From positions 7,235,399 through 7,299,398 of the forward strand of contig JAHREC010000013.1 of the NCBI GenBank assembly GCA_020081605.1: DNA of 64,000 bases, read 5' to 3'. This DNA is from Albifimbria verrucaria (taxonomy: Eukaryota; Ascomycota; Sordariomycetes; Hypocreales; Stachybotryaceae). The notes under the pieces were generated by a model. The model was not told the origin of the DNA, made no database searches, and saw only the letters and a program-made list of their open reading frames with translations. Of the stretch, positions 1 through 64,000 are shown piece by piece (position 1 is the stretch's first letter; every line of letters starts with the position of its first letter). Position numbers and translations under genes: made by a program.

Positions 1-720
1 TTTAATCTATAGAATAAATATTAATATATAAATAAGATTTTTTTTTAGTTATTAATTAAAAAATTATTAATTATTAATAATATATAGTTATTAAGCTATT
101 TTTTAATTAAGTTCCTTAAAGAATAATTTAATTTAATTAATAATTTAATATATATTATTTTAAGTTAAAATAAGCTTTATTTATTTATCTAAGGATAAAT
201 AATTTTAATTTTATTTACTCTATACCTACTTTATAATATAGAATAACCCTGATTATTATAATAAGAAATTAAAATAACTTTTATAAAAATAATTTTATAA
301 TAAATATTATTATAATAAAATAAATATTATAAAGTTAAAAATATATTAATTTTAAAATATAATATTAATAATATTTAAAAATAAAATAATAAAATATTTA
401 ATATAAATTTATATAATTTAATATTTAATAAATATAAATTCTATAATATAAAAATATTTATATATATTTTAATTATTTTATTTCTTTAATTTATAAATAT
501 ATATATATATTTATATTTAATTTTTAATAATATTATTTTTTTATTTTTCTATAAAATATATATATTATATAATTTTCTTTAATATATTTCTTAAAAACTT
601 TATTTTAAAAACTTTAAATATATTTAATATAATATTATTCTTAATAACCTTCTAAATCCCACTCTAAAAGTAATCTTAATATCCTAATTTAAGCTTTTAA
701 ATATATTTAAAATAAAAAGT
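1..720. repeat. AT-rich block (RIP-like)
   Basis: Almost pure A+T with only scattered G or C, no codon structure and no long ORF. The change to ordinary composition near 720 is abrupt. This is typical of transposon-derived DNA exhausted by repeat-induced point mutation in Pezizomycotina. No element can still be identified in it. Confidence 0.85.
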
Positions 721-1497
721 CTAGCTACTTTATATTATACTTCGAGGCACTATAGTTATAGTCCTGTATTTTAAATGTATAGTATGCATGAAGGCACTCA
801 CCAAGTAGTGTCCGAGAAAGATACTGTAACATAAAAGGATTTATGGGCACATGCAGACGCGGACACTGGCGTCCATATCCTTGGCCTCTGTGTGGTGCTG
901 TTTCCGATATTACACCCCACCCTTAAGGCACGTCTAGAGGATGCGGGAGATAAGTCAGAAGGAAGGATACGATCATCCGTCTGCCGGTTAAATACTAATT
1001 ACTGGGCCTGACTCTGGCCTCGATGACTGCACATTGGAGGATATGACTATCTCCCTACGTCCTAGTGGAGGACTATACGTTATGGCTGTCTATGGTTCTC
1101 GGCCGCATCGATAGCCAGGAAACACGACCTGTCCCTCCTCAATACAGTATCAAGTTGTGTTTGGCCCTGCGGCTACCGGAGCTGAAATTAGAGGTACGCG
1201 ATTTAATTATAGAGTGGATCACATAGAGGCACTTTGTATAAACAAACTGCATATAGCAATTATAACTAAGTGTTCTAACATAAGCATAGATACAGAACAT
1301 GGGGAGATGTTACAATGCGTCATGGAAAGCTAAAACACGTGCCCAACGAGAGAGACAAAGGCTGGAGCGAGCCTTTTCATTTGTGAAGAAGAATATAGCA
1401 TGTTTAGCCCTATGCAGGTTGTTTTGTATTCCTTTCAAAAGTGGTTAATTTATACGCATAGCTGAGCCTTATGTGATACCCTACTTGCTGCCAATTC
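721..1497. other. Intergenic, no gene seen
   Basis: Ordinary composition, only short ORFs, no recognisable protein similarity. It lies downstream of the GMC oxidoreductase and would contain that gene's 3' flank. Confidence 0.5.
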
Positions 1498-3493
1498 CTA
1501 ACTCCTTGATAAAAGATCTGCGGCTTTCTCCCCAATCATCAGGGCCGTGTTGTTCGTATTGGACGCCACATTCTTGGGTGCGACGCTGAGATCGGCAATC
1601 TTCAATCCCGCGATACCATGAACGCCCAAGGTCTGATCGACCACGCCACCTTGGTCCTTGGGCGCCATCCTACATGTGCCCAAGGAGTGCCAGGCAGAGC
1701 CGACGTTTTGACGCAGCCACTGGTCGATAATAGCATCATCCTCGGACGAGTATTCGATGTCCTGCACATCATCGCCGGGTGCGTCGTCGAGGTCTGTGCA
1801 GGCGGCCTTGGACCCGGTTGGGAAGGGGGATGCGTCATGGGCAGCTCCCCGCGGAACACATTCATGCGCCGGGCGACCTCACGTTGCTTCTTGTAGGCCC
1901 ATCTATGCTTGAGGGTGTCGATGCCCTTCTCGTCTGAAAAGAAGCCAGTGTTAAAGTCAAGGGGTCCGCGATCTTAGGACCAGTGATGTGAACATGGCCC
2001 CTAGAGTAAGGATAAACAGTAAAGGTTGATGTGCCAAAGTATTGACCCGGTGGGACACCGACAGGCTCGCCTGGGAAGCTGGTGATTTTCTTTGTCAGAT
2101 GTCTGGTGGGAGATTTATCAAGTGTGACCGCGAATTGTGCTTACCAGCAGACGAGGGCCATCATCATCAGCGGCTTGCTCGGGATATCCTGGTATTCTCC
2201 TTCCACACCTCTTCGAACTGAGGCCCCAACTCAGCGATATCCTTTTCGTTGGGTCGGATCTTGCAGGTAGCATCCTGGGCGTTCCAGCCTAAAATCTTGT
2301 GAGAGCTTTTAACGAGCTCCTCAGGGTTCAGCGCCCCGGTGAGGACGCCGTCCATGGTCTCCTCGGGCTCCAAGCAGGACTTATAAGCGTAGAGACATAG
2401 CTGGTGGTCATTATAACAGCTACCGACTCCAGGCAGATCTGCGACAATCGGGACGCTAGCATTACTGAGCACTTCAGAGCCGCCAATGCCCGAACGCTCG
2501 AGGATCGCCGGCGTTCCGAAGGCTCCCGCCGAGACAACGACCAGCTTGTTCACTTTGATCGCTCGGTCTGTGGCGTTCTGGGCTACGGATTTGTAGACCA
2601 CCCCGGTGGCCTTGCCATTCTCCACGAGGACTCGGACGACTTTGGACTCAATGACAACATTGAGCTTCTGCTTCTCGTCAGCCTCAAGACGAGGCTGCAG
2701 GTATCTGCTGGCCGTATCTTGGCGCTTGCCAGTGGAGGAGATGTATCGCAAAGCCCGCTGGACACCGTTGCAGGCGTCCAGGTTGTTGATATCCTCAATC
2801 TCGGGCCAGCCCATCTTTCCCATGGCCGTAACAAAGGCGTCCTGCGCCCGGGGAGAGTGGAAGGTACCACGAGAAACTTGAATTGGCCCGTCGGAGCCAT
2901 GGGTGTTCAGTGGTCCAGGTCCTCGTACGTCTCGAGCTACGTTGTATCACAGTCAGCTGACCCTATACAAGGCTGTAGCCCTAGGAGGGCACGGGGTTAC
3001 CTTTTGACAAAGGGCAGGATCTCTTCAGCGGACCATCCGGGCGTCTGCCACGAATCCCAGTCCGGGCGCTGAGGTCGGCTGTACACCATCATGTTGACGG
3101 CCGAGCCGCCGCCAAGAACGTTGGCGGTGGGAACCAGGACCTCGCGGCCGCCAACGCTCTCAGAAGCATTGCTCTTGTGGAAGGCAGTGGTTTTGGAAGT
3201 CGGGCTCAGGTTGGCCAGGAAGAGCGCGGGGTAGTCGATGATTGGGTTGCCGGCGCCGTTGGGGCCAGACTCGATGACTAGGATCGAGAGGTCTGGATCT
3301 GCAGCGGCAAGTCTTACGGCGACAATGCAGCCAGCAGTACCACCTATTGGTCTAAGTGTCAGCAAATCGTTAACATATGCTGAGTTGTAGGTGTGGAAGA
3401 AGGGTTGAGTGCAGTAGTGAAGAAGAACAAACCTCCGGCGATGACAACGTCCACCGTCTCTATCTCGCTTGGCAGCTTGGTGTAGATGCCCAT
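1498..3493 (-). CDS. GMC-family FAD oxidoreductase (aryl-alcohol / choline dehydrogenase-like), frameshifted as given
   Basis: FAD-dependent glucose-methanol-choline oxidoreductase, likely oxidising an alcohol. Reading starts at the ATG at 3491-3493. The N-terminal dinucleotide-binding loop VVIAGGGTAG is restored by an 89-nt intron (3344-3432). Further family signatures follow: NVLGGGSAVN, VVVSAGAFGTPAILERSGIG, and near the C-terminus WHSLGTCRM with the catalytic His and SNTNNTALMIGEKAAD with the second active-site residue. A second intron lies at 2937-3000 and a third near 2.05-2.15 kb. Five 1-nt frame breaks occur, all in or beside short homopolymers: a four-A run just before the second intron, then about 2920, 2190, 1960 and 1827. 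Every piece between them matches the family in order. The gene is therefore either a recent pseudogene or intact with homopolymer sequence errors. Substrate cannot be inferred. Confidence 0.88.
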
Positions 3494-6400
3494 GTTGAAC
3501 TCTTATGCCGGGAAAGTCCAATGCTAAGTTTTCCTCTCGCGGAGTTGTGATATCTTACGGTTGAATAAGATTGAAGCACTGATTTCTTAAAGGCTCGAGT
3601 CACAGCCCGAGAATTGGGACGCCAAGGCCTATGCGAACAAGGGGATGGCAGGAGAATTATGGAAGAGAAGCGCAGCGCAGCCTTTCATACTACGCAGCAA
3701 GGCTAAGGCGAGGATCACAGCTAGGCCACTCAATGGACGGCTACCATGACACCAACAGAGTAGAGCTGGGGATTTGGGTTATTGTAAGAATCTGTTGGTT
3801 TGTTAACATCACAATGTGCAACGTCGTTGGCAGTTTTATTGTTTGCGGTTCCAACAGGGGTGGGCCGACTCTTCTGCATTAGGCCACGGCACGCACAGAT
3901 CAGGAACTAGGGGTGACGTGAGCAGGTGGCGTGGGTCCGACGTTAAATCCAGGATTAGAGTCCACGAATTACCAACATGTTGGTTGAGACAGAAATGGTG
4001 AGGGGTAAACGCGGGGATTATCATGATTGAGGCAATGGATATGGAGCTGTGAGAGGCTATTGTTGCTGAAGCCCTATCTTGGCACAGTACAAATGCAGTG
4101 TAAACTTCATAGCCCGAAAATCGAGAAGTAATAACATGATTGAGATTGAAGTGGAGAAAGGCCTCCTTCAATCTCTCGGTTATAGGAAATAATGGCCCCT
4201 TTGTGGATTATCATGGCCTGATAAAACCTAAGAATCTTAGCCGAATAACAAATTACAGCCCGTAATACTGGCCTATGTACATCTCAAGGAAACGTATTTC
4301 CGCAGGCAGCAACAGGACTTGGATTGTCCAGCCGTCCATGCAGCAGTCCGTTGGTAGTTTGTGCATATGTTTATTAGTAGCATCGCTATTTACATTCACG
4401 CAGGTTCCTATATTACCCCACATTATCATTATGCACTCGCAGAGTCTTGCAGTTGCTGAAGAAGGGAATAATTAGTCAGGGGTGGAGTCCTTGGAACAAT
4501 GGTGCTCGTCAAAGCTATAACCTTATGCAAAGATAGCATATAAAATGGCTTGCAAAGAGGTAATGTAGTCTGGATTTAATCATGATAAGAAATTACATGC
4601 GCTTGTAGATTACTCTAAAAATATGCACCCTATTGAGCATGCTGCTCGTCCTACGGAAAGGTGAATGCGCGCACATGGATGATGTCTCTCCTCGCAGCCC
4701 CGACCACAGCTTGAACCTACGTGAGTATTATTATTTTTGGAATTATGTCTGATTAAAGGGTTGCATTACCCGTTGGGTTAAGAATGTTACCTGGCTTTGG
4801 GTTAATCGAGAACGAACTGAGAGTTTGAAAGTAAATGGATACCTAACCACTTCAATAGCTTTATTGTAATCCTCAAAAGGGGGTAACATGACCTAATGAT
4901 ACAACGAGCTAGACATCTATAGGCTCGCGGTGTATATTGGTAATACCAGAGTCTATCCTCTGTTAGTCCTCCCAGTCTCTATTAGCAAATCGAGAAGTAA
5001 TTGCGCCAGTGTGCTTACAAGGAATCATGGCAATTCTTTCGGCTCAGCCGGCCTCGATATTGGAATTATAGTGAAGGTCCATATTCCCAAAAAGTGCCAT
5101 GCTAAGCAAAGGGCTACCAGGGGATAAAATATGGTCTGGATTCCTGTTGGAAGATGTTGTAGGCCACGGACGAATGTGACGGAAAACATGACTATGCGGC
5201 AATTCGGTGCTGTCTACCGTTTGCAAGTACCCTGGCTACAAGACAGAACGAGCCCATATTCTTATTTTCTGGCCTGATTAGGGATTTTCATAAATGTGGA
5301 TTTAAGGCCTCAGGGGCGCAACAGTTCTTATTACAATGAACTAGCCAGGAGCGGCTAAACAGATGAACAAACAACAATAACATAACAAGTTTCTGAGGAA
5401 TGGACCAAGTCAATATGTAAGCACCCCAGGGACTCAATACTTCACAGAATTCAAGCACAATAGACTGGTCTGGAACCAAGTTTGTTGGTCCGACCCTGTG
5501 TGACTGGCACCCACTCCCCAACCGGGGATGAGTTGTATTCACAAATACAAGGACTACACAACTTGTTGCGGTACCTTTCCTCAATTCCTTGACCCAAACA
5601 GGATTTGAACCCTGCAAATTTCAAGCTGTGTTTTGCATGAAACATCCTTCTAAGTCACAACCAACCACTCGTGTGAAAAGCGCTTACTGCTGATCCATTA
5701 TTGGGGGCAGCTTACTGTTGCAATCTTTACCGCTCTATGCAGCCCATCCTTAATACGTACGCACAAGAGCGAACAGGGCTGATTAGAAGGTTCAGCACAA
5801 CATCAGCTGGCGGCTTGCTCATTTTAGCCAGAATAACAACAATGACCAGGGTGTGTTGGCGATAGGTCATGATGTTATGGGCATGTCGGGTACAATCCGA
5901 TGCGTTGGTGATAACCAGAGTATCATGCATGTATGTCACACGGGCGCGCGCATGGGTAAGTATATGCAGCTTATGAGAAGTACAGCAGTCTCAATAATTT
6001 TTCAGTCCCATTACTTACATGCCATTCAGCTCCATGTCTCGTATATGCAAATGAGATGTTGGCCAACAGTGGCTCAAGCAGGGAATATTCAGGAGGTTGA
6101 GTTATTCTACGATGGCCAGCTATGGAGTCAATACCTGTTCGGAGCCTTGTCGGCAGTTTTATGGAGAGAATAGGGTGCCTGAGTTTGGTGATAGTCATCA
6201 TCTGAGCAATGATGGATACTTCGACCAGGGCTAGGCATTGTAAAACCTCCCTGAGGATTGTATACCGCAAGTTACTAATGGAACACAGCAGTTCGGGAGC
6301 TGGGCGTATCCACCAAGTAGGCATTCACCTGCTGGATGGAGCTTCAAATAGGAAGTAGCCAAGAGTTTGGTTACAGAGACCGTACCAAAGCGCTGAGAAA

Positions 6401-7475
6401 CTGAACAGGAAACTAAGTGACGGAATACCAGGACTATTGGGTGTCTCATGGCCACATTTATGATTTCTCATTGCTCAGAATAAAAGTAATAAACGCCTCT
6501 GATACATGATAGCATGGCCTCGTATGCCCCGCAAGTATTATAGTTTGAAGTTAGGATCGAAGATGCCATGAAGCATTTGTTAATAAAATTCGAGGTCAAG
6601 AACATTCATACAGGTCCAACTGAGACTAGGGACATGTCAAACTCTCGGATGAGCTCCCCATCATTCTCATTATTGGCAGTCTTGATGGGAGCTGTCAGAG
6701 TTAAGCTTATGAATACTTTTGCCCGACATCTCATTATCTCCGAACGTTTTTTCACAGTTCCTTTTACCCTCTGCTTTAGCATCAGAGTAGCCAGTTGATC
6801 CGTAACCCTGGCAACAGATGATATAATGGAACAAAAGTCGATTGTGAGAATAGGACTATCCCTAAGTTCGAGTCATGCCATGAAAAGTCGGAGTAGACAG
6901 CTGGGTCAGTGTGGGGATCGAAATGAGGAGGCAAAGATCAAAGTCGTTGGCAGTAACTGCAAGGGTAAATGAATTTGATATCGGCTCATTGAGTAATATC
7001 TGAAATTTAAAACCCTGCTTCACGCTACCAACCAACCTCGGTCAAGGCCTGCTCAGCTTGCAGGGCGTACCGGATCAACCACAGAACAAAAGCAAAAGGT
7101 CGCATGCTGACCAGGCTGCAGGTCTTCACCTACAGTCACACCAATACGACGTAGTACTGGTTGGTAGGCCGGGGTGTGTGTCTTATTAGGAGAGGTTAGT
7201 ACGGTAATGTCCCTTCAGGGTATTGCAAAAAGTAGGTAATACGATTAGGAAACGTCCTCATCCGGAAATAGATAAGCAAGCTATCATGATTTAATTACAC
7301 ACCATGTCTCGGAAGAGTTGGGTTTATTATTCGACTGGTTAGTTGTCCGCTGATGCCGATATATGACGGAAATTATATAGAATTGCCTGCAGCCTTGACG
7401 CCATTTGATGAAGTTTCTCCGCAACCTCGAAAAAACAAACCTGCTTCTTGAACAGGTTTTAACTCTCTCCAAATA
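3494..7475. other. Long intergenic stretch, no gene recognised
   Basis: About 4 kb of ordinary to slightly AT-rich sequence with only short ORFs (none above about 120 codons) and no family motif on either strand. It may hold decayed repeats. I see no RNA gene or clear regulatory element that I can defend. Confidence 0.5.
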
Positions 7476-8427
7476 ATGCCCAAAAGACCGTCTTGATCAC
7501 AGGTTGCAGTGATGGTGGTATTGGATCTGCCCTGGCAATTATCCTCAGCAGCGTGGACTTTACGTGTTCGCCACTTCTCGTGATGTAAACAAAATGAGCG
7601 AGCTCAGTGGATTATCTAGCATTACAACATTGAGTCTCGACGTCATCAAGCCAATTGACATCCAAGCCGCTGTTGACAAGGTCTCCCAGGAAACAGGTGG
7701 TTCTCTGGATTACCTGATCAGCAACGCTGGGCGCAACCATTTCATGCCCATTCTTGATGAAGATCTAAACGCCATCAGAAACCTTTTTGAGATCAATTTC
7801 TTAGGCCCAATAGCACTAACTCAAGCTTTTGCTCCTCTCCTAATCAAGGCTCAGGGATTGGCGGTCTATATTACATCGACCGCTGGATATCTGAACATTC
7901 CCTACATGGGTAGATCTTTCTACACTCTTCCTGTTGACCAAAGGCATTTCAGCAAACTGATTTCGAGCATTGAAGGAACATAGTCGGCGTCCAAGAGAGC
8001 ACTAGAATTCGCAGCCGAACCTTTGCGACTTGAAGTAGCACCATTCGGTGTTGGAGTTCTTGAAGTTGTCACCGGTGGCGTTAAATCAATGGGCCAGACG
8101 TATTTCAACGACTTGGAGCTCCCACAAGACTCCTCTACAAACAAGTTGAGCATACAGTCATCAGACGTGCACGGAGTAAGGATGGCATGGCCAAGACAGA
8201 TACGACGGAGTATGCTACAACCGTCGTGTGCGAGATCATGAAGCGCACAATCGGTCGATTCTGGCTTGGTGAGCATGCCGATATCGTCAAACACAGCACT
8301 ATGACCACAGTGCCTCAAATTGTAATGGTAAGCGGGCATCCCCTTCACTCCATACGCATCTACTAACCCAAATCAGGATGCTGAGGCTATTCTAGGAACG
8401 GGATTTGAGGAATTGTCAGGACTATAG
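7476..8427 (+). pseudogene. Short-chain dehydrogenase/reductase (AYR1-like, NADPH-dependent) pseudogene
   Basis: Classical SDR of the fungal 1-acyl-dihydroxyacetone-phosphate reductase-like group. In order I see the cofactor motif KTVLITGCSDGGIGSALA, then QQRGLYVFATSRDV in the next frame, the structural motif NNAG as SNAG, and ITSTAGY with the catalytic Ser region. After a 66-nt intron (GTAGAT...TTGAAG, branch CTGAT) comes SASKRALEFAAEPLRLEV. The codon preceding SASK, where the catalytic Tyr of YxxxK must stand, is TAG (7981-7983). Three 1-nt frame breaks also occur: just after the ATG, near 7545 and near 8133. The 3' part reads EYATTVV, WLGEHADIVKHST and TVPQIVM, then a last intron with a CTAAC branch point, ending at 8425-8427. 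The whole length of the family is present, but the protein cannot be made or act as given. Confidence 0.88.
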
Positions 8428-11400
8428 CACGTATATTTCATTTACAGTTAGATACGAACGAGCGTGACACCTAGTTATGTCTCAAATGTGGACAAGATAC
8501 TGTTCCGGAGTCACCATACCTACTTATGCATCTAGTTTAGGAATCTACAACTATTTTACACATCATAATAGCAATAGCAATTTTAGTAAATCTCTAGACG
8601 ACCGTAAATCATAGACATATGAATCGCAATAGAAGGAACAAGACTATATTCAAGTTTTGGTGCAGAAGAAAGTCTATGACGATATTGTAGTCTTTAGGTA
8701 CACGCAAAATATTGATATCCCAGGTCATCACTATTCAAAACTTGAGCTATAATTGAGTAGGCCTAAACCACCACCGCAAGTATGTGGTGATTTGTACCTT
8801 CCTCGGACTTTATTTCAGCCCCTACAGACTCTTTAGCCAGGCCGTTGAGTTCTACAGATACTCGGAGTGCCATAATACATCTATTCATTGACCCTTGCTC
8901 GCTCCTGCCTGTTAGTTACCTATGGTCAAGCTATGCCAGGAGAATACAATCAATTTGCACACATACAAGTATATACCCAGCATATAGTATCAAGGGAGGG
9001 CGAGGTTTTGGCTAAAATTTGCTTCACCTTGCAACCTGTCAGCAATACTACAACAAAAAAGTTGTTTAGTCGGAAAATAAGGCTCCAGATAGTTACCTGA
9101 TCACATTGTGGAGTCAAATTTCGTGCCGCCCTCAATCGTGCGGCACTAACAGTATCCTAGACAGGCATATCCTGTGCAGCGTCGGGATATTAGTTCCAAT
9201 TGGCCACAAGCTACATAAAATGCAGCCGTAAGCGACATCACAACGCAAAAGCTCTCTGCCCAGATGGTTCTCTGAGTAATTAATGACCACATCCACGGGG
9301 GCCAAATGTTAGCCAGCATGAATAGAACTGAACAGACATGTCATGGAAACTGCTTGGCACTGCAGTCGTAAACAATGAGCTATGGCTACATTGGGGCTAC
9401 ATTTCCACCCTCAAGGATGTGAGGTGGACGATCCTTGGAAGCGAGGTCTAACAATAGTAAGTCTACTTCCTCATAGATTTCAAGAAGTACATATACATGC
9501 CCAAGTCTGATGCAATGTTAGACTTCAGCTCCTTATTTGGGAAAGTGTGGCGCCTACTTTGCAGAAAAGTAGAGGAGTGCATGTCCTGCTGTGGCCAATT
9601 TACACGAGGAGCGAAAACTTGCTTTTATATAAGCAGCCAGAGTGCTTATCCGGAAGTTACTCCCGCGTCTGCCCTGAGAACTGCCATCACGAATTTGAAC
9701 TTCATGAATAGTAAGATCATTCTAATATTTGCCTCTCTTCGACGTCCTATCATGGTTTTAATTAAACCTCAGGACGTGATGAAAGACAATGCGTTGCAGT
9801 TTTGGTTGCGTCTTGGTGTGGTTGCGTTGTCTCTTTACGTTGGATTGCGATTATGCAACGCGAGTTCACAAATTAATGTCATGAAATACAGCGCTTTAAT
9901 GCTCCAAATCAGTATTCGACAAAATCAATCTTCATCAACATTCACTCCCTTCCGTCCAGGGCCTTATCGATCTTGAATAAATATATAAGAAGAGGCTATA
10001 TTGTGTACTCTATTCAGCTCTATTAACTTATTGTTAGTGGAATGGAAAGTATCATAAGCTATGGAGACTCGCAAATCTGATCATTATCGTTTCTATAAAG
10101 AAATAAATCGCCGAGCTCATCGATCCTACCCAACTCTCTTAACGAGCCGTATAAGCCGACGTAAGCTGCTCTCGAATCTGATGTGAGGGTTTCTAGTCTG
10201 ACTAGAAATTACTAGATGTTTGGTTTCAAGCACACATTGAATAAGTTTGACCACAATGCCAACGAGCAGAAAGTCATTAGGACACGAATCTATGGCCGTC
10301 TTTTGCAGGTTAGTTAACTGATTCATCTAGATTCACTCTACCCACATCTTCTTAGAGTGTTACGCCCAAGCATGCAATTATCTGTGTGTCTGCGTATAAT
10401 CTCATGCATGACGCGAAGACCTACCTTCAGCTGGACTATGTCAACCCAGCAAGACATCTAAGATTTGAAGATCAGGAACAACAGAAATTTACGCGAGTCT
10501 CTAAGACGTTCCCTATTTGGGGTTATGGGTCGTTAGCTTGGTAAGTAGCATACTGTTCGTTCTGCCACTTTTCAATCAGACCAGTTATTTACTTATTCCT
10601 TCATACAGCCCCAGTCGCTTCCATGCATCATTGGTTATCAAGGTGGTAGTTATGGATTTACCTCTGAAATATGAACCAAAGCTAGAAGACTAAAAGGCCC
10701 ATACCAGATGGTTCTGAGAGATATTTACCGTGCCATATGAGTCCACCAGAGTTTTGTCAAAGGAGCCTTAAACACAGTTCTCCTCAGAAGTCCAAGTAAT
10801 GTATTCGGGCTGCGCCGTAAAATGGAACTGGGCAGCCCTTATCAATTACTTAGCTTACGACTAAACAAATACTTCACGGCCGCCTTTACGCAAAGGAAGA
10901 GCCACCAAGCATCTTTCTAGATTTGTTGTTACAATTGAGGTGACTGAGAAGTAGTTCATCCTTAATGAGTCGTATAGAGGTCTTCATGACGGTATCATGT
11001 ATTACCTTGTCAACCCCTAGTGAATCACTTCAATGTAAGTGACGGGGTTTAACGATCAATGTTTCCAACATTGAAGACATCAAACATAACTAGAGTTTAG
11101 AATATCGATTTGGGAAAGGTTATCTCTCTTTATAGAGTGATGGCTCGCTCCTACCGCCTTATATGTCACATAACGAATCTGGTCGCAGACCCATGTTGGA
11201 GTATGCCCGACAGAATCCTGGGACGCAATTCAAAAGTCTTATGTAGCGTTAGGAGAAAACTTGAGGGATTAACTAGCCTGCATTTTATATATTCCGGAAG
11301 CCCGCACAGGACTGGATCATCAATAAGGTGCCGGGTTCTACATTTTGCTTACACTAACAAGACTATAATCTTCAACTGTTGACACCAGTCATAGCGCATT

Positions 11401-11520
11401 GTTACGATCCTGGCAAAGCCATGTGGGCAAACTTCGCGTCGTGTTGATTTATGCGCTGCGCCTGATATTTGACCTTCCTATTTTTATTTTATTTTTGTAT
11501 AGAGACCCTGCATAAGACAA
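8428..11520. other. Intergenic, no gene recognised
   Basis: About 3 kb without a supported gene. The longest ORF (9497-9976, +) shows no family signature, no good start context and no compositional contrast with its surroundings, so I do not call it. No RNA genes seen. Confidence 0.5.
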
Positions 11521-13204
11521 TTAAGCTGGGATTGCTGTTTCGAATTTACTCTTTCTCCTGATTGCTCTTCCCCACTTGAAAAAGATCCATGGCAGCGGTA
11601 GCAGAGCCAAAGCAATGAATGCGAGTAGGGTACTCGCCCAATCTATACCGAGCGTCTGATACACTAAAAGCAAAAGGTCAGACATCGCAACAGCATAGAA
11701 AAATACAGCTAGGAGACTTACTCTGGACTGTGAATAGTGGGAAGGCGCCGGCAAGAATGTAGCGTGCAAGGCTGTTAGCACTCGATGCACTCGCGACATT
11801 CTGGGGAGTATAAGTGTCGACCAGGTACTGGATTACAGAGATGAAGAGACAAATATTGCCCCAGGCAAATGGCATGATGGCTACCGCAGTACTGGCCCAG
11901 CTAACATCGCTCCTTGCTGACCAGGCAAACCAAAAAGAGAGATTGGAAGCCCAAAGCTGCCGATTATGGCGGGATATAGTCTATATTCTGGCGGGGTTTG
12001 GTGAGGCGGGTGCTTCTTCGTCTGCGGTAGGTACAGGACTACTGTGCAGATAACGACGGTGACGGCGCCAAGCAGGCAGCCAACAATGATTGCGACAAAC
12101 ACAAGACCCGCCTGCTCCATCGTAAAACCATATACTGTAGTAAAGGTATAAGGCACCGCGGCGAAAAAGCTAAACAGAGTAGCGAACTCGCAAGCTGTGT
12201 ATAGGCACAACAGTCCAATAATGGGTTCTGTAAACAGCATGCGAATAGGTCGAAGCAATGCTATTGTCAAGAACATGGCCACGACTTTTCTTGTTGGGGA
12301 GACGGGGCAACAGGTTGGCCCATTTTCTTAGCATAACGTCGCTTCAGCGTTGGGTGATGAGTTTCGCTACCCACGAGTGCAGTCAAGAACGCAAAGATGG
12401 CGAAGAAGATGAGGGTCCACTGAGTCCAACGCCACCCCTTTCGAACCGAAACAAATGCGCCAATGACAGGCCTAGTGCATTGTTAGTTCAGGAGAAGCCA
12501 TACAGTATAGAGACATTCACAATTGAAATACTCACCCAAACCCAGGCCCAAGGAAAGGCATCAAGATAAATATAGTCGACGGCAGGCCTCTCTCAAATGG
12601 TAAATAAATGTCGGTCATTGTACCTGCTCCTATCGCCAGACTCGGTGCAAATGAGAAGCCTGCCATGAATCGTAGAAAGCAGAGCGCACCAAAGTTATGG
12701 GTTAAAGCGGCGCCAAGCGTGAAGAGCGCACCCAAAGGTACGGATCCGAGGTACACTGGGTACCTGCCAACTGTTTCTGATAAAGGACCGCCTACAACAG
12801 GTCCAAGTCCTAGAGCAAACACGTAGAGAGACAAGGGAAGTATCGACTGTGTGATGGTGACATCGAATTCTGTTTGAAACTGGTCACGGGCAGAGCTTGG
12901 TAGAGAAGTTCCGATAGATCTACACGACGTCGGCGCGTTCAGAATGGGTTCTCAAGATATCTGGCCATATTTTAACATACGCTGTGAAGGCAATAGCTGC
13001 TGACATGATGACTTGCAGCATCTTCTTCCGTGGTGTCCAGTTATACGGATTCTCCAGGGCTTCATCCCAGCTCAAGCTCGCATCGGTGTCTTCTCCAGTC
13101 TTCTGCTGATCATTGTATTCTTTCGATGAGGCTTCGGGGCGAGCGTTATCCGCCTTCTGAAGTGCGAATTGCTGTCCTTCAACATCGTCGTTGAGTTGTG
13201 CCAT
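11521..13204 (-). CDS. MFS transporter, DHA1 (polyamine/drug) type, frameshifted as given
   Basis: Twelve-helix plasma-membrane exporter of the fungal TPO/FLU-like drug:H+ antiporter group. It starts MAQLNDDVEG with a hydrophilic N-terminal tail ending in the ENPYNW motif typical of this group. An intron of about 60 nt joins AFTA to SIGTSLP. The DHA1 motif LGPVVGGPLSETVGRYPVY and RFMAGFSFAPSLAIGAG follow. A second intron (12475-12534 region) leads to PVIGAFVSVRKGWRWTQW, then RMLFTEPIIG, RLYPAIIGSFGLPI, NVASASSANSLARY and, after a third intron, the last helix LLAFIALALLPLPWIFFKW. Two frame breaks are present: a TTTT run (+ strand 12286-12289) and an AAAAA run (11932-11936). Restoring one base at each gives a full-length family member. 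It is divergent from the bZIP gene about 600 bp away, a common layout for a regulator and its exporter. Confidence 0.9.
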
Positions 13205-13810
13205 GGCGGTGACTTTGGAGGCTCAAGAATTGGAAGCGCAACCAGAAATTTGGCTATGCAATAAAAGACGAAAGGCGATACTCCCGTACCTGATTGCAAT
13301 AGATGAACGACAAATAGGTATCTCAATTGGTGGGGCCTCACAATGAGATGAGGTCGTTGAAAGGGTGAATAGATATGGCATCTGAGAAAGAGTTAGAAAA
13401 GAAGTCGTCTCAATATCTGATAGAATGGCCTCCCAACAGATCGACTTCTTCTGAACAGGTCCGGAATTGATTACTGATCCTTTTCTCACGCCTTCGTAGC
13501 TGTCGTGAGAGATGGCACTCGACCACCGACGTAGTTGTACGGGTAGGACACCCTCATGTGCAACGGCCCGCTTTCGACCCACCGGATCACCTCGGCACGT
13601 CTCCACCAAAATAGCCATGTCCCCACTGGCGTGATGACCAAATCACTCCGACCGAGCCTTAGCGCCTTCGCCCTGCTCACACTTCTAAAACACGTAAAAT
13701 ATTCCGACGTCTCATCACACCTCCGAATCTGATGACAACCTTTCGTGGTATGAAGTGACAGCACTCTTATCCTGCGTACGTGCATCAAACCATGACAGAC
13801 GGCGGATGAT
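13205..13810. promoter_or_regulatory. Divergent intergenic region between MFS and bZIP genes
   Basis: A 606-bp gap separates the two start codons, which point away from each other. It should contain both promoters. No clear TATA box or palindromic bZIP site was found by eye, so shared regulation is inferred from layout only. Confidence 0.45.
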
Positions 13811-15217
13811 ATGGAAGACGTTCCTGTTGATCTTGACACCGACGCAAGCTCCGCCCGGCTGGACCGGAGCAGAGGACGACCAAAGAAAGCCCTAGAAGGT
13901 GATTCGAAAAAGGTATGCTTATACCGAGATGCATATCACCGAGGTGCAATATGACACTAAATTGATTGACTCCTCTGCTTCTTCAGATTCGGCGAGAGAA
14001 AAATCGCATCGCACAGCGCGAGCTCCGACTGCGTCAGCAAGCTTCGAGGAGAGACCAGAAGAAGCGGGTCGAGGTCTTGGAGACCACATTGAGCACGGTT
14101 GTGTCTCTTTTTCTTGATGTTGCCGACAATGCTTTGAAATCACGATCAGCGCAGCGGATACTGCACTGATGGACTCACTTCGTCACTCGATTGGCAGCAT
14201 GCTCCTTGCTATCGGAGATCTTAACGATGCCAAGATGGAGCAGCAGATCATAGATCATTCGGCCTCGAACTCTTTAGGAACAGGGGTTCAGAATGAAAAG
14301 GTCAACACGCTCGAGAAAATCGGCATGCTTCAATCTGATAGTGCTGTGCCAGATCGGGATTGCCTCGCCAACCTTCGCAGTCCCACGGATGTCGTTGTCA
14401 CGCAATCAGCGTCGACCACCAAAGAGGCTGCGGCTAGCAGTAGTATCAACAATATCTTTGGCAACGGCTGGATGGGAGAGATGGCATCTTACGACTTTTT
14501 CTCTAATGTTTATGGTTCATGCAAGTCATTCCGTCAAAACCAACTGTCCTCGCAAATTACCTTTATGGCCCTGAGCCGTGGCTACTACGCGCTTCTCCAT
14601 GCCAATCACGACGTCGAACCACTAGTCGCCCGTGCATTTGGCCATCTTCTAAGCGTGTATCCCCGTGATGCAGTCCTTCGCGACCTGCGTTGGCGTCTCA
14701 GTCAAGCCATATCCGAGCTCCAGCTTCTGGGGGTACTGTCCTCAGCCAAGCCACCGCCGCCTTATACAATATCCACGTACCCATGTCCAACAACACTCTC
14801 AAGTTCACTGGCGGCATCAAATACGCATCCGACAATGTACCGTCGACAGCTGTCTTGGATGATCTGTGTAACGCGGAAGAGCTCGCAGTGGCAATCAGTC
14901 AGCGGACTCGAGGTGATACTACTGGTGACATCCTCGAAATATCTACGACACTAGTATCTTTAACTCGCGAAGAGGGTGTATATTATAAAGACTCGACAAC
15001 ATTCCATACAATGCCGAAGACGGTCGATTGCTCAAATGATGACCTTCAATCTTCCGGACAGGCATGGATCAGTATTTCCAAGTCAGTCCTCCTGAATAAT
15101 ATTTCTACTTCGGGGATATGTCTTGGCGCTGGACCCATGTTCTTGCGGTCAAGACTGAATACGATCATTCTGGCGTCTGCGATGCCACCACCAACGGGCT
15201 CTAGAGCCTCGACATAG
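13811..15217 (+). CDS. bZIP transcription factor, frameshifted as given
   Basis: Nuclear DNA-binding regulator. The start ATG at 13811 opens an acidic N-terminus with SRGRPKKA. A 74-nt intron (13913-13986) follows, then the fungal basic region REKNRIAQRELRLRQ and QKKRVEVLE, which leads into the leucine zipper. The basic-region pattern N-x3-QR-x2-R is the ascomycete AP-1/Yap-like form. The remainder, including SQITFMALSRGYYALLHANHDVEP, AFGHLLSVYPRDAVLRDLRW and AISELQLLG, resembles the C-terminal half of uncharacterised fungal bZIP proteins. The frame breaks twice: near 14155-14168 and in a GGGGG run at 14729-14733. Across the second, LLG continues as GTVLSQATAALYNIHVP. Probable regulator of the adjacent MFS gene (inferred from position). 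Confidence 0.8.
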
Positions 15218-16319
15218 GCGTATGCCTTGCCTTCTCTTGGGCTGTTCTAATGCTTCTAATGAAAATACGTGAAACATCTACAGGTATGATACTGTTTCTA
15301 TATGATCGTTTCGTTAGATATAAGTGATAGCTAAGATTGGCCGGAGTGGTGAAGGTTTTTGAATACTTATCGTCAAATGTCTGTCCCGCCTGCTTCCTGT
15401 CTATTCTAGGGAGTTATGCGATCCGTTTGGGGAGGCTAATCGAATATCGGTTGGGGCATACGAGATCTGGCATGAACTTCACATTGATCTAACGAATCCT
15501 TGGGTCTCTTCGAGCGGTCCTTCGGCATCCTTATTGCTATTTGTATCACCATCGCCAATTTCACAGGCATAGTATAAGCAGACCCAATATTCTTGGGCGG
15601 ATGAAGATGCCAAGGGTGCAAGCAAAGAAAAAATATTCGGGCGTATAAATAATGCACCTTGTAATTCACCCGGCAAGCGTTGCGGCTGTAGGTTATAATA
15701 GCATTTATCAGCTACATGAGACGTGATTTTGTATGTGAAATGCTGTTTTGGGCTGTGATGGGCTTAATATAATTGCGAAGTGCTTTCTGAGCTAGAAGCT
15801 ATAGGCGATGCGTGTCTTTGTCCTTCAACAAATTTGGCTCTTGCGGCCCCTCTAGAGGAATTTGTCCCAGTTGGAGATGTTTACGGCCGGGAAAGTTAAT
15901 CCAAGACTCGAGGTTTGGTTCGTTAAGGGTCGTTGGAATCTCGAGGCTCTCTGGGCAATGTTGCGTAGCGATGTAGGAGTCATGGGCCTCTATCACAGCT
16001 TCTTAGACCGCATCAAACCACTGCTGCGTCTGCCCTATGTCCGTCTCGTACGACTAATTCAGAATGTAATAGTTTTCTAGACCACATACTCTGCATATTT
16101 TTCTCCGAACTACTTCTAAGCCCGCTTGCGACACAATTAGTGTCCCGATCAGAAGTTCGCACGATGGACTGAGTCGTAGAATCAATGAATTGGGGTTCGG
16201 CGCAGTTTCGGAAAACCCGAAACTGTTGCTTATCACTTTCCTCCCTTCTAACATTTGCCCTACTTCTCCAGCTTTTTCTCATCATATCCAGCTCTCTTAC
16301 TTTTCCCGCTTCTTATCTC
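15218..16319. other. Intergenic, no gene recognised
   Basis: About 1.1 kb with only short ORFs. It contains the 3' flanks of the bZIP gene (+) and of the glycosyltransferase (-), which converge here. Nothing else supported. Confidence 0.5.
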
Positions 16320-17460
16320 ATCCTTGTTAATGCTATCTTTTTCTTCTCTCTCCCTTTGCTCTTCATCTGATCAGCCTTTGTCCAGTGACCCCAGAAGTGA
16401 TGCTGCACTAATGCATTCTTCGGAATCGACCCATCATGCGTACTCCCGAATGTGACTGGCCCATACCGAAAGCGTCGACTGGTAGCAGTAGCAGGTCCCC
16501 AATCACTACGCTCTCTCTCATGGGAGACAGCACCGACAAGTTTACATATTTTTCGTCGTAAGCGTACATCTGTTCCAGTATTGCATCGCTGAAGGCAATT
16601 GGCCCAGTTGAGTTCACTACATCCATGTGGACCGATGGCTTATAGCTATTCAGCGGAACATTCTGCGCCGCCGCCACTTCCTCTACGCCCTTGATGGCAC
16701 GGTTGATCATCGTTCGAAAGATAGGGTGTCCTGGGGCTCCGGCGAAAGCCCATTGCCCGAATTGCACATCATGCGCCATGCCCCCACATTGGCCCATTGA
16801 GACGCTCAAACTCGATGCCCGCGACGAAGCCGATGCGATCTCTCAAGGCGACAGGGACCCAGGTATCGAGGGGTCGGAGTGCAGTTGCGTCGATATCGGC
16901 GTATATGCCTCCCTCGATATTGAAGATGAGATATCGGAGGAGATCTGACTTCATACCCGTGTTGACCAGGCTCTCGTAAACTTCGATTACCTGAGGTTCG
17001 TCGGCGTAGTATTTCTTGACGAAGTCGTCACTCTTTCGCTTGCCCATCAATGTACTAACGTTCGATTATATTTAGTTAGTGAGTGTTTACTGAGGTATCA
17101 TTTTCAACCATAAAATATTATGATAAGACAGCTCGGCTGAGGGTTTCATGGCGAGTCTCACTATTGGTAATACATGCCATTCGCTAACCAAGACTTGACC
17201 TCGCGCAAGTCCTCTGGATCGCAGTTGTCATCCTTGAATATGATCTGCCAGATCTTCTGTGGAATCGGGCTCTTCTCTAGGTCGACTGCAATAGCCTTGC
17301 TGCTAGGATTTGAGCCATGGCTTTTGATGCTGGAGAGTCTGAGCAGGGTCTCATGAAGAAGGCCATTATAAATCCACAACCATGACGCAAGGAGAAAGAT
17401 TATAAAGATAATTACCGGCACCCGTAGCCACGGCTGCCGGAGAGGGTGTAAAAGCGCCAT
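16320..17460 (-). CDS. GT32-like (OCH1-type) Golgi mannosyltransferase, frameshifted as given
   Basis: Type II membrane glycosyltransferase of the 'DXD sugar-binding' (GT32/OCH1) family, acting in the Golgi on glycans. It starts MALLHPLRQP, with one membrane anchor VPVIIFIIFLLASWLWIY at about residues 13-30. It then has PIPQKIWQIIFKDD, the conserved opening of the catalytic domain. An intron near 17045-17160 leads to SDLLRYLIFNIEGGIYADID, where DID is the metal-binding DXD motif. Further on are FGQWAFAGAPGHPIF and GDLLLLPVDAFG. Two frame breaks occur, in a CCCCC run (16781-16785) and a CCC run (16445-16447). After the second, the expected C-terminal NALVQHHFWGHWTKAD is found, ending near 16320. 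The substrate could differ from that of OCH1. Confidence 0.85.
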
Positions 17461-17949
17461 ATGTAGGGCCTATTGTCGTGGAAATTCAAGCGAGTTCATG
17501 CCATGAAGTTGCATTCGAGTGTGCGCCAGGACAGGCTCTTGCAGAGATCAAGTTCGTGGGTCATATGGCAATCATACGCCATGTCAGGAGCTATCATAGA
17601 CAGAAAGAAGAATCTAGCTCGCACACGGCACATAAAGCCAATTAATAAGGCCATTTCGAATGTATTCAACATCTTTCGCGGTGGTTTTTGCGTTCAGAGA
17701 GCTCTCCTGATTAGCCGGCATGGTCTAGCCACTCAGAAACTGGAAGATAACAGATTTCCAAAACCAGCTGCTAACCCAGGGAGCATTATGTCGGTACCGG
17801 ATTCCTGACGTGAATCATCCGATTCGATAGATTGAGCATGCAGACAGTGGCTTCATTTCATTGTAAAGTAGCGTAACCGGAGTGCTGACGTGGACGGTCC
17901 GAATCTGTTAGAGGAAGCATACGGGATTGTTCTTCAAGGTAATTTTCCC
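17461..17949. other. Intergenic, no gene recognised
   Basis: Upstream region of the glycosyltransferase (-) and of the thiolase remnant (+). Short ORFs only. Confidence 0.4.
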
Positions 17950-18440
<491 letters not shown>

Positions 18441-19110
18441 GGCCAGTTCATGCATGGCTGTCACCGTAACCGCGCTCGTTATTTGTGGAATCTTGCTGTT
18501 ACCCAGCGAGACGTACCTAGCCTGGGCGCACTAAGCCTGGCTAATCCAATTGCCATCCCGTGGAGGTGTGGGTAGCCTCGAACTGAAGCGTTCTGTGGTA
18601 GAGTCTAATTATTTACGTAACCCGCCTGTGTTATCTATAGCCTTATAGTATGGTTGCCAGCAGTGGCCCTTTCCTGCCCTTTAGTATGAGCAAATGTGAT
18701 TTTTTCTTGATTCATTAATTCTTTCTCTCTTCTCTTATGAGTACGAAAAACTCAAAGGGTTATGCAAAAACAGATTTAGTATTAGTCTCAAACCCAGGAC
18801 AGGTAGCGGAGATATATATTTGCTTGAGTGCGGCCGGAAAGGATAGCAATAAGTCAGAGGCTTTAGCATCAGGAATTAGTAGGTAAATCGGCGAGCTATA
18901 GCTTCGCGTTTACCTGCTGAAAGCTTGCTTGAAAGCATCTTGGCCCTTGAATATGTATTCCAGACCTTGAAAGTCTTCCGCGGGTGCCCAATGGGACTCA
19001 AGAGAGCCGATCTACCCGGAGACTAAACATATTAATGACCTTGGTGCAAGTAAAGCGAAGCATTTAATGATATGACTTCAGTATTCATGTAATGGCTATT
19101 TTACATTTAT
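18441..19110. other. Intergenic, no gene recognised
   Basis: No ORF of interest. It would have held the remainder of the thiolase if that gene had been complete, but I see no further thiolase motif on this strand. Confidence 0.45.
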
Positions 19111-20103
19111 TTAATGTTTTATAACAATCTTCCCTCCGGCGCTATGCGAATCCAAAACCCGATGAGCAGATTGAATATCTTCGTAGTCAAATATATGTGT
19201 CGGTTTTGCGTTCCACACTCCGTTCTCAATCTTACGCACAATCTCTTGGAATGGAATTCCACTGAGTGGAAAGTCGACTGTTCCCAATACCTTACTATGA
19301 AATAGGCTGAAATGAACACCGGACTCCATCTGTACCATAGGGTTGAAATCTGTAAGTGGCTGCAGTCCACCAAGCCACCCTGCTTGTAGCATGCGGCCAC
19401 CGGGCCGAGTCAGAGCAATGGATTCAAGAAGCACATTATTCCCAATGAGGTTCAGAACCTTGTCAAAACAGGGTGGGTGTTCAAACACCTTGCCGAGCTC
19501 CTTTTGCTCTTGCCTCACGTCAGTAGCGCCCATCTCCTTCAGCCAGTCGAATCGTGCAAGCTGTCTGGTAGTGGCTGTAACCTCTGCACCGGCATCTACT
19601 GCCAAATGAAGCGCAGCTTGGCCGACGGTAGATGTTGCACCTCGAATGAGGATTCTATCCCCGGGTTGTACATCCAGGGTAGTAAAGAGGCAAGAGTATG
19701 CTGTGGCATATACTTCCGGCAAGGCGGCGAGATCCTCCCATGGTAGACTTGTCTCAATTTGAACCGCATTATTAACCGGTATGTTAACGTATTGCCCATA
19801 TCCTCCTGGGCGATTACGTCCCATTCCACCCATCATGCCTATGATCTTCGCGCCGAGAGGAAATTGCCCACCGGGGCAAGCGACGACAATGCCGACACAT
19901 TCAAGGCCTGAAATGGGGTTCCATTCGTCCCATTCGCCCTTACGCATATGCATCTCGGCGTGGTTGACACCGAAAGCTCTGACTTCCACGAGGACATGAC
20001 CTTGCTCGGGAATAGGCTGAGGAACTGTCTGGATTTCCAGCACTTCGGGACCGCCGAACTTTGTAATAACGACAGCTTTCATCATTGGAGGCATGGTAAG
20101 CAT
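19111..20103 (-). CDS. Zinc-independent MDR alcohol dehydrogenase / quinone oxidoreductase-like protein
   Basis: Intact, intronless, 330 residues, the usual length of NADPH:quinone reductases (zeta-crystallin/QOR group of the medium-chain dehydrogenase family). The N-terminal GroES-like domain reads MKAVVITKFGGPEVLEIQTV and has VNHAEMHMRKGEW. The cofactor domain begins DRILIRGATSTVGQAALHLA (AxxGxxG-type Rossmann loop), followed by KEMGATDV and RPGGRMLQAGWLGG. The C-terminus GGKIVIKH is standard. No Cys-rich structural zinc loop is present, so catalysis is expected to be NADPH-dependent and zinc-free. Translation may begin at Met1, Met4, Met7 or Met8; the family start matches the MKAVV methionine. 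It is one of few genes in the left half without any frame break. Confidence 0.93.
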   Translation of the reverse strand: MLTMPPMMKAVVITKFGGPEVLEIQTVPQPIPEQGHVLVEVRAFGVNHAEMHMRKGEWDEWNPISGLECVGIVVACPGGQFPLGAKIIGMMGGMGRNRPGGYGQYVNIPVNNAVQIETSLPWEDLAALPEVYATAYSCLFTTLDVQPGDRILIRGATSTVGQAALHLAVDAGAEVTATTRQLARFDWLKEMGATDVRQEQKELGKVFEHPPCFDKVLNLIGNNVLLESIALTRPGGRMLQAGWLGGLQPLTDFNPMVQMESGVHFSLFHSKVLGTVDFPLSGIPFQEIVRKIENGVWNAKPTHIFDYEDIQSAHRVLDSHSAGGKIVIKH

Positions 20104-20580
20104 TGAAATTATATTTAATAAGGGACAGAATCTTTAAAGTTAGGTAATTATACTATTCGTATTATTATGGGTGGATAGAACTGTCGTTTTACAATGTTTG
20201 ACGTGTGTAGATTTCCTTTTATATTGGTAAATGAAACCTGGTTGGATACATGCAGGTCTGGAATGATTCCATAAGAACAACCAACCTCGCATACTCAATG
20301 CATAGAATATTCTTGCCGCTTGATCCGAAGAGGGTTATTGCTGCAACCCTTCTTGACTCATCTAACATATGATTGGTAGATTAGATGTGGAAACACGGTC
20401 CAGATTTGTCAGCCTCAAGTGCATCTTATTAATTGGAAGAAGGATGTAATTTTTCGATAGATATAATAAAGAGTTAAGTTTATTAAACGCTACATTACTT
20501 ATACCCATTGGCTAAGTCGTGTCTGTGGAGTAAACTCTGAGGCTAACTATAATACCGAGCCTTTATAGTTAGTACCTAAA
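20104..20580. other. Intergenic / upstream of MDR gene
   Basis: Promoter-side region of the minus-strand MDR gene. Composition grows more AT-rich toward 20.58 kb. No gene. Confidence 0.4.
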
Positions 20581-21021
20581 ATGCGGCCCAGTCTCTGATT
20601 ATATAGAATTAGTAATTATAATATAAATTTAAAGTATTAAATATTAATACTATAAGTAGAAGTTAATATATAAAATATATAATATAAATTAAATATATAT
20701 TTATAAAGTATTAATTTTATAATAATTTAAGATACTTATTTAAGTTTTATATAATAATTTAAAATAATAATTTAAGAAATATGTCTCTATTATAAGAGGT
20801 AGATTATATTCTAAGTCTGAATTATAATTTAAAGAATATTAATTTTAAAAGAATATAATTATATATATTATTATTATAATATATAATATTTAATTTAATT
20901 TAATTTAAAAAGAATTATTTAATTAATTAAAATTTTTTTAAAAGATTTCCAATTTTTAATTTATTTTTTATATAAAATTAATTATATTTTCTATAAATAT
21001 TATTATATATAACTTTTACTT

Positions 21022-21058
<37 letters not shown>

Positions 21059-21095
21059 TATTATTATAATTATTTAAAATTTTATATATAATAAA
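20580..21095. repeat. AT-rich block (RIP-like) with a TA microsatellite
   Basis: Nearly pure A+T, including an uninterrupted TA dinucleotide run near 21026-21052. Composition is the same as the other AT blocks, with sharp edges. Confidence 0.8.
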
Positions 21096-22210
21096 GATCA
21101 AGAAATACTTCGTTGCATGGCAAGATATAGCAATCAGATAAAACCTCACACATCTTTCTTAGGATCTGTATATACCGGAAATGATCTTTTCTGGGTTCTT
21201 ACATGTAATTGTGTTCGTCGTTGTCATGGCTGCAATATTAGGCTGCGAGGGATAAAAATAGTTACATTATAGTTCACATGGCCAAATCACGAATGGAAAG
21301 AACAAACACATTCCCAACTAGAACGTCTATTTCATCCCATGAAGATGAAGGTCTGGGCCGGCAACTTCCGGGTATTGATTGAACACATAAGAGTGCATAC
21401 GGGCTGCTCACATAGGATATTGATTATTGCGGTCCTACGGTCCGCAAGACCGAACCTGGTTAATCGGGGAGCGAAGCAGGAATCTTCAGCAGGGTTTGGC
21501 GAGCCCTGTCATTCTTGGCATAATGGGTGGTCTGATTAGAACGTATCGAACGAAATCGGAGGACTGGATGCAAATATTAAATGTACGGGATATATTTTCA
21601 TGCAATGATTTGAATTAAGTTGATTGAAAGGTTTATCGGAAGCCAGATAATTCTGGTTCGGTCTGATAAAGGATCGCTAAGATACCGCGGTCACTAGGAC
21701 CCAGTCCACGAATCCCCAATAAACTAGTGTGATAATTCGGGGATTTGTAATAGGCTTTCATGGGTCAGAGCCGTGTATGTTGTATGTGCGAATATCGTGA
21801 ATAAATCTCCTGGCAACTAGGATCAATACATGCTTACTTTCGATAGTTTCAGCTGACATGGGCTCCATTCATCATCCCTGTGATTATCCCCTGTATCTTC
21901 TGCGATACTTTACGTAGTACTCTCTAGTAGAAAGACATGAGCGTAAGCCTACAAATGTGGGTGCGTCTTTCGACGCATAGTTAGCTGGTCAGATTACTGG
22001 CTCTTCTACTAAGAGAAAGAAATTATTCCCCGCACAAGCTATTTTCGCCCAGTTAGTTGATTAGAGCGTTTACGAAAGAAAACAAAGCAAGGTTCCCCTG
22101 TATGATAACGCAACCTCACTCACTTGTGCCGGATGGTCGGGCCTATATACATGATCCGGTTAGTGGCGAGGCAGGGAAGAACTTCTGCACCCGAGTGTTT
22201 GTATTTCGCA
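21096..22210. other. Intergenic, no gene recognised
   Basis: About 1.1 kb of ordinary sequence upstream of the deiminase gene. No supported ORF. Confidence 0.45.
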
Positions 22211-22220
22211 GTATATAAAA
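22211..22220 (+). promoter_or_regulatory. TATA box of the deiminase gene
   Basis: GTATATAAAA lies about 70 nt upstream of the first ATG (22285) of the deiminase gene, a good position for a fungal core promoter. Confidence 0.5.
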
Positions 22221-22284
22221 CCAAGAGGAAGTCCAGCTTTAACCGAACGAGCTCGACATTTTCCATCTCATCACAGTCCACGCA

Positions 22285-24201
22285 ATGCTCGGCCTGACTG
22301 TAAAAGTCGCGGCACTGGTCTTGGGCAAGTAGCTATACTCAACAGCAATGTCCATTGCTAACAGCGACTACAGCATTTTGCCACACTAGCCATGCCCTAT
22401 CAGCCAATATTCTTGCTGATACAAATCGAGATGGCATAGTTGATGTAGCAGGTAGCTCTGATGTCACCGGAAAGAAAAATTGGACGCCCGAGCGCGGAGC
22501 CCTTTTCCTGCCAAACGTTGTCGATACTGATCGTCGTTGCTCGTCACTTCCGGCAACAGAGCAAACCATGCATCTTTGTCATGATGCCGCGGATAACATT
22601 TTAAGACAGCCCAAATACCTTGCTCCTCTTCGCACCTTGCCTGCCAACGATATAGGCAACAACGCATTCGGTATCATAAATGTTACGACCGCCGCTGCTA
22701 TAGATCGCGTACGGATCTTTTTCAAAGAAGATACTACCTGGACCTATGTTGAGGAAGACCGTCGTTTCACGGCGGCACAGCTCAAAGCTGGCTTGATACT
22801 TGGTATTGATGGTCGTGATGTTCGCAGGCCCAACGTCTGGGACGGTAAAGCTATAGTAGAGTTTTCAATCACTGATGGTTCTGCGGTGTCAACCGACTCG
22901 GTTGAGCTCCGCGTGGCACCATACCTAACGCACCACCCTGTCCAACTAGCCCAACAAGTGTTTGGATCAGCACCCGGCCCTGACTCGCTGGCAAAGTTCA
23001 ATGAGGAGCTTACAAAACAAAGTAAAGTAGCCGGGATCAGCAAGTCACCAATCTTTCTGACCGGGCGCGATATTTGGACTCAAGATACTTTTGAGCCGGG
23101 GTACGCAAGCATTCCTGGACCTGATGGTCCTATCGTTATTAGAATTATGCTTTCAGCTTATGCACGACGTGGCGATACTCTATCGTTATTTCAAACGGTG
23201 AGGGATGACAAGGTTGGAGTGTTAAACTTCCCACAAAACTGGGAATGGCCTGCGGATCATGGCAGTGGAACCTGGGATTCGACTGGTAACTTAGAAACGA
23301 TCCCGCCTTACACACACAATGGCAAGACTTACCCTGCTGGCCGTATTATCATCGGTGAGGGTGAGCAACGCCCGTCTATTCTGCCATTCTTGCAGCTTCA
23401 AGAAGTTCAAGAACCAATTGTACTGGATACATCCTGGCTTAGCGTTGGTCATGTTGATGAGTTTATCCAGTTTCTCCCAGCCAACAATACACGGGGTTGG
23501 GTGATTATGGCAGATGATCCACTTGCTGGCTTAGCCATTCTCAAGAAGGCGGCCGCCGATGGTTATGGCGGTGTTCAAGCTCTTAGCCGGCCAGTATTCA
23601 GCTATGACCCACTGGAGAACGGATGGAAGCCCGCTTGCACCCCAAAGTCCACTATCAACTACGAGCTCAGCCGGCCGAACCTCGAGGCAACCAGCAAACT
23701 GGCCGCAGAGCGTATAGAATACAACCTAAACATCATCAAGCGGGAAACTGGCATCACAGATGCTGAGATTTTCCGGGTGCCGGGAGTTGTGTTTGCTGGG
23801 GACAAGTGGACATGCGCCAACAGCCCAGCTAGCAAAGTCGCGTCTGCCAAAGTCAGTCAATCTTCAGTAATCGACGAAGACCAAGAGCCTTTCGATATTG
23901 TCGAGGCAGCCGGCGGCAGCAATTCTTCCACCGCCGTCAATCGGCGTATCGGGTGCATGCACACTACCCTGCCGCGATCAACGGCGTTATTCTCAGCGAC
24001 TCTTACTACTTAGCACCAAAGCAGTGGGGTCCGATTATTAATAACATTGATATTCTGACTGAGGCTGTGATCGCTGCTTATGCTAAAGTTAATTTCACAG
24101 TAGGGTTCATTGATACCTGGTTTACTCACCATCTTGGCGGCGGGGAAGTTCACTGCGGTTCTAATGTGTGGAGGAACCTGATTCTAAATGGTGGTAAATA
24201 A
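22285..24201 (+). CDS. Secreted protein-arginine deiminase (PAD) family protein, one frame break
   Basis: Peptidyl-arginine deiminase: converts protein arginine to citrulline, calcium-dependent in animals. The N-terminus appears to be a secretion signal; the best model joins MLGLT by a 46-nt intron to a hydrophobic stretch ending HALSA, before ANILADTNRDGIVDV. The catalytic domain keeps every key element known from human PAD4. IWTQDTFEPGY carries the first Asp, VGHVDEFIQF carries the His and second Asp, and GGEVHCGSNVW near the C-terminus carries the nucleophilic Cys. The reading frame breaks at a GGG run (23951-23953); the last 80 residues, including the Cys, are in the next frame (VHAHYPAAINGVILSDSYYL). 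One added base restores a full-length enzyme. The exact 5' exon is uncertain. PADs are patchily distributed in fungi. Confidence 0.9.
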
Positions 24202-24630
24202 TGTCCGACGGGGCGAGCAGGATTGAATGGTGATATGGGTGAGAGCTGAAGTCAGATTTTAGAATATCTATATAGGCTCTATCTTGAATAACACAGCAAG
24301 TGGGAGACTTACTTGGTAGTTAGCTATGTTCGCTCTTGTATGCACAGAACTTCTTTGTAGCAACTCCCGTGTGAAGTTCATGTTCTAGAGCTTGAGTATC
24401 GTTCTTTTCGATTGCCCACCACTAGCTGCAAGAACCTACAGAATCTAAAGTATCATGTAATATTCTTTTAAGTTCCTCCTTGAACCCTTGTAGTCAGCTT
24501 CCACTCAGTTGTCGACACATGTAAGATTGCCTTTCTACGATGCACTAGCTGCCAGCTCATTTTCATTACTCAAACGAAATTTGCTGTTTTCAAAAGAACA
24601 TTTCTCATCTCCATTTGTGAATTTATTCTA
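24202..24630. other. Intergenic
   Basis: Downstream of the deiminase gene; no ORF supported. Confidence 0.4.
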
Positions 24631-24879
24631 TCACTCATCCTCAAATTCTCCATAACTTGCCAAGAAGCACGCATCGCCTTCCCAATTCTTATCAAGCCGA
24701 CCAGTTTTTGGAGCTGCTATGTCCCTCGCCCTAGGGTCAATTGTGTTTGCGCCATATGCACTGATCACCTGAGATAATAGGGCCATAGAGAGAAGAGTCC
24801 TTAGGCATCCAAATGTCCACCGCATTGCGGTTGGCCATAGGGATAAAATTAGGCTGAAGGAGAAATGCTGCTTCGTCAT
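24631..24879 (-). CDS. Possible small secreted protein (82 aa), unknown
   Basis: A small ORF with a signal-peptide-like segment (LRTLLSMALLSQVISAYG) followed by about 38 polar residues ending ASYGEFEDE. A second methionine (MRW) lies just before the hydrophobic stretch and is the more likely start. I recognise no family. It may be a real small secreted peptide, the first exon of a lost gene, or chance. Confidence 0.25.
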   Translation of the reverse strand: MTKQHFSFSLILSLWPTAMRWTFGCLRTLLSMALLSQVISAYGANTIDPRARDIAAPKTGRLDKNWEGDACFLASYGEFEDE

Positions 24880-26830
24880 CTCGAAAAAGTTGACGATGGC
24901 CAGTCTCGCCTCTCATTCGTTATTCTTTCTCGTCCTCCGTCAAAAAAACCGTGGCGTCCTCCTTGATCTGGGCAATAAGCCCGAAGGTTGTTGAAATTGT
25001 GGTGCACCACACGATCTGGACAAAGTATAATAACTGTGTCCGTCCTGCCCAGAGCCTGCAATGATCTAGGCGTGGTTCTGCGCCGCCGGACAGCAGAGGG
25101 CTCGATGAGACACGAATCGACCAGATACATCTTGTTTGAGAAGGCAGAGTAATCATAAAGGCCATGACAGTCTCGCCATGCGAGTACAAGGTTACACAGA
25201 GTTCGGGCATTGTTATCATTCGACAATTAACTGAAAATTGCGCAGGGAGGGTGCAAAATCAGTACAGCGGAGAAATACATAAGCATAGAGAGCTAGACAT
25301 AGACATATATACATCAGCTGATTCATCGTTGACTAATGCCTATTAGATGTAATAAGAAGTTAGCCCCGGTTGGAGTTAACACTATTATGTCCTTGATGCT
25401 ATGCTTACCCACGTTAATTTGTTCTTCCATCGTCTCTGCGGCCGACTCATCCTAAATCGACTACATGGCTCAAGTCTTAATACAGTATTTGGATTCTTGT
25501 TCTCAAGCAACACGTGTGTCCTCACCTGAAACACGCATTGAATCTCATTAGAATCGAGACCAGAGGCACCTTGCATTCATGATGAAGAACAAGGGAGACA
25601 TTTCTCACCTTAGGTTGATTAAGCATAAGATGCCCCGGTCGAGTCAAAACAACGCGATCCCCCAAATTTCGATATATGCGATAAATTTAACAACTCCCAA
25701 AACTATGGCTGAAATAGCTTATAGAATTGACCAGCTTTGCCCCGCACTGTACTAACGTAAGGAAACGACAGAAGATACGGTTTGAGAAATCATACTGGAT
25801 ATAACTAGGTATCCTGATATGTCATTACGTGTGCAAGGTCGTCTGATTCTAGTTCTGCAAGAGTTGCAACAGCACGCGGAGGGAAACTCAATGTCTACAG
25901 GGCTCACAATCCATTTACCAAGGTTATTGGAACTTCCTGACCCATGAGCCTATAGCGTGTTATGTAGTTGCGGAGAAATTTGTCCAATCCTGGCGATTGT
26001 TCGAATACCCACTTTCGAGGTAAGTTGTCTTTAGAGAACTGATTTTGCTCTTTGTTCAAACGAATATCGTTACTAACACGGGGCTTGTGGATCCAGTCTT
26101 TGAAGATGAGGAGTTGATAACAGAAGGGTTAGTTATGGTTGAACATGAACTCATTTGAGGCTGGGTGTATGATTCTAGCATTAATCGGCCACTATGCTCA
26201 GGTTATGCGCATGCTTCAATATGCGCTTACAGAGCCTGAAAATTGAATGAATATTCCCAGATACAGGATCCAATATAGCGCTAGACCTCTGCTTGTCTAG
26301 TCTTGGGCTGTTCATGTGGCTGAACGATGATTGACTTAGAGGCTGCTAGCGTCCATGAAGAATTCTCCCAAGCGAATCAATGAAGAAGTCAGCTTTACCG
26401 CACAACAACGACTTTGGTTCACTAGATATCCGCTGAGTATATTTCCTCTATGTAATCCTAGATTGCGGTCGTCGCTTTGGCCTATGCCGCGGTCTCTGAC
26501 TGACCTCTGTTCGTATTAACACAAAGCCATGCTTTTACTATTCGCTTTGATAGGATTTATGCTGAATTAGGCTTGTGACCAAACTCACATGTCATCCTCA
26601 CTCCTGGCGAGCCCTAAATTCTCTTTTCTTTCAGCCCAGTCCATATTTTGGACAAACGTCACAACCGTCTTCTCCGGATACTTGACACGCACTTTCAGAC
26701 TTGCCATGGGATAGTTCTCGCTATTTGGATCGTGAGAGACTAGGCCACAGCTCCGCAGGAAGTGGCCCCAAGATTCTTCCCCTTATAGTGTCCCTCTATT
26801 TCCTACTGAGGTAGCAAGCTGGAGCGCTAA
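24880..26830. other. Intergenic, no gene recognised
   Basis: About 2 kb with scattered ORFs up to 116 codons on the minus strand, none with a family signature. Confidence 0.45.
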
Positions 26831-26838
26831 GGTCCGTA

Positions 26839-27250
26839 CAACTGCATACCTGCCTCTCTGAAACTATCCAGGTTCTTTTTCACTCTGGTCAGAAATAACC
26901 ATAATACGTCTACCACATGATAGATTCCATGTCCACTTACTCTTGCGGATTCGATCCCTGGACACCTTACGCTTGAACGAGTTGCGGCCTGTAACTCCTA
27001 CTGCAACGCAACCAGCAGCAAGAGCAGCAACCATTGGCCAACCAGTAAGAGCAAAGAAGCCCCAAACAGCCACACCGACTCCACCGACTCCACCGATAGT
27101 ATAAGCAGTGGATTTGGTTACTGAGTGTCTCGCCGCCACAGCATCCAATAGCCCAATCTGGTTTAGATTGATCACTAAGTCTTCTCTATGTTGCCGTGTG
27201 GATCGACTCCTTCACTCTCTCGTCCGCCTCACTTCATCAGATCCCATTAT
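26839..27250 (-). pseudogene. Small glycine-rich hydrophobic protein gene with an early in-frame stop
   Basis: From an ATG near 27249, reading gives MGSDEVRRTRE, then TGA, then RSRSTRQHREDLVINLNQIG in the same frame. A hydrophobic, Gly-rich pair of segments follows (YTIGGVGGVGVAVWGFFAL and MVAALAAGCVAVGV), then a basic tail. A well-formed intron (GTAAGT..., about 56 nt, acceptor GACCAGAG) joins the tail to KKNLDSFREAGMQLYGP and a stop. The single TGA stands where an Arg-rich stretch suggests CGA, so a C-to-T change could explain it. About 115 residues if read through. Family unknown; it resembles a small membrane protein with a glycine-zipper hairpin. Confidence 0.4.
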
Positions 27251-28288
27251 TTATTATTTGATCATCTACTCATCCGCAATTATCTTAGAAGGGATAGTAG
27301 GGGTTGCTATAGGAGCTGCTAGAGTATCTATGAATAACTTATAAACATTTCCTATTATTAGAAGGTTTATTATAGATATTGAAAAAGTTAATAATATACC
27401 TCTGAGTGCGTTTTACAGTCGTTTGGGGGCAGTGTGAATAATAATGATTGGCTGGATTGAGATAAAATGTATCACTCCTAGAAATGAACAACACTCTTAG
27501 CATCGATAAGCATCGATTAGTGCAAAGCATAGCGATTGATGTTCAAGGGATATAAAGAAATGAATATGGCTGAACCGAGTATCCGCTGCTATATCATAGA
27601 GAAGATAATGGAAGGTAAGAAAAATTGTAATAAGATAAAGAGCTCTCCATAGAGAAGATCAAATAGTATAACAAGCAACTAGATCTTTAGGGTAGGCAGG
27701 GCCCCTGATTGTTGAAGGTTGAGCAAAGCCATTCAGTCCCACCACAGCAAAGCTTTAGTATATACCATAGTTACACTCCCACGACTCATCTATCCACGAA
27801 GAAATGTTTGGTAGTGATCGCTTCGCGGCAGAAGACGCGGCTCCCATGTCTCAGAAAACGGCCCATGGTCTGAAGCAGGGCAAGTTAACAGACGAAGGCA
27901 AGACTGATCTAGATGAATAGAGAACTCATCGCTGCTCCCATCAAAAGCAACTCGATTCCGTCCAAAAGCACCCATGCTGTATCTGAAAGTTTTTGAGAAC
28001 CGTTCATGGAATCGTCCTGGCATCTCGTCCGACTTGCGGAGTAAAATAGCACCCCAACGACGTAATAATAACAGCCGTTGCCCGACTGTCTTAAAACGGC
28101 TGCCACATCGCTGTTGGCGAAATGGCAGATAATATCGCCATCCCTTGTGGTGCTAGGGCCCAGGCCTATCTGGCCCCTTGATCCAATTATCCATTTGGGT
28201 GGCGTGGGAATCCTTGATGTGCGCAGGCAGTCACATGCACCTGAGACAGCTTCGCCTTGACAATCACGATTTACTAGTTCCCGATAAT
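27251..28288. other. Intergenic, no gene recognised
   Basis: AT-richer DNA and short ORFs; 3' flank of the HET gene (-) lies at the right end. Confidence 0.4.
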
Positions 28289-29857
28289 TTAGGGGCAGGC
28301 CATCCGTAGCTTCCCTTGCCTACTGTTGCTGTGAGAGCTCACATGGTGATTGTCAGGCTCGTGATGAACAGCGGGCCGGACGTAAGGTGCTTGGATTTCT
28401 GCCTCCACGTACATGAAAGAATTGTTTTTGCAGCGCTCAGTCAAGTCGATCCAATCAGGCTTATCAATGATTCTCTGTTTTCCAGGGTAAGCGAATGAAA
28501 GACGGCAGTCGAGAGTGACAGCCCGCTTTGCGTCTTGCTCAACATAAGGCAGTGCATTCTCCAGGCTTTGAGGTAGCTTCATGTTACCGTCATGGCGCAG
28601 GATTTGATGATAGTAAAGCCGATGCCAACCTAGCAATAGGGCTCTGGCTCGAGCAATTGTTGTGAAGCTTTCGCCAACAATTGTTACGTTTCCAGAATGA
28701 ATAGCTCTTGTGAAATGGGCACCGTGTTTCGTGACCCCAGGTAGGCCGTGAACAGTGTTTAGCATTTGGCGTTTTTGATAGACAACCCCTCCCAAGACAA
28801 GTAGTAATAGTTGACTAACCATGACAAGGTTATCGTCTGTGCGTAATCGCTTCACAGCCATGAGTTCCTCGTAGAGCTGCAGCGATGTCGTATCGTAGTT
28901 CGGCTGCACAGCCTGGCTATCACGAGAGATGCCCAAAAGTGCATAGATCTTATCTCTTGGATCTTTACAACGCGACCAGGAAAACGCGATGACCGAATCT
29001 ATCAGGGAAAGTCCCAAGTCATACCGGCCCGTTGCCATGTCCATTGTATACGTGAGGACTTTTGCTGCAGGTGTGGAGGCCAGACGTTGGATGTGCAAGG
29101 GTTTATCAGATGCCTCCATATATCTTAGGCACGACAGAAGCTGGTATAGATATCGAGCGTTAATGAACCAATTCCCACACTGAACACGAAGCTCTTTGGC
29201 GGATGCAACCTCTTGAACAATCCATAACCTGGTCCAGTACCGCAAGGAAAAGAATGCAGCAACGTCACGCCACTCACGTCGGAGAGACGTCGTTTGTTTC
29301 ACTATTCTTTCAAGTAATACCTGCCTGGTACGACAACGGGACAAAAAAGAGAGAATCTTGCTGAGTGGAATAGCAGTTGCTTCTTTGGCCGTTTGAGCTT
29401 TCTCCCGATCTCCATCCGACACCAAAAGTCCAAGCAAGAATAGCATGGAGGACTTCACCACGCTTTCCTTACTAGTTCCGACCCAGCTTATAACTCTTGT
29501 AGCTTGGCTGTATATCTTTTGCATCTGCTTGACCTGTTCTGTTCGTTCAGTAATGTCGCTTTGACAAATACATATTGCATCCACCCACAGTACCCTGTGT
29601 ACGTGGCGCCGTCGCAGGTGTCTCAACGCCGTGCATAAATTTTGTGTTGCAACGAGAGAAACACTTTGGACCTTGATTCTCGAAGGGGTGGCTGGTTGCA
29701 AGGGTCGCCCCCATTCGTAGGAAAGGGCTTCATAAGGTGGGGAGAATTTATTGATTGCTCCGACAAGGTGCATTCGATATCATCGTGCCAGCATCCTGCT
29801 TGCAAAACTAGAACTCTGAAGCCACCGGTTGCTAACTTGTTATACGGACGTCCGCCA
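28289..29857 (-). CDS. Heterokaryon-incompatibility (HET) domain protein
   Basis: Cytosolic allorecognition/cell-death protein with an N-terminal HET domain. All three blocks of the domain are visible: YEALSYEWG, then RVLWVDAICICQSDITERTE, then YWTRLWIVQE. DPRDKIYALLGIS, the usual HET extension, follows. A 494-codon ORF runs from 29773. Upstream, in the preceding frame, FRVLVLQAGCWHDDIECTL is the normal beginning of such proteins (leucine-rich strand before YEALSY). The natural start is therefore likely the ATG near 29855, with one base missing at a GG run (29767-29768). No C-terminal WD40, NACHT or ankyrin repeats are seen. HET genes often accumulate near telomeres. Confidence 0.92.
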
Positions 29858-29858
29858 C

Positions 29859-30869
29859 TCATGCCAACTGACAGGGGAGCTCTGGGCCAGCGGTCATTTT
29901 GAAAAGCATCTCAACTTGTTTCTTAACTGCCCTCCGTGCTGCATCCAGAGACTTTGCGAACTCCATTCGCTTTACGGATGAGTTGGGGTGCTTTGTTTGT
30001 TTACTTAAGGCCGTCCAGAGATTGCGCGTGCTGAGGCCCGACGAGGATGTCGGACAGTCTTTCTGTCGTTGCGTGACTAATTTCCAAGCTTCCTGAACCT
30101 CAATAATACTTTGCAGGAAGTTTGCCAAAAGCACTTTGTCCGGAAATACAAGCAACAAGTTCTTGAGATGGACTGTCTTGAGGCTTGGACTTCGGGCCCT
30201 GCAATGCATAGAGGTTAAATCCCAACATTCGAGCTTATCCACCGATAGTAATGGTGCGTCAAGTGGCGCAAAGAGGTCGGTTAAATACACTCTTGGTCCG
30301 GATACTCGAAGTATGAGATGCCTGGCTGCTTATGACTTAATTATGAACCTAAAGTTACAACAAGATCACGCACCATCAATTTTCATTATTGAATAGCTGC
30401 CATAGGATGCTGCAAAACACACCAAGACGGGGTGAACATGCGTGCTTCCATGCGGCTTCTGTGCGCCGCTGTTTGAAGACACAAGGCCTGTTGCTGGCCG
30501 CCAAATCTGGATCTCATATCTAACAGCTGGGAATGAATCTTTGTAGCGGGATAACTTCTCCGTCTCAGGATGCGGGATGAACCATCTTACATTGGACCAC
30601 CGTCTTATCAAATGGTAACCTGTTTCAAATAGTTGGAAGCTCAGGAAACTGCACTCGCTCGAAGGACGATACAATGTCAGCCTTTTGTCGGTTTCTAGAG
30701 GGTCGCTCACTGCAAAATCTCGACCCTTGGGTAGTGGGTCCTGTGACTGAAGAATGTAAAGAGGGATCACGACACCAATTGATGAAACTGATCGCATCGC
30801 GTCTCTTTGGAGAAAATCCGTTGAAATGTGCCGACTAGTTGTCATCGGATGAATGAGTTCTTCCGCCAT
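29859..30869 (-). CDS. Hypothetical protein, two exons, unknown family
   Basis: Reading starts MAEELIHPMTTSRHISTDF at 30869. A 48-nt intron with good GTGCGT donor and CAG acceptor (30326-30373) joins SYSIMKID to ARHLILRVSGPRVYLTDLF in frame. Reading then continues to a stop at 29859, giving about 300 residues. There is no signal peptide or membrane segment. The C-terminal third is helical and basic (KSLDAARRAVKKQVEMLFKM). No motif that I recognise. The intact two-exon structure argues that it is a real gene. Its 3' end abuts the HET gene start on the same strand, so the two may be expressed coordinately or be parts of one longer broken gene. Confidence 0.55.
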
Positions 30870-31450
30870 CTTCGAGGGCTGCCCCTAACTCTTGTGAGAT
30901 GAAGCAAGCTTCGTCCGCGAGTGTGAGCACTGGAGTGTTGGGAAGCCAGGCCACCATCCTCCGCATGGGTTGCTCCGTTGGCAAGATCACTTCCTGGTAC
31001 CAATATTGATACCATTTTAAGTCAAAACTTACTTCTCGTCTGAAGTTGGCAGTTTTTATAGTGTTCGAATTGCTGCCTGCTTCCGCTTTCTTCCAAAGAA
31101 AAGACCATTATCCTCACGAGGCTGAGGCTGATGGTGGCAGTGCTGGCTTTCACATCTGGTAGGCTGGGACTCAATTGAGCATGCAGGCGAGGAAACGCTG
31201 GCACGTGACGCGAAATGTTGCTCCCATACTAAGTATGTTGGGCTCAATCTCGAGTGGCGATAAGAATCTACGACGCTGGGATCGTCTAAAAATCCACCAG
31301 TTAGTCTGTCGCGATGGATCTACTTGGATAAGCCCCTACATCTGTCAATGCACAGCGGCATTCAATGACTTTGAAGCATTTGAGACACATCGTAAAATGG
31401 AGAGATTAAAGTCAGGACGACTATTAAAGAGCCGGGTGGCTGAAACTAGA
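30870..31450. other. Intergenic, edge of AT block
   Basis: Upstream region of the unknown gene. A 92-codon plus-strand ORF (31175-31453) shows no family signature and I do not call it. Confidence 0.4.
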
Positions 31451-34400
31451 TAGGGAAGAATAAGAATATTATTATTAGTAGAATAAAACTATATTATAAG
31501 TATAGAGTTCAGGTTAGACTTAAGATAAGATATAAATATATAATATATTTATAATAATAAAAAGTAAGAGAGAAAGAGTATAAAAAGAGATATAAGATAA
31601 TTATTTATTCTAGGAATATAAATAAAATAAATAATAATATTTTTATTTTTTAATTATTTATTTTATATAGCTTCTAAAGTTTATAAAATATTAATATTAT
31701 ATTTATATAAATAAAGATTATAAATTTATATATAATAATGAAAAAGTATTTTATATTATAAAATAAATATAAAATAAATAAATAAGATTTATTTTAAAAT
31801 AAAATAATATATATTTTATTATTATTTAAAAAGATATATTTTTTAAAAAATATAATTAAAATATAATTTAATAATTATATATTATTAATAATTAATAATC
31901 TTTTAATTAATAATTAAAAAAACTTCTATTTATATATTAATATATTATTTTATAAAATAATTATTTATTTTTTTATTCTAAGAATAATATATTCTATTAT
32001 TTCTCTAAGGAATAATATTTTAATTATTTATTTTTTCTTTTATTAATAGATTTCTTTAATATATATATTAATACTTTATTAATTTTTATTATATTATTAT
32101 ATTAATTATATTAATTATATTATATAATATTTCTTTATTATTATTTATTAATTTAATATTATATATAAATTCTTTTTATATTTTTATTTTATTATTTTAT
32201 AAAATATAATTATTAAATCTTTTATTATATATAAAGAATTTCTTTTTATAAAATACTCTATAATATAAAATTTTATATTAATTATAATTTAATAAATAAT
32301 AAAATATATAATTCTTAATTATTTTATAAATATTTAAATTAATTTATTTTAATATATTTTAAATATTATATTAATATAAATTATAATATTTTTAAGTTTA
32401 AATATAATATATTAATTATTATATATATTTTAATTTATTTTTTTATATTTTAATTATATTTATTAATTTTTATATTTATTTATATAATAAATAAATATTA
32501 AAACCCTTTAATAGTCTTTAATTATTTATTTAAAAATATTATAGCTTAATCTTATTTTAATTTTATTTTTTAATAATTACTTTTAGGTTTATAAATATTT
32601 AAAGTTATAATATATAATTATATAATATTATTCTTAAGCTATAGCTTTATTTATATAATATATTTAATAAAAAATAACTTTAAATTTTAGATTTTATTAT
32701 ATAAAGATAGATTAAAGTTCTTTTTAAATAATATTTAATTAAATTATTAACTCTAATTTACTTAACTCTATATATAAATATAACTTTTTTATATAAATAT
32801 TTTTATTTTTAAATCTAATAATATTAAAGATTAATTATATATTAATAAATAAAACTATATATTTTAAATATTTTACTCTCTCTTATAAAATATTATTAAA
32901 ATATAAAAATATTAAATATTTATTATTAATATAAAATTCTTAAATATTATAAGCTATATATCTTAAACTTTTAATATAATAATTAAAATTTAATATTTTA
33001 TAAGTTTTAAAGAAATAATTTTTTTATTTATAATAATATTAATTTTATAATAATTAAAATATATAAAATTTTAAGTTTATTTAATAATAAAATTAATATA
33101 AATAATATAATATATAATATTAAAATAATATTTTTATATTTTTAATTATTAAATAATTAAAATTTATAATTAATATAATTTAATAATAATTTAAATATAA
33201 AAATAATTAAATTATTTTTTAAAAACTTATTTAATTAAAATATAAATATAAATATATAATTATAAATAAATATATAATTAATACTTAAAAATATAATATT
33301 TATTAAATTATTTAAAGAAAAAATTAATAATAAGAATTTATTTAAATATTAAAATTAAAACTCTATTTATTAATAAAATATTTATTATTTTATAGTTTTA
33401 TTATTTTAATTAAATAATAATTTAAATTAAGCTTAAAGAAAATATTTTTATTTTAAATATAATCTTTTAATTTATAAAAAAATATTAATAATATATTAAT
33501 ATATATTAAAATTTAAAATAATTAATTTATAAAAATAAATATTAAAATATATAAATATATTAATCTATTAAAACTTAAATATAATTTCTTATATTTAAGA
33601 GTTTAATTAATATTTTATAAACTTTATTTATAAAATAATATTTTAAAATATTTATTTAATTAATTTAAGCTTTATAATTATTAAATTAAAATATAAAAAT
33701 TAATATTTTTTAAATTATTTAATAATTTAATATTAAATATATAATTAAAGATAGAATTATTCCTATTATTAATTTATTAATTTTTATTTAATTTATTATT
33801 TAGAAATAATAAAGATTTAATAAAAGTAAATATATTAAAATAAGCGAATTTTAAAAAGAGATATATTAATAATTATTTAATTATACTATATAATTTTATT
33901 TATAAATTATATATCTCTAGCCTCTCTTTAATATCTAAAAGATTAAAATTAAAAGCTTTTTTATTATATTATTTTTATAATTAAGATTTAATAGCCTTAA
34001 TTAAATTATTTTTTATATTTATTATTTAAATTAATATATTTATATTAATAATAAATTTATTAATTATATTTTAATTATATTTAACTCTCTTAAATATATT
34101 ATTAATTAGTTTAATTAATATTTATTTAAGTTATATTAAAATTAAATAAAAATTAAAACTTAAAAAGTAAAATTACTATAATAAGAATTAAAATAATAAG
34201 ATTACTTTAAATAATAATTATAATAGTTTATTATTAATTTAAATATTATTTTTATTATTTAAGATTAAACTAAGGGTTTAAATTAAATATAAAATATTCT
34301 AAAAATATAATATTATAAATAAAGAAGGTTAAATATATAAAATAAAAAGAGATTTTAATAAAAAGTATATAAAATTATTTTATATATTTAAAAGAATTCT

Positions 34401-35150
34401 CTTTAATTAATTTATATAATAAAAATATACTATTTTATTTTCTATTAAAGAATAGAAATAACTAGCTCTTAGAGAGAACCTTAAATATAATTTAATTAAA
34501 AAAAAAAAAAATATAATAAAGTTATTATCTCTTTTTAAGCCTAGCTATTTCTTTAATAATATTTAATAATTAAATTAAAAGTAAATATATAAATATAAAT
34601 AATTAATCTTTAAACTTTTAATATTTATTTTTCTATTTATTATATATTTTATATAATTATATATTATTATAATAATAATATAAATAATCTTATTTACTTA
34701 TTATATTTTTAATAATATAACTATATTATTTAATTATAAATCAGTTTTAATATAATATTTATTCCTTAAATTAATCACTCCTTAAAGCAAAACTACTTTT
34801 AATTAATACTATTTAATAATATTCTATTTCTCCTAACTTTTTAATTTATTATTATCTTTTAATCTCTATTAAATAAAGATTCTTATAAATAAATACTTAG
34901 TATATAGGTAATTTATTTTATTATTAATTATAGTTTAATTCTTAGGAGTAAGTAATATATTATAGTATAAATATTTATTATTTATCTTTAGGGAAGCCTA
35001 GGCTATACCTTTAATAAGGTTTAGATTACCTACCCTAGCAATAAACTGCCTATTTTTCTTCTTTTAGCTATAGGTATTATTATCTAATATTTCTCTAGAA
35101 TCTATAAGATCTTTCTTTCTTAAGCTAGTTATACAGATAGTATAACAGGG
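31450..35150. repeat. Large AT-rich block (RIP-like), about 3.7 kb
   Basis: Extremely AT-rich (long stretches with only one G or C per line), no ORFs, no recognisable element ends. C or G survives mainly in short CTT/AAG contexts. Presumably one or more transposons mutated beyond recognition. Composition recovers gradually between 34.8 and 35.2 kb, and the adjacent GNAT gene starts without its 5' end. Confidence 0.88.
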
Positions 35151-35234
35151 TATATTAAGGGACTATAACGATCGATAGTGTAGATACAACCAAATAGATA
35201 AGAAAAATAACCTTTAAACTGTCCATTCTTATTA

Positions 35235-35844
35235 TTATAGCCTGAGGATTGCTGGCGATTTTGAGACTGCGGTCGAGAAGGATACGGGAAGACTTGTAGG
35301 GACAACCCTGTGGAATATCAACACATCGAATCCTTTTGCAGATGGAGATCACGATCCTCCAGCCACTTGGTTCCCTGATGACGGCTCTCGCCAGTATGTC
35401 GATCAAGTGCTTGCGCAGATAAGTGCGCCTAGAGTCCAATACTGCCCACGACCTTATGTTTGTGAGTTGTTGCATGCCACCTTAAGAAGTGGAGTGAAAG
35501 GGAGTGGGGAAGCAACGAAGCCGTCACTAACTGCGTTAGTTATGTTCATTATTAGTGTATATCCTTCCTATCGACGCAGAGGCATAGCGCAAATGTTCAT
35601 GGACTGGGGATTAGCACAGCAGATCAGATAGGCATCGAATTATTCTTGGATGCCACGCCAATTGGAAAACCGCTGTATGAAAAGAATGGTTCCTCCTGAT
35701 CAAAGAAAACGCGATTTTGCCAAAGACGGATACACCAGACGAAGCTTGGAAGGAAATTCAAGCAAAGGTTGGCCCTTTAGCTTTTGGCCCATGTGGCGAC
35801 CTTCTGGAGGATATGTCGAGGGCAAGACGGTGAGGCCGTGGTAG
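35235..35844 (+). pseudogene. GNAT-family N-acetyltransferase, 5'-truncated and frameshifted
   Basis: Acetyl-CoA-dependent N-acetyltransferase of the fungal GNAT type. It begins inside the fold (RIAGDFETAVEKDTGRLVG, the beta-strand pair before the core). It continues through FADGDHDPPATWFPDDGSR and, after an intron (GTGAGT at 35461 to ...GTTAG), reaches ISVYPSYRRRGIAQMFMDWG. There RRRGIA is the acetyl-CoA pyrophosphate loop (R/Q-x-x-G-x-A/G). GIELFLDATPIGKPLYEKNG follows in another frame, and the last segment WRPSGGYVEGKTVRPW in a third. At least three 1-nt frame breaks (near 35625, 35690 and a TTTT run near 35781) and the missing N-terminus at the AT block edge make this a decayed gene, whatever the read quality. 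Confidence 0.82.
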
Positions 35845-36216
35845 CAGATTGGGGTTCAAACGTCTGTCTGCATCCTTTCGTATCAGCCTTCCACTTCAAG
35901 TCATCTTTTCAACGTCGCTGTAAGACGAGTATTGGAAACTGCATTATTGTGATATGAACGGGCGCACTTTTATATCCTTTGATAATAAATTGACCACAAT
36001 TCTTGCGTGCAAGCTTTCTAATGAGCGCAGGCTCGCTAACCTTAGTTGAGAATCATGGATGCAACATCGCACTTATCCTAGAACCCCAAGGTCATTGCAG
36101 TTACTTTTAAGATGCTTTTGGGCAACCTTTATTTTATAGCTAGAAAGAACTCTTTGCTTCAAAGATGCCTGTACACCGCCGAGACAATCTTTGATTGAAG
36201 AAAAGTGTGTAGTCTA
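35845..36216. other. Intergenic
   Basis: 3' flanks of the acetyltransferase remnant (+) and the RiPP precursor gene (-). No ORF supported. Confidence 0.4.
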
Positions 36217-36516
36217 CTACATCGCTACAGGGAATACGTCACTAACTTTGACCTCCACATCCCCAATAGCAACAGGAAACACATCGCTGGTTTTACTATT
36301 ACCGTCGGCAACGGCGACGGGGAAGACATCACTAGCCCCTAAGTCCCCACTCCCGATGGCGACTGGGAACACATCACTGGCTTTGATATCTTTACCGTCT
36401 AAGACTCGTAAGCAACAAGACCAGATTCCTGAACCATTTCGCAACTCACCTTGGAGGGTGGGTAGACAAAGACCCAGAGACGCCAACAAAGTCAGACTGA
36501 ACACTTGGGAAAGCAT
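36217..36516 (-). CDS. Secreted RiPP-type repeat precursor peptide (82 aa, four SDVFPVA repeats)
   Basis: Two exons: 36450-36516 encodes a 22-residue signal peptide (MLSQVFSLTLLASLGLCLPT...). A 51-nt intron (36399-36449, GTGAGT...TTAG) follows, and exon 2 (36217-36398) encodes four back-to-back 15-residue units that end exactly at the stop codon. Each unit is seven or eight variable residues plus the fixed core SDVFPVA followed by I, V, I or M. The codons of the core differ among copies at nearly every third position, yet the amino acids are identical. This shows selection on the peptide rather than recent DNA duplication. This is the architecture of dikaritin (ustiloxin/asperipin/phomopsin-type) and Kex2-processed repeat precursors. 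Unusually, no Lys-Arg or other dibasic site lies between units; single Lys precedes three cores by one residue. A UstYa-like gene is divergent 1 kb away. Product structure unknown. Confidence 0.8.
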   Translation of the reverse strand: MLSQVFSLTLLASLGLCLPTLQGELRNGSGIWSCCLRVLDGKDIKASDVFPVAIGSGDLGASDVFPVAVADGNSKTSDVFPVAIGDVEVKVSDVFPVAM

Positions 36517-37542
36517 CTTTGTCTTCGATGTGCCAATATAGAGATAATAGGCTGTTGATTGACAAATTTTTGTCTTGGTATGTAGGTTTCTTGCCCGCTG
36601 TAGAACACACCGATTCCAGCTAAGCTGGGGCACTCGGTCTTTATGTTGGTATTGGATGATTCGATATCTGTGCCAAAACTGATGGCATTGGTACGAGATT
36701 TCCCTCAGGTTGGTGGCATAGGTATGTCTCCTGATGTTGTAGGAATGGCGCCCCACCCACCCAACGACTTTGGGCGCTTGACCACCAACTGCCTGTTGGT
36801 GAATTATGTTGGAGGTGGGTATGATTCACGTTCACATCGTGACTTCTATTTGACAAGGGTAGCCTTGTCCTTGTATGAGGCCGCAGAACTGCGCCACCGC
36901 TTCCTGCATCCCTCTCCTGAGTTCGTCATGGTCTTCATACACACCACGTCGCAGTCATGCGTGTAACTACAGAGCCTTCTGCCGACTTTGCGGGCGTTGC
37001 ATCCTTTCTTGGTTCATCATGCAGCAATGAAGACGCGGGACTGGACGCAGTTCAACACGCTTGTTTGTCTGGTTCGGTTGCTCTATACTACCTAACATCC
37101 AAGCCTCCTGTACTTTGATTGGGTAGGAAGGATCTCCTGAGCTTCTAGTATCACACTGATATCTACAGGGCTACCAGTCAAGACTAGGTTGATGTGGCTC
37201 CACGTCAATCTGCAGCGTTCCATAGGACATTTTGTGTAGTATTACAATGTCATCCTCTTCCTGGATTGGGAAAATCCTTGGGGAGAAATGACGAGCCAAG
37301 AAACAAAAGTTCCCACCGCCTGCGTCGTGCATGCATGAATAATCGTGAGCCGTCTCAGTTGTGGTGGCTCATTTAGAATTACATATCACATCTGCTGTGC
37401 GAGGCTTATTTAGAACAACGCATCTTTCTCAACATGGAACCATCCCCTAGACTATTAATCACCACGTTCTATATTTTTAGTATCTACTCCTCTTCTTAGT
37501 TTCTGCCGCTTTTCCCCTTGTTCTTCGCGAATCTGTATCAAA
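36517..37542. promoter_or_regulatory. Divergent promoter region of the RiPP precursor and UstYa-like genes
   Basis: A 1,026-bp gap lies between two start codons pointing apart. A plus-strand ORF here (36643-36966) has no signal or motif and is not called. Shared control is inferred from layout; no specific binding site identified. Confidence 0.4.
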
Positions 37543-38596
37543 ATGGATGAACATGTAGTCAATGATACCGAACGTTTTTAAGTGAGGATTCTGGGGTTTG
37601 TTGCGCATCCTGTAAGGGTTGCAAAGGTGATACGGCACTCCGCAAACCCTCATGGGTCCGCACAAATGGCTTGTTTCTGGTCGTTATTGTCCTTCTGGCT
37701 CTAAACGCGATGCTGCTGGCCACGAAGTTTATCTCTTCAATCAATTTCAATGGCAATCACAAGGGAGAATGCGATGAGAACAGCTCATCACACAAAGGAC
37801 ATGGACAATTGAGTAGGTATTCATCTCAACTCATGAAACGCTTAATTGATGACTTCATTTAGTATTTCCTGACGGTGTGCTTCAGTATGACAAGAGGCCA
37901 CGGTACTTGCCGTATGTATTTCCGTATGTACTTGCAAGAGACTCAGGACTCCTTCCTGTATAATGGCCATATGAAGAGTTGTGAATGCTTACGACTGTAT
38001 CCCAGCTGGAAGCAGGAGCCCTCTGATGAGCTCGACCGCATATGGGGCGATCTATTATGGGGTAAGTGTTTGGCACTAGGTCCAGTCCAGGAGAGTTTTT
38101 GAATAACCATGCAGCCCCAAATATTGAAATTACTCCTCAAGAACTCAAACATCTCGACCTGAACTCAACAAACAGGATTAAGGTGAACGGTGGTAGCCAC
38201 TATTGGGCCCATCTCGGGATTTATCACAGCCTGCATTGCCTGGACAATCTTCGTCGTATCTTGCACAGTGATTACTATGAGAAGGAGATTTCTGGTTCTA
38301 GATTCCTTAAAGCATTCAAATTCGGTCATACCGGTATGCCCTCAAGCCACATCAATCAATTCTTTGCATTTTCTAACCACCAAGTTAAAGATCACTGCAT
38401 CGACATGATTCGACAATCTCTTATGTGCCATCCAGACCTTGGTGTATATACGGCCGAATGGAGTGATGATTCGCACACTATCCCTAACTTGAAGATTAAA
38501 GTTGAAGCGCAAACTAGCTGTGTGAACTGGGAGAACTTGGACAATTGGGCTCGTGGGCGAGCTCTCCGCCCCGGTTGGGAGAAGGCTGCACTTTGA
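37543..38596 (+). CDS. UstYa-like (DUF3328) oxidase/cyclase, type II membrane protein
   Basis: UstYa-family proteins catalyse oxidative cyclisation or other oxidation of RiPP core peptides in the secretory pathway. Start MDEHVVNDTER; a Cys-rich cytosolic tail; one membrane anchor GLFLVVIVLLALNAMLLATK. Three introns (37813-37862; 37912-38005; 38062-38114) join in frame to LIFPDGVLQYDKRPRYLP, WKQEPSDELDRIWGDLLW, then PNIEITPQELKHL. The diagnostic region reads GIYHSLHCLDNLRRIL, a perfect first HxxHC motif. It continues with DHCIDMIRQSLMCHPDLG, in which the second motif is altered (V rather than H three residues before the His). About 270 residues, normal for the family. One frame break in a TTTTT run (37575-37579) separates the first 12 codons from the rest. 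It lies 1 kb from the divergent repeat precursor. Confidence 0.88.
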
Positions 38597-39683
38597 CAGT
38601 GTTAGAAATTCACAGACTGACAGGAGAACACCTATATATGATGACGTCTTTGTACCTAATTCAGCATAACCCGATGATTTGAGTAAGGCTGAGGAGGCCG
38701 GGAGCGGTTGGCACGAATAACAGTCTGCTAAATTGTAGGACCTGTTACTGAATATCATGTGGAATGTTGATTGGAATATTGTGGTGACAATTTATTATCG
38801 ATACTTCTGATCAGGCAAACAAACGTGACCAAAAATGCAATTCTAATAGTTCCTGGGAGTTTCCATGCGCACTAGCGAATTGCAAAGACAAACCAGCATT
38901 TCGAGATCGATAAGAGGAACATGGGAATGATTCCATAGCACCAAGAAATAAAAGTGAAAATGGAAATAAAAATAATGTTATTCGTGGTTGCGTGTCCGAT
39001 GTGATCAGAGTGGCCTATTTGATGTGAGAGACCTTAAAATATATCAAGACTAACCAGACATATTTAGTAGGACAACGAGTTTCCAGGGTACTACGGAAGA
39101 TGCGCTGCAATTGCTGCCGTAGCACAACTCACAGGGATCCGCAGAAGCAATGAGAGAAACGGACGAGACAACTTGATCCGCTTATCAGTGTAGGAGAAAC
39201 ATAGGTAACTAGATGGTGCAAACTTTCTATCAAAGTTGAAACTCTAGCAAACCACACTATGCAATTGACCATGGAAATTTATTATTCCATTTCTATGCTT
39301 ATACACTAGCTAGAAACCACGGCGTTCGTTTGAGCCACGCTATAATGAATGGAGCGTTGTGATTCTCGATACCGGCTCTGATCACAACCACAGTCGTGAT
39401 TCGTGCCTCAGCATAAGTCACCACCTTGAAGGTGTTTGATTGAGGAGCAGTTTTGGCGAACTCGCTACGCTACGCTACAAAGTGGCATACTTAGTCAATC
39501 ATCAGTTTTAACCTCTTCATCGCCTGTAGTAGCATAAGAGAACACATTATCAGCTCCGAGATTGCCTTGTGTAATGGCGACAAAGAAAGCTAAATCGCTT
39601 ATACAATAGACGTACCACCGCTCCTCGAAACTAAGATAAATGGCACTTGATCCAAGCAAGGTCAAACACGTTCTGATCTACCA
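38597..39683. other. Intergenic, no gene recognised
   Basis: About 1.1 kb between convergent 3' ends of the UstYa-like gene (+) and the cutinase (-). Only short ORFs; no second UstY gene, tyrosinase or peptidase is seen here. Confidence 0.45.
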
Positions 39684-40534
39684 TCAAGGTCGGCTACAGC
39701 TGGTCTTGTTCAAAGCGTCTGCAATGAATTTCACACTGGGATCAATCCATTCAGGGAACATATATGTCAGATGATAGTAGAAACATGGACCTTCGGTGCA
39801 GATCTACATTCATCATGTCATTAGATGGCCACAATGCCCCACAAACATTGGAAACTTACTGGGTCTCCCGCTGCGCAGTTTTGCAGCAATTTCGGTCGGA
39901 GAGCTGTTGGGAAATCTCTACCAGCCTTCAAGTATGGGTCACCAAACATAACTAAGGCCTTGATCTTAGGATAAAGCGTTTCCGGAAGTTGCTCTGTTGC
40001 TAGGTGCATAACGTAGGCACCCTGAGAGTACCCCACAAGAGCAAATTTCTGACGAGGACACAGGATACTCTGGCTTCTTAATCGCTGAACCACGTCCGCA
40101 ACACCCTTAAGCGAACTGTTGACGACATCTGAGCTGGCGGGATACTTGATGCCACGTCAGTGCAGTGGGACCCACGGCGAATCTGTACACAATCGCCTTA
40201 CTTGGACAGGATAACCCTGAACACCCTCTAACACCTTTGTGAGATTGCTTATGACTGGATCACCAACGATGACACCGAATTTGCCATCCGGTTCGAAGTT
40301 GATCTCGCTTGTCCCGCGAGCTTGGTATTATCAATGTCAGCGTGCATGAAACCGGAAGAGAATTGACATGTAGCATACCGACAAGCACCTCATAGGCCGA
40401 ACACCCTGTTGGTATATCGTCTGGATTCTGTGGAACTGCCGGCCCAATTTCATAAGGGGGTGGGGTGGACAGTCCTGCCCGGCAACTAGACTGACTGCTA
40501 AGTAGAGCAAACCGGGGACCCGTCTGCATAGCAT
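39684..40534 (-). CDS. Cutinase (CE5 family), secreted, one frame break
   Basis: Secreted serine esterase that hydrolyses cutin or related polyesters. The start at 40534 gives a signal peptide (MLCRRVPGLLYLAVSLVAG). The second, in-frame half of exon 1 (PYEIGPAVPQNPDDIPTGC) is one base out, at a GGGGG run (+ strand 40456-40460). An intron then joins YEVLV to ARGTSEINFEPDGKFGVIVG, the oxyanion-hole region. A second intron joins GVQGYPVQ to YPASSDVVNSSLKGVADVVQ. The nucleophile motif FALVGYSQGAYVMH follows. A third intron joins LQNCAAGDP to ICTEGPCFYYHLTYMFPEW, giving the catalytic Asp and His in their normal spacing. The end is NKTSCSRP. About 225 residues with four family cysteines. Apart from the single homopolymer break, it looks functional. 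Confidence 0.92.
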
Positions 40535-41160
40535 GGCTGGTGAGTTCAAGTTATCACTTATATTTGAGGAGCCTCAATTGGTAATGAACAAGAAATATCG
40601 AGCTGCGACCCTGCTGACAAGAAATGGAAAGGGTGGCATTTTATACATGCATCCTATGATGGGCGGGCTATTGTACTTGTTACCGAAAGCTGAGAGGCCA
40701 GGCCTAATTAGTCTATCTACATGACATACATGTACTGCTCAATACAAAATATGCAGACATCTTCCCATCGGGAACATCAGCCGTGCAAGTGGGCGATAGC
40801 TTCCTGCTCGTATGCAACGGATGACGCTCCCGCATATTCTCGGTTGAAGCCTAGGGTTAGCCGCAGTCAGGGGTCCAGGTGTCTGAGAATCTCATCCCCT
40901 TGGGTGTGCCAAGGCAGCATCCATGTATATGACCCATATCACCCATGTAATGATGTCAGTACATCCAGGGACTTGGAAATCCCTCACTATATAATTAGCT
41001 ATATAACTGATTATGACGAAACTTCCATAATAGATAATGCTGCTGCAGCTAGCTACCTGATTATGGAAGAAGATAACAAGGCTGTAGCGGCCACCGTGCC
41101 GGCCGATAAACTGTGACGATCAGGGTTGTCCTACACAGTGTGAAGGGTATAGGGTAGGTA
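40535..41160. other. Intergenic, edge of AT block
   Basis: Upstream of cutinase. A 131-codon plus-strand ORF (40721-41116) has no family signature, and its 3' half has low-complexity, AT-drifting codons. Not called. Confidence 0.4.
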
Positions 41161-43651
41161 AGATCGAGTAGTTATCCTTTGATAAATAAACAGGGCTTAC
41201 TTTTAACTTAAAGTAATATTATATAATTATTATTAATTAAGTGAGTTACCTTTAGAACTTAAGTTAAAGGTAGCTTAATAACTATATATTATTAATAGCT
41301 AATAGTCTTTTAATTAATAACTAGGAAAAGATTCTTATTTATATATTAATATTTATATTATAGAATAATTATTTATTTTATTATTCTAATAATAATAACT
41401 TTTATTATTATTCCTAGCTATAATAAGATAGTGTGTTTTTAATAAAAAAGAAAAAAGTATATAGGATTAAGATTAATTAGAATATATAGAATAGGTTAGG
41501 AATATATAATATAGAGACTTAGGTTTAAATAAATAAATTATATACTTTAGATTTTAATTATTTAATAAAAAGAATTCCTATAAAGAAATTAAAACTAATT
41601 AATTAAAAAAAAAAAAAATTAAATTATAATAATAAATTATATTAAAAAAAAAAAAAAGAATAAAAAAAAGATAGAATAGAATAAATAAAATAAATAAAGA
41701 ATAAAAAAGATTAAATTAAAGTTTTAATATTAAATATTTAATTATATATAATATATAAATTAAAATAAAAATATATATATATAAATAAATAAACTAGGAT
41801 TAATAAATAGTAGTTTTATTAATTATAGATTATAAATAAATTAAATAAAATAAGAATTATTTAGAATAGAATAATTATTAAAAAGAAAAAAATAATAAAA
41901 ATAAAGAAAATTAAAATAAATATATTTAAAAAAAAAAAAATTTATTTTTAATAATAATAAAAATATTTTAATAATAATATATATATTAAATATAAAAAAA
42001 TAAAATAAAATAAAATTAAATTAAAATTAAAATATATTTAAATAGTTTTATATATAATATAAAGTATTATATTATTATATATTAATAATATATAATATAT
42101 TTTATTTTTAATAATTTAAAATAAAATAAAGATTTAATTTAAAAATATTATTTATATATTAAACTATATTAATTAATAAATAAAAAACTAAAGATAATTA
42201 TTTATTTATTATTATTATATAATTTACTAAGGATTAATAAGCTAAAATATAAAAAACTAAATAAAAAATAATTATATTAAAGAATTAAAAGTTTTATTAT
42301 ATATATTAAATATATATATATTAATAAATATAATAAAATAATTTATTAATTAAAATTAATAAAAATTATTTTTTTAAATAATATAATAAAAAAGCCTTAG
42401 AATATAGAATAATTAAAAGCCTAATTATAAATATATTATATAACTTAAATAAATTATATAAAAGTTTATATAGAAGTATATATAGATTAAACTAAAAATA
42501 AAGAGTAGATTATATAAAAAAATAAAAAAATAAATTATATTAAATATTTTTAAGCTTAAAATAAATAATAAATAAATTAATTAATAATTAATATTTAAGA
42601 ATATTATATACTAAGAGAAAATAATATTATAAATAATTAAATATATATAATTTAATTATATAAGCTATAGTATTATTAAAGGTTAATATTAATAAAATAT
42701 ACTAAGGATAAAATAAGGTAAATTTAAAGAGATTTAGTATTTTTATATATTATTAAATTATTAAGAACCTAGAAGATTAATTAAAAAGAAAGAAAAAATA
42801 AAAAAAAAAAAATAGTAAAAATAATAATATAAAGTAGCTAAAGTCTATTAATAAATATTATTATTATAATAATAAATTTATTTATTTATATTTTAAAATA
42901 AAGAGTTTTTATTTATAAAAATATTAATATATATATATTATAGTTAATACTTTAGCTTATTTAAAAAATAAATATTTATTATTCCTTATTAAAATAAAAG
43001 CTTATATTCTAAAAGAGATTAAAAAACTATTTAATTTTATATAAAATAAGATTAAGCTAAAGGATTTTATATTCTTAAATTTATATTATATATTTATATA
43101 TTAGTTTACTACCCTTATAGTAATAGGAAATATTAATAGGCTATTAATAATTCTTTTCTATAGAGTATTTAAACCTATATTAAAAGACTAGGGTAGTTAA
43201 TAATTCTTTTTTAATCTACTGATAATTAAAGAAAAAACTATATAAATAAATAGAATAAATATTATAGAAAATATAATAAGATAAATTATATATTAATTTC
43301 TATTAAAAGTTTTTATTTTATATTTTTTTTTATTTATTTTAATTAATTATAAATATATATATATAAAATTCTTAATAAAATTAAATAAATTAATTTATAT
43401 ATAAATTAATAATTATATTTAATAATATTATATTTTTAATAATAAAACTTAATATTATTTTATTTTTAAACTCTATAAATATTAATTATAATATTATTAT
43501 TTTATATTTATTAATTTATTATTTCTTTTATTAATATTTTTTTTTAAAAATATAATTATTAATATAAATTAAATATTTAATTCTAATTTTAATAATTTAT
43601 ATTATATATATATAAATTTAATAAAAACTATTAATTTAATTCTTTTTTAAA

Positions 43652-43682
<31 letters not shown>

Positions 43683-43795
43683 TAAACCTATAACTATTAA
43701 AAAATATAAATTATAATATATAATATAACTATTAAGTAATTACTAAGTATATTATATATATAATTTATAATTATACTCATAGATATTTTAATATA
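41160..43795. repeat. Large AT-rich block (RIP-like)
   Basis: Almost pure A+T over 2.6 kb, with poly-A runs and no ORFs. Strand bias toward A on the plus strand is visible in the first half (41.4-43.0 kb), unlike the more balanced block at 31-35 kb. Confidence 0.85.
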
Positions 43796-44995
43796 TAAAA
43801 TAATAGCTAGCTATATTACTATTACCTTATAGTACCTATTACCCTATAGCCTTATTACCCTATAGCTCTATTATATTAATACCCTATTACCCTATTACCC
43901 TATAGCCCTATTATACTATTACCCTATAGCCCTATTATACTAATACCCTATTGCTTTATTACCCTATAGCCCTATAACCCTATTATATTATTATACTATT
44001 ACCCTATTACCCTATAGCCCTATTGCCCTATAGCCCTATAGCCCTGTGGCCTTATTATATTAATACCCTATTACCCTATTACCCTATAGCTTTATTACGC
44101 TATTACCCTATAGCCCTATTATACTATTGCCCTATTACTCTATAGCCCTATTGCCTTATTACCCTATTATATTATTACCCTATTACTCTACTACCCTATA
44201 GCTTTATATAATAACTAGCTATATTACTATTGCTTTATAGTGCTTATTACCCTCTTACTCTATTATACTATTACCCTATTACTCTCCTACCCTATAGCTC
44301 TATATAATAGCTAGCTATATTACTATTACCTCACGGTGCCTATAGCTCTATTATATTATTACCTTATTACTCTACTACCCTATAGCTCTATATAATAGCT
44401 AGTAATATTACTATTACCTTATAGTATTTATTACCCTATTATATTATTATACTATTACTCTATTACTCTACTACTCTATAACTCTATATAATAGCTAGTA
44501 ATATTATTATTACCTTATAGTACCTATTACCCTATTATACTATTATACTATTATCCTATTACTCTATTATTCTATAGCTCTATATAATAGCTAGCTATAT
44601 TACTATTACCTTATAGTGCCTATAGCCCTATTATCCTATTACCCTATTATACTATTACTCTATAGCCCTATAGCTCTATTATTCTATTACTCTATAGCCT
44701 TATAGCCTTATTATACTATTACCCTATTACTCTACTACTCTATAGCTTTATATAATAGCTAACTATATTACTATTACCTTATAATACCTATAGCTCTATT
44801 ATATTATTATACTATTACTTTACTACCCTATAGCTTTATATAATAGCTAATAATATTATTATTACCTTATAATATCTATTACCCTATTATTTTATTATAC
44901 TATTACCCTATTATTATACTACCTTATAGCTTTATATAATAGCTATATATATTTATTATTATTTTATTACTTTATTATATTATTATTGTAGAGGG
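43796..44995. repeat. Degenerate satellite of 8-bp TTACCCTA / TAGCCCTA units with a higher-order repeat
   Basis: About 1.2 kb built from imperfect 8-mers of the type ATTACCCT and ATAGCCCT. A longer module containing TATAATAGCTAG followed by TATTACTATTACC recurs about nine times. Copies sit near 43.80, 44.21, 44.30, 44.39, 44.48, 44.59, 44.75, 44.84 and 44.94 kb, with irregular spacing of about 85-160 bp. The units resemble, but are not, telomeric CCCTAA repeats. Confidence 0.85.
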
Positions 44996-45022
44996 GTATT
45001 CCGTGCTTGGGTATAGGGTTAA

Positions 45023-45089
<67 letters not shown>

Positions 45090-45175
45090 CATACGTGAAT
45101 GTGTCTGCCACTACTACTAAATTACGACAACTACTACTACTACTACTAATAATAATAATAATAATAATAATGGGG
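45023..45175. repeat. Microsatellite cluster: (GT)n, (GTATGT)n, (CTA)n, (AAT)n
   Basis: A (GT) run of about 20 units with TGTATG interruptions, then ACTACTACTA and AATAATAATA runs. These are typical slippage tracts bordering the satellite. Confidence 0.9.
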
Positions 45176-45204
45176 CGTAGGGGCGGGCCGTAATGCATCG
45201 GGTG

Positions 45205-45226
45205 AATTTTGACCCCGGGGCGAAAA
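45205..45226. promoter_or_regulatory. GC palindrome copy 1 (degenerate)
   Basis: ATTTTGACCCCGGGGCGAAAAT, read in two halves around CCCCGGGG, is one or two substitutions from the perfect TTTCGCCCCGGGGCGAAA palindrome found at 45447-45464. It lies upstream of the DGQHR gene. Confidence 0.5.
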
Positions 45227-45284
45227 TAAGTGGGGTCTACTCTAATAGAACGACATGCAACAACTGAGTGCCACTGATGGTGGA

Positions 45285-45477
45285 ACTAACTACCATATTT
45301 CACCCCCGGGGCGAAACTGACATACGGGCCCTTCTACCAAACTCCAACCAATTCCCTACAAACAGTCGTATGTGTTTCACCCTGCCAAACCGATTTATTT
45401 ATTGCATGTCAGATGTCCTGGTTCGGAACCATAGTAAATGAATCAGTTTCGCCCCGGGGCGAAATATGGTAGTTAGT
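45285..45477. mobile_element. MITE-like 193-bp element with 35-bp inverted ends
   Basis: The left end (45285-45320, beginning ACTAACTACCATATTTC) and the right end (45443-45477) are inverted copies. They differ by one substitution and one extra C. Each end contains the GC palindrome CCCCGGGGCGAAAC; in the right end an 18-bp stretch (TTTCGCCCCGGGGCGAAA, 45447-45464) is perfectly palindromic. Inner sequence is non-coding. No clear target-site duplication is seen, so this may be a solo inverted repeat or a pair of regulatory sites rather than a transposon. Confidence 0.55.
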
Positions 45478-46071
45478 CTTTCCGATGGCAAGGTCCCGAA
45501 CACACTATGAATAGCGACGAAATCGTACCCGCAGTTTCCATCAGTGCAAGTTTCCTGGATTCGCACTTAATATTAATATTAAAGCATTTGTCGAGGATCT
45601 CGCCTGGAGGAAGTCACTTGGTGGACTATTCTTGTGTGCCTAAAGATGAAATAAACAGAAGTGGAGTGAAGAGCAGCCTTCGCCTCTTTGTACTTAATGT
45701 CTTCTATTTATGACCGTGTTTGTTGTTTTCACTTTGCTTTTTCTTTTCTCCCCTTTTGTTTCGTATTTAAAACGCGCGTCAGCAGTACAGTCGCGCCTTT
45801 TTCAGCAGGGCTTGCAACGGGGAGAGACATTAGCTTGATGCCTATTCAGCCACATTCGCATGAACAAGGTATATGCTGGTGGCGCCCTCAGACACCCTGC
45901 GGCTTTGTAACCAGGGCCAAGGTCATGCAGAGTACTCTATTTTCCATTTTTTATGCATCCTGTCGCCGAAACTCTTCCCCGAGTTGTTACCCGACACCAC
46001 CCTACCCTATACACTCATCATATAACTTCAGCATCATTGACACTGAGCCTGTGAGCGCAAAGGACATCAGA
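45478..46071. other. Upstream region of DGQHR gene
   Basis: Pyrimidine-rich stretches near 45715-45790 fit a fungal promoter/5' UTR. The ORF 45688-46344 in this area runs in another frame over the true gene and is not coding in my view. Confidence 0.4.
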
Positions 46072-48531
46072 AATGACGAAGAGAAAAGCCAATTCGTCCG
46101 AAGTTCATGGGGAAAAGATAACAACAAAAGAAGGCGCGAGGGAGTAAGCGTGATAAAGGCGGTGGCGTACTCAGTCAAGCATTTCATGAAACCCAAACAA
46201 TCCGACGTCAAGCGAAGCCTTACCAGCTCATGGTGGTTAAGATACCATTCGAGGCCCTCACGCCTGAATGGGAAAATGGAGAGAACTGTCAGGTTGATGA
46301 CAAACATGTCATTGATCTCGATGAAGTGTTTGAGCAGAATTTAGCACGAACTAGCGAGGAGAACTACATCTTGGTGTCGTGTACGTCACAAGCCATGCAG
46401 AAGTACATAAAGGAGCAACAGCAAAAAGACTCAACTTCACAAGATGACGGACAAGAATTACGCGACCTTGATGGTTGGCTGGACATCAATCAGGAGCCAC
46501 TCGAGATTATGGATGGTCAACACCGAGTGGCAGCTTTGCGAAGGCTAGTGAAACGCAAGAAGTTGCCAGACACGGAGCTCTGGTGGACCGGCATAATTTA
46601 CGACAAAGGTAAGTCGACCTCCACGCCCCAAAATAACAGGGGCAAAACCAAGTCAGGTTCTCAAGAAGCAAGATGATTAAATCAGATACTAGACGCGCTT
46701 CCACCCAAGCTCAACCTTCAACTGCGAGTCAACCGCAGCGACCTGTTGCTCCCAGACAGCCATGGTCAGATCTGGATGCAGCTTGTCATGGCGTCCAAGC
46801 AAGACGAGAGTTTGTTTCATGGGAAGAAAAGCGAAGTTGAAGCCCAAATGCTTGACTTGTTGCGTCTCGGTGGAAACCCGAATTTTCCCACCGGCCGACT
46901 AGGCACTTTATGGAACAACAAGAGCTGGGCGTCTAAGATTACAAGCTACTGCAGTACCACGGTCGGAAAAGACACCTTTAATATATCTAAGTGGGAGCAA
47001 TTAGCTAGCAGAAGATTTGATGCAGTAAGTTGTGTTTACATGAATACCCGCCCGATAACATCGGCAGGCTCGAAGTATGGACAAGGCTGAGAGACTCTAG
47101 TATTGCTTTACAATAACCGATGCCGTCGGGAAGAAGCTCAAGGAATTGCCAGGAGATGCTACCAAATACGTTCGCGGTTCGGACTGGAAAAAGATGGTGT
47201 ACGTATTGGCGGCAGGCGAAAAGAATGTGACAGCGAGCGCGATACGAAAGTTATTCTACAACGACCCGAAGGAAGGGGATGGTGATCGAGTCGGGCCTGG
47301 TGCACGTCGGACGGCTCGGTTTCTCACTGCACTGGACGATGCGGCGTATCGGGAATTGTACGAGTTTCTCATCGAGAATCCGAGCTTCCGCCTCCCGGAT
47401 GTTCACAGTCTGCTCGAGACGCCAAAAGACGTATGCCAGACCATGATGGAGGTAATGATCCATGTGGTTCTGTGGATCGATCGCGACTCGGAAGTCGTCG
47501 CGGACAAGCGCAAAGCAAACAAGCTCCCGCTGAGGAAGGGCTTCATCAAACGATTACAGAACGGCACGGATGAAAAGGCGATGAGGCTTGCAGATAAGCG
47601 GTCGATCATGCTCGAACGGGAGATTCTGGATTTTGTTCGTCGGCGGCAGCAATCATTGACTCACCCGGTGACAAAAGGCTATCTGAAGGCCATGCCGGAC
47701 CCGAACGACCGCAACGGCGCCGTATACGCAGAGAGGTTTGTTGACAGATTCTGGCAAAACCTGCTTCATATTGTCGAAACTTCCCTTGGCCCCAAGTTTC
47801 GTCCATGGTGGGTTGCTTCAAAGGGCGGCGATGGCCTGGGTTTATCTCCCGCCAATAGCCTCAAGGGATGCTCAGCCGTAACGCGTGCTGTATGTGCCCT
47901 AGCTTCACGCGTGCCTGAGGTGGCTGAAAACCCTGCATTGAACAGCAAGGAAGCCTCTGGTCAACTTGCAGCGGCGATCGACGGATGCATCGTAAAATGG
48001 GTGGCTGATCGATGTCGCCAAGCTCTTCGTGACGATCAGAACGGGCCGTCGCAAAACAAGCTAGCAGATGCGGATCGCGTCATTATAGAATCGACCGGGA
48101 AAGAGTACAATCTCCTCATGCTCAAGCGGAGCCAAGAAACAAAGACGAATGAGCCGGGACCGACGATGGACGCCGCATCCCGGGAGTCAGCAGTGGATGA
48201 TCCAACGGTGCGCACCATGAGTGTAGCTGCCAATGTGCCCTCTGAGCATGGGGCATCGGGGGATCAGGAGGTTCGCTCAGATGATGGTGGAGAAGAATCG
48301 CAAAATGGTCCAGACCAGGTATCCGTGGCTGAAACAGAAAAGCAAAGAGAGAGTCAGGCGAATGAAAAGGGGCAACCGCTTAGAGCGCGGGACGGCCCGG
48401 ATGATGGCAAGGATGCGCGTCGACGGCAGCCAAAACCAACGCAAACGGATGTAGGCTCAAGCCAGAGCGAACCTAGTAGCTCCCGAAATCCGCTGCCGTT
48501 TAGTCCCATGCCGGCGAGGAAGTCAGGTTGA
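46072..48531 (+). CDS. DGQHR-motif (DndB/ParB-like fold) protein of unknown function, three or more exons
   Basis: A start at 46072 (MTKRKANSSEVHGEK) is plausible but the first splice is unclear. The core begins KPYQLMVVKIPFEALTPEW and continues VIDLDEVFEQNL. It then reads EPLEIMDGQHRVAALRRLV, followed by ELWWTGIIYD. The arrangement of an initial strand, a helix and a DGQHR loop is that of ParB/sulfiredoxin-like domains such as bacterial DndB. An intron near 46605-46680 leads to LPPKLNLQLRVNRSDLLLP. The next, clean intron (GTAAGT..CTCTAG, 47026-47100) joins RRFDA to YCFTITDAVGKKLKELPGDA. The large last exon encodes 460 residues with no domain I know, ending in a polar, disordered tail rich in Ser, Gln and Glu. 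No signal or membrane segment; nuclear or cytosolic. It might belong to the DUF3723 or a related fungal family. Confidence 0.7.
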
Positions 48532-48943
48532 GAGGCCGATTAGCTGCGTCTTAATCCTCCTTTCATACATTTGACCCTTTACCCTATACAATGTGGTAGA
48601 ACACGATTTCCATCTCGTCATTGAGGCTAATAGCTGGCTTGCATTGGGACGGGCAGCAGGAAACACGCCACGTCAAGTGCTGGTGGACGAATCGGATGTG
48701 TAGCTAGGTCAACATGGTTCAATTAAATTTTGCTTTGCCAAAAAGAAAAGGAAAGGAACTGCCAATGCTATTCATTCATTTATGGTCGCGTTCTTTACTA
48801 AGCCGATATGCTTGACACGTAGGAGACACCTTTCGCCCCCGGGCGTAGCGAGATTTGCGTAGTCGTCAAGTCTTGGGTTAGGGTCAGTCTCTGTGAGTTA
48901 CCTTAAAATAATACCACCATCAAGCAAATACCCACCCAACACC
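48532..48943. other. Intergenic with a GC palindrome copy
   Basis: A 412-bp gap between the two genes of the module. It contains TTTCGCCCCCGGGCG at 48831-48845, a degenerate copy of the palindrome found upstream at 45.2-45.5 kb, about 110 bp before the next gene. Confidence 0.5.
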
Positions 48944-51900
48944 ATGAGTACATCGGGAACTCGAAACCAACAGCGTCATACTCGATGGTTCTCTTGACCA
49001 GGAGGGAGCCAGTTTTGTGTCGGGTAGTGGCAATCCAGAGCTTGAGGATGATGACCACGAGCAGAGTGCATACCCATCGCACGACAGCGCGGATGATGAC
49101 TATTTAAGGGAGTCCGCGGTGGGCTCTGAGGATGGATCTGCGACAGCGGAGCGTGAATCACGCACATGGAGGATTGATCGCTCAAGAGGTACCTACCACT
49201 ACAAATGTAAGGAAAAGGAGCCGTCCACCAATTTAGAGGGACAACACTGACATGCCGCATATACTCAGGTGATGAATTCATAGCGAAAACCAGGGCGCCT
49301 GAATTCAAAGGTGCTGAAGCGATCTCGATACTTCAACGACCATTCACCATGGATTATGGTAGCCGAAAAGCCGGCTCGCGACCCGCCAGCGACAAAGACA
49401 ACTACTATCCAATATTCTACCTCGACTTCATTTGCATCGAGGGAGCCCCATTGCAGCCGATCAGTCGGCGTAGCGATCGATTCTTCGATAACGTGACAAT
49501 TTCCTTCCAGCATTGGCAAGCACCTTACAGCGTGAAACGAGGCAGTAATATATCGTTCGACCTGACAAACCGAACTTTTCGTGTTGCGGTGGCCGCGACG
49601 CGAGAGCAGTGGTTTATCGTTATGCACCCCACACGACCCGGGAACGGCAATCGCAAACGTCGTGACGCAGCCAAGCATGGGACCGGCATGGTCAAACACC
49701 ATGCCGAAGCGCTCGCGTCCTATATCAAATCAGTCTTCACGAGTGGCGAACTGCTTGGCGAAGGAATTGAGGCAGCATGGAAGCTGGGCGGTAGATCGTC
49801 TCAACAGATAACGTACAATAAGTGGACCATGTTCCAGGAATTTTTCATGGACGGATGGGCCAGTTTCGTTGAAATGTATGCCCACGAAACGTTCTGGTCC
49901 GACAACCTTCCTGCTTTTCATGCATACGACTACGGCGCCAACATAGAGATGGAAGTGACCGAAGGAGTCCAAAATCTCCCGCGGGAAACTCGCATACGAC
50001 CGGATGATGATGACGAAGACGACGACGACGAAGAAGAAGATGAGGATAGCGACGAGGAGCGAAGATACCAGGGCGATATGGAAGAAGAAAGCGAAGTTGA
50101 TTCGGAGGAAGAGCAAGCAGTTGAGCCAAGCAGTCGTGATAACTCAAGTCTCTTCGTACAAGGCCCAAATGAGCAGATTGCAGGTGCCGCGAATGGCGCA
50201 ACATCCAGGAGCCCGCTGGAATCGCAAGATGAACACTTCAGCCCCGGATTGCTCCAACTTCGTACGGAGTTAGAGCACAAATACAATTTAGATCACTTGA
50301 CGAGTATATCCTATGCCGTTGCTACAAACTTGCACTGCACCACCGGCGGAGGTCAAGACCAGGACCAAGACCAGGTCTTTTGTCTTCTCGCAGACAGGAA
50401 CTGTTTGGCTCGGGAATATGCTAGCTCTCGAGACTATACCTTTTATCCGCTGGGCTTCCACTCGGCATATGGCAATTTTTCATCACCAAAGCCGCCCGCC
50501 TTCCTCAAGAACAATCTCCTGGCCATTATAGAGGACAACATGAGTTTTTCGAACCAGGGTGCTGATGTTGTATCCTTCGGCGAGTTTCAAGGATACTGCG
50601 CGCTAAAGTCCGTGTACCGCCATCGCGCCGATGCCCTTCTCGCAAGTCAAGGCTCAGCAACGGCAGCACTGACGGTACCAGAAGTCGACACCAAAGCCGC
50701 GGCCAAGGTTAGAGCCAAGCAAGCAAGACTTCTAGATCGGATACGAGGGCGGTTGACACCGGAGAACCCCGGTGCGTCGAAGCCATTTGAGAGAGAAGCC
50801 TTGCTTATCGAGAAAGCCATCGAGGCGGAAGAGTTCTCATATCGCTTCGAACAAGTGGTTACCGTACACGTCCAACGGCTCATAAAGGGACAGAAGAGTT
50901 TCTCTACCGTGTTACAGCCCATTGTCCAGATGAAGCGATATTTCTTAAAGGAGAAGCAATCGTATTCGTGGATTCTGCGGCGGTTTCTCCCTCCGGTTTT
51001 CCCTGGTGTTCTTATCGCGTTCGCTCGAACATTTAAGCTAGCCATCGAGGAGATGGAGCGACGATTTACCATGGCTGGATCGCGAGGTCTGGGGCTCGCA
51101 GCGTCAGAAGCTGTAGCTGCCCTGGACAGGCTGGGAAACTTTTGTCTGACAGGCGATCCTCGTATACTTCCATCACGGGTATTTAGATCACTCGGAACAA
51201 TGGAAAGTCTACAACACGGAGGATGGCCCTTTATCGACCCGGCGATGCTTGATTTTAGGGAAGGAGAAGGGGTCATACACATCGGCCAGTGGCCTCTCTT
51301 ACAGGATGGCCGTCCGATGCTCATGCATGTAGCGTCGCTTGCATTTCACTATGGGACGTTCGTAGCGGCAAACCGCCACAGTCAGCTGTGGTTCTCCGAG
51401 CTTGGGGGTCAGTCCATCCAAGGGATATCGGGGGCCAGTCGGTTCTTAGAAAAGTGCTAGCAGAGCTATGGATCCCTCAGATGTCAAACTTTATGGCCAT
51501 TCAGTTTCATAGAAAGTTGAACCGGGGTATACGAAGTGGTCGAGGTGAGCCTTCCATCAGAGCAGGTCAAGAACTGAAAGCTTGGGAAGATTGTCACGAC
51601 CCGTTTCGATGGAGGTAAGGATGAAAATTCACTGTCATGCTAGATCATATTGGCGATATTCGTTTATTGACATGTGAACCCGCCCAGGGCACTAGAGAAC
51701 CTCCCCAGGATTTGGTCATGCCGGATGGAGCTTCTGGCTCCTTGCGAGATATACCAACCAAAACCAGGCGAGACTTTGCACTGGAACTAGTCGAAGCATT
51801 ACAGGGATCAGAGAGCATGGTTGCCGCCGCCTTCGCGCCAGCCCATTCCACCTGGTTTGCGACGATAAAGGCCGCCATTCAACACACACGCCCAGAAGTC

Positions 51901-52826
51901 GTCACAAAAGACCAATGGATAGATGGCCTCGCAGCTGCTATGCATTCGAGTGGCGTCGAATGGGTGCCAGGTCGACACCGACAAAGACTCACTCATCGGC
52001 GGATCGTGCGCTTAACGGGTTCGGTTCTTTCGACGGAAGTGCTCACGGCTCGGGCCGGCAGCTCAAAGCGATTAGCACTTGAGGCTGACTTTAAACACGA
52101 AAGTACCTTGCGGAAACGACCAAGGAAACAACGGATCAACTTTCAATGCGATATCCCGTTCCAGGATGTCCCGCCATTGATCCAGGCAGGCTTTGAGAGG
52201 CTACGGAAGCTTTTTGGAAAGAATGATGACGACCATAAAATTCTAGAACATTACCAGCAAGCTTACAATACCCTGCAAGGAATCCTTGGCACCAAAATGT
52301 GCGACCTGATGCTAATGCTGGTCTTAACACTGAGCTCATCTTCGGTCACACCCCAAGTAGCACCTAAAGAACGATGTTTTAGTGGGGCACCAAAAACCAA
52401 ACAGAAAGAACAATCGCTGTTGGCAGCGAATATGGTGACGCGGATGCTTTGGTTCCTACAACCGAAAGACTTCCCATGGGGCGCTGAGGATCATGGCACG
52501 ATCCTTCGTATTTCGGAAATGACTAAGAAAATTGGTAAGTCCAGGAATCATAGGACAGTGATGTGATACGACTAACAAAGACACGATGTTACAGAGCATA
52601 AGGGGTCAGTAACCGGGTACTTCGCGAGATTGGGTGGATTCAAGTGGAAAAGCAACGGGACAGCCCGCGGAATAGCGAGTCAAAGCTAGCTCCTGCTAAA
52701 GACTTAGATGCATTGCACAATGAGCTGTCGCGCCTTCTCAAAGACGCCGAATCGTTTATTGCATGTGTGTTCAAGAGCAATGACCAGATATGGGTAGAGC
52801 GGTGTGGATCGATTATCCAGGATTAA
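48944..52826 (+). CDS. Very large protein of unknown function (about 1,210 aa), four exons
   Basis: Exon 1 starts near 48944 (5' frame uncertain) and is acidic and disordered (NPELEDDDHEQSAYPSHDSA). Introns 49189-49268, 51545-51643 and 52535-52594 all have GT-AG ends and connect in frame. The 703-codon central ORF has a first folded part (DYGSRKAGSRPASDKDNYYP onward) and an acidic hinge of about 45 residues rich in D and E. A second part is highly patterned: SYSWILRRFLPPVFPGVLIA, AASEAVAALDRLGNFCLTG, GWPFIDPAMLDF, LWFSELGGQSIQGISGASR. The last exons read DVPPLIQAGFERLRKLFG and end VSNRVLREIGWIQVEKQR. Two 1-nt losses interrupt it: an AAAA run (51450-51453) and a GGGG run (52602-52605). No known catalytic motif. 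It follows the DGQHR gene on the same strand. Confidence 0.7.
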
Positions 52827-53822
52827 TTGCACAATATAATCCAGAGCGTTCTTGGATACATTGCAAAACCCTCCGTTGCTTATTGCACGAGCATTGTCGA
52901 TATCCCTTTAACTGTCATTTCCTCCACCCTCATCTTGGTTTTTGCTATTATCCTTGGTGTGTCAAAACCATTATCTTCCTAACAACCAGAGACACGGTAT
53001 GAGAGACGGATTGCTTATTGGTTGAGTATCCAGAGGTAACTCCCAGCATTACCCTTGTTTGACCTTGTTGCCTGCCACGGCCGTGTGTTTCCCTCCAGTA
53101 TCATCTTCACCCTCCACACAATTATCAGTATCGTTATGCTCGTCAAGGACAATGGGGTTATATCTCGTGCTTCCAGGCCTATCCAAGTCATTTGATGGCT
53201 TGTTTATGGGCGGCCTACTTGGGGCGGAGGGCCCCTAAAGCGGGGTCTAGACGATCCGTCGCTCATATCCCTTCGAAGGTGGTTTTCAGTACGAAATCGA
53301 TAGTAAAAATAACAAGGTTACTTAATAGCATGATTCACCAAGTAAGACAGGACGAGGAACATGTCACCGGATAGTGAGCTAGGAAAGAATTAAAATTCGG
53401 GCGATTTGTCGGTGATGGATAGCCATGATAAAATTGACCAATCAGCATTGGTCATTCTCCGCCGCGTGCTACAGACATCCTTTTCCCTAAGTTATATACA
53501 TAATATTTGTCAGTATACTTCACATCCATCTAAATGTTGGACAGGGGGATCTAGCCATTGCATTTCCTTCCCACAGCACCACCACGTGCTGAGTGGCTCA
53601 GGCTGAAGCGAGGATCCACCACCAGCCAGGATATTAAATTGCTTGGCTGTTGGTTCTGCCACAAATTTACATAACCAACAGCCATTAATGCCTCGGCCTC
53701 GCCGTTTCAATTGACACCTTAAGCCCCTTAACCTACTTTGGTAGGCAACTCTATTACTTGTATGCCCTGAATACCGACACCCTTCTTTACCCAACCGCAT
53801 TTGCTTACTGTCCTACCTAGCT
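52827..53822. other. Intergenic, no gene recognised
   Basis: About 1 kb of ordinary sequence upstream of the GT31 gene; short ORFs only. Confidence 0.45.
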
Positions 53823-55565
53823 ATGGTAGGGTGGATCGGCCGCCTAGAGGCCCCGCATAGTGTGTATTGGTCGGCGAAAGCCACGAGAGCCTGCACCCTA
53901 GCGAAGGCATTAATCCAGTCAACCTGGGGCATACGGAGCTCCTTCTCAAGAGCTCTCAAGCTTGTTGTGCTTATTGCCGTTCTTTTGATAGCATATTGGA
54001 ACTTACCATCAACGAGACCGTATACCACAGACTTGCTTCTAAAAACATCTGATTTAAAAGATGTATCCGCTGTCAAGCCGAAACTTTCGGGCGGTGATCA
54101 AGCCAAACCCATCAACACCAGCGCACATGGCGCACGGCCGTCATCGAGCCACGTTATGAATTGCAATGTTGATACGGACAGGCTTCGTGAGATAAGTGAC
54201 AGATACAAGCTGGACGATCAAGTCGAGTATTTGAGACGCTACATCAGCTTCACGCGCAAGCCCATCGAGCGTCAATCTTATACTTCGCTACCGCAGAACC
54301 TCCTGTCATCAGGTAATGACGCCGAAGGCTTCCGGGTGGTGGATCTGCTGAGTGGCCACGACCAGGAAGAGAAATGCAGCGAACCCTTGGAGGTTTCCGT
54401 CCCGGAGTCGCCTTTCCCGGCCGATGCTGATCTCTCCGACTTCATATTCGCCATTTCCACCACATACAAGCGCCTCAGCGACCCTTCGATGATCCAAGAG
54501 TGGGCCTACTGGCTAACCGACAGCAAAGGCAGGTCTAACGGAGGCAAGCTCCTCCTTCGCCTCCTTGACGTCACGGATGCGGAGCTTACGGAGGTCGCGC
54601 AACGACTTGCCGATGCCGGTATCGATTCCGAAGTGAGCGGGTGGGATAGCCGGATAGAGAAGGAGATGGCTGTCCGGTACCTCAACCTGGTGCCTATGCT
54701 TTACTCCCACAAAGACTCCCCGAACAGGAAGTGGCTGGTCTTGTGCGATGACGACACCTTCTTCACGGCGATGAATGGCCTCGTCGAGCGGTTCAAGCAG
54801 TATGATCATACAAGGCTGTTATATATCGGCACCTTATCCGAGGACGTTACGGCCGTGAAGGTGCACGGCTCCCAAGCTTTTGGAGGCGGTGGAGTCTTCC
54901 TCAGCCGTCCTTTGGCGGGTATCGTTTCCAGTCGCATTGACGCTTGCCGGACGAGGGCCAAGATCAAGCAGTCCAACACCGGCTGGGGTCCTCAGGGAGA
55001 CATTCTCCTTCGTAAGTGCATATACGAGAACACCGACATACGTCTCACGCACCTGAAGGACCTCTGGCAGCTCGATCTTGTAGGAGACGCATCGGGTTTC
55101 TACGAAGGCGGATTTAAGCCGTACAGCATTCATCATTTCAAGAGAGGCGACAAGTGGCACTCGGCCAACCCGCTAAATACCACCAAGATATCCTATACGT
55201 GCGGCGAGGACTGCCCGTTTCAGCGCTTCGTTACTGCGGACAACTTCATCATCTCCAACGGTTATAGCATTGCGCACTACCCCGATGGGATCGACTTCGA
55301 CCTGAGTCAGGTGGAGCGTACATTTCGCCCGCTGTTCGAGGAGCATGTGTGGAACTTCGACTACACGTATGGCCCTCAGCGCCCCTCGCTCCTCAAAACG
55401 GGTAAGAAGATTGCTTGGGAGCTTCGTGACTCGCAAGTCATGGAGGACGGGTCCGTGTTACAGGTATATGTTCGAAAGAAGGATGATGAGCGATGGATGG
55501 TAGAGAAGAAAAGGCCCATGAAGGCACTTGATGGTATTATTGAGCTTGTGTGGGTGCCGAGCTGA
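53823..55565 (+). CDS. Fungal GT31 (Fringe-like, DUF604) glycosyltransferase
   Basis: Intact, intronless, 580 residues. Type II membrane topology: basic N-terminus, one anchor (LKLVVLIAVLLIAYW, about residues 46-60), then a luminal catalytic domain. FIFAISTTYKRL opens the nucleotide-sugar fold. RKWLVLCDDDTFFTAMNGLV carries the DDD metal-binding motif. AFGGGGVFLSRPLAG and GWGPQGDILLRKC are the GGAG-like and acceptor-side motifs of the Fringe family, and YSIHHFKRGDKWH is the C-terminal His motif. A second, beta-rich region completes the normal length of the fungal DUF604 group. Sugar and acceptor unknown; Golgi location expected. It has normal GC content and no frame break, the best-preserved long gene in the window. 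Confidence 0.93.
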   Translation: MVGWIGRLEAPHSVYWSAKATRACTLAKALIQSTWGIRSSFSRALKLVVLIAVLLIAYWNLPSTRPYTTDLLLKTSDLKDVSAVKPKLSGGDQAKPINTSAHGARPSSSHVMNCNVDTDRLREISDRYKLDDQVEYLRRYISFTRKPIERQSYTSLPQNLLSSGNDAEGFRVVDLLSGHDQEEKCSEPLEVSVPESPFPADADLSDFIFAISTTYKRLSDPSMIQEWAYWLTDSKGRSNGGKLLLRLLDVTDAELTEVAQRLADAGIDSEVSGWDSRIEKEMAVRYLNLVPMLYSHKDSPNRKWLVLCDDDTFFTAMNGLVERFKQYDHTRLLYIGTLSEDVTAVKVHGSQAFGGGGVFLSRPLAGIVSSRIDACRTRAKIKQSNTGWGPQGDILLRKCIYENTDIRLTHLKDLWQLDLVGDASGFYEGGFKPYSIHHFKRGDKWHSANPLNTTKISYTCGEDCPFQRFVTADNFIISNGYSIAHYPDGIDFDLSQVERTFRPLFEEHVWNFDYTYGPQRPSLLKTGKKIAWELRDSQVMEDGSVLQVYVRKKDDERWMVEKKRPMKALDGIIELVWVPS

Positions 55566-56039
55566 ACGAAAGCTGCTGTTCTTAAAAATTGGGCTATGGA
55601 TTTTCAACTTCACAGATTACTGTATTTAGTCACACACTGGAAGGGATATGGGACTTGTAGGGAATGAGGTAGCAGAGTTCTATAATGTTTAACTAAGTAT
55701 GCAAGGCAACCTGTTACCCTCCGCAGTCAAGGTGATCGCAAGAGGAACGTCGGACCAGGCTGGCATATATTCCAAGCGCTCAAGCCACCATATCGAACCT
55801 TTACTCGATCCTGGATGTGTCGAATTTGGCGGGAACATCGTCGGAGGAACCGTTCGAAGCTGCGATTCGGAGACTGTAGACGAAGAATACGAACATTAGC
55901 AGGTAGACTCTTTGGAAGCGCGAGGGGGTCAAGCGAGGGGTTAAGCGAGGGAGGATGCCATGTTATGACTCGGAGGATGGTAGCGGAAAAGCTGGTACTA
56001 ACTACCATGGTCATTAGCAAAAGCACTTATGGTTCAAGC
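55566..56039. other. Intergenic
   Basis: Convergent 3' ends of the GT31 (+) and the small secreted protein (-). No supported gene. Confidence 0.4.
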
Positions 56040-56491
56040 CTATGGGACGTAAGAGGCACATACCATTTCATCATAGGAAGATTCAGTCAATTCGGAAAGA
56101 TCATATTGAGCCCCGTCTCCAAAGACCAAGAGAGATGGCCTTACGGTCTCAACAACAGCATCGTCCGTGGAGCGCTTAGAGACGAAGCCATAGCCAGAGC
56201 CACCAAAGTCAGAGTTGAACAGGCTAACTGCGGTAGCGCCGTTGCTCTGCTTGACCTCGGCCAGCGAGCCACACTGGGGGCCTCTGTGGCCACGGCACTG
56301 GATGTTCCAGTTCCTGGGGATCTCTCTGAAGTCAAGGCTGTTGAAGGGCTCCCTCCTGCAGCAGTGGAGCAGCAGACGTTGGGGTTTATGTTACGGCAAG
56401 CAACGTAGTTGCTGCCGCCCCTCCAGCCGAGGTAGAGGTCGATTGCGTTGACACTGGCGGCAAGGCCAAGGATAAGGGGAAGGAAGAGCAT
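56040..56491 (-). CDS. Small secreted cysteine-containing protein, one frame break
   Basis: Starts at 56491 with a clear signal peptide (MLFLPLILGLAASVNA), then IDLYLGWRGGSNYVACRNIN and PNVCCS. After a GGG run (+ strand 56346-56348) the frame shifts by one and continues FNSLDFREIPRNWNIQCRGH, GPQCGSLAEV and SLFNSDFGGSGYGFVSKRS. It ends SSYDEMVCASYVP at 56040. Restored length is about 150 residues, with six cysteines after the signal peptide. Resembles uncharacterised fungal secreted proteins; effector or surface role possible but not shown. A TATA-like TATAAAG lies on this strand at 56598-56604. Confidence 0.72.
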
Positions 56492-56597
56492 GTTGGCAAA
56501 GGGTGCGGACGATTGGATGATTGGATGGTCGGATGGTCAGGTGAGGGCTAAGGAGATGAGTCGGGCTGGAGATTGGAAGGAGGGAAATCGGCCACCT

Positions 56598-56604
56598 CTT
56601 TATA
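56598..56604 (-). promoter_or_regulatory. TATA-like box of the secreted-protein gene
   Basis: TATAAAG on the minus strand about 107 nt upstream of the ATG at 56491. Confidence 0.35.
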
Positions 56605-57414
56605 GTTTTACGCGGAACAGTGTACTGTGCCTTTATCCCATTGAACCCCGGCCTGGAAGAGCGGAAAGAGCGGGAGGTGGCTGTCTCGACTAGCCCGAAA
56701 GCCCTCGCCTACGATGATCCTATATGCTGTTGGTATCCATATCCAGGAATCCTAACCGAGCCCATGCAAGAGCCGGGAGGTCCTAGGAATATTTGACAAT
56801 TTACTGTTGGGTCGTTATCTCATCGTTTCGTTCTCTTATGCAGTTGGCTCCCCGCTACCCTGTAAATGTGCCTGGGTGAGTACCCGGACGATGCGGTCGC
56901 AACCAATAGGGTGCCCACGGGGTTCCATACCAAGAACGATTGTGTATGCGGTTGGCCCTGCAATAGGACGCCGACATCACACAAAGGTCCGACTGTGCCA
57001 GCTAGAATAAAAGGAACTCACGTAGTGACCCCTCGCCAGTCCGAATTCCCGGGTTTGCTTCCCACCAATGCTTTTAAATAAGGTTGGTTCACAGCCCATA
57101 GGCCACCACTCATTGGCTTGGTGGCCACGAACCCCTGCAAACCCCCACCCTCACGCAGCAGCTTCATTCGTCCAAACCGGGATTAAACGAGGGCTGTCTG
57201 ACGCCGTTGGCGAACGATTGGGTTACTGCTTTATGAATGGTCAAACCATACCACGCCGCATATCCCTCCCCTCCTTTATGCAGCCTCTGGAAAACCAAAC
57301 GATGGGACAAAGGTTAAAGTGGTGTTGAGGTCTCAGTCACTGAAGCTCAATATATAAATGCATGGTATAAGCAGCGTTTGAAATTGTGATGTGAAACCCT
57401 CACACAGATGGGAA
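56605..57414. other. Intergenic, no gene recognised
   Basis: Upstream regions of the secreted-protein gene (-) and the RNase H gene (+). Short ORFs only. Confidence 0.4.
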
Positions 57415-57910
57415 ATGCATCTAGATTGCATAGTCATTGCCGTCGATGGTGTGTGCCGGTACAATGGAACACCAACAGCCAGAATGGCTGCAGGTGTGTT
57501 TGTCAGGGAATACTCGAATACAATAAAAGCGTCATTATCGAGAGTGTTCGCACGACGAATCAGGTGGCAGAACTTCAGGCTGCCATTATTGCGCTTCAAG
57601 TGGCCCATGCGATATACAAAAAGAACGGTTTGGGGGTAAGAGGCTGGATCTAGTAGTGATCAAAGCAGATTCAGCATATGTGGTAGACGGGATCACGGAC
57701 TGGGTTCCGAACCGGTGGGTATGAAAAGACGGGGTTTATTGGACAGCAAAGCAGAAAATAGTTCGTAACTCGGACCTTTTCAAGGAATTAGATAAGTGGA
57801 TTGATACGCTTCGTAAAGTCGGTGTGGAGGTTTTGTTTTGGCATGTAGCGCGAGAGCACAATGAGCAAGCAGACGCGTTGACAAATAGCGCGTTAGAAGA
57901 GGCATCTTAG
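57415..57910 (+). pseudogene. Stand-alone RNase H gene, damaged
   Basis: Ribonuclease HI-type protein that would cleave RNA in RNA:DNA hybrids. All four acidic positions of the DEDD centre are visible: IVIAVDGVCRYNGTPTARMA (D), TTNQVAELQAAIIAL (E), VVIKADSAYVVDGITDW (D) and FWHVAREHNEQADALTNSAL (D). The frame breaks near 57517 and 57645, each a missing base next to a short run. An in-frame TGA occurs at about 57725 within NRWV-KDGVYW, probably from TGG. There is no reverse transcriptase or other retroelement domain beside it. About 165 residues when read through, the length of a single-domain fungal RNase H. Confidence 0.78.
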
Positions 57911-58143
57911 TTGTCTGCTGCATTGAGGAAGCGTATTCGAAGCTTGCACGACGGTCTGTCGTAGAGTCTGACTTCAAGGGCACTGTATGTTTGTGGTCCG
58001 GTGGTTTATATATATTCCGGACCGCGATTTCGCATGTCTCATATGCATCGACTTCTTCCTTCTCTCCCTTCTTTTCCTCTCCCTCGAGAAAGTAGCGAAC
58101 ATCATCCTCGCCACCAAGAACCGGATAGCGAACCATTACAGCA
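57911..58143. other. Intergenic
   Basis: Short spacer between the RNase H gene and the next unknown gene; nothing recognised. Confidence 0.35.
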
Positions 58144-59106
58144 ATGGCGAAGAAGAAGAGGACGGCAGCTCAGAAGGCGGCAGAAGCGGCAAGGACATTC
58201 GCAGAACAGGAGCAAACATGGAAATCGCATCTAATACGTCCTACGAAGAAACGCACGAGCGAGAAGAGCCCGTTTCGCCTCGCGAGGAGGGGGCTCAGCC
58301 TCCCCAAAGGACACGATGAAGGGTCACGGAGCAAGCGACGATAGAACTGCGAACGGCATCGATCAGAACGAAGACCGTATGGCGAGTATGGCTGCGTCGA
58401 TGGCACGGGGTGAAGGTATGGGTCTGTATATGAGAGCTCGTCGTTTGAAGACCTAACCAAAGCCAGTGCCAGTGGGCCATGAAAGAAATTTCCTAGGTCG
58501 AGCCTTCCCTACCATTCCGCTTACAGTATGAGTTTTCCGGAACTGTGCGATGTATGATGGAAGAAGCATGCTTTTATACGCCAAAGCAGTGTTGGCAGAT
58601 ACGCTAAAGGAGCGCGGATGGGATTCGCAGCGTCGGCTAATCTTGAATCGTGGGCGGTTCTATGGAAAGAGCATCGATACCGTTTCCCCAGATGGATAAG
58701 CGACGAAGACTTCGAGGATCTAATACAGGCAATGAACACCATACAAAAAATATCAGCGGAGCGTGAGGAAGTCGACGCGGGTGAAATGAGGCGTCTGTTA
58801 AAACAGAGCCATCGACTTCTAACCCTACTCGGACAAAATGGTTATGTTCCTTCTCTAGTATCGCTGTATCAAAGTGGGGGAACGATGCCTGGTGAGGTTG
58901 CATGATGAGGTGGAAATTTGCTTCCTGCAGGGACTCTGGAAGACCTCAAGGGTATCGCAGCGCAGAAGATCAAGTTAGAAAAGGAGGAAGCGGTTATAAA
59001 GGCGGATATCGAAGAAAGCATTAAAATATCTACGGCAACAGCAGCCCAGGAGTTAGACAAGGCTATACATGGAATCCGTATGGATCGGCTTTACCAGAAA
59101 AAATAA
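58144..59106 (+). pseudogene. Unknown protein gene in pieces (basic N-terminus, helical C-terminus)
   Basis: Fragments in order on one strand: MAKKKRTAAQKAAEAARTFA (Lys/Ala-rich helix); an in-frame-shifted stretch with NGIDQNEDRMASMAASMARG; an intron ending TTACAG near 58526; MSFPELCDV-TGA-WKKHAFIRQSS and FAASANLESWAVLWKEHRYR. The last pieces are DEDFEDLIQAMNTIQKISAE and, after a further intron or break near 58905, a coiled-coil end (LEDLKGIAAQKIKLEKEE) to the stop at 59106. The TGA at 58549-58551 could come from CGA. I recognise no family. It may be one decayed gene of about 280 residues, or two small genes. Confidence 0.4.
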
Positions 59107-59361
59107 TATAATAGTACTGTCACCCACTAGATTATATACAGTGGGGCATGGGGCTTAGGTAATCCTGCCGTTTAATTGACAAGAGCTAAGCTCGCTTTTT
59201 ATTGTATTAATGTTAAGTTTCTTCAGCACTTTCCATTCTTGGGAGGTAGCAAACACTTAAGCGGCTGGGGTTAAGGTTAGGTTGGGTTTATATACTCTAG
59301 GGCCGACTTAATGCTGCTTTCTTTTCACTAAACACAACCAATGTATATCAGGCTATCGTAG
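59107..59361. other. Intergenic with degenerate telomere-like bases
   Basis: GGGGTTAAGGTTAGGTTGGGTTTA near 59268-59290 is weakly telomere-like. No gene. Confidence 0.35.
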
Positions 59362-59856
59362 CTAATAGAAAATGTTGCTTAACAGGGAAATGTCTCCTGC
59401 AGCCGATGCCATCCACATACTCCCCCAATCATGGCACTCCAAGCCACTACCAAGAGGAGTATCTACTAAACGATAAGATATAGCACCTTCCGGTTGCATT
59501 TGATCGTCGACTGCGATTCTTATGCCACCTGGTAGATGGCCTTTGAGATTGACAATCTTCTCCTTTATGTCTGTATAATAAAGGGATGTGAGTTTGCATT
59601 TATGATCGAAAAGTGCAAACGTGCGATATTGTGTGAAGGTTGGATATGGTTTCCCCGTTGCCATATAGAGAGTACATTGCCCTTCCTCTGCAAAAGTGCA
59701 ACGAGGCCAATTCCAGACTGGGGTGCGCTGGTTAAGATGACCATGGACTTCGCCAGTTTGAGTTATCGGTGTGGCAATAGCGCCTAGGAGACTCAACGGG
59801 ATAAAGGCAAGAGAAAGTATATATTTTAAAGATAGATGCATGTTTGTGATTTTCAA
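59362..59856 (-). CDS. Small secreted protein, four cysteines (effector-like)
   Basis: Intact 164-residue ORF, no intron. The signal peptide follows Met6 (MHLSLKYILSLAFIPLSLLG), cleaved near AIATP. The mature part has four cysteines (RCTF, QCTL, HKCKL, LECHDW) that could form two disulfides, and many aromatic residues (VWNWPRC, YPTFTQYRTFALF). It ends DISLLSNIFY. No enzyme motif. Size, secretion signal and telomere-proximal position fit a candidate effector or cell-wall-associated protein; function not inferable. Confidence 0.65.
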   Translation of the reverse strand: MKITNMHLSLKYILSLAFIPLSLLGAIATPITQTGEVHGHLNQRTPVWNWPRCTFAEEGQCTLYMATGKPYPTFTQYRTFALFDHKCKLTSLYYTDIKEKIVNLKGHLPGGIRIAVDDQMQPEGAISYRLVDTPLGSGLECHDWGSMWMASAAGDISLLSNIFY

Positions 59857-60605
59857 CTATTCACAAGAGATGAATATAGGTAGCCTAAAGAAAAGATTAA
59901 GATTTAAAGTTCATAGAAATATTCAGAATCGTAGAGCTTACATATTTAAATATATATTATAAAGTATGGCTGCTATTTATGAATTCTTAATACTGATGGG
60001 AGAATTGTTCGTTGGTTAGAAAACACCAGACTGTAAATCGCCGTTTTTGTTCGGTGGCTTGCTGCGCCCTGATTACTACAGGGGTGTTAGAGCGTATCTT
60101 GCGCTGTTTGGAATCCTGTAACATATGCTTACCAACAAACCCACGCTTCTCAGCCTCATGATCCAGACAAGCCCCAGGAATTGGGGGCATGTCGGAGCAA
60201 TCATATCTCGTACACGGAGCTGCGTATCATAAAACCGATGCTTCTCGCACACGCTGACAGCGGACCTTATTCTAACCGCATATCCCACAAGCTTCTGGAT
60301 ACTATTTATATGTTCCAGACCCCATCATCATACGAATCATTCACCGCATGACTTGTATATGGGGTCTGCGGCCAACTCAAGACGGAGAAGCCACAAGCCA
60401 CCAACAAAGATGCTAAAAAGGGGAAAAGAATAAGCTGATAAGCGTTTGGTTCTGGATGGAGTAAGGTTAGCAATAAACTAACAGATAATTAATAGCTTAA
60501 AAGGGGACTGTATTTCCGCCATTATAATATAATAATATAATATTCGACTCCACGATATAAGAACGCTAGAAATCCTGCAATATTAACCAGCCTTTCTTAC
60601 TATTG
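59857..60605. other. Intergenic, no gene recognised
   Basis: Upstream regions of the secreted protein (-) and the next gene (+). AT-rich around 60480-60600. Confidence 0.4.
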
Positions 60606-60609
60606 CATT

Positions 60610-61834
60610 ATGAGAGTATCGATTATTATCTTATGCTGGGCCCTTGTGCCAGATTATACTCTTGCTTCTATTCTTCAACCCCTGTCTAATGGCACTACAT
60701 ATAAGTCCATTTCCTCAGAGGAAATGTGGCGAAAATAGGTACAGTAAGGGTGCAGCTATTGGTATGTCTTGTTAAACTGGCATTCGTGAGGACCCTGTTA
60801 ATATATAGTAATATAGATATATTGGAGTCAAATACCACTCTCTCCGTTCAGAATCGGCCACGAAGTCGATTCGATTTTGGAATGCATGGCCAATCAACAT
60901 TGAAGTGGTGGCCGGAACCCCAGGCATGGGCTTTGGACTTTGGGAACTCGTTACATCTTGTCGGGCATACGCTAAGTCCGAAGATGTCGAGCAGAATAGG
61001 TACTCATGCATTAAGGGTGCAGTATTCACGGTTCTGGCAGCTCTAGCCCTAAGAAGGGGTTATGGCGAGATGTCGATCGCCCTTGCCAAAAGCCTTGATA
61101 CAAAAGCTAGGGTAACGGCAGGCGAATTACTTGGCGAGCTCGTGGAGATGCATGATTGGAACCTTGGGCCCAATGTAAGGAACCCCAATGAATTCCCGCG
61201 ATCCGTTAAACTCCATCGTCGAATGGAGGATATTTTAACGCAGCAACTTGGCCATGAAGTTCGGCATATTGGCATGTGGAACGAACCAAAGCTTAACCCA
61301 CTCTCGAAGCGACAAGAGAAGCAACACCCAGTCTTTGCACTTCAACATGGCAGTCAAGACCTCCATATCGCAATCATGGATATCGATCCAATCACTATGG
61401 AAAGACGTGTTAAATTAGGCTACGGCCCTGGACCACGAACAAAACTTAACGAGAGACGCCTTCAGAGCCGTGACGGGGTTGAGAAGATATATAATCAGCA
61501 ATACTTCGACAGTGGCGGCCTGGATGCCAAGGCGATGATGAACAGCGAGATTAACGATCTGCCGGAGTTTAGCTATAAGAACTTAAGGTGGTTGTACGAT
61601 GAAGTAGCTTGTTCTATCGAGATCCCTAGCGAGAACAGCGACTACAAAGGGTTTCAGTGGAATATACTGGATTACTATAATCGTTTAATTATGGCCCAAG
61701 GAGCTATTGCTGCGTTCGGGCCCTCAAAGGAGCAGGAATCAATCATAGGGTGGATTACTTATGGGTTCAACCTGAAATATCACGAGCAATGTATGGTCGG
61801 CGATGAATGGGGGCACCAGGTTCCATCTCGATAA
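60610..61834 (+). CDS. Putative secreted protein of unknown family, 5' splice uncertain
   Basis: A signal-peptide-like first exon (MRVSIIILCWALVPDYTLAS) starts at 60610 and reads to SSEEMWRK. An intron in 60739-60818 probably joins it to the main reading frame, which runs open from about 60820. That frame passes through SIRFWNAWPINIEVVAGTPG to a stop at 61834. The body, about 330 residues, includes AALALRRGYGEMSIALAKSL, RRMEDILTQQLGHEVRHIGM, EFSYKNLRWLYDEVACSIEI and a C-terminal GDEWGHQVPSR. No catalytic motif I know. The long intact body argues for a real gene; the exact first splice cannot be fixed and one base may be wrong near the AAAA run at 60734. Confidence 0.6.
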
Positions 61835-62810
61835 ATATCTTCATAATCAATATAGCATAAGCCGAAGAGAGGATAACTATAGCTATTACCTTTGACATAG
61901 AAATATAATAGGCACAGCGACAAAGATACAAATCCCTAAGGCACCTAATAAAAGACGGCCTGCTTCAAAAGACTCAGGCCGCCCCAGCCCACGACCATAT
62001 AATTTAGGTAGATAGGATAGGCCTTCCAGATATTCATCCCCTGCATGAATATAATTGAGCTCCAGCACCGAATAGCTTGAGCCCGGGTGGGAAGCCCCAA
62101 ACACTCGTCAGATTGAGTTCGAGCGTCAAGGTCTAGGGTACTGATCAGCTACTTCCCAGGCGAATGGGACCAATTAGGGCACTAAGACTCACTTGTCTCT
62201 GTAGAGTGGGCATGTTTTGACGCCATTCTATGAATTGACGATGGATATATAAAAGAATATAATTTTAATGGTTTCTATAGTGAAGTGAACTCTTGAGCAT
62301 TATGTTTAAGCTGATTAGGCCGAAGGTGCTATTCGGATGGGAGCCAACGGGCGGCATGATGAGAAAGTTGGTAAAGGGGCTGATGCATTAATTTATAGCG
62401 ATCTATGGATTGACGTCCTGCGGCTTAGGTTACACAGCCTCAACAGGGGCTTTGGGGGTGATAACCAACAGGCTGTTGGTTCGTAGGAGGATACAGCAGG
62501 ATAACCTGTGCTGGCGTTAGGCAGGAAAACGTGGGATGGATCAACTTAACGTCCGGTGGCCGATTTGCAGGATCAGGGTTATCGGCAGATTAGTCATGGT
62601 CCTATGGCCAGCGCTAACCGCTACGTTGTCGAACCGCTAACCGCCAACCTTAAAGCGTGAGGAAAGAGCAGCTATTAAGGTTACTCTGGTTAAAATGGCA
62701 GGTATACAAGGCATAGGGTGAAATAGTATTCTAACAGCTATCGGTAAGTGCTAGTTATGAGTGAAAAGGTTGATAGAAGCGAGCAGACCAAGCATATAGG
62801 GTAGGTAAAT
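61835..62810. other. Subtelomeric spacer
   Basis: No confident gene. A 72-codon minus-strand ORF (61886-62104) ends in one membrane-like segment (LLLGALGICIFVAVPIIFL) and could be a last exon, but has no other support. Confidence 0.4.
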
Positions 62811-62815
62811 TTCTG

Positions 62816-62842
62816 ACCCTGACCCTAACCCTAACCCTGACC
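62816..62842 (-). repeat. Interstitial telomeric tract (CCCTAA orientation)
   Basis: About four imperfect CCCTRA units (CCCTGACCCTAACCCTAACC) in the orientation opposite to the terminal array, 1.06 kb inside it. Confidence 0.85.
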
Positions 62843-63203
62843 TTGAGGATCTTTGGCCCTAGGGTCTGCAGAAGAAGTTTGGTTAAGGGTACAAAGAACA
62901 GGGTTGAAGGCCGAGGTGGGCCAGGGTTACTAGCTAAGGTTCTTGTTAGACTGAAAAGACGAAGAGTTTAAGAGAAGGTGGGTTAAGTTCTCTAATCACT
63001 GAGGAAGGAGGAGTTGTAGGAAGTTGTAGGAAGTTTTTCACAAGCTACTTTTTGCTGTCTGTTGTCTGTTGTCTGTTGTCTGCGGTTGAGTCTCCTAGTG
63101 TCACGCTGCCCTAGCTTGTCTAAGCGCTTCTCCCAGTTGCTTGTTGGTGCCTGTTTGTTCTCGCTATCTAGTCGCTGTTTTCTACTCTTTCTTGTCTATC
63201 TTC

Positions 63204-63323
63204 TGTTCTCTGCTCTGTTCTCTGCTCTGTTCTCTGCTCTGTTCTCTGCTCTGTTCTCTGCTCTGTTCTCTGCTCTGTTCTCTGCTCTGTTCTCTGCTCT
63301 GTTCTCTGCTCTGTTCTCTGCTC
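63204..63323. repeat. 12-bp minisatellite, ten perfect units
   Basis: TGTTCTCTGCTC is repeated exactly ten times. Because 12 is a multiple of three, every frame reads through it and gives spurious FSAL-type or SLLC-type tetrapeptide ORFs. The identity of the copies indicates recent expansion. Confidence 0.95.
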
Positions 63324-63847
63324 TTTGTTCTTTACCTCCCGCTTTAGCCTGTTAACCTTTTCCCACCAGTCCTTTCTGTTCTAGATCGGTTGTCTGTTGT
63401 CGTCGCCTGCAACCTGCTTAGCTTTCTTTTCCGTTTGCTCTTTCTAAGTTGCTACTGTCCGCCAGGTGTGGTTGGCCATCTGCCGTCTGCTTTTTGCTTC
63501 AGGGTCTTTACTAAGCACTCTCGGCCTCTGCTGGTTACTACTTTGCTAGTCACTGGTTTCCACTTGTTTGAAGCCTAGAACCTTAAGGCTACCTGATCTT
63601 TCCTACCTGGGTGGTCTCCACTACGCGCTTACAAGTAACCGACTGTTTGCGTCTTTGCTTTTCGGTCTCCACTCGTTACCCTCTGGCGGTCCCTTGTTGC
63701 TGGTCGTTTAAGAAGGCCGAAGCCTACGACTTCTTACAAGGGCGAGAAGCAAACAACAGACAGTTAAAGGCGGCTACTAAACGGCAAAAAGCGGAAAAGT
63801 AGCGTGAAGAGAGTAGAAAGGGTGAAACTGCAGGCCTAATCTTGGCC
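63324..63847. other. Subtelomeric spacer, no gene recognised
   Basis: Pyrimidine-rich on the plus strand, with many TGTC/CTTG words. A short ORF ending in a Lys-rich helix (63611-63802) has no identifiable family. Confidence 0.4.
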
Positions 63848-63890
63848 TTAACCCTACGCGTAACCCTACCCGTAGCCTTAGCCCTAACCC
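63848..63890 (-). repeat. Degenerate CCCTAA-type tract next to the telomere
   Basis: Imperfect units (ACCCTACGCGTAACCCTACC, then AGCCCTAACCC) in inverse orientation immediately before the terminal TTAGGG array. Confidence 0.8.
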
Positions 63891-63898
63891 AACGGAAA

Positions 63899-64000
63899 TT
63901 AGGGTTAGGGTTAGGGTTAGGGTTAGGGTTAGGGTTAGGAGTTAGGGTTAGGAGTTAGGGTTAGGGTTAGGGTTAGGGTTAGGGTTAGGGTTAGGGTTAG
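63899..64000 (+). repeat. Telomere, (TTAGGG)n with two TTAGGAG variants
   Basis: About 17 TTAGGG units run to the right edge, interrupted twice by one inserted base pair giving GTTAGGAGTTAGGG near 63937-63957. This is the G-rich strand running 5' to 3' outward, as expected for a right chromosome end. Confidence 0.97.

What the first reader, a model, noticed from the sequence alone, without database searches (positions are those of the whole stretch)
36217..38596. Minimal fungal RiPP locus: four-repeat secreted precursor divergent from a UstYa-like oxidase
Seen: an 82-residue protein made only of a signal peptide plus four exact 15-residue units ending at the stop codon, each with the core SDVFPVA. 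One kb away is a membrane-anchored DUF3328 protein with an HxxHC motif. Known: dikaritin-type RiPPs (ustiloxins, asperipin-2a, phomopsins) use secreted repeat precursors and UstYa-family oxidases that crosslink core side chains. Inference: this locus makes a modified peptide from a Phe/Pro-containing core. I know of no described product with this core. No tyrosinase, second UstY gene or peptidase lies next to it, so the pathway is either very small or completed from elsewhere.
Basis: partly seen in the sequence, partly recalled or inferred. Interest (0 to 1): 0.92.

Follow-up and report, generated by a model that had tools for sequence, protein, structure and literature searches.

The report
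Fungal repeat-peptide gene beside UstYa oxidase
Near a chromosome end of an unnamed fungus sits a gene for a small secreted-looking protein with four copies of one short peptide, facing a gene for an oxidase of the kind that modifies such peptides; unlike known cases it lacks the cutting sites that normally release the copies, and other gene pairs in the same genome share this trait.

Summary
The repeat gene is real. Minus strand 36516-36217: exon 1 is a signal-like peptide, then a 51-nt phase-1 intron, then four 15-residue units. Only the 7-residue core SDVFPVA is identical; summed over unit pairs the cores differ at 29.0 of 30.0 synonymous and 0 of 96 non-synonymous sites, while linkers drift. 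The divergent gene 1,026 bp away is a UstYa/DUF3328 oxidase (E 6.8e-42) with both HxxHC motifs once a fourth intron is read, but its start is separated from the coding frame by a frame break.

The RiPP reading is supported: all eight repeat-protein candidates found at this genome's 20 UstYa places have a UstYa match divergent from them within 2 kb. The new point: the precursor has no arginine and no dibasic Kex2 site, which published surveys require. Two other UstYa-linked precursors here lack such sites too; one, near a tyrosinase and two UstYa matches, has relatives in five named Sordariomycetes. Best reading: a Kex2-independent, dikaritin-like pair, its oxidase possibly recently damaged. 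New variant of a known kind.

The parts
36450..36516 (-). Precursor gene, exon 1: signal-like peptide (22 codons plus 1 base)
   Evidence: hydrophobic N-terminus by a simple scale; no signal-peptide predictor was available
36399..36449 (-). 51-nt phase-1 intron at the signal peptide / repeat junction (GTGAGT...TTAG)
   Evidence: inferred from splice signals and the same layout in four other UstYa-linked repeat genes; no RNA evidence. Reading through it is also open in frame
36217..36398 (-). Precursor gene, exon 2: four 15-residue units, core SDVFPVA, ending at the stop codon
36517..37542 (.). 1,026-bp intergenic region between the two divergent genes
37543..37581 (+). First ATG frame of the oxidase gene, closed by a stop after 12 codons (frame break against the coding frame that follows)
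37566..38596 (+). UstYa/DUF3328 (PF11807) coding frame: exon pieces 37566-37812, 37863-37911, 38006-38061, 38115-38333, 38391-38596; one membrane helix, HSLHC and HTDHC motifs; splice sites inferred
   Evidence: (E 6.8e-42)
39498..39677 (-). Decayed second precursor-like copy (no in-frame ATG in this open frame)

Best explanation
The locus is a two-gene RiPP-type unit. A secreted repeat precursor enters the secretory pathway, and a membrane-anchored UstYa oxidase encoded by the facing gene oxidises the conserved SDVFPVA cores (desaturation, hydroxylation or cross-linking at Phe/Val/Pro). Because there is no arginine and no dibasic site, the cores are not released by Kex2; either another protease acts in the variable 7-residue linkers or the modified repeat protein is itself the product. 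Shown: gene anatomy, repeat constraint, UstYa family membership, divergent pairing, absence of Kex2 sites, a similar layout at other UstYa loci of this genome. Inferred: splicing, secretion, that this oxidase acts on this precursor, the chemistry. The oxidase start is broken in this assembly, so the unit may be recently inactivated or mis-sequenced there.
For: Spliced 82-aa precursor of signal-like peptide plus 4 x 15. Core: 29.0 of 30.0 synonymous and 0 of 96 non-synonymous differences summed over the 6 unit pairs; the other eight positions 24.9 of 31.5 and 55.1 of 112.5, so the core is held by selection, not by recent copying. PF11807 E 6.8e-42; the one protein at E <= 1e-5 among 216 candidates is from Hypoxylon sp. 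FL1857, 47% identity, same motif spacing. For 8 of 8 repeat-protein candidates at the 20 PF11807 places a UstYa match lies divergent at 0.8-1.9 kb, and for 7 of 8 it is the nearest one (P 0.0004 if each arrangement had chance 1/4). Nearness itself is partly by construction, since nearly all DNA scanned was fetched around UstYa genes; orientation is not. Five of the eight share a phase-1 intron of 50-74 nt after residue 20-23. The UstYa partners of this precursor and of the Kex2-less C8:2931k precursor fall in one supported group (98/99, bootstrap rough). A decayed paralogous precursor lies on the other side of the oxidase gene.
Against: Frame break at the oxidase start. No protein sharing three 5-residue words with the precursor among 5.8 billion, so co-occurrence elsewhere could not be tested. 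No peptidase or tyrosinase found beside it; the only transporter-type hit in the pieces scanned is an MFS piece 24 kb away. No Tyr, Trp or His in the precursor, whereas 65.6% of repeats near DUF3328 genes hold Tyr (PMC7329392). No RNA or mass data. Kex2-less partners do not form one UstYa group: C33:334k falls outside. Unit comparison with the C8:2931k repeat found no similarity (519 of 2000 shuffles as good).
Confidence: 0.68

Rival explanations
1. The oxidase is already dead: the locus is a decaying subtelomeric remnant of a RiPP cluster whose precursor still reads intact because it is short or was lost last.
For: Frame break at the oxidase start; second precursor copy decayed; the neighbouring GNAT-like frames look broken by eye and begin at the edge of an AT-rich block; island of about 6 kb between blocks of 5-27% GC, about 27 kb from a telomere.
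Against: Apart from the start, the oxidase exons, splice signals and both HxxHC motifs read intact, and precursor cores show full constraint; RIP-type dinucleotide indices at 36-40 kb are ordinary. A single frame break can be an assembly error or a missed first exon.
Confidence: 0.3
2. The 82-aa protein is an uncleaved secreted repeat protein (effector or wall protein) with no chemical modification, placed beside the oxidase by chance.
For: No Kex2 site; a secreted protein of 15-aa repeats in Epichloe festucae (SspN) has been seen uncleaved (PMC6374014, passages); DUF3328 proteins also act outside RiPP pathways, as in cyclochlorotine clusters (PMC12048977, passages).
Against: A divergent UstYa match recurs at 8 of 8 candidates, including KR-bearing precursors of the standard kind.
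Confidence: 0.12
3. An ordinary kexin-processed dikaritin precursor whose sites are unusual single-lysine sites.
For: Three of four linkers have a Lys two residues before the core.
Against: The second linker GSGDLGA has no basic residue at all, and no unit has a dibasic pair.
Confidence: 0.08

Closest known systems
Dikaritins (ustiloxins, phomopsins, asperipin-2a) and victorin
   Same: Secreted precursor with repeated cores beside UstYa/DUF3328 oxidases; victorin is cyclised through Phe rather than Tyr (PMC9233826, passages).
   Different: No Kex2 KR sites between cores, no tyrosinase beside it, one oxidase only, a core (SDVFPVA) that I know from no described product.
Kex2-processed repeat proteins (KEPs; PMC7329392, passages)
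   Same: Signal-like peptide plus tandem repeats; 22% of KEP genes lie near DUF3328 genes.
   Different: KEPs are defined by repeats separated by Kex2 sites; this protein has none, so that survey's rule would not list it.
Uncleaved secreted repeat proteins such as Epichloe SspN (PMC6374014, passages)
   Same: 15-residue repeats, small secreted protein.
   Different: SspN of that strain has a kexin site; the term DUF3328 does not occur in that paper's main text, so a neighbouring oxidase is not reported there under that name.

Membership tests
Dikaritin (UstYa-type fungal RiPP) | DUF3328/UstYa protein with two HxxHC motifs | tested here: met
   caveat: frame break at the start
Dikaritin (UstYa-type fungal RiPP) | Precursor with N-terminal signal peptide | tested here: inconclusive
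   Hydrophobic N-terminus, 2.17 on a simple scale; no dedicated predictor at hand
Dikaritin (UstYa-type fungal RiPP) | Repeated core peptide | tested here: met
Dikaritin (UstYa-type fungal RiPP) | Cores flanked by Kex2 (KR) sites | tested here: not met
   No KR, RR, KK, RK and no Arg in 82 residues
Dikaritin (UstYa-type fungal RiPP) | Tyrosinase in the cluster (not required in every published case) | tested here: not met
   No PF00264 match in the window; nearest on the contig about 240 kb away
Dikaritin (UstYa-type fungal RiPP) | Methyltransferase, peptidase or transporter in the cluster (not required in every published case) | tested here: inconclusive
   Pfam scan of 37 window frames chosen from the ORF lists, not of every frame: no methyltransferase or peptidase over its cut-off; an MFS transporter piece at 12535-12951, 24 kb away
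Dikaritin (UstYa-type fungal RiPP) | Oxidatively modified peptide product | not testable with these tools
   Needs mass spectrometry
Kex2-processed repeat protein (KEP) | Tandem repeats separated by Kex2 sites | tested here: not met
   definition from PMC7329392 (passages)

The most novel reading that the evidence does not exclude
A second branch of UstYa RiPPs does not use Kex2 at all: small secreted repeat proteins, without basic pairs at the unit borders, are modified by a divergently encoded UstYa oxidase and either stay whole as multiply modified miniproteins or are cut by another protease. The branch would include SDVFPVA, the VYPEP family of Sordariomycetes and the SSPVPPLVDAGIM repeat, and would have been missed because genome surveys demand Kex2 sites.
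Probability: 0.4. Interest if true: 0.78.

Novelty: new variant of a known kind. Interest (0 to 1): 0.6.

Why it matters
Published searches for UstYa peptides (PMC7329392, PMC9632046, PMC12048977; passages seen) use Kex2 or kexin sites to recognise precursors. Three Kex2-less precursors beside UstYa genes in one genome, one with close relatives in five named fungi, suggest that a share of these natural products is invisible to such mining, and that DUF3328 genes without a known substrate may have overlooked ones. It also poses a direct question: how are the cores released, or are they released at all?

Tried and rejected
Rejected: that the second HxxHC motif is lost (it looks so when intron 4 is read through; searches show it with the intron removed). 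Rejected: that the SDVFPVA copies are identical merely by recent duplication (synonymous sites near saturation). Rejected: sequence kinship with the C8:2931k repeat unit (519 of 2000 shuffles as good). Inconclusive: DNA-level test of the decayed copy (score 34, 2 of 1000 shuffles as good; in the window scan a place at about 56.0-56.4 kb scores 40 against 39 at about 39.4 kb); the protein-level test is clear (58, shuffles at most 43, 0 of 2000; next best of 11,012 open frames 47), though I had first picked the frame by eye. Inconclusive: clustering of Kex2-less partners in the UstYa tree (192 of 500 shuffles as low, 55 columns). Uninformative: the first genome pattern search covered only TCN serine codons and found nothing, while the gene uses AGY; the protein search of the genome found only the gene itself and did not pick up the decayed copy. 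No solved structure matches by sequence at E <= 1. Limits of the repeat scan: 9 of 20 UstYa places were read to about 10 kb each side, besides the window; the others only to 1.5 kb beyond a match, where a locus was given (30 of 35 matches). (stricter signal cut-off) missed the window's own precursor; with a looser cut-off found it and breaks ties in favour of phase 1, but gives the same intron lengths as for the four other genes. A control far from UstYa genes was not available beyond the rest of the window, where picked up only a low-complexity frame at 45198. The one RR counted for C8:2931k lies in the out-of-frame tail after its break. One search used a one-letter slip in the typed precursor (G for D at the junction); later calls use the right one.

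Full report
Place. The window is the last 64 kb of contig C10 (7,299,398 bases) of an unnamed 48.4-Mb genome in 41 contigs and ends in TTAGGG repeats, so the locus lies about 27 kb from a telomere. The island at about 35.1-41.0 kb is flanked by blocks of 5-27% GC. The best relative of the oxidase is from Hypoxylon sp. FL1857, order Xylariales, which hints at that order; the host is otherwise unidentified.

Precursor. Minus strand 36516-36450 and 36398-36217, with a 51-nt intron, gives 82 residues: 22 signal-like residues plus DGKDIKASDVFPVAI, GSGDLGASDVFPVAV, ADGNSKTSDVFPVAI, GDVEVKVSDVFPVAM. Summed over the six pairs of units, the 7-residue core shows 29.0 of 30.0 synonymous and 0 of 96 non-synonymous differences; the other eight positions show 24.9 of 31.5 and 55.1 of 112.5 (pairs are not independent). 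The core is therefore under strong selection and the copies are old. The last unit ends one residue after SDVFPVA, which fits an eight-residue core SDVFPVA(I/V/M) (inference). There is no arginine, no KR, RR, KK or RK, and no Tyr, Trp or His. No candidate sharing three 5-residue words was found among 5.8 billion proteins, no other match in the genome, and no Pfam or NCBIfam match at E <= 1.

Oxidase. The plus-strand gene facing it matches PF11807 (UstYa) with E 6.8e-42 after splicing. Its second motif HTDHC lies across a fourth intron of 57 nt (38334-38390); the Hypoxylon relative P0001 has HSDHC at the same place. A membrane helix follows the N-terminus. The first ATG frame (37543) closes after 12 codons, while the frame that matches relatives starts at 37566. 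A missed first exon, an assembly error or a real mutation would all explain this; the data here do not decide.

Second copy. A 60-codon open frame on the minus strand at 39677-39498, beyond the oxidase, aligns with the precursor over 56 columns (score 58; 2,000 shuffles reach at most 43) and, the precursor's own frame apart, is the best of 11,012 open frames in the window and 47 fetched loci, some overlapping (next 47). It has no in-frame ATG. DNA-level support is weaker. It reads like a decayed paralogue.

The same genome as a comparison set. PF11807 gives 35 exon-level matches, which I group into 20 places (within 10 kb). Scans for a signal-like start plus tandem repeats, and for repeats alone, in the DNA held give eight candidates at eight of these places: the window; C33:333k (11-residue DVDDxIVYPEP-type units, three, no dibasic site); C8:2931k (15-residue ERSSPVPPLVDAGIM, no dibasic site in the repeat frame, one frame break); C13:503k (14-residue, KKR); C8:598k (25-residue, KR); C22:1568k (18-residue, KRE; start not seen, runs off the locus); C8:4921k (16-residue, KR; units go on in a second frame and run off the locus, so broken or spliced); C8:4441k (Tyr-rich, irregular, two KR/RR in its frame; uncertain). 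All eight have a UstYa match divergent from them at 0.8-1.9 kb, the nearest match in 7 of 8; at C13:503k the nearest is convergent. If each arrangement had chance 1/4, 7 or more of 8 has probability 0.0004. That candidates lie near UstYa genes is partly by construction, as nearly all DNA scanned was fetched around such genes. Five of eight have a phase-1 intron of 50-74 nt after residue 20-23; phase-1 introns after signal peptides are common in general (recalled), so this is supporting, not decisive. Kex2-less precursors are thus 3 of 8 candidates, KR-bearing ones 4 of 8, one unclear.

The C33 case is the clearest generalisation. Its 59-residue product has six hits among public proteins (6 of 6 candidates); five are 60-63-residue proteins of Podospora didyma, Lasiosphaeria miniovina, Echria macrotheca, Rhypophila sp. 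PSN 637 and Xylaria sp. FL0043 (four Sordariales, one Xylariales), and one is a 70-residue JGI frame. Reading the six sequences, I see no KR, RR, KK or RK in any of them. Within about 7.5 kb on C33 lie two UstYa matches (330607, 334170) and tyrosinase matches (327217-327925), enzymes that ustiloxin-type clusters also have. Whether the relatives also sit beside UstYa genes could not be tested (no genomic context for those proteins).

Oxidase tree. On 55 columns, the window oxidase, P0001, the C8:2932k partner of another Kex2-less precursor, C13:130k and C8:185k form a supported group (98/99; the bootstrap had not settled), but Kex2-less partners as a whole do not cluster more than chance (192 of 500 shuffles). 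At C13:130k a facing, non-repetitive small secreted-like protein with a 52-nt phase-1 intron can be read; at C8:185k none was found in the 2.4 kb searched.

Neighbours. Pfam scans of 37 window frames chosen from the ORF lists (not every frame) gave, apart from UstYa: GMC oxidoreductase, short-chain and zinc-type dehydrogenases, an MFS transporter piece, protein-arginine deiminase, HET, a Fringe/DUF604 protein, cutinase, and GNAT only below cut-off; no peptidase family above its cut-off.

Literature (passages seen through 'find' only). PMC7329392 defines the precursors by a signal peptide and repeats separated by Kex2 sites and reports 7,878 such proteins, 22% near DUF3328 genes, with Tyr in 65.6% of the repeats near DUF3328. 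PMC9632046 also requires kexin sites. PMC6514808 and PMC9233826 describe KR/Kex2 processing for ustiloxins, phomopsins, epichloecyclins and, as likely, victorin, and the Phe-based ring of victorin. PMC12048977 reports DUF3328 as class-defining with two HxxHC motifs as the marker, and lichen clusters without repeats. PMC10880069 lists cyclisation, chlorination, hydroxylation and transacylation by DUF3328 proteins and desaturation in phomopsins. PMC8403587 found ustiloxin-like clusters in Hypoxylaceae by precursor similarity. PMC6374014 describes a 15-residue-repeat secreted protein that stays uncleaved. In the listings of searches, and in the passages of these eight papers, I saw no report of Kex2-less UstYa precursors; the library holds open-licence papers only, and the victorin paper was not held.

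Conclusion. The wider point is a Kex2-less kind of UstYa precursor. That the oxidase acts on this precursor, and how, is inference.

Noticed in passing
L004:711-482 minus (C33:333380-333151): 59-residue Kex2-less precursor-like gene with VYPEP repeats between two UstYa matches and near tyrosinase matches; close relatives in five named Sordariomycetes.
   Followed up: partly
L045:8359-8007 minus (C8:2931359-2931007): 15-residue Kex2-less repeat gene facing a UstYa gene, with a frame break in its third unit.
   Followed up: partly
L013:426-126 minus (C13:about 129.16-128.86 kb): Non-repetitive small secreted-like gene with a 52-nt phase-1 intron facing a UstYa gene of the same group as the window's.
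   Followed up: no
window 35218-35833 plus: GNAT-like frames that look broken by eye and start at the edge of the AT-rich block; Pfam support only below cut-off (two further pieces no hit). GNAT genes occur in a lichen DUF3328 cluster type (PMC12048977, passages).
   Followed up: partly
window 39824-40156 minus: Cutinase exon (PF01083, E 2.9e-19) beside the decayed precursor copy.
   Followed up: no
window 22304-24198 plus: Protein-arginine deiminase domain (PF03068) in two frames, E 1.5e-66 and 3.7e-23.
   Followed up: no
window 31001-35000 and 41001-45000: AT-rich blocks down to 5% GC on both sides of the island.
   Followed up: no
window 63172-64000: 8-residue-period simple repeat frame and terminal TTAGGG array: the contig ends at a telomere.
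   Followed up: no
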